Shown here piece after piece: positions 1-42,272 of a stretch of 42,272 nucleotides of DNA; position 1 is the stretch's first letter; every line of letters starts with the position of its first letter. This stretch comes from a virus: the IMG/VR virus record IMGVR_UViG_3300023083_000003, positions 1-42,272 of that record; one strand, 5' to 3'. The position numbers were made by a program, and so were the translations under genes. The notes under the pieces were generated by a model. It was given only the letters and a program-made list of their open reading frames with translations, was not told the DNA's origin and searched no databases.

Positions 1-127
1 TTAGGGGTTATTTTAACAGATAAACACCCTAGCGGTAAAGAACTATCATCATCAATAGCAAATGCAGCCTTTTTAATTGACGCAGCAAAATCAGTCCCAT
101 TTATCACTAAGGTTTTTTTAGTGTCAT
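1..127. repeat. Terminal direct repeat, left copy (contig circularisation overlap)
   Basis: These 127 bases are identical to the last 127 bases of the window. They lie inside the clamp gene and are not flanked by anything that looks like a packaging site. An exact 127-base overlap is what short-read assemblers leave when a circular contig is closed with k=127, so I read it as an assembly overlap and not as a biological terminal redundancy. The unique genome is 42,145 bases. Confidence 0.95.
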
Positions 128-479
128 TCTTTAGTATTGGGAATTCGCCCCCGTCTATTACCGGCATTTCAGCAGATCCTCCGGCATATTTAACTGTTAG
201 TAGCAAATCATTAATATCTAATTCAATCCCCTGATTTGGTAAAGCTCGCAGCAATTGTAATAATGTTTGCGGCGCTGCAAATAGTCCCATTCCATCAGAA
301 TCGCAATTTATTTTTGTAGATATTTGCGTTTCCATATTATTGCCAATAATGCGAATATCAGTATTTCTAATATCAAAAAGATAATTAGTAAGGGCCGGTA
401 TTACGTTACTAGTGCTTACCGATTTAGTAACGGATTGCATACCAGATAATAGGGATGCGGAGTTTAGTTTGATAATCAT
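1..479 (-). CDS. dnaN: DNA polymerase III beta subunit (sliding clamp), N-terminal part, continues at 42145
   Basis: This is the 5' part of a clamp gene that crosses the contig join; the rest is at 41563-42145. The ATG at 479 overlaps the TGA of the upstream gene (ATGA). Joining the ends gives an uninterrupted 353-residue protein, slightly shorter than bacterial DnaN (about 366-374). This part holds domain 1, with the usual pattern: basic N-terminal strand, helix through residues 12-30, strand-rich stretch ending near VKYAGGSAEMPVIDGGEFP. Beta clamps form a ring around DNA and tether polymerase and other clamp-binding proteins. No phage DNA polymerase was recognised, so the partner is probably the host replicase. 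It sits in the recombination and replication operon. Confidence 0.9.
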   Translation of the reverse strand, partial: MIIKLNSASLLSGMQSVTKSVSTSNVIPALTNYLFDIRNTDIRIIGNNMETQISTKINCDSDGMGLFAAPQTLLQLLRALPNQGIELDINDLLLTVKYAGGSAEMPVIDGGEFPILKNDTKKTLVINGTDFAASIKKAAFAIDDDSSLPLGCLSVKITP

Positions 480-853
480 GCTATAGCCGATTGAATGTGA
501 AATCCTAAACTGCGTAACTCTAAAACCATTGCGTTTTCTTCCGCTTCGGTTAATTCCGATTGGGGCACACTAATATGCTTTTCTGCAAAATCAACTTTCC
601 ATTTTAGGGATTGTGCTAATTGTTGCTCGCGTGTTTCGGCCCATGTTAATCTGTATTTCATAGTTCCAAATTCTTTAAACCGTTCAATGGTGATACCCTC
701 GTTTTGAAGCCTGCAAATAGTGTCGGGCTGCATGTTTATAATTAGAAATTCTTTTCGGCCCGTTTGCGCAGTGTTGTTTAACCGAGATATAATAGAACGG
801 TATTCGATTGTTTCGGTGCGTTCGCGAAGCCTTGTTGCTAAGTTTTTTTTCAT
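476..853 (-). CDS. Conserved-looking hypothetical protein in recombination operon
   Basis: 125 residues, soluble, charged, no membrane segment or recognisable motif. The N-terminal third is basic (KKNLATRLRERTE) and the C-terminal half is helical and glutamate-rich. It lies between the DUF3127 protein and the clamp gene, and its stop overlaps the clamp start, so it is translationally coupled to dnaN. A role in replication or recombination is suggested only by position; the family is not recognised. Confidence 0.75.
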   Translation of the reverse strand: MKKNLATRLRERTETIEYRSIISRLNNTAQTGRKEFLIINMQPDTICRLQNEGITIERFKEFGTMKYRLTWAETREQQLAQSLKWKVDFAEKHISVPQSELTEAEENAMVLELRSLGFHIQSAIA

Positions 854-880
854 AATCTTTTTAGTTTTTAAAGTGTGTGG

Positions 881-1132
881 TTACTCTACCTTCCAAATCT
901 GAAGTGTATTATAAATGTTGTTATTGTGCTCCCGGCCATTCAGGTTAAAGTGGACAACAATGTTTTGCCCTGGCATTAGGTTATCTAATAAATGGCACTT
1001 ATCCTGTACGGCCTCAAATTTGATTACCTGCGGGAATTGCCCCGGTATGTCTAATATCAAATCACGTTTTTTAAACTTGTCTGTTACTTGTTCGATTGCG
1101 CCTATGCGCTTTACTTGTCCTGGTTGTTGCAT
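881..1132 (-). CDS. DUF3127-family OB-fold-like protein (probable ssDNA-binding)
   Basis: 83 residues. The pattern matches the Bacteroidota DUF3127 family: an N-terminal strand, a charged KKRDLIL strand, a YP/FP-V-x-FE segment (FPQVIKFEA, about residues 33-41), a lipid-like LLDNLMPGQNIVVHF stretch and a terminal strand ending WKVE, as in the usual AWKIE ending. The family is thought to be OB-fold, SSB-like. Position immediately after the exonuclease gene (1-base gap) fits a single-strand DNA-binding partner in recombination. A direct DNA-binding role is inferred from fold resemblance. Confidence 0.7.
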   Translation of the reverse strand: MQQPGQVKRIGAIEQVTDKFKKRDLILDIPGQFPQVIKFEAVQDKCHLLDNLMPGQNIVVHFNLNGREHNNNIYNTLQIWKVE

Positions 1133-1133
1133 G

Positions 1134-1787
1134 TTAAATTTTATCTAATTGTTTAAGTCCTAATTCTAAGTTTGCTTCTAATTCAAATGCGTTTTTGGTG
1201 GCTATTTCTACCCATTGCTGTACTGTTTTACAGTTGGGTTTCGCTTTTGTGCCAAGATCAATAATACTATCCCTTGTTAGCCATTTACACCATAAAGGAT
1301 ATTTACTTTCGGGCCTGAATGAGCTAAACAAATGCCGCTCTAACCTTTCGTTAACGGTGAAGTAATGCAGGCACTGGTGAATATTATCAGCCGGTATATC
1401 GTTATTGTAAACCGTTGCAATGTGTTTTTTGGCAGATGGGCATTTTCCTTCCCAAGATATGGTTTCGTCTTTAGATATACCGTCAGGCGATATACCTAAA
1501 ATCGGGATGGTTGAACTTTGCAGCCATCCACATTCTATAAACTCAATGCCAGCGTATAAACTAACTTCGCGCCTTGCCATTGGTTCTAACTCAACCCCTC
1601 GCTGCATATCGGCGCTAATATAGCTATCGTCGTCCATTACAAAATCTTCTGTATGTTCGGATAGGAGTTGAATTAATAATGTGTCAGACGGCACAAACAA
1701 TCCTTTAGATGTTGAGCCGCCGACTTTGCCCCATTTGATTTTAAACCATTCTTCTGTTCCTTGTATGATGTCGTAGTGTGGGATCAT
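1134..1787 (-). CDS. YqaJ/lambda-exonuclease family recombination nuclease
   Basis: 217 residues, the normal size for phage alkaline exonucleases. The N-terminal QGTEEWFKIKWGKVGGS segment (residues 9-25) corresponds to the family's 'GsxeW...R.g.iTaS' start. RGVELEP at 63-69 gives the first acidic site, SPDG at 100-103 the catalytic Asp102, and EGK at 113-115 the Glu-x-Lys of a PD-(D/E)XK nuclease. Such enzymes degrade one strand from a duplex end and work with an annealase. Its ATG overlaps the upstream stop (ATGA). The upstream gene is the obvious candidate partner. Confidence 0.85.
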   Translation of the reverse strand: MIPHYDIIQGTEEWFKIKWGKVGGSTSKGLFVPSDTLLIQLLSEHTEDFVMDDDSYISADMQRGVELEPMARREVSLYAGIEFIECGWLQSSTIPILGISPDGISKDETISWEGKCPSAKKHIATVYNNDIPADNIHQCLHYFTVNERLERHLFSSFRPESKYPLWCKWLTRDSIIDLGTKAKPNCKTVQQWVEIATKNAFELEANLELGLKQLDKI

Positions 1788-2317
1788 GCTAATTGTGCTT
1801 TAAGTTCTTTAGCTTTTGCAATAACGGTTGGTAATTTCTTTTCATCGGGGGATAATGCCCCCCATGCAGATTCTAATTCTGGCAATGTTTTAGCGACGGT
1901 TAATGATTCAATTGCCTTTTTGTCGCTAACCTGTACAGGCGGGTAATATTTCTTTAGCCTGGCAACGTGTCCATGTCTACGGTCTGGCATAGCGTAAATA
2001 ATAAACGGCTTAGTCTTATCGAAATCGTCAATGTAAAGCGACCCGTTACCAATTTCTTTTGACAGAAAATCACCGTTTGTAACATTAAGCAATGCCGGTT
2101 TATATAACGGTTTACCAGATGGGTATTCCTTTAGCCAAATAGCGGTTTTATCTACTTCTTTTTGCAGTTTCTGGTCAAACGCAGGACTGTCCTGCCACGT
2201 TGACAATGTTACCACCATTTCTTTTTTTAGTCCTTTTTGATCCATTAGCAGGTCCTCACCGCTTATATATCGTTTATCGAGGTTTTTACGCCACGGTGTT
2301 TTTTCTGTAGTTTCCAT
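1784..2317 (-). CDS. Phage recombination-operon protein, function unknown
   Basis: 177 residues, first gene of the leftward early operon. It starts WRKNLDKRYISGEDL and has a central segment KPALLNVTNGDFLSKEIG, then DRRHGHVARLKKYYPPV, a pattern I associate with a conserved Bacteroidota phage family next to exonucleases. The C-terminal 45 residues form helices (PELESAWGALSPDEKKLP), resembling the terminal helical segments seen in many phage recombination accessory proteins. It could be the exonuclease's annealing or loading partner, but no RecT, Erf or Red-beta motif is visible. Coupled to the exonuclease by ATGA. Confidence 0.65.
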   Translation of the reverse strand: METTEKTPWRKNLDKRYISGEDLLMDQKGLKKEMVVTLSTWQDSPAFDQKLQKEVDKTAIWLKEYPSGKPLYKPALLNVTNGDFLSKEIGNGSLYIDDFDKTKPFIIYAMPDRRHGHVARLKKYYPPVQVSDKKAIESLTVAKTLPELESAWGALSPDEKKLPTVIAKAKELKAQLA

Positions 2318-2451
2318 ATTTTTCTATTAGTTATTTATTGTTTTCATACCACAAATAACTATATTAATAATTTAGGATGCAAATAAAATTTAAACTTTAT
2401 TTATTTATTTAATATTTGGATTATCAATATAATGTATTTACCTTTACCGGC
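2318..2451. promoter_or_regulatory. Divergent promoter region between early minus operon and plus island 1
   Basis: 134 bases without a gene, very AT-rich. Minus strand: a TTTG box (complement of 2380-2383), 20 bases, then GTTATTTG (complement of 2352-2359), close to the Bacteroidota -33/-7 promoter TTTG...TAnnTTTG, giving a leader of about 28 bases before the ATG at 2317. Plus strand: TTTG at 2415-2418, 20 bases, TACCTTTA at 2439-2446, only 5 bases before the ATG at 2452. The plus-strand gene encodes an RHH protein that may repress one or both promoters. Confidence 0.5.
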
Positions 2452-2601
2452 ATGATAACAACAACAACAATCAGAATAGACGACCGAATTAAAAAAGCAG
2501 GTCAAGACGAGGCGGTAAAAATGAAACTGCGAGGAAAGTTTAGCGAGTATGTTGAATTACTTGTTAAGGCAGATTTAAACAAAAAAGAAAAAGCTAAATA
2601 A
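2452..2601 (+). CDS. Ribbon-helix-helix (RHH/CopG-Arc type) DNA-binding protein
   Basis: 49 residues. A short strand TTTTIRIDDRIKKAG (residues 3-17) is followed by two helices ending in FSEYVELLVKADL, the layout of RHH repressors, in which paired strands from a dimer enter the DNA major groove. I chose the ATG at 2452 over the upstream TTG at 2416 because the upstream segment would overlap the promoter and precede the strand. First gene of plus island 1 and divergent from the early operon, so probably a transcriptional regulator. Its operator is not identified. Confidence 0.7.
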   Translation: MITTTTIRIDDRIKKAGQDEAVKMKLRGKFSEYVELLVKADLNKKEKAK

Positions 2602-2607
2602 TGTCCT

Positions 2608-2775
2608 ATGATTCACCGTTGCACCTACACCATAGACCGCTATTCCCGTTTCCAGTGCGTTTTATACAGGCGCTATTGGTTGTATGATTGGCCGGTTAAG
2701 GTTCGCTATTATTACAGCGAGATGGATTGTATTAAGATGTGTAGAAAGTGGAGAGAGGAGTATAAAATTAAGTAA
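2608..2775 (+). CDS. Small basic aromatic-rich hypothetical protein
   Basis: 55 residues, rich in Tyr, Trp, Arg and Cys (RRYWLYDWPVKVRYYYSE). It begins 6 bases after the RHH stop, and the next gene starts 1 base after its stop, so it is spaced like an operon member. An alternative ATG at 2601 in another frame gives only 28 residues and is less likely. No family recognised. Confidence 0.5.
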   Translation: MIHRCTYTIDRYSRFQCVLYRRYWLYDWPVKVRYYYSEMDCIKMCRKWREEYKIK

Positions 2776-2776
2776 G

Positions 2777-3142
2777 ATGAAAAATCAAAAACCAGAATCG
2801 CAAAATGTAATAGTAGGATCTCGCGAAGCAATGGTTAAACAAGAAGGATACCGAAAATATATCCCCATCGGTGACCTTCCAGTTGCAAAACAAATAGGCT
2901 ATGGTAACTCTACATATTCAGAGTGCTGTGGGCAAACAAAAGTAATGGGCGATAACATTGCTATCGGCACGCAGCAAATGTATGATACCTCGCAACCTAA
3001 AACTATAATCATAGAGCATGTGGATTATGGAAAAAAATTAGATGAAATATATGCCCTGGTATTAGGATTTGATATGGTTTCTTGCATCGTGTTCGCCTTT
3101 ATAATAAGTCATATTATCAATTCAAACAAAAGCAAACCATGA
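2777..3142 (+). CDS. Hypothetical protein with C-terminal membrane anchor
   Basis: 121 residues from the ATG at 2777, preferred to an upstream start at 2684 that would overlap the preceding gene. The N-terminal 90 residues are soluble and polar. Residues about 92-113 (LVLGFDMVSCIVFAFIISHII) form one hydrophobic helix, followed by NSNKSKP. This suggests a tail-anchored protein facing the cytoplasm, or a single-pass protein. Stop overlaps the next start (ATGA). Function unknown. Confidence 0.6.
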   Translation: MKNQKPESQNVIVGSREAMVKQEGYRKYIPIGDLPVAKQIGYGNSTYSECCGQTKVMGDNIAIGTQQMYDTSQPKTIIIEHVDYGKKLDEIYALVLGFDMVSCIVFAFIISHIINSNKSKP

Positions 3143-3270
3143 AAGACAAACTAAAACAGGTTGTAGCCGATAACAGGAATAAGATAGCCGGTGAATTGTA
3201 CATGGCTATTTGGAATGCGGCGATAGATGAGGCGGCAAACTCTAAAAACATTCTAAAACTTAAGATATGA
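3139..3270 (+). CDS. Small helical hypothetical protein
   Basis: 43 residues, one or two amphipathic helices (KLKQVVADNRNKIAGELY), no motif. The ATG at 3139 overlaps the previous TGA and its stop overlaps the next ATG at 3267, giving translational coupling on both sides. That coupling is the main support for its being a real gene. Confidence 0.55.
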   Translation: MKDKLKQVVADNRNKIAGELYMAIWNAAIDEAANSKNILKLKI

Positions 3271-3803
3271 AAACAGTAACGATATATTCAACAACGCCAG
3301 GATTAGCTTGTGATGCGACCAATGAAGATGGCTTGCTATGCGCGAATGTGCATAATGCTTTGCCAGCCTTCGACCACCTAAACAACCCAATAGAATATGG
3401 GTTTAAAGGGGAGGCACTTGAAGTAACACAATTGTTTAGCCCGACAGTGGGATGGGTTGATAAACCAAATGTGCCTTTATTAATTCAATGGGTATATGAA
3501 ACCCGCCAAATCTACCGCGCCCTACCGCCAAAAGATGTTTCCAACGATGCGGTAACTACATTCGGCCCACTCAGTACTCATGATAAAGTACAGCAAAAAG
3601 AAACTGTTTCCAAAATGGGAAGTATTGAGCAGGAATTAACAGAATTGGAAATTGCCGAATCAGCTGAAAAGATGGCTGATAGATATGCCAGTTGGTTCGG
3701 TATATACAATGATCCCGAATGGAATAAGTTAAGACTTGCTTTTTTAGCAGGTGAAAGATATGGTAGATTAAAACAGATTTACTTACCCAACTCCGAAAAC
3801 TAA
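3267..3803 (+). CDS. Hypothetical protein, 178 aa
   Basis: Soluble protein with a strand-rich N-terminal half (MKTVTIYSTTPGLACDATNE, then GFKGEALEVTQLF) and a helical, acidic middle (EQELTELEIAESAEKMADRYA) leading to FLAGERYGRLKQIYLP. The C-terminal half looks like a helical-bundle tail. It is the largest gene of plus island 1. Family not recognised. Confidence 0.65.
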   Translation: MKTVTIYSTTPGLACDATNEDGLLCANVHNALPAFDHLNNPIEYGFKGEALEVTQLFSPTVGWVDKPNVPLLIQWVYETRQIYRALPPKDVSNDAVTTFGPLSTHDKVQQKETVSKMGSIEQELTELEIAESAEKMADRYASWFGIYNDPEWNKLRLAFLAGERYGRLKQIYLPNSEN

Positions 3804-3812
3804 ACAGTTAAG

Positions 3813-4022
3813 ATGAAAAGCAACGGATATATGGATGCAAATAATCCGCAAACAGAAAAGCAGCAGCTAAGTAAATCGCCGCTATACGGATACCGAAAAC
3901 CTCACCAAGAAGGAACCAACGGGCCGTTTTGGTGTAGCTGCACTACTCCAACTTTAACAACTGGATATATGGGTAGAGGCATTGCCCATTGCCGTAGATG
4001 CGATAACCCTTATTATCATTAA
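3813..4022 (+). CDS. Small CxC/CxxC zinc-finger-like protein
   Basis: 69 residues. The C-terminal half holds WCSCTTP (about 40-46) and HCRRCDNPYYH (about 59-69), giving Cys-x-Cys and Cys-x-x-Cys plus flanking His, a plausible single zinc site. The N-terminal half is polar and probably flexible. One of several tiny cysteine-pair proteins in this phage. Function unknown. Confidence 0.55.
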   Translation: MKSNGYMDANNPQTEKQQLSKSPLYGYRKPHQEGTNGPFWCSCTTPTLTTGYMGRGIAHCRRCDNPYYH

Positions 4023-4032
4023 ACATTTAACC

Positions 4033-4383
4033 ATGCAACTAAGTAGCACAGATTTAAGGATTGGGAATTGGGTACAACACGAACCCCACGAGGATGAGAT
4101 TTGGCAGGTAGATTTAAAGCTATTGGATTTTATTGAATGCCAATCTGTGTATGTTGTAGGCCTCCCCATCACGCCGGATATTTTGATAGGGGCAGGGTTT
4201 GAAGTAAAAGATATGGCCGATTTAGGGATGCTTATACAGTTCAAGATATCCAACGAAATAAGCGTTTATTATCATGAGGAATCTATTTGGGTTGGTCAAC
4301 ATGATACTACGTGTACTTACGTTCACCAACTTCAAAACCTTTACCACGCCCTAACCGGCCAAGAACTCACCATTAAACTTTAA
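4033..4383 (+). CDS. Conserved Bacteroidota phage hypothetical protein (LRIGNWV family)
   Basis: 116 residues from ATG 4033. The start STDLRIGNWVQ, the mid-segment LPITPDILIGAGFE and the end HQLQNLYHALTGQELTIKL match a small protein family I recognise as frequent in Bacteroidota phages and mobile elements. No function is known for it. It is strand-rich with no membrane segments. The upstream in-frame start at 3982 would overlap the preceding gene and was not used. Confidence 0.7.
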   Translation: MQLSSTDLRIGNWVQHEPHEDEIWQVDLKLLDFIECQSVYVVGLPITPDILIGAGFEVKDMADLGMLIQFKISNEISVYYHEESIWVGQHDTTCTYVHQLQNLYHALTGQELTIKL

Positions 4384-4387
4384 AAAG

Positions 4388-4651
4388 ATGCAAACACACA
4401 AATTAAAAACACACAGCGAGTACTGGCATGAAGTAGCCAGGGGTAATAAGTCTTTTGAGATAAGAAAAGATGATCGGGGCTTTGAGGTAGGGGATACCCT
4501 TAAACTCTACGAGGTAAACTCTGAAACATTAAACCATGTGGGCGGTATAATTACCACCAAAGTAATTTACATCCTTCGCAACGAATCGCAATTTGGCCTA
4601 CAACCCGGCTATTGCATTTTAGGGTTGGGCGATATAACGGTAACGGTATAA
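4388..4651 (+). CDS. DUF3850 / ASCH-PUA-like protein
   Basis: 87 residues. HKLKTHSEYWHEVARGNKSFEIRKDDRGFEVGDTL (written here only as a family pattern: H-x-L-K, then KSFEIRKDDRGFEVGD at about residues 21-36) and the ending YCILGLGDI match DUF3850, an ASCH/PUA-superfamily fold that binds RNA or modified nucleotides. Phage members are common and uncharacterised. It is encoded 4 bases after the preceding stop. Possible roles are RNA binding or recognition of modified bases. Confidence 0.75.
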   Translation: MQTHKLKTHSEYWHEVARGNKSFEIRKDDRGFEVGDTLKLYEVNSETLNHVGGIITTKVIYILRNESQFGLQPGYCILGLGDITVTV

Positions 4652-4662
4652 ATTAATAAAAT

Positions 4663-4842
4663 ATGATTTCAGTAAAAAAAGAACCAATAGATATGTACAA
4701 AAACACGCGAGTTTTGGAGTGTTGTATTTTTTGTAATAAAGAAACCATGTATTGGCACGTGAAAACCAATAGGCCTATTTGCAAACAATGTTCTAATTTA
4801 TATTTAGAAAAAAATATTAAAGAGGCAAAATATAATTACTAA
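4663..4842 (+). CDS. Small zinc-ribbon protein
   Basis: 59 residues. CCIFCNKE (about 20-27) and CKQCSNLY (about 40-47) provide two Cys-x-x-Cys knuckles separated by about 16 residues, a standard zinc ribbon. The C-terminus is basic and tyrosine-rich. Start ATG at 4663 is 11 bases after the previous stop; its TAA ends right before the ATG of the lipoprotein gene. Nucleic-acid or protein binding is likely but the family is not recognised. Confidence 0.6.
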   Translation: MISVKKEPIDMYKNTRVLECCIFCNKETMYWHVKTNRPICKQCSNLYLEKNIKEAKYNY

Positions 4843-4902
4843 ATGAAACACACACTAACAATAATCCTCTTGCTAATAGTTAGCGCGGGGTGTAAAAAGT
4901 AA
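4843..4902 (+). CDS. Nineteen-residue lipoprotein-like peptide
   Basis: The ORF encodes MKHTLTIILLLIVSAGCKK: a basic N-terminus, a hydrophobic core and a VSAGC lipobox, followed by only two lysines. After signal peptidase II cleavage just Cys-Lys-Lys would remain, acylated. It begins directly after the previous stop. Such minimal lipopeptides recall bacteriocin-release or lysis proteins, where the signal peptide itself is active; an outer-leaflet immunity role is another option. The small size leaves some doubt that it is translated. Confidence 0.45.
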   Translation: MKHTLTIILLLIVSAGCKK

Positions 4903-4922
4903 AAAATTGTGAAAATAAGATA

Positions 4923-5126
4923 ATGAAAGAAAGACATCCCCAAGCTATGTTCGTAGTATCAGGATATACTATGGATATACATTGTCAATATTGTATGGTC
5001 CACAAGGAAATAGCCTTTGATGGTGTTAATTGCTACCGAGATAGTCGCAAGAATGCAAAGTTAAACGGCTGGACTTTGCACAAAGACGGGTTCGCCACTT
5101 GCAAGGATTGTAAACAAAAAACTTAA
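4923..5126 (+). CDS. Small double-CxxC zinc-binding protein
   Basis: 67 residues. HCQYCMVHKE (about 20-29) and CKDCKQKT (about 60-67) hold two Cys-x-x-Cys pairs about 36 residues apart, with GWTLHKDGFATC preceding the second pair. A zinc ribbon is the simplest reading. Function unknown; it is one of three cysteine-pair genes in this island. Confidence 0.55.
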   Translation: MKERHPQAMFVVSGYTMDIHCQYCMVHKEIAFDGVNCYRDSRKNAKLNGWTLHKDGFATCKDCKQKT

Positions 5127-5130
5127 AACC

Positions 5131-5220
5131 ATGCACCTAACAACCCCCACTGCGTTAATCCTATCCCTTATCATTTCAGGCATAGGCTGCATCGTATTTT
5201 TATTAATGAAGAAGCAATGA
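5131..5220 (+). CDS. 29-residue single-pass membrane peptide
   Basis: A central hydrophobic helix (TALILSLIISGIGCIVFLLM) ends in KKQ. Its stop overlaps the ATG of the next gene at 5217 (ATGA), which supports expression. Too short to assign. Confidence 0.4.
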   Translation: MHLTTPTALILSLIISGIGCIVFLLMKKQ

Positions 5221-5363
5221 AAATGAAAACAAGAATAACAAGCGCGGAATACCAGGCATTAGATATACAGTTAAGAAATAGGTATTCCAGATATAGCGGA
5301 AGTGATGAAGTTTATTATATATTAATATCTTATGAAAACGGAAACACAAAAAATAGTAGATGA
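5217..5363 (+). CDS. Small hypothetical protein, 48 aa
   Basis: Polar, basic N-terminus (KMKTRITSAEYQAL), tyrosine-rich middle (RNRYSRYSGSDEVYYIL). Coupled to the preceding membrane peptide by ATGA, and its 3' end overlaps the following gene's start by 32 bases in a different frame. No family recognised. Confidence 0.4.
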   Translation: MKMKTRITSAEYQALDIQLRNRYSRYSGSDEVYYILISYENGNTKNSR

Positions 5364-5520
5364 AATTTATCCCGATAATGTTGAGTTAAGGGATAAATTA
5401 TCTGATAAAATACAAAAGATAAAAGATGCGGAATTTATGAATGGCCTTACGTTTGGATTGTGGATAGTATTAGCCCTGGTTTTGGTTATGTGCTTTATCT
5501 GTAAAATATACAATCTATGA
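5332..5520 (+). CDS. Small protein with C-terminal membrane helix
   Basis: 62 residues: an N-terminal charged amphipathic helix (IVDEIYPDNVELRDKLSDKI), then a hydrophobic segment at about 40-58 (LTFGLWIVLALVLVMCFICK). The arrangement is that of a membrane-anchored small helix, possibly oligomeric. Stop overlaps the next ATG at 5517. Function unknown. Confidence 0.5.
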   Translation: MKTETQKIVDEIYPDNVELRDKLSDKIQKIKDAEFMNGLTFGLWIVLALVLVMCFICKIYNL

Positions 5521-5669
5521 AGAAGAAAGACCTAAACACCTGCGCCAAACTATTGTACCAAATGGTAAAGGCTAAATGCGATAACGACGAAGTGAGCATA
5601 TTTATAGTTGAATTAACTATCCTTATAACCGATACACAGCGTTATATAGATAAATTTGGCAGACCATGA
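5517..5669 (+). CDS. Small hypothetical protein, 50 aa
   Basis: Helical, soluble (KKDLNTCAKLLYQMVKAKC), no motif. ATG at 5517 overlaps the previous TGA and its own TGA overlaps the ATG at 5666, so it sits in an unbroken chain of coupled genes. Confidence 0.5.
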   Translation: MKKKDLNTCAKLLYQMVKAKCDNDEVSIFIVELTILITDTQRYIDKFGRP

Positions 5670-5794
5670 ACCCTTGCCTAACCGACCTATTAATAATCAT
5701 CGCTCAGTTAGCCCGAGTAGCAATTATACTATTGCTTATTCTGGTTGCAATCTGGCACATGTTTTTTAAGGATGTGGGCGGTGGAGAGTTTTAA
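5666..5794 (+). CDS. 42-residue membrane peptide, last gene of plus island 1
   Basis: A hydrophobic stretch (LLIIIAQLARVAIILLLILV) near residues 8-27 predicts one membrane helix, followed by a short polar tail. Its TAA lies 1 base from the stop of the convergent holin-like gene, so the two transcripts meet here; no strong terminator hairpin is visible between them. Function unknown. Confidence 0.45.
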   Translation: MNPCLTDLLIIIAQLARVAIILLLILVAIWHMFFKDVGGGEF

Positions 5795-5795
5795 A

Positions 5796-6077
5796 TCACA
5801 CAGCCTCCTTAATCCTTTCAGTAGCGTTAACGGCTTTAGTGTTGGTGTCTACAGTTGTTATAACCTTAGGGGCCTCAAATACCCCATTCTTTAACAAGTA
5901 CGCCACAAACGCACTTACAGCCGTTGTGCCAATAATTGACCAATTGAATTTTAGTTCGGCTTTTTCAATTGATTGCTGTATTACGGTTAAAACCGAGGCA
6001 CCTACTGCCAGCAAAGCACCTCTAACAAAATCGGGTACTTGCAATGTGAATTTCTTTGATAATCTTACGTCTGCCAT
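5796..6077 (-). CDS. Holin-like membrane protein
   Basis: 93 residues. Two hydrophobic segments (about 19-36, VRGALLAVGASVLTVIQ; about 47-63, WSIIGTTAVSAFVAYLL) separated by a charged linker, with a basic N-terminus and charged C-terminus. It is 5 bases downstream of the endolysin gene and ends the cassette. Two-helix topology plus neighbour supports a holin that forms membrane lesions to release or activate the endolysin. The protein lacks a diagnostic motif, so the call rests on topology and position. Confidence 0.6.
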   Translation of the reverse strand: MADVRLSKKFTLQVPDFVRGALLAVGASVLTVIQQSIEKAELKFNWSIIGTTAVSAFVAYLLKNGVFEAPKVITTVDTNTKAVNATERIKEAV

Positions 6078-6082
6078 GATGT

Positions 6083-6505
6083 TTATTTATTTAATTCAAA
6101 ATGTGGCCTGTCAAGTATTGACTTGAAATCCCCGCCCCATGTAATTGCAATGCCTAAACACTTAGCTGTTGCCTTAATATGGGCAGCTATTATGGATAGG
6201 TTATTTGCGCTATCATTAAAGTCTACTTTCCCGTTAACGTAAGGGTACAAATCTACTGCATGTCCATACCCATCGGCTTTAACCTGGTGATTAGATTTGT
6301 TTTTAACTCCATCCGCATTAGTTACTATGCTACCCCCTGCCGTCCTACCTTTCGAATACAGGGCTTTTTGCTGTGCTGTAGTACGTACACCGTCCGTAAC
6401 TGTAAAGTCTACAGGCGTGTCTTTAATAGCTTCTGTGATTACCTTAACCAAATCTGGGTGTATGCCTTTTAAGGCGGCTATACTGCCTTTTCCTAATATG
6501 CTCAT
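6083..6505 (-). CDS. Endolysin, M15-family zinc peptidase (L-Ala-D-Glu/VanY type)
   Basis: 140 residues, single catalytic domain. The family pattern is clear: GVRTTAQQKALYSKGRT at 39-55, SNHQ (71-74) then GYGHAVDLYPY (79-89) with Asp85, and WGGDFKSILDRPHFEL near the C-terminus with His135. His73, Asp85 and His135 are the expected zinc ligands. No signal peptide, so a holin is needed to reach peptidoglycan. ATG overlaps the stop of the preceding small membrane gene (ATGA). Confidence 0.9.
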   Translation of the reverse strand: MSILGKGSIAALKGIHPDLVKVITEAIKDTPVDFTVTDGVRTTAQQKALYSKGRTAGGSIVTNADGVKNKSNHQVKADGYGHAVDLYPYVNGKVDFNDSANNLSIIAAHIKATAKCLGIAITWGGDFKSILDRPHFELNK

Positions 6506-6597
6506 ATCAAATCACTATCGTTAAAGTCGTCAGTGCAGCACAAATACAGCATCAACGCCGCTATGCACACCAAAAATATCAACTTTGTTAAAAACAT
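6502..6597 (-). CDS. 31-residue membrane peptide at head of lysis cassette
   Basis: From ATG 6597 the peptide has one hydrophobic helix (LIFLVCIAALMLYLCC) then an acidic tail DDFNDSDLI. A longer in-frame start at 6723 would run across the promoter and into the divergent PAPS-family gene and is rejected. The ATGA overlap with the endolysin suggests it is a lysis accessory (antiholin or spanin-like), but no lipobox with a small residue before Cys is present. Confidence 0.45.
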   Translation of the reverse strand: MFLTKLIFLVCIAALMLYLCCTDDFNDSDLI

Positions 6598-6667
6598 GTA
6601 GTAAAGATAATTTAAAATTTCTATATTTGAAAATGGCAATAGTGCCGAAATTAAAAGCTTAGCAGCA
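6598..6667. promoter_or_regulatory. Divergent promoter region with TATATTTG box (6622-6629, plus strand)
   Basis: 70 bases between the lysis cassette (minus) and the PAPS-family gene (plus). A perfect Bacteroidota -7 box TATATTTG occurs at 6622-6629 on the plus strand, about 39 bases before the ATG at 6668; a nine-codon ORF beginning ATG at 6633 lies in the leader. No convincing -33 TTTG is correctly spaced. No clear minus-strand box was seen. Confidence 0.4.
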
Positions 6668-7621
6668 ATGAAAAATGTAATCGGCTCGATATCGGGCGGC
6701 GAAACATCGGGTATGTTAGCCAAAAAACTAAAAACTCTTCACGATAAAGGAATTATTAACTGTGTATTTGTTTTTATGAATACAGGGCAAGAGGATAATA
6801 AAACTTTAGACTTTGTAAACAATATTGATAAGCATTTAGGGCTAAATTTGGTTTGGTTAGAGGCCGTTGTTAACCCTATAAAAGGAAAAGGCATAACCCA
6901 CAAAATTGTAACCTATGAAACGGCCGATAGAGCAGGAAGTGTTTTTGAAGCGCATATAGCTAAATACGGTTTGCCATCAAGCGAAGCCCCGCATTGCACA
7001 AGGGATTTAAAAGGTGGATGTTGCAAATCTTTTATTGATACATTAGGATTTGATGATTACGTTATTGCCATTGGCTATCGATACGATGAGCCGAAAAGGG
7101 TAAATTTTATCAAGGCTCAAATAAAAAAACAATGGTATCCTCTCTATGAAGATAAAATAGTAAAAGCGCAAGTAAAATCATATTGGGCTAAACAACCCTT
7201 TCAATTAGGTTTAAAGGAATTTGAAGGTAATTGTAAGATGTGCTTTAAGAAAAGCGACCGCAAGTTATTAACTCAAATGTTAACCCATCCTGAATATATA
7301 CAATGGTATGTTGATATGCAATTGAAATATCCTAACGACACGAAAGGGTTGCCAACGGTTATGTTTAGGGGGAAAGAAAGTATATTTGATTTAATTGAAA
7401 GGTCAATTAAAGAGGACTTTGATTTATGGACCGAACCCGTACATAAAGGCGATGCAAAGTATGACCCTGAATATGACGATACAGATGGATGCGAAGAAAG
7501 TTGCGAGCCTTTCCCTTTAGATGATGTTTACGATAAAGTGCCCGATGATGTTGCTTTATCATATCTAAAAACAGGAAATTATAATTTGATAAAGTCTTAT
7601 ATGAATGACCTTAGTTCGTAG
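6668..7621 (+). CDS. PAPS reductase/adenine nucleotide alpha-hydrolase (PP-loop) family protein
   Basis: 317 residues. SISGGETSG at 7-15 is the PP-loop (SGGxxS) that binds ATP or an adenylated substrate. NTGQE at 38-42 follows as in CysH-like folds. HCTRDLK (Cys110), GYRYDEPKRV and GNCKMCFKKS (Cys189, Cys192) match the phage PAPS-reductase-like subfamily, where the cysteines may hold a metal or Fe-S cluster. The acidic C-terminus (EYDDTDGCEESCEP) has two more cysteines. Substrate is unknown; sulfur transfer to nucleic acid, sulfate assimilation and nucleotide metabolism are all possible. It is a single-gene plus-strand unit ending in strong hairpins. Confidence 0.8.
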   Translation: MKNVIGSISGGETSGMLAKKLKTLHDKGIINCVFVFMNTGQEDNKTLDFVNNIDKHLGLNLVWLEAVVNPIKGKGITHKIVTYETADRAGSVFEAHIAKYGLPSSEAPHCTRDLKGGCCKSFIDTLGFDDYVIAIGYRYDEPKRVNFIKAQIKKQWYPLYEDKIVKAQVKSYWAKQPFQLGLKEFEGNCKMCFKKSDRKLLTQMLTHPEYIQWYVDMQLKYPNDTKGLPTVMFRGKESIFDLIERSIKEDFDLWTEPVHKGDAKYDPEYDDTDGCEESCEPFPLDDVYDKVPDDVALSYLKTGNYNLIKSYMNDLSS

Positions 7622-7649
7622 TTTCCGCTAAGCTTCTGCGGACTTTCTC

Positions 7650-7678
7650 AGCCCCGTATCATTAATTTGATCGGGGCT
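7650..7678 (+). terminator. Intrinsic terminator of the PAPS-family gene
   Basis: AGCCCCG (7650-7656) pairs with CGGGGCT (7672-7678), and inside it ATCA pairs with TGAT, leaving a short AT loop. The stem is followed by TTTATAATT. It lies 28 bases after the stop of the PAPS-family gene. Confidence 0.75.
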
Positions 7679-7691
7679 TTATAATTAAAAA

Positions 7692-7718
7692 AGCCCCAAC
7701 GAGTTATTCGGAGGGGCT
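7692..7718. terminator. Second GC-rich hairpin, probably for the minus-strand fibre block
   Basis: AGCCCC (7692-7697) pairs with GGGGCT (7713-7718) around a 15-base loop. On the minus strand the stem is followed by TTTTTTAATTAT, so it can terminate leftward transcripts of the block ending at 7776. The same AGCCCC/GGGGCT arms occur in the neighbouring plus-strand terminator, so the pair can act on both strands. The bases 7719-7775 hold no gene. Confidence 0.65.
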
Positions 7719-7775
7719 AATAGGTAAACAAAGATAGATATAGGGCTCTAAGCGGTGTAAATATACAATCTTAAT

Positions 7776-8072
7776 TTACTTTCTAAACCACTTTACAAGC
7801 ATATTATCCACAAACGTAAACTGGCTTGCTATAGCCTTTATAACCAAGCAAAGTAGTATTGTGCCAATAGCTTCGTTATAGGTGTGTACAGGCGTTAGAT
7901 TAACCCATATAAGAACATAGGCCATTTCGGCCCAATAGTACCAGTACTGCGCAAATGCAAAGCCTTTAGCGTCCTCAATATAGGATATGTAAGCAATGCG
8001 CTTTAACAGGATAAAGAACACCGTAAACAGGGCCGATACTAAATAGATGTTTGATATATAAGCGCCTATCAT
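7776..8072 (-). CDS. Small multi-pass membrane protein
   Basis: 98 residues, three or four hydrophobic stretches (IYLVSALFTVFFILL near the N-terminus; YWAEMAYVLIWVNL; GTILLCLVIKAIASQF), ending VKWFRK. It is the last gene of the fibre block and coupled to the preceding gene (ATGA). Candidate second holin or membrane-remodelling protein; no family recognised. Confidence 0.55.
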   Translation of the reverse strand: MIGAYISNIYLVSALFTVFFILLKRIAYISYIEDAKGFAFAQYWYYWAEMAYVLIWVNLTPVHTYNEAIGTILLCLVIKAIASQFTFVDNMLVKWFRK

Positions 8073-8383
8073 TTTTTTTGTTCTTTGATAATATCCATTA
8101 ATTGCTTATTGGTATCCCGGCGATCTGTTTCCGCCTGTTTTACAATTTCGTCCAGGCGTTCATCTATGCGGTCAATTTTAGTATTGACGGCAATCATTTC
8201 CTCGCGAATACCCTCTTTTGCTGCAGACTTGATAAACTCCCGGTCTTTAGACTTTTTATACTCAAAATATTTATCGATGTATTTGCCAAGCGGATATATC
8301 AATGCAAGGAACACAAAGTTTACACTTTTTACAAATTCGCCTATTTGGTCTAAAAACGATTCATGTGTAGGTTCAGTTGGCAT
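8069..8383 (-). CDS. Membrane-anchored coiled-coil protein
   Basis: 104 residues from ATG 8383, chosen because the start at 8413 would lie deeper in the upstream gene. A single hydrophobic segment (VKSVNFVFLALIYPLGKYI, about 20-38) is followed by a long charged helix with heptads (MIAVNTKIDRIDERLDEIV). Topology resembles phage inner-membrane spanin or XhlA-like haemolysin proteins (short coiled coil plus membrane segment), though here the order is membrane segment first. Probably lysis-associated. Confidence 0.55.
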   Translation of the reverse strand: MPTEPTHESFLDQIGEFVKSVNFVFLALIYPLGKYIDKYFEYKKSKDREFIKSAAKEGIREEMIAVNTKIDRIDERLDEIVKQAETDRRDTNKQLMDIIKEQKK

Positions 8384-8756
8384 CCTTGTATGTTTGTAGT
8401 TTAAATATTCCATGCCTCACACCGCTAAATAATATCAGCATAGATACTACAAATGTCGAGCCATTAAAAATGTAAAAGTAGCGTTTAAAATTCAAGTCCA
8501 ATATACCATGAAAAACCAATATAACCAAAAATTGATTTATCAGTAAAGCAGCAATCAATATGCGGTTAAATTCTTGCTGCCAGTAATTGGTTATGCCGAT
8601 GTAATTATTAAACGCATAATACCCGATAGCAAACCCCAAAGTGTAATTATACCATAGCTTTGAATAATGGATTTCAATTAAACCAAAATAGCACATGTAT
8701 AAGTTGATGCTTAATACATATGCTATTACGGCTAATATAGTTAGTGTGCCTTTCAT
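8373..8756 (-). CDS. Four-helix membrane protein
   Basis: 127 residues with four predicted helices: LTILAVIAYVLSINLYMCYF, YTLGFAIGYYAFNNYIGI, ILIAALLINQFLVILVF and STFVVSMLILFSGV. Aromatic-rich and without a conserved motif. Coupled to the preceding gene by ATGA. Could be a holin or a host-envelope-modifying protein. Confidence 0.55.
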   Translation of the reverse strand: MKGTLTILAVIAYVLSINLYMCYFGLIEIHYSKLWYNYTLGFAIGYYAFNNYIGITNYWQQEFNRILIAALLINQFLVILVFHGILDLNFKRYFYIFNGSTFVVSMLILFSGVRHGIFKLQTYKDAN

Positions 8757-8983
8757 TTACCAATGTTGGGTACGCAACGCTTTAACACGCTATCCCAATA
8801 ATAGCCAGGGCTGCATGTCGGATCGCCTTGCGCCGCCACTTCATCGCTATCCCTTAATTCCTGTATCTTGCCGATAAGCCACTCTAAGGCTTCAACGCCT
8901 AATTGTTTTACCAATTGTAATACCACGCCTTTTAGGATTCCATCCCAAAGTCCATTTGCTTTATTTTGCTGTTCTGTGTTCAT
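8753..8983 (-). CDS. Small hypothetical protein with amphipathic helix and Cys pair
   Basis: 76 residues: N-terminal helix (GILKGVVLQLVKQLGVEALEWLIGKIQEL, described by position about 15-43) and a C-terminal segment DPTCSPGYYWDSVLKRCVP with two cysteines that may form a disulfide outside the cytoplasm. No signal peptide. Located directly after the anchored fibre-block protein. Similar Cys-Pro-Gly-Tyr endings occur in small phage-encoded Bacteroidota proteins of unknown role. Confidence 0.5.
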   Translation of the reverse strand: MNTEQQNKANGLWDGILKGVVLQLVKQLGVEALEWLIGKIQELRDSDEVAAQGDPTCSPGYYWDSVLKRCVPNIGK

Positions 8984-8984
8984 G

Positions 8985-9623
8985 TTAATTTAGTGAATTT
9001 GTTGATGATATGTTTAACGCCGCATAATCAAGCGTTACAGTACCTAGTGTGCCGTTGCTTAAGGCCACTTCAAGGTAAAAACCGTTTGTTCTAACAACCT
9101 GTATAATATTAGCCGGCAGTGTTTGGTCGAATGGGCGATGTGTTACGTAGCTTACAGGCCCTAAATCACTGTACTGGTCGGTATCGGGATTTGGAAAGTA
9201 AGCAGGAACACCCGGGCTTGTACCATTGGGTATAACAAACCTATAACGGAGGCTTACAGGTGTTGTTAGTAATGTTGATGAACATGCGCCTGTAAAATAC
9301 ATTAAGTAGTTCACATCGGTTGTATTGTAAAACTTAAATATCTTATTAGTGGCGTCCCAATACACCATCGGGTTACCAGTTGTGGGATCGTTCTGAAAAG
9401 TATTTAGATTATACGTCGAAGTGCCCGAGAAATCTACCTTTTGATACGTGGTCGATAATGTCAATGAAGCTGAACGGCTAACCCGCATACGCGGTTGCGT
9501 CATAGAGTAGCCATATTGCTTAAAGCTACTGAAGGTAAATAACCCCGACAACACGATGCAAAAAGCGAATAAGAAATATAGTGCGCCTTTGATTGTTTTT
9601 ATATCCTTTCCTTGAATTTCCAT
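8985..9623 (-). CDS. Membrane-anchored beta-rich tail/fibre-associated protein
   Basis: 212 residues from ATG 9623 (1 base after the fibre stop; the longer start at 9683 would overlap the fibre gene by 59 bases). Residues about 12-32 (IKGALYFLFAFCIVLSGLF) form an N-terminal anchor, followed by a Ser/Thr-rich beta domain (SASLTLSTTYQKVDFSGTST). The second half (TLPANIIQVVRTNGFYLEV) resembles fibre-associated beta sandwiches. A membrane anchor on a virion-type domain is odd. It may be a fibre chaperone or a surface decoration left in the host envelope. Confidence 0.5.
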   Translation of the reverse strand: MEIQGKDIKTIKGALYFLFAFCIVLSGLFTFSSFKQYGYSMTQPRMRVSRSASLTLSTTYQKVDFSGTSTYNLNTFQNDPTTGNPMVYWDATNKIFKFYNTTDVNYLMYFTGACSSTLLTTPVSLRYRFVIPNGTSPGVPAYFPNPDTDQYSDLGPVSYVTHRPFDQTLPANIIQVVRTNGFYLEVALSNGTLGTVTLDYAALNISSTNSLN

Positions 9624-9624
9624 A

Positions 9625-12600
9625 CTATTCTTTGTTAAAGTAAGTGGCATCCTGTACCAATGTAACTGCTGAACCAGGAGCAATAGTAATACTACTTACT
9701 GCCGAGCCATCATAGATAGTTGATCCCGTGTTACTGTTTAAGGTTATATTTCCTGAACCCCTGTTTTTAATTGTTATGATATCGGATCTTGTTGCGTTAC
9801 CGGCGCTTACTGCAGGTAGCGTATAGGTAGATGTGGTGCCTGTAAATACGTAATCGCGTCCGTATGCTACAGTTAGCGTACCGGCTGATGAAACTATAAC
9901 GGCTGGTGATACGGTTGCTGCTGTGGCGTAATAATTAGCTGCAATCTTGCCAACTATATTAGTTGTAGCATTCTTGACTAATATACTATCAGTACCGGCT
10001 GTACCTGATGAAGTAGCCCGTAGCTTATAGGTTGCGCTTTCAACGTTACCACTAAATATATTAGAGGTTACAGATCCATTACCAAACTTATAAGTGTTGC
10101 TTGTTGATACTTGCGCGCCAAACCCAAACGCACCAACATTGGTTAAATTATCAGCAAGCGTGAATGTTTGGTAACCATAAAAAGTGGAATTTGAAAAATT
10201 ATAAGCGGGGAATGAGTTATTGTAACCCGATTGATATCCTCCGCCTGTATTATTAGAACCTGTTTGCAATGTTAAAAAAGATTGCGCGCCAAAAGAGCTG
10301 TTCCTAACACCCGTTGTAACCGCCCTTTGTGATTGTGTACCTAAAGCCGTAGCAAGAGATGTCCCCGAACCGTTCATTAATGCCTCGTGCCCAATACCTA
10401 CGTTTGAATTTAACAATGTATTTTGGCCTGATCTACTACCGATATATACAGAAAGTTTTGAGTTTGAGAATTGACCGGATTGATAGCCATTAAAAACATC
10501 ATCATTGATGTTTACAGAGGTGTTACCCGCCAAGTACCCATTAATCGTATTGTTAGACCCAGTTTGGCTTCTATAGAAAGCGTTAGATCCTGTAATAGTA
10601 TTCCCACTTGCTGTAGTGTTTGAGAACCCTGCATATGCGCCGTTAAAGGTGTTGGCTAAGCCAGTTGTATTGCTGTTACCAGCATACGCTCCGTTAAAAA
10701 CGTTGTAAGATCCCGTATTTGCCTGCCCCGAGAACGCCCCATTGAATGTGTTATAAACGTTTGTTAGCCCTGCCGCCCCAGAGTTTGCACCGTTGTAAAC
10801 ATTAAACTGTCCTGTTGTGGTCTTACCACCTGCATTCGTGCCGCTTAATATATTATTATTAGCCGTAGTTATTGCCGCGCCTGCACCAACACCAGCGCGG
10901 ATGTTACCCTGTCTTACAATGCCATATCTACCAGGATAAAGCCCGTTTAAATAAGCGTTTAAAGTGTCGGCTATTAATTGGTGTCCGGCTGCATTGTAGT
11001 GGACGCTATCAGATTGAAAATTACTAAAACCGCCATGATTTAACATCAAGTGGTAAAGGTCATAGTAATTTGTGCCGTATGCTGTGGCTACCTGCCTAAC
11101 CTTACGGGCAAAGGCAGTTAAAACTGTCCCTGATGTAGATTGCTTTAAGGATGGGGCCAGTAGTATAATTCTATCGCCCGGCCAACCTTTAATGTTTTTC
11201 GCGTGGTTTAAAACGGTATCATAAGCCATTCGAAAAGTCGATGTATCCGTTGCCAACTCGTTCGTTCCGTAGGCAAATGATAGTAACGAATTTTGACCGT
11301 TATAATACGGAATCTGATTTAAACGTTGCGTCATTGCCAATGTAGCAAATGCCGGTACAGCCGTAGCCTGTAATGAGGTAGATGCAATACCTTGATTGTT
11401 TTCACCGACTTTAGCAAGTGCTGAATAAACAGTTGTCCATTTTTGCGCTGGTGTTATTCCAACCCCTTGCGTATTGCTATCACCGAAATAAGTTACTATT
11501 GCCGATGAACTATCTGCCTTTACAGGACCTGTATTACCTTTAACAGCCCCCCAATCAGGAATCCACCTGTCATCTAACATGCCATTTGCTGAGTAATTAG
11601 CGCTGTATGTAATACCTTTAGATGTTATACCATCGAACGCAGATATACCATCAGTATAAAGTTCTATGCCCCTACTGCCCTCGCCTTTTCTAAAAGCATA
11701 TAATCCGACAACCGAATCATCTAATTGTATAGTGTTTTTAAATTGTGCATCTGTTTCTATTGTATCGTTGTAATTGGCTACCGTGTTTAAAACAAATCCA
11801 TTGCCCACACTGTGTCGGGTTACTGTCGAACCGCCAGATGATATTCGTGTATTATTAAAATTGTTGCCCCATGTCTGGGTATTGTTAATTAGTCCATCAT
11901 CGAAACGGTATCCAAATGTTTGATAGAATAAGCTATTGGTAATTTCGGTTTTAGTTTGCGATAATGCCCCGCCAAGCTTAATATCAGCACCTGTTTTAGT
12001 CAAACCATTGCTTGCTGCAACACCGGATGTTATCGCCGCATCAACATAACCTTTATCCACCAAAGAGAAATCGGTAAAGCCAGCCCTGTAATCTGCGGAA
12101 TATTGTAAACCACCCTCCGATAAACCGTTTTCGAAATAAGCCCCACCAACCCCATTTAAACTAAAGCCTTGCGCTTCGCCATTACCGTATATCTGCAAAT
12201 AAGCAGAGCTTGGTTGCAAGTGTATAACCGCATTTCCAGATGGGTTGGTTATTGTGTGATCGTAAGTGTATTGCCCTATCGTCGTAACGCTACCTACATT
12301 GGTAAATTTAAGATCCGTAAAACTACCCCCCGTTGCCAGGTTAATACTATTGCCGTTCGGGCTTGACCATAACGGCCCTAACCTGGTAGATTGCAACGTT
12401 CCATCATTTGAAACTATTGCACCGAAAATAGACTGTGTGCCTGTGAATGAATTACCGCCGTTTAGCTTAGCGTAATACCCGCGTAAGTATTTAGAGTTAA
12501 CTAAAAAATCATACTTGCCCAATGCGGGGTTTTGCATGTAATATTGCCGCCCGTATTGGCTTGTCTTATAGTAAATTCCGAAAGTGGCTAATTTGGTTGT

Positions 12601-12690
12601 GCCCGTAGCAGTAGTATCTTCTGCGGGGGTTACTTGCGCCATTCCTGTCGCGCCAATCAGTAATAATAGTGCCGTTAAGAGTTTCTTCAT
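9625..12690 (-). CDS. Large tail-fibre-like protein with SGNH hydrolase domain and signal peptide
   Basis: 1021 residues. Residues 1-19 form a Sec-type signal peptide with a GMAQ cleavage site. Residues about 395-585 are an SGNH/GDSL hydrolase: FGDSNT with Ser405, YGTNE with Asn477, and DSVHYN with Asp561 and His564 as the catalytic block V pair. Such domains deacetylate surface polysaccharide or cleave esters. Residues about 610-870 are short NTFNGAYAGxSNTT-type repeats, as in trimeric beta-roll stalks. The C-terminus is a beta domain seen at phage fibre ends. Probable receptor-binding fibre that trims the host capsule or glycan. Its start overlaps the stop of the Com-like gene (ATGA). Confidence 0.8.
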   Translation of the reverse strand: MKKLLTALLLLIGATGMAQVTPAEDTTATGTTKLATFGIYYKTSQYGRQYYMQNPALGKYDFLVNSKYLRGYYAKLNGGNSFTGTQSIFGAIVSNDGTLQSTRLGPLWSSPNGNSINLATGGSFTDLKFTNVGSVTTIGQYTYDHTITNPSGNAVIHLQPSSAYLQIYGNGEAQGFSLNGVGGAYFENGLSEGGLQYSADYRAGFTDFSLVDKGYVDAAITSGVAASNGLTKTGADIKLGGALSQTKTEITNSLFYQTFGYRFDDGLINNTQTWGNNFNNTRISSGGSTVTRHSVGNGFVLNTVANYNDTIETDAQFKNTIQLDDSVVGLYAFRKGEGSRGIELYTDGISAFDGITSKGITYSANYSANGMLDDRWIPDWGAVKGNTGPVKADSSSAIVTYFGDSNTQGVGITPAQKWTTVYSALAKVGENNQGIASTSLQATAVPAFATLAMTQRLNQIPYYNGQNSLLSFAYGTNELATDTSTFRMAYDTVLNHAKNIKGWPGDRIILLAPSLKQSTSGTVLTAFARKVRQVATAYGTNYYDLYHLMLNHGGFSNFQSDSVHYNAAGHQLIADTLNAYLNGLYPGRYGIVRQGNIRAGVGAGAAITTANNNILSGTNAGGKTTTGQFNVYNGANSGAAGLTNVYNTFNGAFSGQANTGSYNVFNGAYAGNSNTTGLANTFNGAYAGFSNTTASGNTITGSNAFYRSQTGSNNTINGYLAGNTSVNINDDVFNGYQSGQFSNSKLSVYIGSRSGQNTLLNSNVGIGHEALMNGSGTSLATALGTQSQRAVTTGVRNSSFGAQSFLTLQTGSNNTGGGYQSGYNNSFPAYNFSNSTFYGYQTFTLADNLTNVGAFGFGAQVSTSNTYKFGNGSVTSNIFSGNVESATYKLRATSSGTAGTDSILVKNATTNIVGKIAANYYATAATVSPAVIVSSAGTLTVAYGRDYVFTGTTSTYTLPAVSAGNATRSDIITIKNRGSGNITLNSNTGSTIYDGSAVSSITIAPGSAVTLVQDATYFNKE
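10080..10865 (-). repeat. Coding region for degenerate fibre-stalk repeats
   Basis: This part of the fibre gene encodes roughly ten copies of a 20-25-residue unit with core N-T-F/I-x-G-x-x-A/S-G, for example YNTFNGAFSG, YNVFNGAYAG, ANTFNGAYAG, NNTINGYLAG. DNA-level repetition has diverged, so this is a protein-level repeat. Such units form beta-roll stalks in trimeric adhesins and can change copy number by recombination. Confidence 0.65.
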
Positions 12691-12830
12691 TGCAAATCTC
12701 GCTTGTCTTTAAGCGGGTCTTTGCCTGTCTGGTTTAAGGTATTACATTTATAGCATTTGATTTCCACATATCCCCTGCCGTCATGCTTAAAAAGCAGGCG
12801 TTTACATTTAGAGCAATGGTGTTCAATCAT
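12687..12830 (-). CDS. Com-family zinc-ribbon protein (Mu Com-like)
   Basis: 47 residues. CSKCKRLLFKHDGRGYVEIKCYKCNTLNQ pattern (Cys6-x2-Cys9 and Cys26-x2-Cys29 with IEIKC-like strand between) matches the Com family, whose Mu member is a zinc-finger translational activator of mom. The stop overlaps the fibre start (ATGA), the same overlapping arrangement as com-mom in Mu, though the downstream gene here is the SGNH fibre. It may control translation of the fibre. A TATATTTA box (complement of 12835-12842) lies 4 bases upstream of its ATG. Confidence 0.75.
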   Translation of the reverse strand: MIEHHCSKCKRLLFKHDGRGYVEIKCYKCNTLNQTGKDPLKDKRDLQ

Positions 12831-12945
12831 GTCGTAAATATAGCTAAATAAAATAAATAAAAAATATTTTCAAAAAACACTTGACAATACATAAATATGT
12901 ATTACCTTTACATCAACAAACACAAACAATAAAAACTTATCAGTT
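12831..12945. promoter_or_regulatory. Divergent promoter region with operator-like palindrome
   Basis: 115 bases between the Com-like gene (minus) and plus island 2. Plus strand: TTGACA at 12881-12886, 16-base spacer, TACCTTTA at 12903-12910, then a 35-base leader to the ATG at 12946. Minus strand: TATATTTA at 12842-12835. The plus -7 sequence TACCTTTA is the same 8-mer as at 2439-2446, hinting at shared control. Confidence 0.55.
12886..12903. promoter_or_regulatory. Perfect 8+2+8 palindrome between promoter elements
   Basis: AATACATA (12886-12893), AA, TATGTATT (12896-12903) form a perfect inverted repeat that exactly fills the space between the -33-like and -7-like boxes. That is a usual operator position, where a bound dimer would block RNA polymerase. 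Candidate binder: an RHH protein of this phage, for example the one at 13223, or a host regulator. Confidence 0.55.
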
Positions 12946-13143
12946 ATGAAAACGTTAACACAAAATTCAAAAGGCCAATACATCGTTACTGAAAACGGAA
13001 TTATAATTAACAGTCTTGCTGTTTCTGTTTATGATAGGCTTCTGCTTATATTAAGCAATGCGCCAAATGTACAAAGAATGCCTCTAGGTGCAGAGCCAAA
13101 GGGTATTGCTGTATTTTATGGCGAAATACCATACATTGACTAA
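12946..13143 (+). CDS. Hypothetical protein, first gene of plus island 2
   Basis: 65 residues: strand-rich start (TQNSKGQYIVTENGIIINS), then a helix (VYDRLLLILSNA) and a loop with GAEPKGIAVFYGE. Follows the palindrome-bearing promoter with a 35-base leader. Family not recognised. Not an RHH by eye. Confidence 0.55.
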   Translation: MKTLTQNSKGQYIVTENGIIINSLAVSVYDRLLLILSNAPNVQRMPLGAEPKGIAVFYGEIPYID

Positions 13144-13222
13144 CCCCTTGTTTTACCTGCTAAGTTTACCTGTCGCCACCGCAACGCTCACAAGGCTTGC
13201 GGATTTGGCGGTAAAAAGCAAT

Positions 13223-13348
13223 ATGAAAAAAAGACAAAACTTTATATTTGACATGGAGCTAATATTAAAGGCTCGAACAAAGGCCGCTTCATTGGGCCTT
13301 TCACTAACAAAAGTAATCACCGAACTATTAACCAATTGGATAAAATGA
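13223..13348 (+). CDS. Ribbon-helix-helix DNA-binding protein
   Basis: 41 residues: basic start KKRQNF, strand NFIFDME, helix LILKARTKAASLG, turn LSLT, helix KVITELLTNWI. This is a minimal RHH. ATG at 13223 is chosen; the in-frame start at 13088 would overlap the previous gene and add an unrelated N-terminus. Its TGA overlaps the ATG at 13345. Likely regulator acting as a dimer. Confidence 0.65.
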   Translation: MKKRQNFIFDMELILKARTKAASLGLSLTKVITELLTNWIK

Positions 13349-13521
13349 AAACAGAATTAAAATTAGCAGAAGATGCCCAGTATACAATATCTATCATTGA
13401 TGAAAATCGTGGCATATCAATATCTATTGACGATAAAGATAACGAGAACGTAAATGATTATGGTATAGATAAAGAACAGGCAATACAATTAATTAAATTC
13501 CTTACCAAATTCGCTTTGTAA
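13345..13521 (+). CDS. Small acidic hypothetical protein
   Basis: 58 residues, strongly acidic (IDDKDNENVNDYGIDKEQ) with an N-terminal strand pattern and a C-terminal helix (AIQLIKFLTKFAL). Encoded directly after the RHH protein (ATGA overlap). An acidic partner of a DNA-binding protein, such as an antirepressor or DNA mimic, is conceivable but is inference from charge and position only. Confidence 0.5.
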   Translation: MKTELKLAEDAQYTISIIDENRGISISIDDKDNENVNDYGIDKEQAIQLIKFLTKFAL

Positions 13522-13522
13522 A

Positions 13523-13720
13523 ATGAAAACCCTCATCCTCGCAGCCGCCATATTTGTAACCTCACATGGTAAGCAGATTAAGCTAACAAACGAGCAATAT
13601 CGTTCTTTACAAACATACAGTACCAACAATGTTAAAGCAACCCTGGCGGCTTGTGATAAAGGGTGCGACATTAGAAACAACGAAGCGGCAGACCAAATAT
13701 TTAAATTTTTAGGAAAATGA
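13523..13720 (+). CDS. Small hypothetical protein with hydrophobic N-terminus
   Basis: 65 residues. The N-terminus MKTLILAAAIFVTSHG could be a weak signal peptide or a buried strand-helix; the rest (KLTNEQYRSLQTYSTNN, then CDKGCDIRNNEAAD) contains two cysteines. Starts 1 base after the preceding stop. No family recognised. Confidence 0.5.
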   Translation: MKTLILAAAIFVTSHGKQIKLTNEQYRSLQTYSTNNVKATLAACDKGCDIRNNEAADQIFKFLGK

Positions 13721-13923
13721 AAGCAAAAATAACGACATTTTTAACATCGGTATCTATATCATGGGTATTAATTCTATTCGCTTTCACTATCGCTGGTGGC
13801 GGATTAAACCCTCTTATTTGGTCTGATTCAATACGTGGCTTTTGCTGTTTTGTAATGCTAATAGCCGCAACTGGATGTGCAACATTTATAATACTAATGG
13901 ACGATGAAACCGAAAAATATTAA
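13717..13923 (+). CDS. Two-helix membrane protein
   Basis: 68 residues with two hydrophobic helices (VSISWVLILFAFTIAGGG; GFCCFVMLIAATGCATFIIL) and a charged tail DDETEKY. Coupled to the upstream gene by ATGA. Holin-like topology, but in an early-style plus cluster, so more probably an envelope or superinfection-exclusion protein. Confidence 0.5.
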   Translation: MKAKITTFLTSVSISWVLILFAFTIAGGGLNPLIWSDSIRGFCCFVMLIAATGCATFIILMDDETEKY

Positions 13924-13927
13924 TACC

Positions 13928-14089
13928 ATGAAAAACTTAACCGAACTAACGCCAAACGAAAGTAGCAATACATTGCGCTACAAATCAAACCTTACACCGC
14001 TTGAAGTAGCCGAAATACAGCAGATACAGCACTTAATTTACGACAACGATGAGCTACACGTTAAATTCTGGGATGACGATGAAAACTAA
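13928..14089 (+). CDS. Small hypothetical protein, 53 aa
   Basis: Soluble, with a middle helix (TPLEVAEIQQIQHLIYDND) and an acidic end (KFWDDDEN). The start at 13928 is 4 bases after the previous stop; an earlier in-frame ATG at 13904 would overlap it. No family recognised. Confidence 0.5.
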   Translation: MKNLTELTPNESSNTLRYKSNLTPLEVAEIQQIQHLIYDNDELHVKFWDDDEN

Positions 14090-14204
14090 CCACTACGCCA
14101 TTGCATTAACAACCGGCCTAACGCCATACCAGGCAAAACTATACGCGGCCGCAATGACACATTCAACCGCGCCAGATATCAACCATTTAAGAGTAATAAA
14201 ATGA
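14079..14204 (+). CDS. Small hypothetical protein, 41 aa
   Basis: Begins MKTNHYAIALTTGLTPYQAK, with a helix rich in alanine. It overlaps the preceding gene by 11 bases and the following gene by ATGA. An in-frame ATG at 14073 is an alternative start. The coupling is the main support. Confidence 0.4.
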   Translation: MKTNHYAIALTTGLTPYQAKLYAAAMTHSTAPDINHLRVIK

Positions 14205-14377
14205 AAACAGACGAAAACATAAAGGCAGCTTTTGAGGATATGCAAAAATCAATCAATCATGGATTGGATGGATTGCCGGAAAGTTTAAAAGCATCAATTA
14301 TTTTAAACCGCATGTATATTCTTGGCAAGTTTGAATTATGGATGCGCGAAGATTTAGAAAGGTTAGGTTTAATATGA
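14201..14377 (+). CDS. Small helical hypothetical protein, 58 aa
   Basis: Helical protein: NIKAAFEDMQKSINHGLDGL, then ILNRMYILGKFELWMREDLERL. No motif. Its stop overlaps the next ATG at 14374. Family not recognised. Confidence 0.5.
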   Translation: MKTDENIKAAFEDMQKSINHGLDGLPESLKASIILNRMYILGKFELWMREDLERLGLI

Positions 14378-14583
14378 ATTTAACAGAGATCAAAAAAGCC
14401 TTGTATAAAGAAAAGCCTATAGCGAATTGCATACATAAAGGCAACTACCATTTTAAATACCGGTGTAGATTGGAAGATAATACAAAGATTAACTTTTCTG
14501 TACCCGTAGCCGATATGGGCGATTTGCCTTTTGGCAACCAAGAACAGGGGCAATTATTAATTAGGTATATAGATTATGACTAA
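14374..14583 (+). CDS. Small hypothetical protein, 69 aa
   Basis: N-terminal helix (NLTEIKKALYKEKP) followed by strands (HFKYRCRLEDNTKINFSVPV) and a Gly-rich turn before LLIRYIDYD. Looks like a compact alpha/beta domain. Coupled to the preceding gene. Unrecognised. Confidence 0.55.
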   Translation: MNLTEIKKALYKEKPIANCIHKGNYHFKYRCRLEDNTKINFSVPVADMGDLPFGNQEQGQLLIRYIDYD

Positions 14584-14662
14584 CATCAACTGGCAGGATG
14601 CCGAAAAGGAGATTTAAGAAGAAGGGGTAGTCCGTCTCGATAACGGCTTAGTAGTGTAAAGC
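14576..14662 (+). pseudogene. Possible broken small gene with in-frame TAA
   Basis: ATG at 14576 gives MTNINWQDAEKEI, then TAA, and the same frame continues EEGVVRLDNGLVV before a second TAA. The continuation reads like the rest of the same protein, so this may be a small gene interrupted by a nonsense change, or a 13-codon leader peptide. The stretch to 14727 holds no other gene. It is more GC-rich than its surroundings and includes a C(TTCG)G tetraloop hairpin at 14674-14683. Confidence 0.3.
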
Positions 14663-14727
14663 AGCACACCTCGCCCTTCGGGGTCACCCACTTTTCCGAA
14701 ATAAACGAACCAAAATAAAATAACAAT

Positions 14728-14919
14728 ATGCCAGTAAAACCAAACACAGAATACCTTTGCATGAAAGAAACAATAGCTTTTGAAGAAGGTAAAATTTACA
14801 AGACAGACAACGATGGTGATATCATTGATGGAGATGGGGATATTAGGGGTGTATTATCTGAATCAGAATATGACTTTTTCCTATCCATGTTTCAAGAACT
14901 TAGCAAACGCAAGCCATGA
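14728..14919 (+). CDS. Small acidic hypothetical protein
   Basis: 63 residues. PNTEYLCMKETIAFEEGKIY is followed by a Gly/Asp-rich loop (DNDGDIIDGDGDIRG) and SEYDFFLSMFQEL. The N-terminal half resembles small SH3-like folds common in phages. Start at 14728 follows an A-rich leader. Function unknown. Confidence 0.55.
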   Translation: MPVKPNTEYLCMKETIAFEEGKIYKTDNDGDIIDGDGDIRGVLSESEYDFFLSMFQELSKRKP

Positions 14920-15065
14920 CACCACAACCAATAATCGAAAAAACCATAGGCAGACCGTACACCCCGCCAAAGTTAACGCCGCCTAAATTTGACATATTAC
15001 CACAACCCCCTGTTAAATTCGGCCAATTAGGAACAATATTAAATAAATTGAGAAATGGAAAGTAA
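14916..15065 (+). CDS. Proline-rich small protein
   Basis: 49 residues with about 11 prolines (GRPYTPPKLTPPKFDILPQP). Probably unstructured, perhaps a peptide that binds a partner. ATGA overlap with the previous gene; overlaps the next gene by 11 bases. Confidence 0.45.
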   Translation: MTPQPIIEKTIGRPYTPPKLTPPKFDILPQPPVKFGQLGTILNKLRNGK

Positions 15066-15219
15066 AAAAGAAGTAAAACGCCTGCTTCAAGAAAGCGGTA
15101 ATATCCATTTGTTTAATGATGTAAATTATAAAATATCCACACAACTAACCCAAATCGCTGAACGTGCAGACGCAATGTTAAGGCGACACTTTAAGAATTT
15201 AGAGGGGCAAAGAGAGTAA
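15055..15219 (+). CDS. Small helical hypothetical protein, 54 aa
   Basis: Basic N-terminal helix (SKKEVKRLLQESGN) and a C-terminal helix (QIAERADAMLRRHFKNL). No motif. Starts 11 bases inside the end of the previous gene, consistent with the dense packing of this island. Confidence 0.45.
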   Translation: MESKKEVKRLLQESGNIHLFNDVNYKISTQLTQIAERADAMLRRHFKNLEGQRE

Positions 15220-15266
15220 TATAAACACGATCTAATTGGTAAAAACTGTAAATAATCAAAAGAGAA

Positions 15267-15563
15267 ATGGAAAGTAATTTTAAAGGAACAAAAGGACCTT
15301 GGGAAATAGGCGATGAAAATAATTCATCATGTGATGTATCATTGCCAAACGGTAGTGACATATCACTAAGTAGATACGAAAGGAATACAGGAGATTTTGT
15401 GATGGAAAGGGAAGAAATGAGGGCAAATATGTATCTAATCGCAGCCGCCCCACTCTTGTTGGAGGCATTGCAAAATTGCATTAGTCACGTGTCTGATTTC
15501 TACCCCGAATATAAACAAGCAAAACACGCCATCAACGCCGCATTGGGCATAAAAGGAGAATGA
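15267..15563 (+). CDS. Conserved phage hypothetical protein (GPWEI...NLIAAAPLLLEAL family)
   Basis: 98 residues. GTKGPWEIGDEN near the N-terminus, then NMYLIAAAPLLLEALQNCI, and the C-terminal AINAALG together match a very widespread small phage protein family found in many hosts. Its function is unknown. ATG at 15267 follows a 47-base gap with an AAAGAGAA stretch that could serve as an RBS. Confidence 0.75.
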   Translation: MESNFKGTKGPWEIGDENNSSCDVSLPNGSDISLSRYERNTGDFVMEREEMRANMYLIAAAPLLLEALQNCISHVSDFYPEYKQAKHAINAALGIKGE

Positions 15564-15567
15564 GAAG

Positions 15568-15831
15568 ATGAAATACGAAAATATAGACCGAGTAAATACC
15601 ATTACAAAGCAAATTAAAAAAGACGAAAAGGAGTTGGAAATCCTTACTTCTTACATGGATGGTGACTTAATAAGAGTTAATATATCTCATAACGGGGCAA
15701 CAATACAAACAATTGTCGTTGGTGATTCCGAGCATAAATACACAAAAAATGCCATCCGGTTTATTGAAGATTGTATTCAGGACTGCAGGGATAGGATAAC
15801 TTCATCTATTTTAGAATTAGAAAAGCTATGA
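15568..15831 (+). CDS. Hypothetical helix-strand-helix protein, 87 aa
   Basis: Charged N-terminal coiled-coil-like helix (NTITKQIKKDEKELEILTS), central strands (LIRVNISHNGATIQTIVV) and a C-terminal helix (CIQDCRDRITSSILELEKL). Layout is like small phage proteins with a beta layer and two helices. Unrecognised. Confidence 0.6.
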   Translation: MKYENIDRVNTITKQIKKDEKELEILTSYMDGDLIRVNISHNGATIQTIVVGDSEHKYTKNAIRFIEDCIQDCRDRITSSILELEKL

Positions 15832-15932
15832 TCCGCACCATCAACCAATTTACATGGCGGCCATACGTTCTGGCTATTGTGTGTGCTTGTTTATCAGTAC
15901 TTGTTTTGTGCATTAAGGAGGGTTGGGTATGA
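15828..15932 (+). CDS. 34-residue single-pass membrane peptide
   Basis: One hydrophobic helix (YVLAIVCACLSVLVLCI) ending KEGWV. ATGA coupling on both sides (15828 and 15929). Function unknown. Confidence 0.45.
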   Translation: MIRTINQFTWRPYVLAIVCACLSVLVLCIKEGWV

Positions 15933-16324
15933 ATAGGGAGATAAAGTTTAGAGCATGGATGCCATCACTATCAAAATTATCGCATCCGTTTGATATTAAG
16001 GATATACCCTACATATTTAGTACGAATTTAGAAAAATACTCAATCATGCAATTCACCGGACTAAAAGACAAAAACGGTGTTGATATTTATGAGGGCGATA
16101 TAGTAAGAATATTATATACTGATTGGCCGTCTAATATAGACCCAAATGTACAACTTGAAGATTATCTAATTAGTATTAGTCATGAGGGTGAGGTAGTATA
16201 TAATGCTCCATCGTTTAAAATACTGTTCTTTAAAGAAGATAGGTATGGGGATCGCCCTGTTGGTTCTTTTAATTATGGACCTCATGGCAGGCTTGAAGTC
16301 ATCGGAAACATTTACCAACACTAA
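15929..16324 (+). CDS. YopX-family protein
   Basis: 131 residues. NREIKFRAWMPSLSKL at the start, MQFTGLKDKNGVDIYEGDIV in the middle and RLEVIGNIYQH at the end are the signature segments of the YopX family. This is a common phage and prophage protein with an SH3-like core and unknown function. Start chosen at the ATG overlapping the previous stop, 6 bases after a possible TTG. Confidence 0.85.
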   Translation: MNREIKFRAWMPSLSKLSHPFDIKDIPYIFSTNLEKYSIMQFTGLKDKNGVDIYEGDIVRILYTDWPSNIDPNVQLEDYLISISHEGEVVYNAPSFKILFFKEDRYGDRPVGSFNYGPHGRLEVIGNIYQH

Positions 16325-16334
16325 ACAAATAAAT

Positions 16335-16523
16335 ATGAACACAGATCCAAAAACAAGTATTAATTCAACAGTTGACGGCTTAACTAAGCGCGAATACTTC
16401 TCCGCGAGAGCAATGCAAGGATATGCAGCAAGTGATTTTTATTCTGGCGATGATCCAGATGATATAGCAAAATCTGCTGTTATATTAGCTGACGCACTTA
16501 TTAACGCGTTAAATGAACACTAA
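16335..16523 (+). CDS. Conserved small phage protein (LTKREYFSARAMQG family)
   Basis: 62 residues. GLTKREYFSARAMQGYAAS and AVILADALINALN match a small protein family found in many phages (often written LTxREYFAAMAMQGxL...LADALIxxL). Function unknown. ATG at 16335; an in-frame start far upstream lies in the YopX gene and is rejected. Confidence 0.7.
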   Translation: MNTDPKTSINSTVDGLTKREYFSARAMQGYAASDFYSGDDPDDIAKSAVILADALINALNEH

Positions 16524-16587
16524 ACAAAAACACGCCATCCTATGGGCTTTAATGATCGTAATAGGGTGGATAATTGGGAATGTATGA
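16513..16587 (+). CDS. 24-residue membrane peptide
   Basis: Hydrophobic helix (ILWALMIVIGWIIGNV) preceded by a basic N-terminus. It overlaps its upstream neighbour by 11 bases and the next gene by ATGA. Too short to classify; kept because of the coupling. Confidence 0.35.
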   Translation: MNTKQKHAILWALMIVIGWIIGNV

Positions 16588-16802
16588 AAAACTATTATTT
16601 AGCATTAGCTGCAACATATTTGGCATCAGCACAAGCAGGGGCCGATAAAATGACAAACGACCTTAGAAATAGAGCGCATGATAAATGGGAAAAAAGCAAA
16701 TTATTGCCAAGAAAACAAAAAAAGTTAATGCGGAAAGATGCAGCGCTTGATTATGAAATATCGTGTTGGACTAACGATTATTCAAATTACTTGTTTTTAT
16801 AA
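16584..16802 (+). CDS. Basic hypothetical protein, last gene of plus island 2
   Basis: 72 residues from ATG 16584. An alanine-rich N-terminal helix (YYLALAATYLASAQAGADK) is followed by a strongly basic region (KWEKSKLLPRKQKKLMRKD). The first helix is too polar at its ends for a clear signal peptide. It could bind nucleic acid. Convergent with the tail gene ending at 16849. Confidence 0.5.
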   Translation: MKNYYLALAATYLASAQAGADKMTNDLRNRAHDKWEKSKLLPRKQKKLMRKDAALDYEISCWTNDYSNYLFL

Positions 16803-16827
16803 GTTAACCAACCCCACGCCCCTACCA

Positions 16828-16850
16828 AGCCCCGCCTAAAAAACGGGGCT
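16828..16850. terminator. GC hairpin between convergent transcripts
   Basis: AGCCCCG (16828-16834) pairs with CGGGGCT (16844-16850) around CCTAAAAAA. It uses the same stem arms as the terminator at 7650-7678 but lacks a T-run on either strand, so it would be a weak intrinsic terminator. The TAG of the minus-strand tail gene lies in its edge. Confidence 0.5.
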
Positions 16851-17274
16851 AACTTATTACCGTTATGATGCTCGGGTACAATGTCTGAAAAGACCCGTTA
16901 TCTTCGCCCACAAGCGTTATATTCCAACCTGTGAATACACCTGATACATAAACCAATTGCATCGTTTGTAAGGGTATTAGGTTGTGTAGATCGTCTGATA
17001 TAACATCCTCGTAAGTTAGCCTGGCGTTTTTCGTAAAGCCATCTGGAACGGGTATAAATTTAGCGTATTGTAAAAGGGATTGGCCTGCTGTGTATTCGAT
17101 GGCTACCGGTTCTAATGCAGATGGTACATATTCCAATAGCGCCCTAAGATTTATTAAATCATCTGGTGCAAAATCAGAATAATGAAATTCAGTTTCATAG
17201 GTCTGCTTTTCATGTATGCGTATATCGCTCCCATCATTGCTGGTTATGCTATTTGCGGTTAGTTCATGCTTCAT
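16849..17274 (-). CDS. Distal tail-module hypothetical protein
   Basis: 141 residues, beta-rich (ANSITSNDGSDIRIHEKQ, FVPVPDGFTKNARLTYEDV-like central part, LVYVSGVFTGWNITLVGED). It overlaps the start of the preceding tail gene (TGA/ATG at 17274) and ends the main minus-strand tail operon. Likely a baseplate or fibre-tip accessory by position; family not recognised. Confidence 0.55.
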   Translation of the reverse strand: MKHELTANSITSNDGSDIRIHEKQTYETEFHYSDFAPDDLINLRALLEYVPSALEPVAIEYTAGQSLLQYAKFIPVPDGFTKNARLTYEDVISDDLHNLIPLQTMQLVYVSGVFTGWNITLVGEDNGSFQTLYPSIITVIS

Positions 17275-18890
17275 TATGCAGTGATTTTAACTATCCACAT
17301 CGTAACTAATGAACGCGGCCTAATGTCTATAGGGTTACCCGAACCTCCCATGTTATAAGCTATTTGACCTGTTACACCCGCAGTGCTTGCGCTTAAAACA
17401 TCCACTCCTGCATTGCCACCCTTTCTATCTTTACCGAACGTAACATTATTAACTGGCAATTGCTCCTTAGTTAGCGTCAATGAGTTACTACCAATGATTG
17501 TATCGCGTGTGATAGGTTGTGTACTATCCCAACCTATCATAAAGGTGTTTTTACGGTCTATTGTGCCATTAGTGCCGGATATTGCCCACCCTTCATACCC
17601 TGCACCTGCTTTACCCAAACCTGTTTCACCATCCCATTGTATTTCAAAATCTCCGTCGTTGATCTCTTCATAAAAAGCACCAAAACCGATAGGGAAAGCA
17701 GCAACGCCGCCGCCAGATGGAATAACAGGTACGGCATCTGCCTGGTCATATATAAAGTCAAAGTCAATATTTAACCCACCCGTTTCGGTTATCCCAGAAA
17801 GATATAATGTTTGCGCTGAATTAAAGCGATGCCGGATAGTTTTAACGGATGTAACATCCGTTGGTATATCCCATGTTCCGATTTCAGATCCGCCGTTAGA
17901 CGTCCCAATAAGCAGCGTAAATTCAGAAAATGTTTTGTTATTAATAGCAATGTAGTCTAATACTGAACGTTCCCTAAAGACGCCCGAAATAGCTATGTTA
18001 GCCGCTATGTTTAGCCTGGGTTCGTTTTTTCTTATCACAACGTAATCTTGATTTATAGGCTCGTCGCCTGTTGTGTATTGCTCTAAATTATTGTTATCCT
18101 TTGGAATTACCGCCAAACTCCAAAAACCATCTTGGTTTAATGAGTTTTCATTCCTTGTAGGTTCAAACTCACTACCTGCTTCTGCCCGTTCATAAAAAAC
18201 ACCATTAATTTGCTTCTGATCTACAGCAAAAATACGGTTACATTTATCAATAACCCAATTTGGTACACCTTCAGCAGTACCTACTATGTGGCTAAAGTTA
18301 CGAAACGGAATTGAATCTTCCTGTGTTATGTTATATTTTTGGTCGGTGTACTGTTCGGTGTTTGACTTGAACAATGGACTATAAAGCCCACCTTCAACAC
18401 GAAAGTTAAATACTATACCAGTATCAAAGACAACTCCATAATCATTTATAGAGTTTTTATACTCGTAAAGTATCGTATCTTTATGTAAATCTGCTACTGA
18501 TATAGGAGATGTTTGCCAAATTTTATCTTGGCTACCATCATTGTATTCTAACTGCCCGTAATAATCCCCCTCGTCAAACTCTGAAAAGTCTATTTCGGCC
18601 TCATAGCATTTATAAGTAACGTCTAAAATATTGGTAGGCGATTCGGGTATGGCAATGGTTTTATATAGCCTATCGGTCGCGTAATGATAAAAGTTTAATT
18701 CGGGGACATAATCGCTAATTACCTGTACCTGGGCCTTGTCGTTTGTCTGCCATTTTGCATAATAGCATCCATTAGGATTATATTGATCTATTTCTAAATC
18801 AAAGGGGCGTTTGTTATAACGCGGATCAATTACAGGATCTTTTTCTACCCAACGTAAGGAGTTTAGTAAAGGTACTTTGAATATGCCCAT
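17274..18890 (-). CDS. Distal tail/baseplate protein with collar-like C-terminal domain
   Basis: 538 residues. The N-terminal 200 residues look like the Bacteroidota tail family that begins with a strand-rich FKVPLLNSLRWVEKDP domain. The last 110 residues (GYEGWAISGTNGTIDRKNTF, then SLTLTKEQLPVNN, ending PRSLVTMWIVKITA) resemble the phage tail-collar/fibre-tip domain, which usually ends in a receptor-exposed loop and a conserved 'YY/LxFIxKI'-type strand. Probably a tail tip or baseplate-attached fibre. A TATATTTG box lies 4 bases upstream of its ATG. Confidence 0.65.
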   Translation of the reverse strand: MGIFKVPLLNSLRWVEKDPVIDPRYNKRPFDLEIDQYNPNGCYYAKWQTNDKAQVQVISDYVPELNFYHYATDRLYKTIAIPESPTNILDVTYKCYEAEIDFSEFDEGDYYGQLEYNDGSQDKIWQTSPISVADLHKDTILYEYKNSINDYGVVFDTGIVFNFRVEGGLYSPLFKSNTEQYTDQKYNITQEDSIPFRNFSHIVGTAEGVPNWVIDKCNRIFAVDQKQINGVFYERAEAGSEFEPTRNENSLNQDGFWSLAVIPKDNNNLEQYTTGDEPINQDYVVIRKNEPRLNIAANIAISGVFRERSVLDYIAINNKTFSEFTLLIGTSNGGSEIGTWDIPTDVTSVKTIRHRFNSAQTLYLSGITETGGLNIDFDFIYDQADAVPVIPSGGGVAAFPIGFGAFYEEINDGDFEIQWDGETGLGKAGAGYEGWAISGTNGTIDRKNTFMIGWDSTQPITRDTIIGSNSLTLTKEQLPVNNVTFGKDRKGGNAGVDVLSASTAGVTGQIAYNMGGSGNPIDIRPRSLVTMWIVKITA

Positions 18891-18894
18891 TGTT

Positions 18895-18902
18895 CAAATA
18901 TA
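18895..18902 (-). promoter_or_regulatory. TATATTTG -7-like box 4 bases before ATG 18890
   Basis: The minus-strand sequence TATATTTG is a perfect match to the Bacteroidota -7 element. TTG lies 16 bases upstream. With AACA between box and ATG, transcription from this site would start at or next to the start codon. Confidence 0.45.
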
Positions 18903-18909
18903 CAATAAA

Positions 18910-21120
18910 TTACCTAATCAACATTTGCAAATTATTATCCGGCGTTAATAACAACTTATAGTCGCGTGTGCTGTTTTGTCCCGCATCTACAGATGCCTCG
19001 ATAATAAACCCCTTCATGGCGTAATTATTAAATATAAACCCAACAGCCCCATAGTATTTAGTATCGATAAAATCTAAAGTGTCTTTAGGCAAATCGGTTG
19101 AAAACTCAACATTATAGGGTATAAATATGGGTTGTGGTAAACTACTTATCAGCACATCATCACGTTCTGATACAACCACCCCATCTAAACCAATAGTAAC
19201 TAAATTATAATTTTTAAAAGCAGACTCAAACCGTATCTTATAACCTTTTAACCCGTAAAAAATAGAAGCTAAATAAGCCCCACCCCGTAATAAATTGCGT
19301 TTAGGTGTAAGCATCCAGTTATAAAAACTATCACCCCCGTCAACCCCTGTAATACTTATTAAACCATCGCTACGCAAAGGCTGGTAATATGTTTGGCCCG
19401 CTTCTGGGTTGTCTTTAATCCATATAAAGAAATTATCATTATCCGACCTGCTCGCGGCCGTGTCGGTAGGTGTAACACGGATCTGCTCAATTCCGTAACA
19501 ATCCGCTCGTGTTTCCGATACAAGATTTAACTCTTTGTTCGTTGTTATGGCAACCGTATAACTTTGTTCGCTGTTTGTTTCCTGAGTCCCGTTTAAGCTA
19601 TCATATTGCTGATCCTGGTAACCTATTTTTATTGAGTTATATATTTTATCAAGTGCAACGGAAAGTTTAAATCCTGTTCTATTTGCGCCCACGTTTAATA
19701 TGGTTAAATTTCGGTAAACGTATGATAGGTTTTCCAAACATGCAGCACCATTGTCTAATCCAAACGAACAGTCGCCACCCATTACAGATTTAACAGATTG
19801 GTAAAAATCCTTAAAGCTGTATAGCAGATATTCGTTAAAGCTAACCAATACCACAGCCCCATCACCGCTAAAAGTATCGGCATTATCTACTGCCATAAAT
19901 GTATCTGCTATTTGATAGGTTGTTGAGTTGTATATTATAGGTGCGTTAACCACGGTGTACCTACTCCCTAATGATAACGTATCGCCTGGCAAATACCTTG
20001 TTTCGGGTGGTATCTGTCTGATAGCATTTGATGAAGTAATAACCAAATTATTCAGTATGCCAGATAGCAAAAATGATTGCGTAGGGTATGGATCATAAGC
20101 GCCACCCTGATTATCGCCATTCATTAATTGGATTAGCCTATCAAATACATAAGAGGCCCGTAAAGCCTTACAATGCGTAGCGGGTGTTTCTGTATTGTAG
20201 GCTAAAGATAAATCACCTGTTTCTATCTGAAAGCCTACATTTGTATTATTGCTGCTAAAATTCTTAAAGTAAATATATAGCCGCTCATTGGCATCCATAT
20301 CGAGCGTGAAATCGTAGTTTATATCAAAACCTACCGGTGCGGCACTTGGCAATGTAACATCATATATGGTATATACCAACGCGCCGGTAGACGAATAAAC
20401 TTCTATGCCAAAGTGTCTGTCACCGCTCGCGTTTGGGAATACAAACCCTTTTAAGTTGCCGAATAGCCTAATTTGCGTGTTGGTTGTTGCACGATAAAAC
20501 CATTCGTTTGATGTGGTAAAATCCGGTGTGCTATCCGCTAAAAATCCTGGCTTGTCTTGCACGCTGGCTACTGTAGCATGTTGCTCATTATTGACTAATA
20601 CTAACGGCCAAAAGGCATCCGACCTGTAATCTGTGTTTGGCGAATAAATAAAGTCTGCTTTTTCCTTTAGTTTAATTGGGGTTAATAAAACATCTATTGC
20701 CTCGGGTACATTAAGGGGTATCTGATACTTTACGCTATCGAATGCGGCTATCCTAAGGCTTAAATCATCCTGTGTAGCCGGTACTGTCACTCGCTTTAAT
20801 TCGTCCTCAAACTGGCTAAAATCAAGTTTGCCTTTATATATGTTTTTGTATTTTCGGGTAGATGGATTAAGTTTATCAATAAGCAGTTTTACATTGCTTA
20901 GTTGCCCGAATTGGTAAAATTCATTGCGCAAAAGATAAGCCCCCCTGAAGTTGAACTGAAAAGGCAGAGATAAGTTTTTTAATATCCCCTCGTAGTTTAC
21001 TGACCGCTTATAAGTTATCGTTGTTTTCTCCCAATCTACGGGCGCGTTTGGCAAAACTTCACTATCAACGCCGCGAACATCAAGCGTGAACTGAAATTTA
21101 TCTGGTTGGGTATCTGCCAT
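18910..21120 (-). CDS. Large distal tail protein after the tape measure
   Basis: 736 residues from ATG 21120 (MADTQPDKFQFTLDVRGVD). The upstream GTG at 21168 is rejected because a terminator-like hairpin lies between. N-terminal 250 residues are strand-rich like distal-tail (Dit/Tal) proteins; the middle has a carbohydrate-binding-like beta region (RLFGNLKGFVFPNASGDRHF) and the end returns to strands (YNVEFSTDLPKDTLDFIDTK). First gene after the tape measure in transcription order, so probably the distal tail or tail-tip hub. No enzymatic motif seen. Confidence 0.6.
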   Translation of the reverse strand: MADTQPDKFQFTLDVRGVDSEVLPNAPVDWEKTTITYKRSVNYEGILKNLSLPFQFNFRGAYLLRNEFYQFGQLSNVKLLIDKLNPSTRKYKNIYKGKLDFSQFEDELKRVTVPATQDDLSLRIAAFDSVKYQIPLNVPEAIDVLLTPIKLKEKADFIYSPNTDYRSDAFWPLVLVNNEQHATVASVQDKPGFLADSTPDFTTSNEWFYRATTNTQIRLFGNLKGFVFPNASGDRHFGIEVYSSTGALVYTIYDVTLPSAAPVGFDINYDFTLDMDANERLYIYFKNFSSNNTNVGFQIETGDLSLAYNTETPATHCKALRASYVFDRLIQLMNGDNQGGAYDPYPTQSFLLSGILNNLVITSSNAIRQIPPETRYLPGDTLSLGSRYTVVNAPIIYNSTTYQIADTFMAVDNADTFSGDGAVVLVSFNEYLLYSFKDFYQSVKSVMGGDCSFGLDNGAACLENLSYVYRNLTILNVGANRTGFKLSVALDKIYNSIKIGYQDQQYDSLNGTQETNSEQSYTVAITTNKELNLVSETRADCYGIEQIRVTPTDTAASRSDNDNFFIWIKDNPEAGQTYYQPLRSDGLISITGVDGGDSFYNWMLTPKRNLLRGGAYLASIFYGLKGYKIRFESAFKNYNLVTIGLDGVVVSERDDVLISSLPQPIFIPYNVEFSTDLPKDTLDFIDTKYYGAVGFIFNNYAMKGFIIEASVDAGQNSTRDYKLLLTPDNNLQMLIR

Positions 21121-21131
21121 ATGGTAAAGGT

Positions 21132-21165
21132 AATAAAAAAGCGTAATATCTTTTGATATTACGCT
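21132..21165 (-). terminator. Perfect 11-bp hairpin plus T-run in the tail-gene leader
   Basis: AGCGTAATATC (21140-21150) and GATATTACGCT (21155-21165) pair perfectly around TTTT. On the minus strand the stem is followed by TTTTTT at 21139-21134, a textbook intrinsic terminator. It ends only 12 bases before the ATG at 21120. It can stop leftward readthrough across the plus island or act as an attenuator for the tail gene. Confidence 0.75.
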
Positions 21166-21214
21166 CACCTAAACCTTAGCTTATGAAAACAAACGGTAAC
21201 CAGCCGCTGGAAAC

Positions 21215-21222
21215 CAAATATA
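21215..21222 (-). promoter_or_regulatory. TATATTTG -7-like box upstream of hairpin and tail gene
   Basis: The minus-strand sequence reads TATATTTG at 21222-21215. A transcript from here would start near 21210 and carry a leader of about 90 bases that includes the terminator-like hairpin. No good -33 TTTG was located. Confidence 0.35.
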
Positions 21223-21252
21223 GTAAACTATATAACAAAAATAAAATAAATT

Positions 21253-21280
21253 TTTGTTATAGCACTAAGTGTTATATCTT
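21253..21280 (+). promoter_or_regulatory. Promoter of plus island 3
   Basis: TTTG at 21253-21256, 16-base spacer, TATATCTT at 21273-21280, then AGCACC and ATG at 21287. The spacer includes CACTAAGTG, a short palindrome, and TAGCAC is repeated around the -7 box. Box-to-ATG spacing of 6 bases suggests a near-leaderless transcript. Confidence 0.45.
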
Positions 21281-21286
21281 AGCACC

Positions 21287-21481
21287 ATGAAACAACATAA
21301 GAGTATTAAACTGGAAAAATCTTTAATTGATAGAATTAATACAGAAGCATCTGGTGACAAAAGAAACTTTAACAATATGGTTGAGGTAATTTTGGATAGG
21401 TATTTCTATACTAAACAAAACAAATGCTCGCATGTATGGCATGAAGCTATTTGTATTAAATGCAACGTTAAACAACTTTAA
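21287..21481 (+). CDS. RHH DNA-binding protein with C-terminal Cys/His finger
   Basis: 64 residues from ATG 21287 (a GTG at 21269 is in the promoter). KSIKLEKSLIDRINTEASG (about 4-22) and NNMVEVILDRYFYT match strand-helix-helix RHH folds. The C-terminus CSHVWHEAICIKCNVKQL carries Cys, His and Cys-x-x-Cys, a likely zinc knuckle. An RHH with an added zinc finger is unusual and may form a dimer stabilised by zinc. First gene of plus island 3, divergent from the tail gene. Confidence 0.65.
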   Translation: MKQHKSIKLEKSLIDRINTEASGDKRNFNNMVEVILDRYFYTKQNKCSHVWHEAICIKCNVKQL

Positions 21482-21485
21482 TATC

Positions 21486-21659
21486 ATGAAAACAATAAAC
21501 GATTTAATCAAACAAGGTCGATATAAAGAAGCGCGTGAATTAATGGATAAAATTGATGAGATGCGAATAACACAATTCGATACTTATATAAAGTATTTTC
21601 CGTATGTGTTATTTGGTGGGTTTTTTATAATGGTAGTGGTCTTAATTTTTATCTTATGA
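21486..21659 (+). CDS. Small protein with C-terminal membrane helix
   Basis: 57 residues. N-terminal charged helices (KTINDLIKQGRYKEARELMD) and a C-terminal hydrophobic segment (YVLFGGFFIMVVVLIFIL). Resembles the 62-residue gene at 5332-5520 in overall plan. Located between two RHH genes; stop overlaps the ATG at 21656. Confidence 0.5.
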   Translation: MKTINDLIKQGRYKEARELMDKIDEMRITQFDTYIKYFPYVLFGGFFIMVVVLIFIL

Positions 21660-21856
21660 GCGCCAATAAGTCACAAATTATAGTTTACGCACCTGCTGAT
21701 ATTAAAGCTAAAGTATTGGAAATAGCGAAAAGCGAAAGTACATCGGAAAGTAAAGTAGCTTTAAGGATATTGAAACAATATTTCACTCCTAATAATATAC
21801 AATACTATCACAATGGCGATAAAGTTACTGTTGGTGATGATTTGCACCCAATCTAA
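21656..21856 (+). CDS. Ribbon-helix-helix/Arc-like protein
   Basis: 66 residues. SQIIVYAPADIKAKVLEIAK gives a strand followed by a helix, then ESTSESKVALRILKQYF a second helix, and a variable tail (YYHNGDKVTVGDDLHPI). The arrangement is RHH-like. It ends 14 bases from the tape-measure stop on the other strand. Probable DNA-binding regulator. Confidence 0.55.
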   Translation: MSANKSQIIVYAPADIKAKVLEIAKSESTSESKVALRILKQYFTPNNIQYYHNGDKVTVGDDLHPI

Positions 21857-21870
21857 TACAATAGCCGCTA

Positions 21871-24642
21871 TCAATTAAAATGATTACTACTATACCTATC
21901 CCAACTTTGCTTTTTTGCAAGTTGCTTATGGATATTTATTTGAGGCGCAACATTCACATCTGTTTTTTGGCCTTTGATGGCCTTTATAACATCTTGCCAC
22001 GGCACGCGCTCACCATCATGTTGTTGCAATTTAGGCGATTTTAGCATGCCCATCAATTGTAAGTGTGGTATAATCTCTGTCCCTTTCGGTATATTAGCCA
22101 GTGTTGCCGTATCTGGTGAAGTATATATTTTACCACTTGGCTCAATAGCCAATTCCATGCCCTTTTCGCCCCATATAGACAAACCTCCCTTAGCTGATTT
22201 AGTACCCTTTTCATACTTGGGTATTGGTTGCGCCAATACGGTAGCTAATTGTACAGCACCTAATGCACCTATTAAAAAGGCCAATGGTATATTAGGTGGA
22301 AATTGCCCCAATGCAGACGTTACACCAACTGCTGTATTTTCAATTACCCGTGCAGCCGAAACAGCCTTATCAAACTTCGCTTTTTTTACATCTTCTGCTT
22401 TTTGCAGATTGTCTAACCTTTGCTTTTCGGCGGCCGCTTTGGCATTAATGATAGCTATTTTATCAGCTTTGTTAGCAGTTGTATCTAATGAGCGATTAAC
22501 GGCATCAATTTCGGATTGCGTTTGCTCGTCTAACCTTGTTTTGCGATCTTCAATCTCATTTTTACGGTTCTCAAATCCGGCATCCACTAAACTAACAACG
22601 AAATTAGCAACTGAATCAGCTAATTCCTTTTCCTTATCGGCTAACTGTTTACGGCGAGCCGCAACACGTTCGGCTTCCTTTATCTGATTGTCTGCAGTAT
22701 CTTTTGCCAGTTTACGTTTAGCTTCTTCAAGTTTTTGCTCATCACTTAAGCTATCTTCATTTAGGCTTTTTGCAATAGCTATTCTGAATTGCAGCCCCGA
22801 TATAATATCCTGCTGTAAATCTAAATTAGTTTGCGCTTCGATATCCGCTTTCTGCTTATTATATTGTTCAGTTGAAATTAGCCCTTTAGAGTATTGATTA
22901 GCTAACCCAATTAACGCCTCGTCACTATCGGATTGTGTTTTGCTCTTAGCTTGGTTAGCGAACTGATCGGCAACATCTAAAGAGTTCTTTAGGATTTCGG
23001 CTTGATTGGCCGCGCCATCCTTAAATTGCTTTAATAGTTCTTTTTGATAATCTGCTGTAATTTTAAGCCTATCCGCAGTTGTTTCTTTGTCAATTTCTTT
23101 TAGCTTATTATTGGCCTCTAAAACCGTTAATACTTTATTATTTTCTCCAACTGTTATAATTGCAGCTACTGTATTTTCATAATCGGCAATCGCGTTAATG
23201 CGTTGATCTCCGCTTGTTTTCTCATCGGCTAATATTGCATCTAAAGTTAGCTTTGCATCTTTTAATCGTTGCTCTAATATCTGTTTTCTATTATCCGGCA
23301 CATCTTTGTCTTTTGGTGTTTGCCCTGTAGATAAAGCATCGGCCAATTTATTATTACCACCCGCAAGTTTTGTAAGAAAATCAATCTGATCTTGCAATAT
23401 CTTTTTATTTTGGTCGGCTATTTTAGTGGCGTTTTTGGCCCTATCCCGTATCTGTTTTTCAGCATTTCCAGCCAATATACCGCCCCCACCTTCTATGCCT
23501 GTGCCCGTTAAATCTACATCGCCATTTTGCAATGTTTTTCTGAATCTCGCCAATTCATTGGACTGTGCATTAGCTATCTTTTGCTTTTGAATATCTTGGT
23601 CTAACTGTTTACCCGCCAACTCGCCTATCTTATTAGCTATTGCTTTTGCACGCGCATTTTCTAAAATGGATTTAGTTAACTCATCGTAGCTATCTTTTGC
23701 GCCACCATTTAGGACAGTTTCAATTTTGATATTTTTAAAGGTGTCTGGAAACTCTTTTTGCAACTCCCTAACGGCACGCGTCCTGCTTTCCGTTGAATTG
23801 GTGACATCGGTCGCGGCAGTGTAAAGTATTCTTAAATTAGTTGCCTGTTGCCCCGCTTCTTGATTAGCCTCTTTATAAACAGCGTTTAGGTTCTTTAAGT
23901 TACTACCCAAATCTGCTGTTTTGTTTGTAAATATACCCAGTGCATCAGCAGCTTTTACTATACCCTCATAAGCCAATAGGAATACACCGCTAATTCCTAA
24001 TCCTGGCAAAATATTTGCCGCAACCCTTACTATGTTGTAAAAACGGCCAAACGCCTGACCGATAGCGCCAAAATAATTACCTACATTCCTTTGAAAGTTG
24101 CCCAGCGGTTGATCTATAGCATCTAATCTACCGCGTAACCCGTTTGCCTGCTGCGATAATTCCCGAAACTGGTAAGAATTAATACCAAATTGAGCGCCTG
24201 CGTTTTGGGCTTCTCTTTGCACTTGGCGATATACAGCCGCAAGCGATTGATATGCACCCGATGCCTGTTGCGCTGCCGCTGCTGACCTTTGCTGTTGCGC
24301 TGCTTGCCTTTGTTGAGCGGTAGTTAATGCAATCTCACTTTGTGCCGTTCTATTATTTTGCTGTTGCAATCTCGCCTGAGCCTCTGCGAGTCTTGCCGTA
24401 GTTATAGCGAGTTTTTTTTCTGCTTCTTCAACTTGTGCGGTTGCCCTGGCAGCAGCGGCGGCATTTGTTGAGTAGTTTTTAAAATTAGCTTTTGACAGTT
24501 CCGCGTTTAGTAATATAGCCTGCTTTACGCAATCTACTAAATTACCCTCCAATAGCTTTAAATCGGCTGTTGTATCTGTTACCTGCTTGCCTACTGCCGC
24601 CCGGTCAATTATGGTATCTACCTGTCCGCTATTGCCTGCCAT
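21871..24642 (-). CDS. Tail tape measure protein
   Basis: 923 residues, the third largest gene product by size class and the longest coiled coil. The N-terminal 180 residues are Ala/Gln-rich helices (EEAEKKLAITTARLAEAQAR style), with hydrophobic segments near 200-225 (ILPGLGISGVFLLAYEGIV) and near 805-840 (IPLAFLIGALGAVQLATVL). The C-terminus (YEKGTKSAKGGLSIWGEKGM, then LANIPKGTEIIPH) has the Gly-rich segment common at tape-measure ends. It sets tail length; at about 1.5 A per residue this would be near 140 nm. Its ATG overlaps the upstream gene by 14 bases. Non-contractile tail fits the absence of a sheath gene. Confidence 0.85.
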   Translation of the reverse strand: MAGNSGQVDTIIDRAAVGKQVTDTTADLKLLEGNLVDCVKQAILLNAELSKANFKNYSTNAAAAARATAQVEEAEKKLAITTARLAEAQARLQQQNNRTAQSEIALTTAQQRQAAQQQRSAAAAQQASGAYQSLAAVYRQVQREAQNAGAQFGINSYQFRELSQQANGLRGRLDAIDQPLGNFQRNVGNYFGAIGQAFGRFYNIVRVAANILPGLGISGVFLLAYEGIVKAADALGIFTNKTADLGSNLKNLNAVYKEANQEAGQQATNLRILYTAATDVTNSTESRTRAVRELQKEFPDTFKNIKIETVLNGGAKDSYDELTKSILENARAKAIANKIGELAGKQLDQDIQKQKIANAQSNELARFRKTLQNGDVDLTGTGIEGGGGILAGNAEKQIRDRAKNATKIADQNKKILQDQIDFLTKLAGGNNKLADALSTGQTPKDKDVPDNRKQILEQRLKDAKLTLDAILADEKTSGDQRINAIADYENTVAAIITVGENNKVLTVLEANNKLKEIDKETTADRLKITADYQKELLKQFKDGAANQAEILKNSLDVADQFANQAKSKTQSDSDEALIGLANQYSKGLISTEQYNKQKADIEAQTNLDLQQDIISGLQFRIAIAKSLNEDSLSDEQKLEEAKRKLAKDTADNQIKEAERVAARRKQLADKEKELADSVANFVVSLVDAGFENRKNEIEDRKTRLDEQTQSEIDAVNRSLDTTANKADKIAIINAKAAAEKQRLDNLQKAEDVKKAKFDKAVSAARVIENTAVGVTSALGQFPPNIPLAFLIGALGAVQLATVLAQPIPKYEKGTKSAKGGLSIWGEKGMELAIEPSGKIYTSPDTATLANIPKGTEIIPHLQLMGMLKSPKLQQHDGERVPWQDVIKAIKGQKTDVNVAPQINIHKQLAKKQSWDRYSSNHFN

Positions 24643-25267
24643 CGTTATGTACTTCTATGAGTGATAAATATTCTCTAACTGTAATTTTATGTGCGCTAAT
24701 TTGATAACCTTGCGATTTGCTTAAAAGTTGCAAGGTTTTCCAGAATGATGATTCATTGGTTGGCGGGGAGTCTTTTTCTGTTAATTTTATATATTCGGCT
24801 TTTGCCTTTTCCATCTTTACCAATTGCGTCTTTGCCTGTGATATGGTCCTTACTAAATCTCGCTCTAAATCATCGTAGGCCAACCGAAACTTAAAATCAT
24901 TTTGTAATATTTTTATCAGTTCTTCGCTTCTTTGCACTGATAGGTAACCGACTATTAATTCTATTAAAACAAGCGTATTCTTAGTTGTTTCTACCTCAAT
25001 GGCTAATTGTAAAATATGTTTTGCTGATGTATCGCCGCTTGCATCGCTATATTCAGCTTTTATTATGCCCCATATTGCAGCCAATTCTGCTGGATTACCC
25101 TCAATGATTAGCCATTTTAAATCGCCGGTGCAAATAATCTTAACAAAGTTGCATAAGGGTAAATCATCTATTGAATTGTAAGCCCGTCCTGCTTGTGAAA
25201 TAGGTTTGTAATTTTGGGTAGAACGTTTCGATCGCGTAAAGTTTTCGATTATATTCGTTAAGCCCAT
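24629..25267 (-). CDS. Pre-tape-measure tail protein, possible frameshift partner of the upstream gene
   Basis: 212 residues from the ATG at 25267. The segment AYNSIDDLPLCNFVKIICTGDLKW resembles the N-terminus of a Bacteroidota phage family that normally begins near SIDDLP; here that segment has no nearby start codon, and the nearest ATG is about 40 residues earlier, giving a 104-base overlap with the upstream gene in the +1 frame. C-terminal half is helical (ISQAKTQLVKMEKAKAEYI). Position just before the tape measure is that of tail assembly chaperones, where frameshifting is common. Confidence 0.6.
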   Translation of the reverse strand: MGLTNIIENFTRSKRSTQNYKPISQAGRAYNSIDDLPLCNFVKIICTGDLKWLIIEGNPAELAAIWGIIKAEYSDASGDTSAKHILQLAIEVETTKNTLVLIELIVGYLSVQRSEELIKILQNDFKFRLAYDDLERDLVRTISQAKTQLVKMEKAKAEYIKLTEKDSPPTNESSFWKTLQLLSKSQGYQISAHKITVREYLSLIEVHNDGRQ

Positions 25268-25619
25268 AAATGAACTTACCATATTTTGCTTCAAGTTTTG
25301 CAGCTTTACTATCATTGCTATCTATTGTAAATATCCCAGTATATCCCACTGTTAATGTGAACCTGCTATAGAAATTCCCTGTTAATTTTAAATCCGGCCT
25401 CCCGAATGGCAAATTCGGGTTTTTAAACACCTTTTCCGCTGCATATATTTTGCTTCTATACTCTGGTAAAGGGACGCTTAAACTATCCTCACCTTTTCTA
25501 AATAACTGCGATTTATTCAAGTCTAAAATAACCTTTTCATCCTTTTGTATTATTTTGACCGATTGCGTGTTTATATCCACCCGTTCAAGCTTTTTTCTTA
25601 AATCACGCAAAAGTACCAT
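25164..25619 (-). CDS. Pre-tape-measure tail protein
   Basis: 151 residues from ATG 25619 (a TTG two codons earlier is rejected). KVILDLNKSQLFRKGEDSL and DLKLTGNFYSRFTLTV match a Bacteroidota phage structural family of unknown function often found near tail genes. N-terminal charged helix, then strands, and a C-terminal GLNEYNRKLYAIETFYP segment. TATATTTG precedes the ATG by 3 bases and a strong hairpin lies just upstream. It ends within the next gene in another frame. Confidence 0.6.
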   Translation of the reverse strand: MVLLRDLRKKLERVDINTQSVKIIQKDEKVILDLNKSQLFRKGEDSLSVPLPEYRSKIYAAEKVFKNPNLPFGRPDLKLTGNFYSRFTLTVGYTGIFTIDSNDSKAAKLEAKYGKFIYGLNEYNRKLYAIETFYPKLQTYFTSRTGLQFNR

Positions 25620-25622
25620 GCC

Positions 25623-25630
25623 CAAATATA
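25623..25630 (-). promoter_or_regulatory. TATATTTG -7-like box 3 bases before ATG 25619
   Basis: The minus-strand sequence is a perfect TATATTTG followed by GGC and ATG. The region where a -33 box should lie is taken by the terminator stem, and no TTTG is suitably spaced, so promoter activity is uncertain. Confidence 0.35.
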
Positions 25631-25632
25631 CT

Positions 25633-25666
25633 AAAAAAGCCGCCTTAAAATGGAAGCGGCTTTTTT
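25633..25666. terminator. Bidirectional intrinsic terminator inside the tail operon
   Basis: AAAAAAGCCGC (25633-25643) pairs with GCGGCTTTTTT (25656-25666) around a 12-base loop. Both strands end in a T-run, so it can stop transcripts either way. It separates head, connector and tail-tube genes from the pre-tape-measure genes, which would lower expression of the downstream half. Confidence 0.85.
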
Positions 25667-25668
25667 GT

Positions 25669-25812
25669 TTACTTTTTGTTTAGCTCATCCCAGATAGCCT
25701 TTAAGTTATCTTCGGCGTCTAAATGCTTATGCTGTTTAACAAATTGGCTCTTTGTGTGCTTCTTTGCCCAATCAGCGTTTACATTTTTACTGTGCAAGTT
25801 GATTGCTTTCAT
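25669..25812 (-). CDS. Small charged protein after the tail tube gene
   Basis: 47 residues: NLHSKNVNADWAKKHTKSQF then a helix LDAEDNLKAIWDELNKK. It overlaps the last 26 bases of the tail tube gene in another frame and ends directly before the terminator. The spacing fits a small tail accessory or chaperone gene. Family not recognised. Confidence 0.5.
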   Translation of the reverse strand: MKAINLHSKNVNADWAKKHTKSQFVKQHKHLDAEDNLKAIWDELNKK

Positions 25813-26743
25813 ATCCGGTAACGTTTAATGCATCTAATTCGGTAGGGCCTGAGAAACTAACCAATAATCCACCTGCTGTTGCCGTATAATCGGGATCTAC
25901 TGTATCTACCGTGATAGTCCACCCATGTGTGTTTACATTTGCGGCAACTGCAGTAATGGTTACAACATTACCTGTGGTTTTATTCACAACCTTCCAGGCT
26001 CCGACAACCGCTAATTCAGTAGGGTAAACATCATACAAATCAACGCTACCGCAATCTGTTTTTGCCTTTACATTAAATACACCAGCTGCCCGAGCCGCTG
26101 CCTGCGTTAATACAACATCCTGCAAACCTGACAATGCGGTTAAATACGCCAAACCACCATCGTCTTTAAAGCCTAATATGGCAATTGATTCGTTGACCTG
26201 CTCAGGCCTAAACGATAATCGCGTGTTGTAAATAGTGATAGGGTTATCGGTGCCTACAGCCCATTTAGCAGGGTTGGTATAATTATAACCAACAATACCC
26301 TTAACAGTATCGGCTGTACTACCTTGCGTTGCAATTAACTGCCCGTTACTATCAATAACCATAAAAGCCCTGTTCTGGCCCTTAGATTTTCTCAAAGCAT
26401 GTAACAAGCAAAAACCGCCCTGTGTCCATTGGAATGTCATATCCTGGTTAGGCTCAAAACCAATGGCAATAGAGCCATCACCCGTAAATGTTGTTACCGT
26501 TGGCTCAGCAGTATTATCGGTGGTTACCACAATATTCTGTATTGGGTACGCACGTAAACTGGCGTTATCTGCTAACAAATCAGCTTCTAAGGCGGCTTTA
26601 AACGCGGCAATAGAAACAGATGTGTATTCTTTATTGATAGGCACGAATATGATACCGCGAGGGATACCAATATCATTCCAGCAATCGCCCGATCCGGTAT
26701 TCCCGAATGTCTTGCTGCAATTTTTTGAGTTTTGTACGCCCAT
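25787..26743 (-). CDS. Putative major tail (tube) protein
   Basis: 318 residues. N-terminus MGVQNSKNCSKTFGNTGSGDC (first 20 residues only described), then an extended beta-rich protein with SVSIAAFKAALEADLLADN and a long C-terminal Ig-like region (TTGNVVTITAVAANVNTHGW). The position, two genes after the head-tail connectors and upstream of the chaperone and tape-measure genes, is that of the tail tube protein. A Bacteroidota phage family with this start is known to me as structural, but the assignment is positional. Confidence 0.6.
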   Translation of the reverse strand: MGVQNSKNCSKTFGNTGSGDCWNDIGIPRGIIFVPINKEYTSVSIAAFKAALEADLLADNASLRAYPIQNIVVTTDNTAEPTVTTFTGDGSIAIGFEPNQDMTFQWTQGGFCLLHALRKSKGQNRAFMVIDSNGQLIATQGSTADTVKGIVGYNYTNPAKWAVGTDNPITIYNTRLSFRPEQVNESIAILGFKDDGGLAYLTALSGLQDVVLTQAAARAAGVFNVKAKTDCGSVDLYDVYPTELAVVGAWKVVNKTTGNVVTITAVAANVNTHGWTITVDTVDPDYTATAGGLLVSFSGPTELDALNVTGYESNQLAQ

Positions 26744-26747
26744 TATC

Positions 26748-27299
26748 TTAACATTTTTTTAAATACGTTTGTAAATTTAAGTTTTCTAATTCAATGCAAT
26801 CAATCCAATCTGTAAAAAAGTTACCCTCTTTTTCAAATAACCCTTGCCTCCCCCAAAAGTAATGATCTATCTTTCTAACAGGCTGCATCTCGTGTCCAGA
26901 TACGGAAAATTTACCCGACAATTCTAACTGCCTCATAAATTCAAAGTAAATAGGATAAAGAACAGGTTTAAAAGATTTCTCTTTCCTTTTTTCGCTGTTA
27001 TAATTCGGATCTGTTCGGGTTGCGATAAATATTCTCACTGTAGCATCGGCGTAAATGCCTGGCCTCGGTGACATGTTTTCCTCGAAATCCCTAAATAACC
27101 AAACAGCAGGGTATCGCTCTGTTTTTGTTGTTAGTCCCTCGCTAAGTTTCTTCAACTCTTGAATGATCTCTTTGGGGTGACCTTGCCTAAAGTGTACGCC
27201 GGTAATATTGGTATCTACTTCTTTAAGGCTTGCTAACAACTTTTCACTAACGATTGAAACAATAGCCGCTAATTCCTCGTCTATGTAAACCGGCCTCAT
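26748..27299 (-). CDS. Neck / tail completion protein
   Basis: 183 residues. N-terminal helical segment (DEELAAIVSIVSEKLLASL), then strands ending ERYPAVWLFRDFEENM and IFIATRTDPNYNSEKR, typical of the tail-terminator or head-tail joining fold. Its ATG overlaps the upstream stop, and the tail tube follows. Likely a neck protein joining tail to connector. Confidence 0.6.
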   Translation of the reverse strand: MRPVYIDEELAAIVSIVSEKLLASLKEVDTNITGVHFRQGHPKEIIQELKKLSEGLTTKTERYPAVWLFRDFEENMSPRPGIYADATVRIFIATRTDPNYNSEKRKEKSFKPVLYPIYFEFMRQLELSGKFSVSGHEMQPVRKIDHYFWGRQGLFEKEGNFFTDWIDCIELENLNLQTYLKKC

Positions 27300-27799
27300 A
27301 TATCAAGCGTGTTACGTTTTCTATATATGTCTGAGTATACTCTCGAATAATAATAATCAATAGGATATAAAGGCTCTTGCACACCATAGTCGCCAGCATT
27401 AATAAACTTTGAAGTTTTATAATTATAGTCAACCATTTTATTCCATGCCTTTACCATTTTATCCCACGAACATGTATTTACAGAGTTTTCACCGGTTGCC
27501 TTTACGTTTCCGATGCCAGCAGTATAGGTTATTTGCGATTCGCTCCAAAACCAATATACATATCTGCGCATAGCAGCAAGCACATTAATGTTGGTTTGCA
27601 AATCGGTCCATTTCTCTGGTATTGGATCTAATAATATCCCTTCTGAATATTCCTTATAAAGAACTTCACCGAATAACTTTTCAAGAAATTCAGCTTCGTA
27701 TTGGTCAATAAACCCCTGTACGTTTGATGCAGTTGCCTGCTCGTCCGTATTGGGAATATTGATATCAAGTATAAATTCAGAAGGGGTTATTAATGACAT
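27296..27799 (-). CDS. Head-tail connector (adaptor) protein
   Basis: 167 residues, all-helical. ITPSEFILDINIPNTDEQATAS then VQGFIDQYEAEFLEKLFGEVLYKEYSEG and WDKMVKAWNKMVDYNYKTS resemble the DUF6712-like adaptor family of Bacteroidota phages (HK97 gp6-like role). It follows the capsid genes and precedes the tail completion gene, the normal place for an adaptor sitting on the portal ring. Confidence 0.65.
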   Translation of the reverse strand: MSLITPSEFILDINIPNTDEQATASNVQGFIDQYEAEFLEKLFGEVLYKEYSEGILLDPIPEKWTDLQTNINVLAAMRRYVYWFWSESQITYTAGIGNVKATGENSVNTCSWDKMVKAWNKMVDYNYKTSKFINAGDYGVQEPLYPIDYYYSRVYSDIYRKRNTLDI

Positions 27800-27801
27800 T
27801 G

Positions 27802-28230
27802 TTATTTTGTAATTACGCTTAAAGCCTGGCCCTTTACCGTATAAGTGCTTGTACCGCTCCCCGTAACACTTACGCGGTAATACTGGAATGGTTTATTAGT
27901 TAGCACCCATGAAGTTGTGGCGTTTGCCACATCGGTAACGGTGTAAGTTGTTGCGCTCGCACTTGTCCAATCGGTTGCATTTAAACTACCTTGTAAAGAC
28001 GCTGTACCCGCGACAGTACCCGTTAGCTTTGTAAAAGTTGCCGTAATTGTTACGTTTTGAGCGGCTCCGGCTACTAATGCAGAACTCATAGTAACTACAC
28101 CCGCATTAATTACCGTATCCGTTAGGTGCGATCCGCTTGCAGGCGCGCTATACAAGGGCTGTACAATGCTTTGCGCATGGGTAACCATACCCGCAGCGCA
28201 TAAAAAAATAAGGATTAATACTCTTTTCAT
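27802..28230 (-). CDS. Signal-peptide-bearing Ig-like virion surface or decoration protein
   Basis: 142 residues. Residues 1-20 are a Sec signal peptide (MKRVLILIFLCAAGMVTHAQ, cleavage after AQ). The rest is a beta-sandwich of Ig/bacterial-Ig style with repeated Thr/Ser/Gly/Val strands (GTASLQGSLNATDWTSASAT; YYRVSVTGSGTSTYTV). Located between the capsid protein and the connector, a typical site for a head decoration protein, but the signal peptide implies export from the cytoplasm. Coupled to the small gene upstream by ATGA. Confidence 0.6.
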   Translation of the reverse strand: MKRVLILIFLCAAGMVTHAQSIVQPLYSAPASGSHLTDTVINAGVVTMSSALVAGAAQNVTITATFTKLTGTVAGTASLQGSLNATDWTSASATTYTVTDVANATTSWVLTNKPFQYYRVSVTGSGTSTYTVKGQALSVITK

Positions 28231-28379
28231 TTCTTTTTCTTTTTAATGTCCGTTTCGGCTTCGCCAATTATTTCAACTTTGCCTGTTTTAGCGACAGCTT
28301 TCGCTGTACTTTCATGCATCTCGATTTCGTCGCCCACCTTGTAAGTCCCGAACTTATCGGCTATAACCTTTACTTTCAT
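28227..28379 (-). CDS. Small KOW-like capsid-module protein
   Basis: 50 residues: KVKVIADKFGTYKVGDEIEM (about 2-21) looks like a beta hairpin with a Gly-x-Tyr-Lys-Val-Gly turn, followed by a basic tail DIKKKKK. It lies 2 bases after the capsid stop and is coupled to the surface-protein gene. Comparable small basic proteins accompany capsid genes in other Bacteroidota phages; function unknown. Confidence 0.55.
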   Translation of the reverse strand: MKVKVIADKFGTYKVGDEIEMHESTAKAVAKTGKVEIIGEAETDIKKKKK

Positions 28380-28381
28380 GA

Positions 28382-29695
28382 TTAAATAACTGGTGCGGTT
28401 ATGGCAGCTAATATAGTCGCATAATCATCGTAAATAAACGCCTGTTGGTCAAGCTTCTTAACGTAAGCATGGAAACGGCTTTCCCCCAAAATAACAAATA
28501 GGTTGCGGATAAAGTCGTCGTTTATCCAGCCGATTTTTACACGATAGCCTAAATAATCAGAAACGTTGTATTTGCTCATGTCGGAAACAAATATTTTACC
28601 CGCTGGGATCATTTCTTCCGGCAATATTGTTACACCACCGATTTGAACCTGGTTAAACAGGCTGGCATTTGGGTACAATGGCAAACCGCGTTCGTCTTTT
28701 GCCGAAACCAAGTGAATAAAGAAATCAATAGGGTTAACCAAAACAAGCGAAGGCATGTATGGCATTTCATCCTGGTAGTTATGGGTGGTATACACGTCCG
28801 TAATAGCCGCATTCACAACGTCCATAAAATTAGGGAAACGAACACTATTAGCCATAGCACCCGCCACGAACACACGGCCATATTCGGTAGCTCCTACCAA
28901 TGCAGGTAAAGCAGCATCCCCAAATAATATAGCGCGTTGTTTTTTGATGTCGTGTTTATCTTTTAAGAAGCCGGTAGCAATTGATTGCAAACCGGGAATA
29001 TCCTGTACCGACTGCTCTGAAAGATGCTCCCATGCAGCGAGCGTAAATGGCTGTGCGTATCGCGTTTCAATTTTAAAATCGATTTGCGGCTTAGCGTCAC
29101 CCTCCAAAAGTTGAAAACCAAAATCTCCATCTTTAGGTATGCTTTCAGAATACGGGTAAGCAGCCAAAGATGTAGCAAACCTGTTAACCATGCCATTGAT
29201 TAAGTTGGTACGTAAATTCACACGGCTTGGCGGTGCAATTTGAACGCCTACCAATGCAGGGATGCCATCGGGGTTTGTTGCCACGCCGGCCACGCCAGTA
29301 ACACCTGCGGCAGTTACAACAGCGTTACCTGCTACTAATGTGCCAACAGCTTTTATTTCAAATTCTACGAAACCCTGTCCGGCTTTTTTTAGATTCTTAA
29401 TAGTTTCAAAGTTTTCCTCTATAAACTTGTGAACCTCGCCCTCAATGCTTTTTACAGATAACGAATTGCCACGCTCAACGGCTTGGTTAGCTTTTTCCTT
29501 TGCTTCGTTTACTTCGGTTTTTAAACCTTTGATAGTTTCGGCTTGTTCGTTAATTGTTTTTTGTAACGGCTCGTTACCGTCTTTAATTGCTTTGTCAAGT
29601 AATGCCGCCTCATGTTTGCGTTTTTCTTCCGCATAGCCATCCCTTTCGGTTGCCGTCATTTTGCTTAACTCATCTTCATTCTTGTACTTAAACAT
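28382..29695 (-). CDS. Major capsid protein (HK97 fold)
   Basis: 437 residues. The N-terminal about 115 residues are a charged coiled coil (LQKTINEQAETIKGLKTEVN), the delta/scaffold domain that a prohead protease removes. The remaining 320 residues have an HK97-like layout with E-loop and P-domain segments (YPYSESIPKDGDFGFQLLEG; RAILFGDAALPALVGATEYG), ending LAAITAPVI. Follows the protease gene by 2 bases. Forms the icosahedral shell. Confidence 0.85.
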   Translation of the reverse strand: MFKYKNEDELSKMTATERDGYAEEKRKHEAALLDKAIKDGNEPLQKTINEQAETIKGLKTEVNEAKEKANQAVERGNSLSVKSIEGEVHKFIEENFETIKNLKKAGQGFVEFEIKAVGTLVAGNAVVTAAGVTGVAGVATNPDGIPALVGVQIAPPSRVNLRTNLINGMVNRFATSLAAYPYSESIPKDGDFGFQLLEGDAKPQIDFKIETRYAQPFTLAAWEHLSEQSVQDIPGLQSIATGFLKDKHDIKKQRAILFGDAALPALVGATEYGRVFVAGAMANSVRFPNFMDVVNAAITDVYTTHNYQDEMPYMPSLVLVNPIDFFIHLVSAKDERGLPLYPNASLFNQVQIGGVTILPEEMIPAGKIFVSDMSKYNVSDYLGYRVKIGWINDDFIRNLFVILGESRFHAYVKKLDQQAFIYDDYATILAAITAPVI

Positions 29696-29697
29696 GA

Positions 29698-30474
29698 TTA
29701 GATTAAATTTGGGTTAAATAAACTTTTGTTAATTGTTTGAGTGTCGGTCGACGGCTCGGTTTTATTTGCATCCAAAGTGCCTGCGGCGGCTTTAGCTTGA
29801 AATTTGCTCATTAATTCTTTTACACTTACCATCTCAGTATAGACTTTTAAATCTCCTGAAATAGAATCTGTAATTACTTTATCGAAATTCATTTCGTGTT
29901 CTTGCAAAAGTAAATCATATTTACTCTCGCTCAAAGACTTTTTCCATATGCCTGGAATATGCACGTCCTTATGGCTATCCACTACATTGCTTGGAGATAT
30001 AGCGCACTTAACACGTATTGTATTTTCGTCAATGACTTCTAAAGATAAAACAGGGGTAAGAAAATTAGATCCTTTTACAACCGCTGACCCTTCTATGTTT
30101 TTAGCTTCCAAAACTGCCCAAAAGTATTCAGATATATCATCTTTATTTAATATGTCTGTTGAATACTTATCGAAGTTTTCTTTGTTCTGTGTATATTCAG
30201 CCTCATCGTTATCATAACAGAACAAAAGTTTCATGTAACGCATTCCAACAGAATGGTTTAATACCCATCCGTTAAAATATTGCTTAAACATTTCTTCGTT
30301 TCTATCTCTCTTTACAATGGCTTCATATATCAAAACCTCAAGTTTGTCTATCCCATTATTTGCAGCTTTTTGAACCGAATCTAAAAGAACACAGGAAAAA
30401 TCAGATTTATGTATCTCTGATTTCTTTTTGTGAACAGCTAACTCACGGTCGGCTAATATTTCTTTTAATGTCAT
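29698..30474 (-). CDS. HK97-like prohead protease
   Basis: 258 residues. The segment FNGWVLNHSVGMRYMKLLF is a hallmark of a Bacteroidota phage protease family: NHS-containing loop with a conserved Gly-Met and following strand. IIVE-like end of the catalytic core (SNVVDSHKDVHIPGIW) and a helical, possibly scaffolding C-terminus (KVYTEMVSVKELMSKFQAKA) complete it. The HxS-type active site would be His at about residue 74 and a downstream Ser. It lies between portal and capsid genes as in HK97. A pre-protease start is shared with the 41-aa gene upstream. Confidence 0.7.
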   Translation of the reverse strand: MTLKEILADRELAVHKKKSEIHKSDFSCVLLDSVQKAANNGIDKLEVLIYEAIVKRDRNEEMFKQYFNGWVLNHSVGMRYMKLLFCYDNDEAEYTQNKENFDKYSTDILNKDDISEYFWAVLEAKNIEGSAVVKGSNFLTPVLSLEVIDENTIRVKCAISPSNVVDSHKDVHIPGIWKKSLSESKYDLLLQEHEMNFDKVITDSISGDLKVYTEMVSVKELMSKFQAKAAAGTLDANKTEPSTDTQTINKSLFNPNLI

Positions 30475-30596
30475 TTATTAATATTTTTATCCAAGTCTTT
30501 TAGCTTTTTTTGCAACTCCTGCTTAATTTGCGGGTTGGCTGTTGTTTGAATTTTGGCTATCAGTTCCTGTTTGATTTGATCTTTTTGCTGGCTCAT
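30471..30596 (-). CDS. Small helical protein overlapping the portal 3' end
   Basis: 41 residues (QQKDQIKQELIAKIQTTANP, then QELQKKLKDLDKNINK), strongly charged amphipathic helices. It overlaps the portal gene by 74 bases in another frame and the protease gene by ATGA. The coupling supports it, the overlap makes it less certain. Confidence 0.45.
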   Translation of the reverse strand: MSQQKDQIKQELIAKIQTTANPQIKQELQKKLKDLDKNINK

Positions 30597-31821
30597 AATC
30601 TAATTCACTAAATTCGGTATCTAAGATAGAATTAATTTCTTCAAGTTTAACACCCGCTTTCATTAAATTTATTAATGCTTCCGATTGCGCCTTATCTGTA
30701 TTGGCTTTATCTTTCAAATAAGCCTTTGTAAATGGCAGGTGCGACCATGATATTACAATATCTTTATCCTCATAACCGAATCTTTTTTCAAGCGAGTTAG
30801 TGAATAACTCACCTGCAGGTGATAGTGTATAGTCAACATGCGCCCCTCTTGCTTTTTCTTGATTTTCGTATGTAGCTCCCTTTTCGTTATAAGCTTCAAG
30901 AACTTCCCCTGGTATTCCGTAAAGGTTACCGACTTTGTAATAATCATCCCAGTACGCGCTATCAAGTTGCCCAATAACTGCCGCATCTTCAACAAAACGC
31001 TTAATGTCAATCATGGACTTTACAGCATGAACAGACTTAGGGCCGTTCATTTTCGTTTCAATATTTTGCTTTTCATCTTCGGCCATTGGCATTTGTGAAA
31101 CGTTAGATGGGTCTGCTTTGCCCGCTACCATATATTTGCCTGCGTATCGGGTGGTAATATTTTTTGCTTTTAATGATTCTTTAGAATTTCCAATTACCTG
31201 AAATAGCGCATCCACAGAAGAACGTCCACGAAACCAATCCCCGCTACCGTTTGTTAGATCTGCAATGTGTGATATGCGACCCCATTTTATCTGTATACTG
31301 CCGCCAGAAGCATAATTGTATGTTATTAGCTGATCGTTTATGGCTTTTTCTGTAGCACCAGATAGCACAATCATATCTTTATATTGCCGCATGCTATCGG
31401 GAAAAAACATCTTATAGCTATCAAGGAAATACATTTTATTGCTATCGGATGCAGCGTTATCACTATCTACATAACAATAGGCATTTCCCATCATCTTCCA
31501 AAACATGTAATCCCATAATAATTGGCTTTTTTGCTGAAATGGGTTGGGGTTCATTAATAATCGCAAAACCGGATCATTTTTCTTTTCAACGCCAGATTTA
31601 TTATAAACCGAAATCTTACCCAAAGAGAACATGTCGCACTGTAGTTTAAACACTTTAAGTACTGCGGGGTTTGAAAACACGGCCAACATTTTCAGCCTAT
31701 CTGTTTGCGGACTATCAAATTCGCTTCTGGGATCAAGTAGGAACAAGTCTTGCCCCCATTGTTCAGTAAGGTATGGTTGTAACCCGAATATAGATGCCCC
31801 TAATTGTTGAAACCAATTCAT
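30523..31821 (-). CDS. Portal protein (HK97 family)
   Basis: 432 residues. SQLLWDYMFWKMMGNAYCYVD (about 98-117) is the family's conserved core (the usual 'xxxWxxxxxGNaYxx'). SPAGELFTNSLEKRFGYEDKDIVI and the acidic C-terminus fit. Twelve copies form the DNA gate at a capsid vertex. ATG at 31821 follows TATATTTA by 6 bases. The gene is directly after the large terminase, as expected. Confidence 0.85.
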   Translation of the reverse strand: MNWFQQLGASIFGLQPYLTEQWGQDLFLLDPRSEFDSPQTDRLKMLAVFSNPAVLKVFKLQCDMFSLGKISVYNKSGVEKKNDPVLRLLMNPNPFQQKSQLLWDYMFWKMMGNAYCYVDSDNAASDSNKMYFLDSYKMFFPDSMRQYKDMIVLSGATEKAINDQLITYNYASGGSIQIKWGRISHIADLTNGSGDWFRGRSSVDALFQVIGNSKESLKAKNITTRYAGKYMVAGKADPSNVSQMPMAEDEKQNIETKMNGPKSVHAVKSMIDIKRFVEDAAVIGQLDSAYWDDYYKVGNLYGIPGEVLEAYNEKGATYENQEKARGAHVDYTLSPAGELFTNSLEKRFGYEDKDIVISWSHLPFTKAYLKDKANTDKAQSEALINLMKAGVKLEEINSILDTEFSELDYEPAKRSNQTGTDSQNSNNSQPAN

Positions 31822-31843
31822 TGGGGTTAAATATACAATTATT

Positions 31844-33211
31844 TTAGATATTCCTAATTATTCCTTCTTTTCTTAAATGTTCGGCTATATACCTGGCGGG
31901 GTCAATAAGATGATTGAATGTATCTTCCGGCTCTTCCAAAACAATACCATATCGATCTTCTTTACGGCTGTAGTTCTCCTGTTCCATCTCAATATTTAGG
32001 CTGCTTTCAGTATAGTAAACCCGCAATGAGTTAAGCAGGTCGATCCCGTCAATGATGCTGCCAGCCCCCTTTACTGCTGCAATGGCATAATCAAACCCGC
32101 ATGCCCGTAAAGCCAATATCTTTAATGGCCGGTTGCTATCGCATACGGTAACCACTTCTTTACCTAATCCTAACTTATTGAAATACCACATAATCAAACC
32201 TTCGTCAATTTTGTTTATTTCAATTAACTGATCTGGCGTTAAATTACCCCTTATCTCATTTTCAGAGCGGTAATTTTTTTCGTGTAGGTACAATCCTCCA
32301 TCGTAATATTTAGCCTCCAATACACCCATAGGATCAACTGCCCCCCAATCCACGCCATTGTATTTAGTTACATTTAATGCATGGTATTCATGATCTGGTA
32401 TTTTAGTCCATTTAAATATTCTGTTTGGTTTTTCAGATTTTAAACCTAACCCGTAAACCTGCCAGTTGAACAGATTTGAGCTATTCTTTGCCTCGTTATT
32501 TATACACCTCAATAACTCTTTTAGTTGCTTATCGGTAAATAATAAAGGGTTATTATTAAAGTCGTATACCCGCGCTAAATCTTCTGTTATTTGACTAGAT
32601 TCAACAACCTGCGCGGCTTTGATAGGCTGGTATCCCAATATCTTAATTCTTTGCTCTGGGGGGCAAAATGGGTTATCCCTGAAGGTGCTGTGCAATACTT
32701 TGCAGCGCGGGTCTTTCTTAATATCATCTACCCAATGCGATTGTTTAGGATTCCAGTCAATGATAACAATGTCGGACGTTCTCATATCCAACTGATCGAA
32801 CGTTGCCCTGCTAATATTATACGGCTCATTAAGCCAAGTTACTTCACCTTGGAACCCGTGAACTTTATTAGGCTCATCCGTTCCGCAAATCTCAATAGTG
32901 CTTTTAGTGGGGAATGTAAATATGCTATCGGTTTTATTTAAAGTCACCTCATCGAACCTTTCCAGCGATGGGTAAACCTTATTCATATCATGGAGTACAG
33001 TATCTTTGCAATCCTTTTTAGTATCGCGCCATACCGATAGCCTGGCACGTTCTATAGCATTGGCATAGCAGTAATATATCTGCAACACGCTTCTGGTCTT
33101 GCTTGACCTACTGCTACCTTCTAAAACGAAATACCTATATTTCTTACTGCCATCTTCATTGGTTTGATTAATGGCATCCCATATTTGTTCATAGACAATT
33201 GTTGCCTGCAT
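31844..33211 (-). CDS. Terminase large subunit (ATPase and nuclease)
   Basis: 455 residues. ATPase: Walker A GSSRSSKT at 32-39, Walker B VTWLNEP at 124-130 with Glu129, coupling-type segments ending DWNPK at 152-156. Nuclease: GVDWGAVDP at 286-294 with Asp288 and VCDSNRP at 356-362 with Asp358, as in RNase H-like terminase nucleases (PBSX/Terminase_3-like). It cleaves concatemers and drives packaging. The ATG overlaps the small subunit stop (TAATG). Confidence 0.9.
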   Translation of the reverse strand: MQATIVYEQIWDAINQTNEDGSKKYRYFVLEGSSRSSKTRSVLQIYYCYANAIERARLSVWRDTKKDCKDTVLHDMNKVYPSLERFDEVTLNKTDSIFTFPTKSTIEICGTDEPNKVHGFQGEVTWLNEPYNISRATFDQLDMRTSDIVIIDWNPKQSHWVDDIKKDPRCKVLHSTFRDNPFCPPEQRIKILGYQPIKAAQVVESSQITEDLARVYDFNNNPLLFTDKQLKELLRCINNEAKNSSNLFNWQVYGLGLKSEKPNRIFKWTKIPDHEYHALNVTKYNGVDWGAVDPMGVLEAKYYDGGLYLHEKNYRSENEIRGNLTPDQLIEINKIDEGLIMWYFNKLGLGKEVVTVCDSNRPLKILALRACGFDYAIAAVKGAGSIIDGIDLLNSLRVYYTESSLNIEMEQENYSRKEDRYGIVLEEPEDTFNHLIDPARYIAEHLRKEGIIRNI

Positions 33212-33717
33212 TAATCTTCTGGTATTGGCCTAACAATCTCAACCTTTAAGGTAGTAGGTTTTTCTACTTTTTGCTCGTTGTCTTTTTCGTATAATCCTAA
33301 ATGCCTTGCAAGTTTCTCCAACGCGGCAAGTTTATCGTAAAGTTTAATTTCTTTGTTTATGCCTATGACTTCATGTTGCGAATATTCCTCATATGTTTTA
33401 ACAGAGGCTAATGCGGCCGCCTCGTTATCATCAAGGTCGGTAATGGCTTTTAGCTTATCATCACCAGTATAGTAATTGCGAATATCAGAAAACGCCAAAC
33501 GAGCAACTTCAGCTAATACTTTTTCGCGCGTTACCCCTGTTTTTTCAGAGTAAGCAGCTTTTAGCATTTGCAAATATTCTGAAACATCAGCACGCTCTAA
33601 TAATCTACATGCCTCAACAGCAGCTCCACTATCGGCGTAACCTGCGTAACGTGCTGATAGTGCGCCATTTAGCGTTTCAAAGTACTTGTCTGCGAATCTT
33701 TTATGCTGATCTAACAT
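33211..33717 (-). CDS. Terminase small subunit
   Basis: 168 residues from ATG 33717; an upstream TTG at 33765 would directly abut the nuclease gene and adds a hydrophobic leader, so it is less likely. HKRFADKYFETLNGALSARY is the small-terminase DNA-binding helix region (family XtmA/Terminase_2), followed by a helical oligomerisation domain and a proline-rich end. Recognises phage DNA for packaging. Stop overlaps the large-subunit ATG. Confidence 0.75.
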   Translation of the reverse strand: MLDQHKRFADKYFETLNGALSARYAGYADSGAAVEACRLLERADVSEYLQMLKAAYSEKTGVTREKVLAEVARLAFSDIRNYYTGDDKLKAITDLDDNEAAALASVKTYEEYSQHEVIGINKEIKLYDKLAALEKLARHLGLYEKDNEQKVEKPTTLKVEIVRPIPED

Positions 33718-33765
33718 GTTAGCTTTTATTAGCAAACCAAATATAACAATTTTTTCATAATCCAA

Positions 33766-34236
33766 TTAAACTCCATGCTTATTTAAAAACTCATTAGCGG
33801 CATCTTCTTGTTTAGCATCCCAACTAATATAATCAAAGTTATCAAAAGGCTTTAAATTACCGCTTATATAGCGTTCAATTATTTCTAAGCAGTTAGTTAT
33901 GCCAATTCCAAAATAAACAGCGTGGCCGGCTTGTATTAAAGCCTGGTGACACTTATACTGTTCTTCGTAGTGTCTGTTAGTAAAGCGGTTGATACGTTTC
34001 TGGAATAACTCTGTGCCGTTTGCTTTGTTTTCGATCATTAGGCTATGATAGCCGCCGGATGATAAATAGATACGGGTATCGGGCCAACCTGAACGGGAAT
34101 TGTTTTTCTTAATCATGTTTTGCTTAACCTTGTTCCTTGCGCCTTCCCTTTCCACGGTTTCAAACTCAATGGTTGGGTGGTGGTTTTTGAGGTAGGAGGC
34201 GATTGCGCCTTGTTCGCGGGATTCTTTAAAAATCAT
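33766..34236 (-). CDS. VRR-NUC domain nuclease
   Basis: 156 residues, close to the minimal VRR-NUC size. GWPDTRIYLSSGGYHSLMIENKANG pattern (Gly50-Trp-Pro-Asp53, then Glu69-x-Lys71) is the PD-(D/E)XK-type core of the VRR-NUC family; HYEEQYKCHQALIQAGHAVYFG continues it. Such phage enzymes are structure-specific or site-specific nucleases, often next to terminases or in replication modules, and may resolve branched DNA before packaging. ATG overlaps the preceding small gene (ATGA). Confidence 0.85.
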   Translation of the reverse strand: MIFKESREQGAIASYLKNHHPTIEFETVEREGARNKVKQNMIKKNNSRSGWPDTRIYLSSGGYHSLMIENKANGTELFQKRINRFTNRHYEEQYKCHQALIQAGHAVYFGIGITNCLEIIERYISGNLKPFDNFDYISWDAKQEDAANEFLNKHGV

Positions 34237-34403
34237 TGCAGGATATAATGAGGATTAACCTTATCAATTGAATGATGGACATTTCTATTGACATATACTA
34301 TTTGACATATAATTTGATGCCCATATTCATTATCTTCATAATAAACACTTAGTGACTTATCCTCAACCTTAAGGAGTTCGTCAATTATTTCTTCTACTGT
34401 CAT
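34233..34403 (-). CDS. Small hypothetical protein, 56 aa
   Basis: EEIIDELLKVEDKSLSVYYE (helix and acidic strand), then QIICQIVYVNRNVHHSIDKV. Coupled to the VRR-NUC gene by ATGA and 9 bases downstream of the preceding stop. No family recognised. Confidence 0.5.
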   Translation of the reverse strand: MTVEEIIDELLKVEDKSLSVYYEDNEYGHQIICQIVYVNRNVHHSIDKVNPHYILQ

Positions 34404-34412
34404 GGATATTAA

Positions 34413-34643
34413 TTATAAAATAGATTTATACTTGTCTTTATTTAATCTGTAATACTTGATGCAACTCCATTTGCTTTCTTTTGCTAATTCTAAGCAGCTA
34501 TTCCTTAATAAGAAATCAAACTTCTGCTTAGTGATTTCTTCGTGAATTGGCAAGATAGTATAGTGCAAACCATCAAATTCCAAAAGAGTATTTGGCTGAC
34601 TTAGGTAAGATAAAATTAAACGTATATCTTTTAGTTTTCTCAT
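34413..34643 (-). CDS. Small hypothetical protein, 76 aa
   Basis: Helix-strand layout (KLKDIRLILSYLSQPN, LLEFDGLHYTILPIHEE) with a basic C-terminal half (ELAKESKWSCIKYYRLNKDKY). Part of a run of small genes leading to the terminase. Unrecognised. Confidence 0.5.
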   Translation of the reverse strand: MRKLKDIRLILSYLSQPNTLLEFDGLHYTILPIHEEITKQKFDFLLRNSCLELAKESKWSCIKYYRLNKDKYKSIL

Positions 34644-34649
34644 AATAAA

Positions 34650-34859
34650 TTACCCTTCATATTCTGGCAAGTTGGCAAACTCATCCTCTGTCATATATAC
34701 AACCGAAATAGTATACTGAACGTTTTCTCTGTCTGACGGGTGTGTATCCCCTAAGTCCATTTCGATATGTTGCATAACATCATTGATGCTTGCCAAATAC
34801 AAACCGCCCAAATCAGCATTATCGCTAAGTTGGTAATACATTTCTTTTTCGTTGTTCAT
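34650..34859 (-). CDS. Small acidic hypothetical protein, 69 aa
   Basis: NNEKEMYYQLSDNADLGGLY, then IEMDLGDTHPSDRENVQYTI and a strand-rich end (VVYMTEDEFANLPEYEG). Acidic with no motif. Six-base gap to the next gene. Unrecognised. Confidence 0.5.
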   Translation of the reverse strand: MNNEKEMYYQLSDNADLGGLYLASINDVMQHIEMDLGDTHPSDRENVQYTISVVYMTEDEFANLPEYEG

Positions 34860-34874
34860 TCTTTATTTCTCCTT

Positions 34875-35165
34875 TCAATGATTAATTATTTTTAAGCATA
34901 AATCATTATACTTATTTAGAGCATTATTATAATCTCTGCCAGTACTCCATGCCGTAATTCCAAACTGATTATCGCCAGCCATTGCTTCATGCGCTTCTAT
35001 TTTAACGCCTGATATCTCACGTTCTTGATATTTATTTATTTTAAATACTTCGTGACCTATCAGGTCACCGTTATAGAATTGTGCGTAAATAGCATATACG
35101 TCATTACGATTTAGCTGTTCGTATATAAATACATTCTTTTTGATTGTTTTTTCTAATGGTTTCAT
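34875..35165 (-). CDS. Conserved Bacteroidota phage small protein (YGYEVF-type)
   Basis: 96 residues. The pattern VYAIYAQFYNGDLIGHEVFKI and QFGITAWSTGRDYNNALNKY resembles a small phage family of Bacteroidota with consensus ending in 'AW...A...f..L'. Function unknown. Begins 2 bases after the upstream stop. Confidence 0.6.
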   Translation of the reverse strand: MKPLEKTIKKNVFIYEQLNRNDVYAIYAQFYNGDLIGHEVFKINKYQEREISGVKIEAHEAMAGDNQFGITAWSTGRDYNNALNKYNDLCLKIINH

Positions 35166-35167
35166 AT

Positions 35168-35371
35168 TTATTTTCGTTTTAAGATTTCAATTTTAGTTTC
35201 CTCACAAACCAAAACATCCCCCAACATATCATTATCCCGGTCGATCATATATTGCGCGACTATTGGGGATACGATGAGTTCTTTCGGTTTGTAATACTTT
35301 CGCTGTACTTTAGGCTGGTCTTGCCCACCCATAAATAACAGGCCGGCGTTTGCTATTTGGGTTTTGTTCAT
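35168..35371 (-). CDS. Small hypothetical protein, 67 aa
   Basis: Basic, with GGQDQPKVQRKYYKPKELIV at the centre and a hydrophobic-helical middle (SPIVAQYMIDRDNDMLGDVL). No motif. Part of the same short-gene operon. Confidence 0.5.
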   Translation of the reverse strand: MNKTQIANAGLLFMGGQDQPKVQRKYYKPKELIVSPIVAQYMIDRDNDMLGDVLVCEETKIEILKRK

Positions 35372-35380
35372 GGTGTTAAA

Positions 35381-35596
35381 TTATTGATCGCAATAGTCTG
35401 TATAAATACAATCAAAATCGTAAATAACCCCATCTAACAAAGGACCATCTTCCATGTCTACTAATTTAAATCCGTTATTTAGATATGCAATAGCATCATC
35501 ATGGTCTTTGGTTGATAATTTATTTCTTTCGAATCTATTCCGCTCAATTTTTAGAGCTTTAATTAATAATTGTCTTTTTTCGTGTTGTGTTTTCAT
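35381..35596 (-). CDS. Small hypothetical protein, 71 aa
   Basis: Helical N-terminal half (HEKRQLLIKALKIERNRFE) and acidic C-terminal half (VDMEDGPLLDGVIYDFDCIY). No recognised family; the acidic end may be a DNA-mimic or partner-binding segment, which is speculation. Confidence 0.5.
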   Translation of the reverse strand: MKTQHEKRQLLIKALKIERNRFERNKLSTKDHDDAIAYLNNGFKLVDMEDGPLLDGVIYDFDCIYTDYCDQ

Positions 35597-35602
35597 AATT
35601 TT

Positions 35603-35836
35603 TTAAAAAGGTAATTCATCTGTTTCATTTGTACCGCACTCAAATTTTGTCATGTCGGTAATGGTTAGCTGCAGGCCGAGTGTTTCGATAGTGGACGATA
35701 TTATTGCTTCAAGAGAATATGCATTAATTATAACATCGGTATTAATATACTTAATATCCATCAAATGGTCTAATATATCCGCTATTTTAAATGTTAGGTC
35801 TTGTTGGGTGTAGGGGGTAGTTTTAATGTTTTTCAT
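35603..35836 (-). CDS. Small protein with SSB-like C-terminal DELPF tail
   Basis: 77 residues from ATG 35836 (an upstream ATG at 35866 lies in the repeat region and is rejected). It ends TNETDELPF. Bacterial SSB proteins end in an acidic tail closing in -PF; Bacteroidota SSBs typically end DDLPF, so this tail can bind host SSB partners such as RecQ, PriA or DNA Pol III chi-like proteins. The rest (a helical ADILDHLMDIKYINTDVIIN segment) does not look like an OB fold. First gene downstream of the origin-like region. Confidence 0.55.
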   Translation of the reverse strand: MKNIKTTPYTQQDLTFKIADILDHLMDIKYINTDVIINAYSLEAIISSTIETLGLQLTITDMTKFECGTNETDELPF

Positions 35837-35888
35837 TGTTTTTAGTGTAAAGTCGTGTAAATGCAATATTGCAAAATGGGGGAAATAT

Positions 35889-35914
35889 TTTATGCATCAG
35901 TTTGCTCAAAAGGG
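35889..35914. repeat. 26-base direct repeat, copy 1
   Basis: Identical to 36064-36089; 175 bases apart start to start. The sequence begins TTTATGCATC and ends CAAAAGGG. In both copies it follows a nearby GCAATATTGCAAA block, so a segment of about 50 bases seems to have been duplicated around the AT-rich core. Confidence 0.9.
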
Positions 35915-35979
35915 GCAAATTGCGGAAATTGCAAATTCCCGTAGCCGGCATTAGGGTACTCTATAAAATATATAATATA

Positions 35980-35995
35980 AACTAAATATTTAGTT
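35980..35995. repeat. Perfect 16-base palindrome in AT-rich core
   Basis: AACTAAATATTTAGTT equals its own reverse complement. It lies in a run of TATA-like bases (35960-36020), midway between the duplicated arms, and could be a protein binding site or a site of local melting. Confidence 0.7.
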
Positions 35996-36063
35996 ATATA
36001 TACTTTATATATATTGTACCTCTTATTTCATGTTTTGGTTACGCAATATTGCAAAGTCTGCAA

Positions 36064-36089
36064 TTTATGCATCAGTTTGCTCAAAAGGG
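36064..36089. repeat. 26-base direct repeat, copy 2
   Basis: Exact second copy of 35889-35914. The flanks differ slightly: GCAATATTGCAAA precedes it closely here, and a further degenerate TTGCGGATATTGCA follows at about 36110. Confidence 0.9.
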
Positions 36090-36127
36090 CGTTTTCATAT
36101 TGTTTCATTTTGCGGATATTGCAGAAA

Positions 36128-36445
36128 TTAAATTGAATTTGCCAGGTTTGTTTCATCGTTTATCTGTTTAAGTTGGTTTTTCAGAGCGATATTTTGCGCG
36201 AAAAGGTGCTTGCATTCCGTTTGTAACGTGGCGTTTGCTGATGCCAGTAAATTAAACGTTTCGGTTATGTCCAATAATTTCAATAGCCTTTCCCGGCTTA
36301 CTTTTGCGCGTTCTGTCATGCCGTTTTTTGACACGTAATCAACGTTCTCCTGTAGCATCTCGCATACTATTGCCGTTATATGCGTCATGGCAACAGATGG
36401 CGTTAAAACGTCTATGCGTTGGGATTGTATGTAGGTGGGGGTCAT
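36128..36445 (-). CDS. Coiled-coil hypothetical protein upstream of candidate origin
   Basis: 105 residues. N-terminal half mixed (TYIQSQRIDVLTPSVAMTHI), then long helices (RAKVSRERLLKLLDITETFN; NATLQTECKHLFAQNIALKNQ). Ends at the edge of the repeat region. Could be a replication accessory; no motif. ATG overlaps the preceding stop (ATGA). Confidence 0.55.
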   Translation of the reverse strand: MTPTYIQSQRIDVLTPSVAMTHITAIVCEMLQENVDYVSKNGMTERAKVSRERLLKLLDITETFNLLASANATLQTECKHLFAQNIALKNQLKQINDETNLANSI

Positions 36446-36633
36446 AAACTTTTTATAACTTTTTCTGCATTTATCCTAAATCCATTTAATTCATTTTTAC
36501 TACATCCTTTGTAACAACTATCTATAAATGGAGTTAAGGCTTTTATCAAATCTTCAATAATTTCTTTCTGTTTGTTGACTTCTGCTTCTAACACCACGAT
36601 AGCCATATCTTTATCTAATTTTTTATAAATCAT
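36442..36633 (-). CDS. Small coiled-coil hypothetical protein
   Basis: 63 residues, one predicted helix with heptads (KDMAIVVLEAEVNKQKEIIE) plus DSCYKGCSKNELN with two cysteines. Coupled by ATGA on both sides. Function unknown. Confidence 0.55.
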   Translation of the reverse strand: MIYKKLDKDMAIVVLEAEVNKQKEIIEDLIKALTPFIDSCYKGCSKNELNGFRINAEKVIKSL

Positions 36634-37064
36634 ACCATTTCAAATAATAATTTTTGTTCAATAGGATGTTTATCAATTCTTGGACGACTTGGCACAGACC
36701 AAGAACCACCACCGCGTATACCAACTAAATGCCAATTGGAGGCCCTTAAACTTGCTCCATTTTCACTTTCTAAAATATAGGTTATTAGTTTTTTATATCC
36801 CATATTTTTTGCTATTCTCCAACATGCAGAATATAACATACTACAAGCGTTTTTAGTCCCATCTGTACACAATCTGGTAACCTCTGCTGTTATGCCATTT
36901 TGTAACATTCTTGCCACTGGCCTGCCTACTACAGCAACGCCGACTATTTTACCGTTTTCAACTACGCTAATCTGAAAAATACTACCAACTGGTTTCTTAT
37001 GGTGTCTATGATGTTGTGATATAAACTCAAATGCTTGTTTTTGAAATATTGGTGTAACTTCCAT
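36630..37064 (-). CDS. XF1762-family (GNAT-like) protein
   Basis: 144 residues from ATG 37064, immediately after the DUF3987 stop. The family signature is almost complete: ISQHHRHHKKPVGSIFQISV, GVAVVGRPVARMLQNG, AEVTRLCTDGTKNACSMLYS, RIAKNMGYKKLITYILES and GSWSVPSRPRID. The family is widespread in phages and resembles acetyltransferases, but no substrate is known. The upstream start at 37100 would overlap the previous gene. Confidence 0.85.
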   Translation of the reverse strand: MEVTPIFQKQAFEFISQHHRHHKKPVGSIFQISVVENGKIVGVAVVGRPVARMLQNGITAEVTRLCTDGTKNACSMLYSACWRIAKNMGYKKLITYILESENGASLRASNWHLVGIRGGGSWSVPSRPRIDKHPIEQKLLFEMV

Positions 37065-37065
37065 A

Positions 37066-38370
37066 TTAAAATAAATTTTTAGTGTATGTTCCGTGCCCAA
37101 CCTTGAATAATAATTTCGCTTCCGACCTTTCAGCGTTGGCCTTTAAGAAATCGTCAGCGGCCCGTTGCTTTAAGCCCATTTTACCGGCCTTAGTTACAAA
37201 TTCTAACCTTGTAAAATTAATCCCATGATCGGGTAATTGCATGTATAATTCTTTCCATTGGTCTTTAAGCATCTCAACGGGGCTTAATATCCTCACCTTT
37301 TGTGCCTGGTCAACAAAATATTTGCATAGTATCACCGCGCCATTTGCGGACTGTTCAGACACATGATAAACTAAATCAATATCACCCGATTCGGCATATT
37401 CCAATGCCTGTAATAGCAATGCAAATTTATGGATGTAAATTTCAATTTTAGCCAGAATACCGCGCAAATCATCATTAACGTCCGGCTGATTTTGAATATC
37501 AATAATAGCGCATTGGTACTCAAAGCATATCCGCCATGATTCTGGCGTGTAGGACATTTGATTATAATTAGCATCGTTAAATTCCAATGAAAGCATCCTG
37601 TTTATAATAGTTGTATATTTGGCTTCCTCAATCGGGTTGATACCAAATTGATTAGGGTATTGCTTTACGATATTTTCGGGCTGGGTAATTAGCCACCTAT
37701 CAAAAAAACCGCTACCCGTTTTACTGAAAAACACATCTCTTAATACCGATGGCTGTGTTGTGCCTATAATGGTTAAGTAGCTATGTTTTGCATATGCGCT
37801 TGCGCCATGCCCTATCCTATCGCGCAGGATAGTATCACCATTGAAAAGTGATAGATACATCTGTTCGTCCGCTCCGGAATTGTAACGGTTAAACCGGCCT
37901 ACAAACCCCGCTAATTCATCATAAACTATGCCGCAGCCTTTAGGGTTTTCGGATAGCGTTATGATTAGCTTTTCGGGTGTCGTATCGCTTAATATTACCC
38001 TTTTTGGCGGTGCTAATTCCTGTGTTTTAGCCTTTGGGTTATTCTGTTTAAACTCGTCAATTTCCTGCTGATCTGCTTTGTGCCGTTCGTTAATTTCAAA
38101 TTGATACCGCTTAATTGGTTTAAATGCGTCTGTTAGAGGTTCAGATTTAACCTGCCCCCTCTTGCCTAAGATAATACACCAAATACTTGCTATTGCCTGG
38201 TAGTTTCCAGTGGTTAGTGTAACAGATCTACCCAATGCAGTACTGGCCGCGCCCAAAAAAGCCGTTATAAAAAATTCGGCAGGATAACCTTTAGCCTCGG
38301 AGTAATGGTATATAATCTTTTGCATTTCTTCGCTAAATGCGTTTATTGGGTGCTGTATATTATCTTGCAT
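37066..38370 (-). CDS. DUF3987 ATPase (primase-helicase-like)
   Basis: 434 residues. Modified Walker A LGKRGQVKS at 68-76 (Gly-Lys-Arg-Gly-x-x-Lys-Ser), Walker B IVYDELAGF with Asp151-Glu152 and a sensor-like GTTQPS segment. DUF3987 proteins are predicted AAA-type ATPases found beside primase or replication genes in phages and plasmids. It probably unwinds or loads DNA at the phage origin. An N-terminal primase domain is not visible, so this is the ATPase part only. Expressed in the replication operon. Confidence 0.75.
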   Translation of the reverse strand: MQDNIQHPINAFSEEMQKIIYHYSEAKGYPAEFFITAFLGAASTALGRSVTLTTGNYQAIASIWCIILGKRGQVKSEPLTDAFKPIKRYQFEINERHKADQQEIDEFKQNNPKAKTQELAPPKRVILSDTTPEKLIITLSENPKGCGIVYDELAGFVGRFNRYNSGADEQMYLSLFNGDTILRDRIGHGASAYAKHSYLTIIGTTQPSVLRDVFFSKTGSGFFDRWLITQPENIVKQYPNQFGINPIEEAKYTTIINRMLSLEFNDANYNQMSYTPESWRICFEYQCAIIDIQNQPDVNDDLRGILAKIEIYIHKFALLLQALEYAESGDIDLVYHVSEQSANGAVILCKYFVDQAQKVRILSPVEMLKDQWKELYMQLPDHGINFTRLEFVTKAGKMGLKQRAADDFLKANAERSEAKLLFKVGHGTYTKNLF

Positions 38371-38403
38371 TTGTCAAGTTGTAAAAGGATTAAAGCCAAC
38401 AAA

Positions 38404-38568
38404 TTATAACTGAATAAATTTTCTGCCTGATATCTCAACCAGATTAATTTCCTTTCGCTTGACCTCATCCTTTAGCCAATTATATACCGTCTGCCTTTCG
38501 ACACCCATTAATTTTGCATAATCAGGAATTGATAGTAATTTAGTCTTATCGACCATTTTTGTTTCCAT
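38404..38568 (-). CDS. Small excisionase/MerR-like helix-turn-helix protein
   Basis: 54 residues. LLSIPDYAKLMGVERQTVYN is a helix-turn-helix of the MerR/excisionase kind (helices around Tyr-Ala-Lys-Leu and Thr-Val-Tyr-Asn), and VEISGRKFIQL closes the winged part. No integrase was seen, so a role as a replication or transcription regulator is more likely than excision. Its start lies 4 bases after a TATATTAG box, and four GTGTAAAA repeats lie just upstream (38583-38649). It may bind them and regulate itself. Confidence 0.65.
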   Translation of the reverse strand: METKMVDKTKLLSIPDYAKLMGVERQTVYNWLKDEVKRKEINLVEISGRKFIQL

Positions 38569-38582
38569 GTAGCTAATATAGT

Positions 38583-38649
38583 AATTATTTTACACTTTGT
38601 ATGATTATTTTACACAAAAACAGGCTTTTACACCTGCTTTATTTTACAC
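38583..38649. repeat. Four DnaA-box-like repeats (TTTTACAC), candidate iterons
   Basis: ATTATTTTACAC at 38584-38595 and 38604-38615, TTTTACAC at 38626-38633 and ATTTTACAC at 38641-38649 are in the same orientation with starts 20, about 18 and 16 bases apart. The second copy continues TTTTACACA, a full match to the relaxed DnaA box TTWTNCACA; the others match 8 of 9. They fill the 95-base gap between the HTH gene and the gene after the DnaA-like protein. They may be DnaA boxes, binding sites for the HTH protein, or both. Confidence 0.65.
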
Positions 38650-38663
38650 CAAATACCCCACAA

Positions 38664-38840
38664 TTACAAATGTTTCTTACGTAGTCGGTATATCTTATTT
38701 TGCCTATGTCGTTCAGCCATCCTTTTACGGATTAAAAATTCCTCTTTAACTTTACAATTTTCAAGCATAACTACATCTCTAAAGTCACACAAACCACCAC
38801 ATGAAATTATAAGATCGTTAATGTTTTGGTTATTTGTCAT
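38664..38840 (-). CDS. Small basic hypothetical protein after the DnaA-like gene
   Basis: 58 residues from ATG 38840. IISCGGLCDFRDVVMLENCK with three cysteines, then a basic tail (RKRMAERHRQNKIYRLRKKHL). The basic tail suggests nucleic-acid binding. It overlaps the DnaA-like gene by 11 bases. A longer start at 38915 is deeper in that gene and not used. Confidence 0.5.
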   Translation of the reverse strand: MTNNQNINDLIISCGGLCDFRDVVMLENCKVKEEFLIRKRMAERHRQNKIYRLRKKHL

Positions 38841-39246
38841 TGCTGAATGTTTTAATAAGGTACAATAATTTTGAACGAAATGAATAATCCGTTTCTGATA
38901 GGTTTCTAACCACATTACAGCTATTCATTACAGTTGAATGATCTCGGTTGAAAAATATGCCAATATCTTTAAAGGTGAATTTATAAACACTATACCCAAT
39001 GTACATGCAAATATTTCTGGTTTTTACAATATCATTTTTTCTGCTTTTAGATTGCAGGTCAAATAATGTCAATCCAGCCTGACCCAATATAATAGCACAC
39101 ATTACAGACATTTTAGCGTTGTCAAATCTTTTAGTCATCCCTTTAACAGCGTTTAATCCTAAAGGTAACCCTACGTATGTCATTGGATGTATAATAACCC
39201 TTGTGGATATTTTAGTGGAGGTGTCTAAGTTGAAATACTCTTTCAT
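38830..39246 (-). CDS. DnaA domain-IV-only protein (DnaA-box-binding domain)
   Basis: 138 residues. The last two thirds match DnaA domain IV: KTRNICMYIGYSVYKFTFKDIGIFFNRDHSTVM (region about 76-107), with the DnaA signature RDHSTV at 101-106 corresponding to the bacterial GRDHTTVLHA loop whose His/Thr residues contact the box. Domains I-III (helicase loading and AAA+ ATPase) are absent. Likely functions: bind phage or host DnaA boxes, compete with host DnaA, or recruit it. Encoded next to the DnaA-box-like repeats and in the same operon as dnaN. Confidence 0.8.
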   Translation of the reverse strand: MKEYFNLDTSTKISTRVIIHPMTYVGLPLGLNAVKGMTKRFDNAKMSVMCAIILGQAGLTLFDLQSKSRKNDIVKTRNICMYIGYSVYKFTFKDIGIFFNRDHSTVMNSCNVVRNLSETDYSFRSKLLYLIKTFSNDK

Positions 39247-39277
39247 ATCATTGGGTTAAATTGTCGTGGTTGTGGGT

Positions 39278-41461
39278 TCATAGTAATAATAATTGATCTT
39301 TACCTAATTCAGCATTGGCGCAATTTTTACCGGCCAATTCAAAGTAAGAAGTTTTTAACTCGCCGCCTAATCCTTTCCGACCCATTTTGATAGACTGGTA
39401 TAATTCACTACCAATTCCTAAAAAAGGAGTATAAACGGTATCTCCCTCATTTGTCCATAAATGCAGGCTACGCTCAATGGTATCTAATTGCAATGGGCAT
39501 ATATGCTTCTCATCTTTTTCATCGCGAGCGCCCTTTAAATTAAGTGTGTTGGAATAATCAATATCCATCCATACGGGTGAAGCTATTTTTTGCCACATAT
39601 CAACAGGTAGATAACCCGGCGCTAATGAATCTTTATCCTGGTGTATAACAGGGTGCGAATGTTCGCCTGGCTTCCTAAAAACCATTAAGTAATCAGGTAT
39701 GCCAACGCGCGACATAGCAGCATCTTTTTTAATTTGCTTATGTAGTAACCCTAATGCTTTTGTACGGGTCATTTCAGTAACTGGGTTTTTCCATAAGGTA
39801 ACACGCGAATGATAAATAAATCCGGCATCTGAAAATGCTTTTAATATCATGCCGCTAAAGTCACGCAGTCCTATATAACCCTCTTTACCTTTCTGTATAG
39901 GCAAATCCATGCAATGTACAGCCACATTACGGCCCGACCATAGTATTCTGTATAAATCCCGAACAATAAAATTAAAAGCATATAGGAACTCATTATAATC
40001 TTTAGAGTTACCCATATCCTCTAATTCAGAGCTGTATGTGTATAATTCAGCGAAAGGCGGGGAAAATATAGAAAACCCAACACTTTCATCGGGTATATTT
40101 TTAATAGTTTTAACGCTATCGCCTAACCATATTTCATAGTTATCGCCTTTAAGAGTTTTTACTCCGCGATCCTTAATTTCACCTTTTTCAGATTTAATAT
40201 TTTTCATAACTGCTTTAGCCATTGATTGTTGCATGTGTTCAAATTGCTTTTGTTTCTTGTAGATAGATTGAATAACGTTTTGCATGGTATCTGTCACCAA
40301 AATATAAATATTAACAGCATGTTGCTGGCCGAACCTGTAAGATCTTCTAACGCCTTGATATAACCCCTCAAAGCTAAAATCCGGGCTTGCAAATATTTGG
40401 TTATGGCAATTTTGATAATTCATGCCCATTGCTGCAATTTTAGTTTTAGTAATCAATACCCTAAACTCATTATTAGCAAATCCTAATAACTTTTCTTTTT
40501 TGTACTCCGGCGTATCGCTACCTTGAACATTTACAGAGCCGGGAATTAGTTTTCGTAATTCCTCGGCCTCATCATTATGCTTTACCCAAACTATAAACGT
40601 TTCTGTTGAGTTGTTTACAATGCCTATAACTTCTTCAATGCGTTCTACTTTAGTCAGGCGAAGCTCCCCGTTGAAATTGGTTGCGCTAACTGCCAGATCG
40701 TTAAACATCTTATAGTCATCACGGGTGTTGGTTTTTATTTGCCGCTCTATTAGGTTTAACTCTGGTAGATTATACCCCGGCATAGGAAAGCCAATATCAT
40801 CCGGCTTTGACAACATGATAGCCCATTCAGACACCCATTCATAGAAGCGTTCTTTAGCATGCCCTTTTAATCGCCATTTAGCGGTATCGCCACCATCATG
40901 CACAAAGTACATAGCAAGCATCTCGTTATACGGCATCACGTTTAAGAACTCGCTATGGTTGCCCAACTCCATTGGGTCATTTGGGCTTGGCGTTGCGGTG
41001 CATGCGAGCTTATAGGGAGTATCAGCAAATGATTGGATTATTAAATCTCGGGTTGCACCGTCAAAGTTTTTAATAATGCTGGATTCATCAAGAACAACGC
41101 CTATATATTTTGAACAGTTAACGTTATGGAGTTGCTCATAATTAAAAATGTCAATATTATTTAGTGAAATATTGAAAACATTTGCCTCGCGTTCGGTTTG
41201 CGCCACAACAGCCAATGGCGCAAGTATTAAAACCTTACCTCCGGTTTGTTCTGAAACTCTATATGCCCATTCCAGTTGCATAAAGCTCTTGCCTAAACCA
41301 CAATCAGCGAATACGGCGAATTTACCTTTCCGTAATGCGGTTTGTACAATAAAAGCCTGAAATGGGAATAATAGGGAGTTAAGTTCTGATGTTTCGATGT
41401 GAAAGCCGCCGTCTGTAAATTTGCGGCGCTTTGTTTCTAAAAAATTATCGTAATCGGTCAT
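39278..41461 (-). CDS. SNF2-like helicase fused to beta-class DNA methyltransferase
   Basis: 727 residues. N-terminal helicase: Walker A DCGLGKSF at 53-60, DEAH-like LDESS at 124-128, TATPSP at 155-160, and motif VI GVRRSYRFGQ at 370-379. C-terminal methyltransferase: catalytic SPPF at 467-470 in ISPP-type context and the AdoMet-binding-like TPFLGIGSE at 678-686; order IV then I gives the circularly permuted beta class (N4-cytosine or N6-adenine). Phage helicase-methylase fusions are known, for example the P1 DarB type, and protect DNA from restriction. A structured hairpin lies just upstream. Confidence 0.8.
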   Translation of the reverse strand: MTDYDNFLETKRRKFTDGGFHIETSELNSLLFPFQAFIVQTALRKGKFAVFADCGLGKSFMQLEWAYRVSEQTGGKVLILAPLAVVAQTEREANVFNISLNNIDIFNYEQLHNVNCSKYIGVVLDESSIIKNFDGATRDLIIQSFADTPYKLACTATPSPNDPMELGNHSEFLNVMPYNEMLAMYFVHDGGDTAKWRLKGHAKERFYEWVSEWAIMLSKPDDIGFPMPGYNLPELNLIERQIKTNTRDDYKMFNDLAVSATNFNGELRLTKVERIEEVIGIVNNSTETFIVWVKHNDEAEELRKLIPGSVNVQGSDTPEYKKEKLLGFANNEFRVLITKTKIAAMGMNYQNCHNQIFASPDFSFEGLYQGVRRSYRFGQQHAVNIYILVTDTMQNVIQSIYKKQKQFEHMQQSMAKAVMKNIKSEKGEIKDRGVKTLKGDNYEIWLGDSVKTIKNIPDESVGFSIFSPPFAELYTYSSELEDMGNSKDYNEFLYAFNFIVRDLYRILWSGRNVAVHCMDLPIQKGKEGYIGLRDFSGMILKAFSDAGFIYHSRVTLWKNPVTEMTRTKALGLLHKQIKKDAAMSRVGIPDYLMVFRKPGEHSHPVIHQDKDSLAPGYLPVDMWQKIASPVWMDIDYSNTLNLKGARDEKDEKHICPLQLDTIERSLHLWTNEGDTVYTPFLGIGSELYQSIKMGRKGLGGELKTSYFELAGKNCANAELGKDQLLLL

Positions 41462-41471
41462 AAAATAAGAA

Positions 41472-41517
41472 ACCCATTAATCAGGGTCGGACTGCAATCC
41501 TCCCCCGGTTAATGGGT
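41472..41517 (-). promoter_or_regulatory. Structured RNA hairpin in the helicase-methyltransferase leader
   Basis: ACCCATTAA (41472-41480) and TTAATGGGT (41509-41517) form a perfect 9-bp outer stem. Inside, GGG/CCC pairs and a GGAT-UGCA-GTCC inner stem give a second level. On the minus strand it ends 10 bases before the ATG at 41461 with a T-rich stretch. Possible roles: translational control, a transcription attenuator, or an unidentified RNA element. No known riboswitch recognised. Confidence 0.5.
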
Positions 41518-41562
41518 GTTAAATGTTTTTAATTGTCGTTTGCAGCCGACTAACAAATATAA

Positions 41563-42272
41563 TTAATTCTTTAACATTGCAGGCATAATGAGAAATAATT
41601 CATTATCTTTTTTTGTCATAATCGCTCTATTATGGGCAGACATTTGGAATGTTAAAACATCATCATCCACACGCGATAAAACATCAGCCAGGTACTTTGC
41701 ATTTAATCCAATAGTTAACTCGCCGCCAGAACAAGCAACGGTTTCATAACCCTTTAGTTTTAATCCTGCATCCCCGCTTGATATGTTTAATTTATCAGCG
41801 AAATCCATTTTTAATGTCAAGGTTTCCCGGTTTGCAAATGTCATGGTGCGTTTTACAGCGGCCAATAAATGCCCCCTGCTAACTTCGCTTTGAATAGGAT
41901 TATCTTTAGGAATAACGCTGTCGACATCCGGGTAATCCATATCTACTAATGTGCATATAATAGATGTATTTTCGCAATAAAAACCAATGGTGTTTTTAGA
42001 AATAATTACGGATATATCACCCTCTAATTCAGATAGAATAGGTATTGATTTTGAGGGGATCATTAAATCGGCAGTCACATTGCCATTGATAACATGCGTA
42101 ATATCACAAAGCACATGCCTGTTACATGTAGTTATTCTTAGTTGATTAGGGGTTATTTTAACAGATAAACACCCTAGCGGTAAAGAACTATCATCATCAA
42201 TAGCAAATGCAGCCTTTTTAATTGACGCAGCAAAATCAGTCCCATTTATCACTAAGGTTTTTTTAGTGTCAT
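41563..42272 (-). CDS. dnaN: DNA polymerase III beta subunit (sliding clamp), C-terminal part, continues at position 479-1
   Basis: Middle and C-terminal clamp domains. Read with the piece at 1-479, the reading frame continues across the join with no break (bases 42146-42272 repeat 1-127). Motifs: LTLKMDFADKLNISSGDAG and GGELTIGLNAKYLADVLSRV, the strand-helix pattern of domain 3, and the ending ELFLIMPAML, as in bacterial DnaN. The C-terminal groove that binds clamp-binding peptides appears intact. The next gene in transcription order is the helicase-methyltransferase. Confidence 0.9.
   Translation of the reverse strand, partial: DTKKTLVINGTDFAASIKKAAFAIDDDSSLPLGCLSVKITPNQLRITTCNRHVLCDITHVINGNVTADLMIPSKSIPILSELEGDISVIISKNTIGFYCENTSIICTLVDMDYPDVDSVIPKDNPIQSEVSRGHLLAAVKRTMTFANRETLTLKMDFADKLNISSGDAGLKLKGYETVACSGGELTIGLNAKYLADVLSRVDDDVLTFQMSAHNRAIMTKKDNELFLIMPAMLKN
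42146..42272. repeat. Terminal direct repeat, right copy
   Basis: Identical to bases 1-127. See the entry at 1-127. The clamp reading frame is continuous through this copy, confirming that the two copies are the same locus. Confidence 0.95.

Follow-up and report, generated by a model that had tools for sequence, protein, structure and literature searches.

The window analysed here is a stretch of 42,272 nucleotides from a Bacteroidota siphophage, whose terminase is 42% identical to that of Flavobacterium phages; the host assignment holds at the level of phylum. A 127-bp direct repeat is shared by the contig ends (1-127 and 42146-42272), and because the clamp gene runs across both of them, the genome is circular or terminally redundant. 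A replication module on the minus strand contains, in order, a YqaJ exonuclease, a DNA polymerase III beta clamp (41563..42272, with the remainder at 3-479, past the contig ends; recognised from its ORF, the end repeat and Pfam), an SNF2-type helicase fused to a DNA methylase (39278..41461; Pfam and PHROG matches), a 138-aa protein (38830..39246), a 58-aa basic ORF that overlaps the end of the preceding gene and has no family match (38664..38840), a 95-bp gap, a 54-aa helix-turn-helix (HTH) protein (38404..38568), a DUF3987 protein (37066..38370) and, right after it, a Mom-like DNA modification protein (36630..37100; Pfam, phrog_1384). The initial annotation had placed a beta clamp and a DUF3987 ATPase near the 138-aa gene, and Pfam identifies both. 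Both a clamp and an MCM-like DUF3987 putative helicase are thus provided by the phage itself; of the phage proteins scanned, none was recognised as a DNA polymerase. Elsewhere in the genome, a divergent intergenic region (2318-2683) coincides with its least stable 100 bp and carries weak repeats only, with no array noted.

The 138-aa protein is authentic DnaA domain IV, with neither the ATPase nor the helicase-recruiting domain. It matches Bac_DnaA_C (PF08299) at 58.4 bits, well above the cut-off of 31.5; no other Pfam domain scored above cut-off and the AAA+ domain is absent, such that AAA+ domain III and the helicase-recruiting domain I of a full DnaA initiator are both missing. Residues ~41-136 make up the DNA-binding domain, while residues 1-30 are predicted to be disordered. 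The AlphaFold model has a mean pLDDT of 79 (residues 41-130 reach about 85 or higher) and aligns by Foldseek with 1j1v and 3pvp (TM to target 0.88 and 0.85, respectively); among solved structures, 1j1v, in which E. coli DnaA domain IV is bound to its box, is also the closest in sequence. Box binding needs no more than domain IV (PMC4588119). Within the E. coli protein, the TTA half of the box is read through the minor groove by R399, and TnCACA by the helix at 434-451 (PMC5742627). The box-reading residues R399, D433, H434 and T436 are kept in the phage protein, as is R407, with T435 replaced by S and K415 by Y. The description of this protein as carrying only the DnaA box-binding domain is thus upheld by its Pfam match, its fold and its residues.

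Four co-oriented TTTTACAC repeats (38588..38649, plus strand; starts at 38588, 38608, 38626 and 38642, spacings 20, 18 and 16) lie 180 bp downstream of the DnaA domain IV (DnaA-IV) gene and precede the start codon of the 54-aa HTH gene (ATG at 38568) by 20-81 bp, and they read GTGTAAAA in the operon sense. All four match the TTWTNCAC core at 8 of 8 positions. The full TTWTNCACA box is found in the copy at 38608 only, the final A being missing from the other three, exactly as first described. This cluster lies beyond chance: TTTTACAC is the sole 8-mer in the window with four copies inside 80 bp (none in 200 shuffles), four co-oriented TTWTNCAC within 62 bp arose in 0 of 300 whole-genome shuffles and 0 of 20,000 gap shuffles, and no other cluster of its kind exists in the genome. 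A genome-wide motif scan revealed no general excess (TTWTNCACA, 5 seen versus 6.5 expected; TTWTNCAC, 20 versus 20.3). The 95-bp gap that holds the array is non-coding and 28% GC (5th percentile), and the 100 bp from 38518 rank within the dozen stretches of lowest stability in the genome, sites at 2316 and 35950 being less stable. A possible -7 promoter element, TATATTAG (38573..38580, minus strand), sits 12 bp before the HTH ATG, and the two nearest repeats might perhaps cover its upstream half. GC skew, which had been suggested as a check for an origin, proved uninformative; it tracks gene orientation (raw minimum 42030, detrended minimum 40970), with no switch at 38.6 kb.

Stand-alone DnaA-IV proteins recur in other phages. 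Single-sequence scans of viral contigs with the 138-aa, 54-aa HTH and DUF3987 proteins returned no relatives, and queries built from alignments did. DnaA-IV was found in pelagiphages and a Bradyrhizobium prophage, in 41 of the 80 DUF3987 loci kept for comparison (see below), in 8 loci from related phages of the helicase/methylase type and in another 32 viral contigs. Several human-gut 'phage' matches were left out; they look like bacterial contigs because they encode a full-length DnaA. Neighbouring genes include a PriCT primase-helicase (L190), a Toprim/DnaB-like helicase (L199), an AAA ATPase (L194) and an SF2 helicase (L169), and the DnaA-IV gene often lies just 5' of the repeat array of a DUF3987 helicase. 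Because this type of gene recurs in the replication modules of unrelated phages, the 41 DUF3987 loci included, the 138-aa protein probably plays an accessory part in phage replication or its timing, which agrees with the replication role first proposed for it. The recognition residues diverge in many members of the family. A DnaA-IV-like protein of a Bacteroides pyogenes prophage (L094:10535-10897) has KSRMT in place of the RDHTT signature, suggesting from its sequence that box reading has been lost or changed. In another protein (L194:3851-4540), DnaA domain IV and a MazG-like pyrophosphohydrolase form a single fusion.

We found no general enrichment of DnaA-boxes near phage DnaA-IV genes (TTWTNCACA, 0.08 per kb near them versus 0.13 elsewhere). 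Triple clusters of TTTTACAC occurred in 52 viral contigs versus 18 for the reversed pattern CACATTTT, with one repeated 15-mer family inflating the 52, and a DnaA-IV was detected in none of the 52. Absence of DnaA-IV from such records is no proof, because most of the viral records compared are fragments. A second case of the anatomy first noted here is the L190 family, with another motif: in L188-L190, L197 and L200 a conserved TTATCGTCA/TGACGATAA array occupies a ~220-bp gap between DnaA-IV and a BT4734/PriCT primase-helicase, and the motif is almost absent from these loci outside the gap. This position, between DnaA-IV and the primase, favours DnaA-IV as the array binder in that family. Repeats in L193 were rejected as an array, being coding repeats of a pentapeptide-like protein, and a TTATCCACA pair considered as a locator of oriC in Sphingobacterium proved to be inside a coding region, with no oriC located.

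The DUF3987 protein is a putative replicative helicase with an MCM-like AAA+ fold and a C-terminal winged HTH (~365-434). It matches PF13148 at 149 bits and phrog_2373 (DNA helicase), and the top 50 hits of a fold search were all MCM proteins, with modest TM scores to the query (0.33-0.45). DUF3987 has previously been predicted to be a helicase of mobile elements (PMC5862659). The comparison set of 80 loci was fetched by similarity to DUF3987 and not by DnaA-IV, with several hundred more loci beyond it. A non-coding repeat array lies within 500 bp of DUF3987 in 57 of the 80, an association that was not found in the literature searched and is described here from these loci. When they were grouped into lineages by DUF3987 identity, arrays were present in 6 of 8 lineages with DnaA-IV and in 15 of 20 without it. 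The same motif accompanied the same HTH across lineages with and without DnaA-IV (L258/L288, GGTTACAC; L302/L264, TTTCACACC). Array motifs, built from the commonest 7-mer, tracked the DUF3987 C-terminal HTH when the core domain was controlled (partial Mantel r 0.35, p 0.0002, 22 lineages related by descent), and the reverse test, of the core domain with the HTH controlled, gave -0.14. The array preceded the helicase, on the same side as DnaA-IV, in 6 of 6 array-bearing lineages with DnaA-IV; among those without DnaA-IV it was upstream in 8 of 15. Two further loci, L013:10016-10301 (GTTATGCA/TGCATAAG) and L085:4861-5117 (GTTTACAC), have arrays that flank a very AT-rich core right after DUF3987, which, judged by base composition and repeats, is the layout of a replication origin.

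These comparisons speak against the proposal that the 38.6-kb array marks an origin through DnaA-IV, since arrays of the same kind adjoin DUF3987 in lineages that lack DnaA-IV and the array motif follows the DUF3987 C-terminal HTH. Moreover, the array predicted by the class of this phage's DUF3987 protein sits elsewhere. Its winged HTH belongs to a class whose arrays are downstream and of TTGCA, GTATAAC or AAAGTT type, those in L013, L278, L253 and L254 being TTGCA-type. Its closest relatives, L253 and L254 (61-63%), have a downstream TGCA-type array, and their records contain no DnaA-IV, no 54-aa HTH and no TTTTACAC array. The corresponding feature of this phage is a GCAA/TTGC array around an AT-rich core at 35867..36127, the better origin candidate as judged from motif count, stability and relatives. 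This is the densest stretch of the motif in the genome, with 14 copies seen versus 5.1 expected (0 of 5000 shuffles, a p-value that is somewhat optimistic because the motif was picked after viewing the relatives and the sequence). In the middle of the array, from 35964, are the 50 bp with the lowest stability in the genome. A 26-bp direct repeat, CCCTTTTGAGCAAACTGATGCATAAA, is found at about 36089-36064 and 35914-35889, and 18 bp match L254 exactly. A 105-aa protein (36128..36445, minus strand) flanks the candidate, and its homologue flanks the corresponding array of L253. The phage thus has a DUF3987 protein with a C-terminal HTH beside a non-coding array, and we consider 35867-36127 more likely to be the replication origin than the 38.6-kb site about 2.5 kb away. 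Two further TTTACAC copies, 10 bp apart (35845..35861, minus strand), are located at the edge of the candidate and could link whichever protein binds TTTACAC to it.

The 54-aa HTH protein, encoded on the minus strand immediately beyond the array, is the best-predicted binder of TTTTACAC. Its Pfam HTH matches are sub-threshold only, and no close homologue was found among the viral contigs scanned. It resembles a class of DUF3987 C-terminal HTHs other than the phage's own; its best matches are those of L322 and L319, where the arrays are ACTTTACACT. Across 22 lineages, similarity to the 54-aa HTH ranks with TTTACAC copy number (Spearman rho 0.75, p 5e-5, which is optimistic because lineages share descent). 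Its resemblance to DUF3987 HTHs that accompany TTTACAC arrays favours it over DnaA-IV as the reader of TTTTACAC, and the array is most likely a predicted operator or set of iterons for the 54-aa HTH, controlling the helicase operon.

From the observed domain and fold, the repeats, the arrays of relatives, the covariation of motif with HTH and the conserved second array, we infer who binds what and each functional step. The 54-aa HTH would bind the TTTTACAC array in its own promoter and so autoregulate the HTH-DUF3987 operon, the C-terminal winged HTH of DUF3987 would read the TTGCA-type repeats around the AT-rich core at 35867-36127, and the DnaA-IV protein would assist phage replication or its timing. 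We hold this joint reading, with the HTH reading TTTTACAC as an operator, the origin at 35867-36127 and DnaA-IV as an accessory factor, as our leading explanation, at somewhat less than even confidence. Several observations weigh against it: the DnaA core is matched by all four repeats, whose neighbouring protein keeps the box-reading residues, the 54-aa HTH has no above-threshold Pfam match and no close homologue was found for it, the Mantel and Spearman lineages are related by descent with motifs taken from the top 7-mer, the L190-family array favours DnaA-IV as binder there, and the absence of DnaA-IV from records is no proof as most are fragments.

The second candidate binder of TTTTACAC is DnaA-IV itself, which would then mark the phage origin or regulate the HTH-DUF3987 operon. 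The core match, the kept R399, D433, H434 and T436, the consistently upstream arrays of DnaA-IV lineages, the L190-family array and the TTTACAC pair beside the 35.9-kb candidate all favour this possibility. It is nevertheless a good deal less probable than the joint reading, as identical motifs occur in lineages without DnaA-IV, boxes are not enriched near other DnaA-IV genes, none of the 52 contigs with triple clusters has a detected DnaA-IV, one copy of four has the final A of the box, and the array/AT-core/array layout is missing at 38.6 kb. The repeats could instead be a second iteron set for the phage's own DUF3987 winged HTH, since most relatives have arrays adjoining DUF3987, with motifs that this one resembles; this appears unlikely given that its HTH is of the other class, with downstream arrays of different motif, and that the class-predicted array is already present at 35.9 kb.

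Two readings that involve the host are less probable still. Host DnaA, always available, might bind the array, whose motif fits the core, and aid phage initiation or regulate the operon; array motifs that vary with the phage-encoded HTH are unexpected for a single host factor, and with the final A missing from three copies we regard this as quite improbable. The initial annotation also raised the possibility that DnaA-IV occupies host boxes to stop host initiation. Domain IV suffices for box binding and the phage domain shares 32-45% identity with host-type DnaA, but nothing specific supports such a takeover. The gene sits in replication modules by helicases and arrays across unrelated phages, and many members differ in their recognition residues, which does not fit a decoy aimed at a universal host box. 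We give this reading equally little credence.

More broadly, DUF3987 proteins may be MCM-like helicases that locate their own origins via the C-terminal HTH and lineage-specific repeats, with a stand-alone DnaA-IV added beside the array in many such phages and, in the phage described here, a detached 54-aa HTH and its array as a further layer of control, a generalisation that we put forward as possible though doubtful. If true, the initiation system would combine an MCM-like helicase with the DNA-binding domain of DnaA without the DnaA ATPase. DUF3987 is common in phages and mobile elements and is a predicted helicase for which no experimental test was found in the literature; with array sequence tied to its own HTH, both its origin and its DNA target become directly testable. 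An origin search guided by the DnaA-boxes at 38.6 kb would go about 2.5 kb astray. The analysis also provides a context for the many stand-alone phage DnaA domain IV proteins annotated without a function.

Comparisons can be drawn with several known systems. In the archaeal plasmid pRN1, a small repressor gene (orf56) likewise precedes the replication gene (orf904); the two share an operon, whose promoter region is short and essential (PMC4234260). The pRN1 proteins are unrelated to those of this phage and the likeness is one of analogy only. DUF3987 mobile-element helicases (PF13148; PMC5862659) share the domain and the predicted replicative helicase role, differing in that DUF3987 is described there as a domain fused to primases, whereas in this phage a C-terminal winged HTH completes a DUF3987 protein of 434 aa. 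Among phages, stand-alone DnaA-like proteins (phrog_27829; pelagiphages HTVC010P, HTVC204P and Skadi; PMC6811365) likewise consist of domain IV only and lie in a lytic replication region. Their domain is only about 40% identical to that of this phage, and HTVC204P and Skadi-4, unlike the phage described here, have no box array near the DnaA-like gene and no annotated DUF3987. Compared with E. coli DnaA (PF08299, 1j1v), the phage protein lacks domains I-III, has a disordered N-terminus, carries the K415 to Y and T435 to S changes and is 24% identical to domain IV in a structural alignment, and yet it shares the fold, the RDHxTV signature and the R399 and H434 positions.
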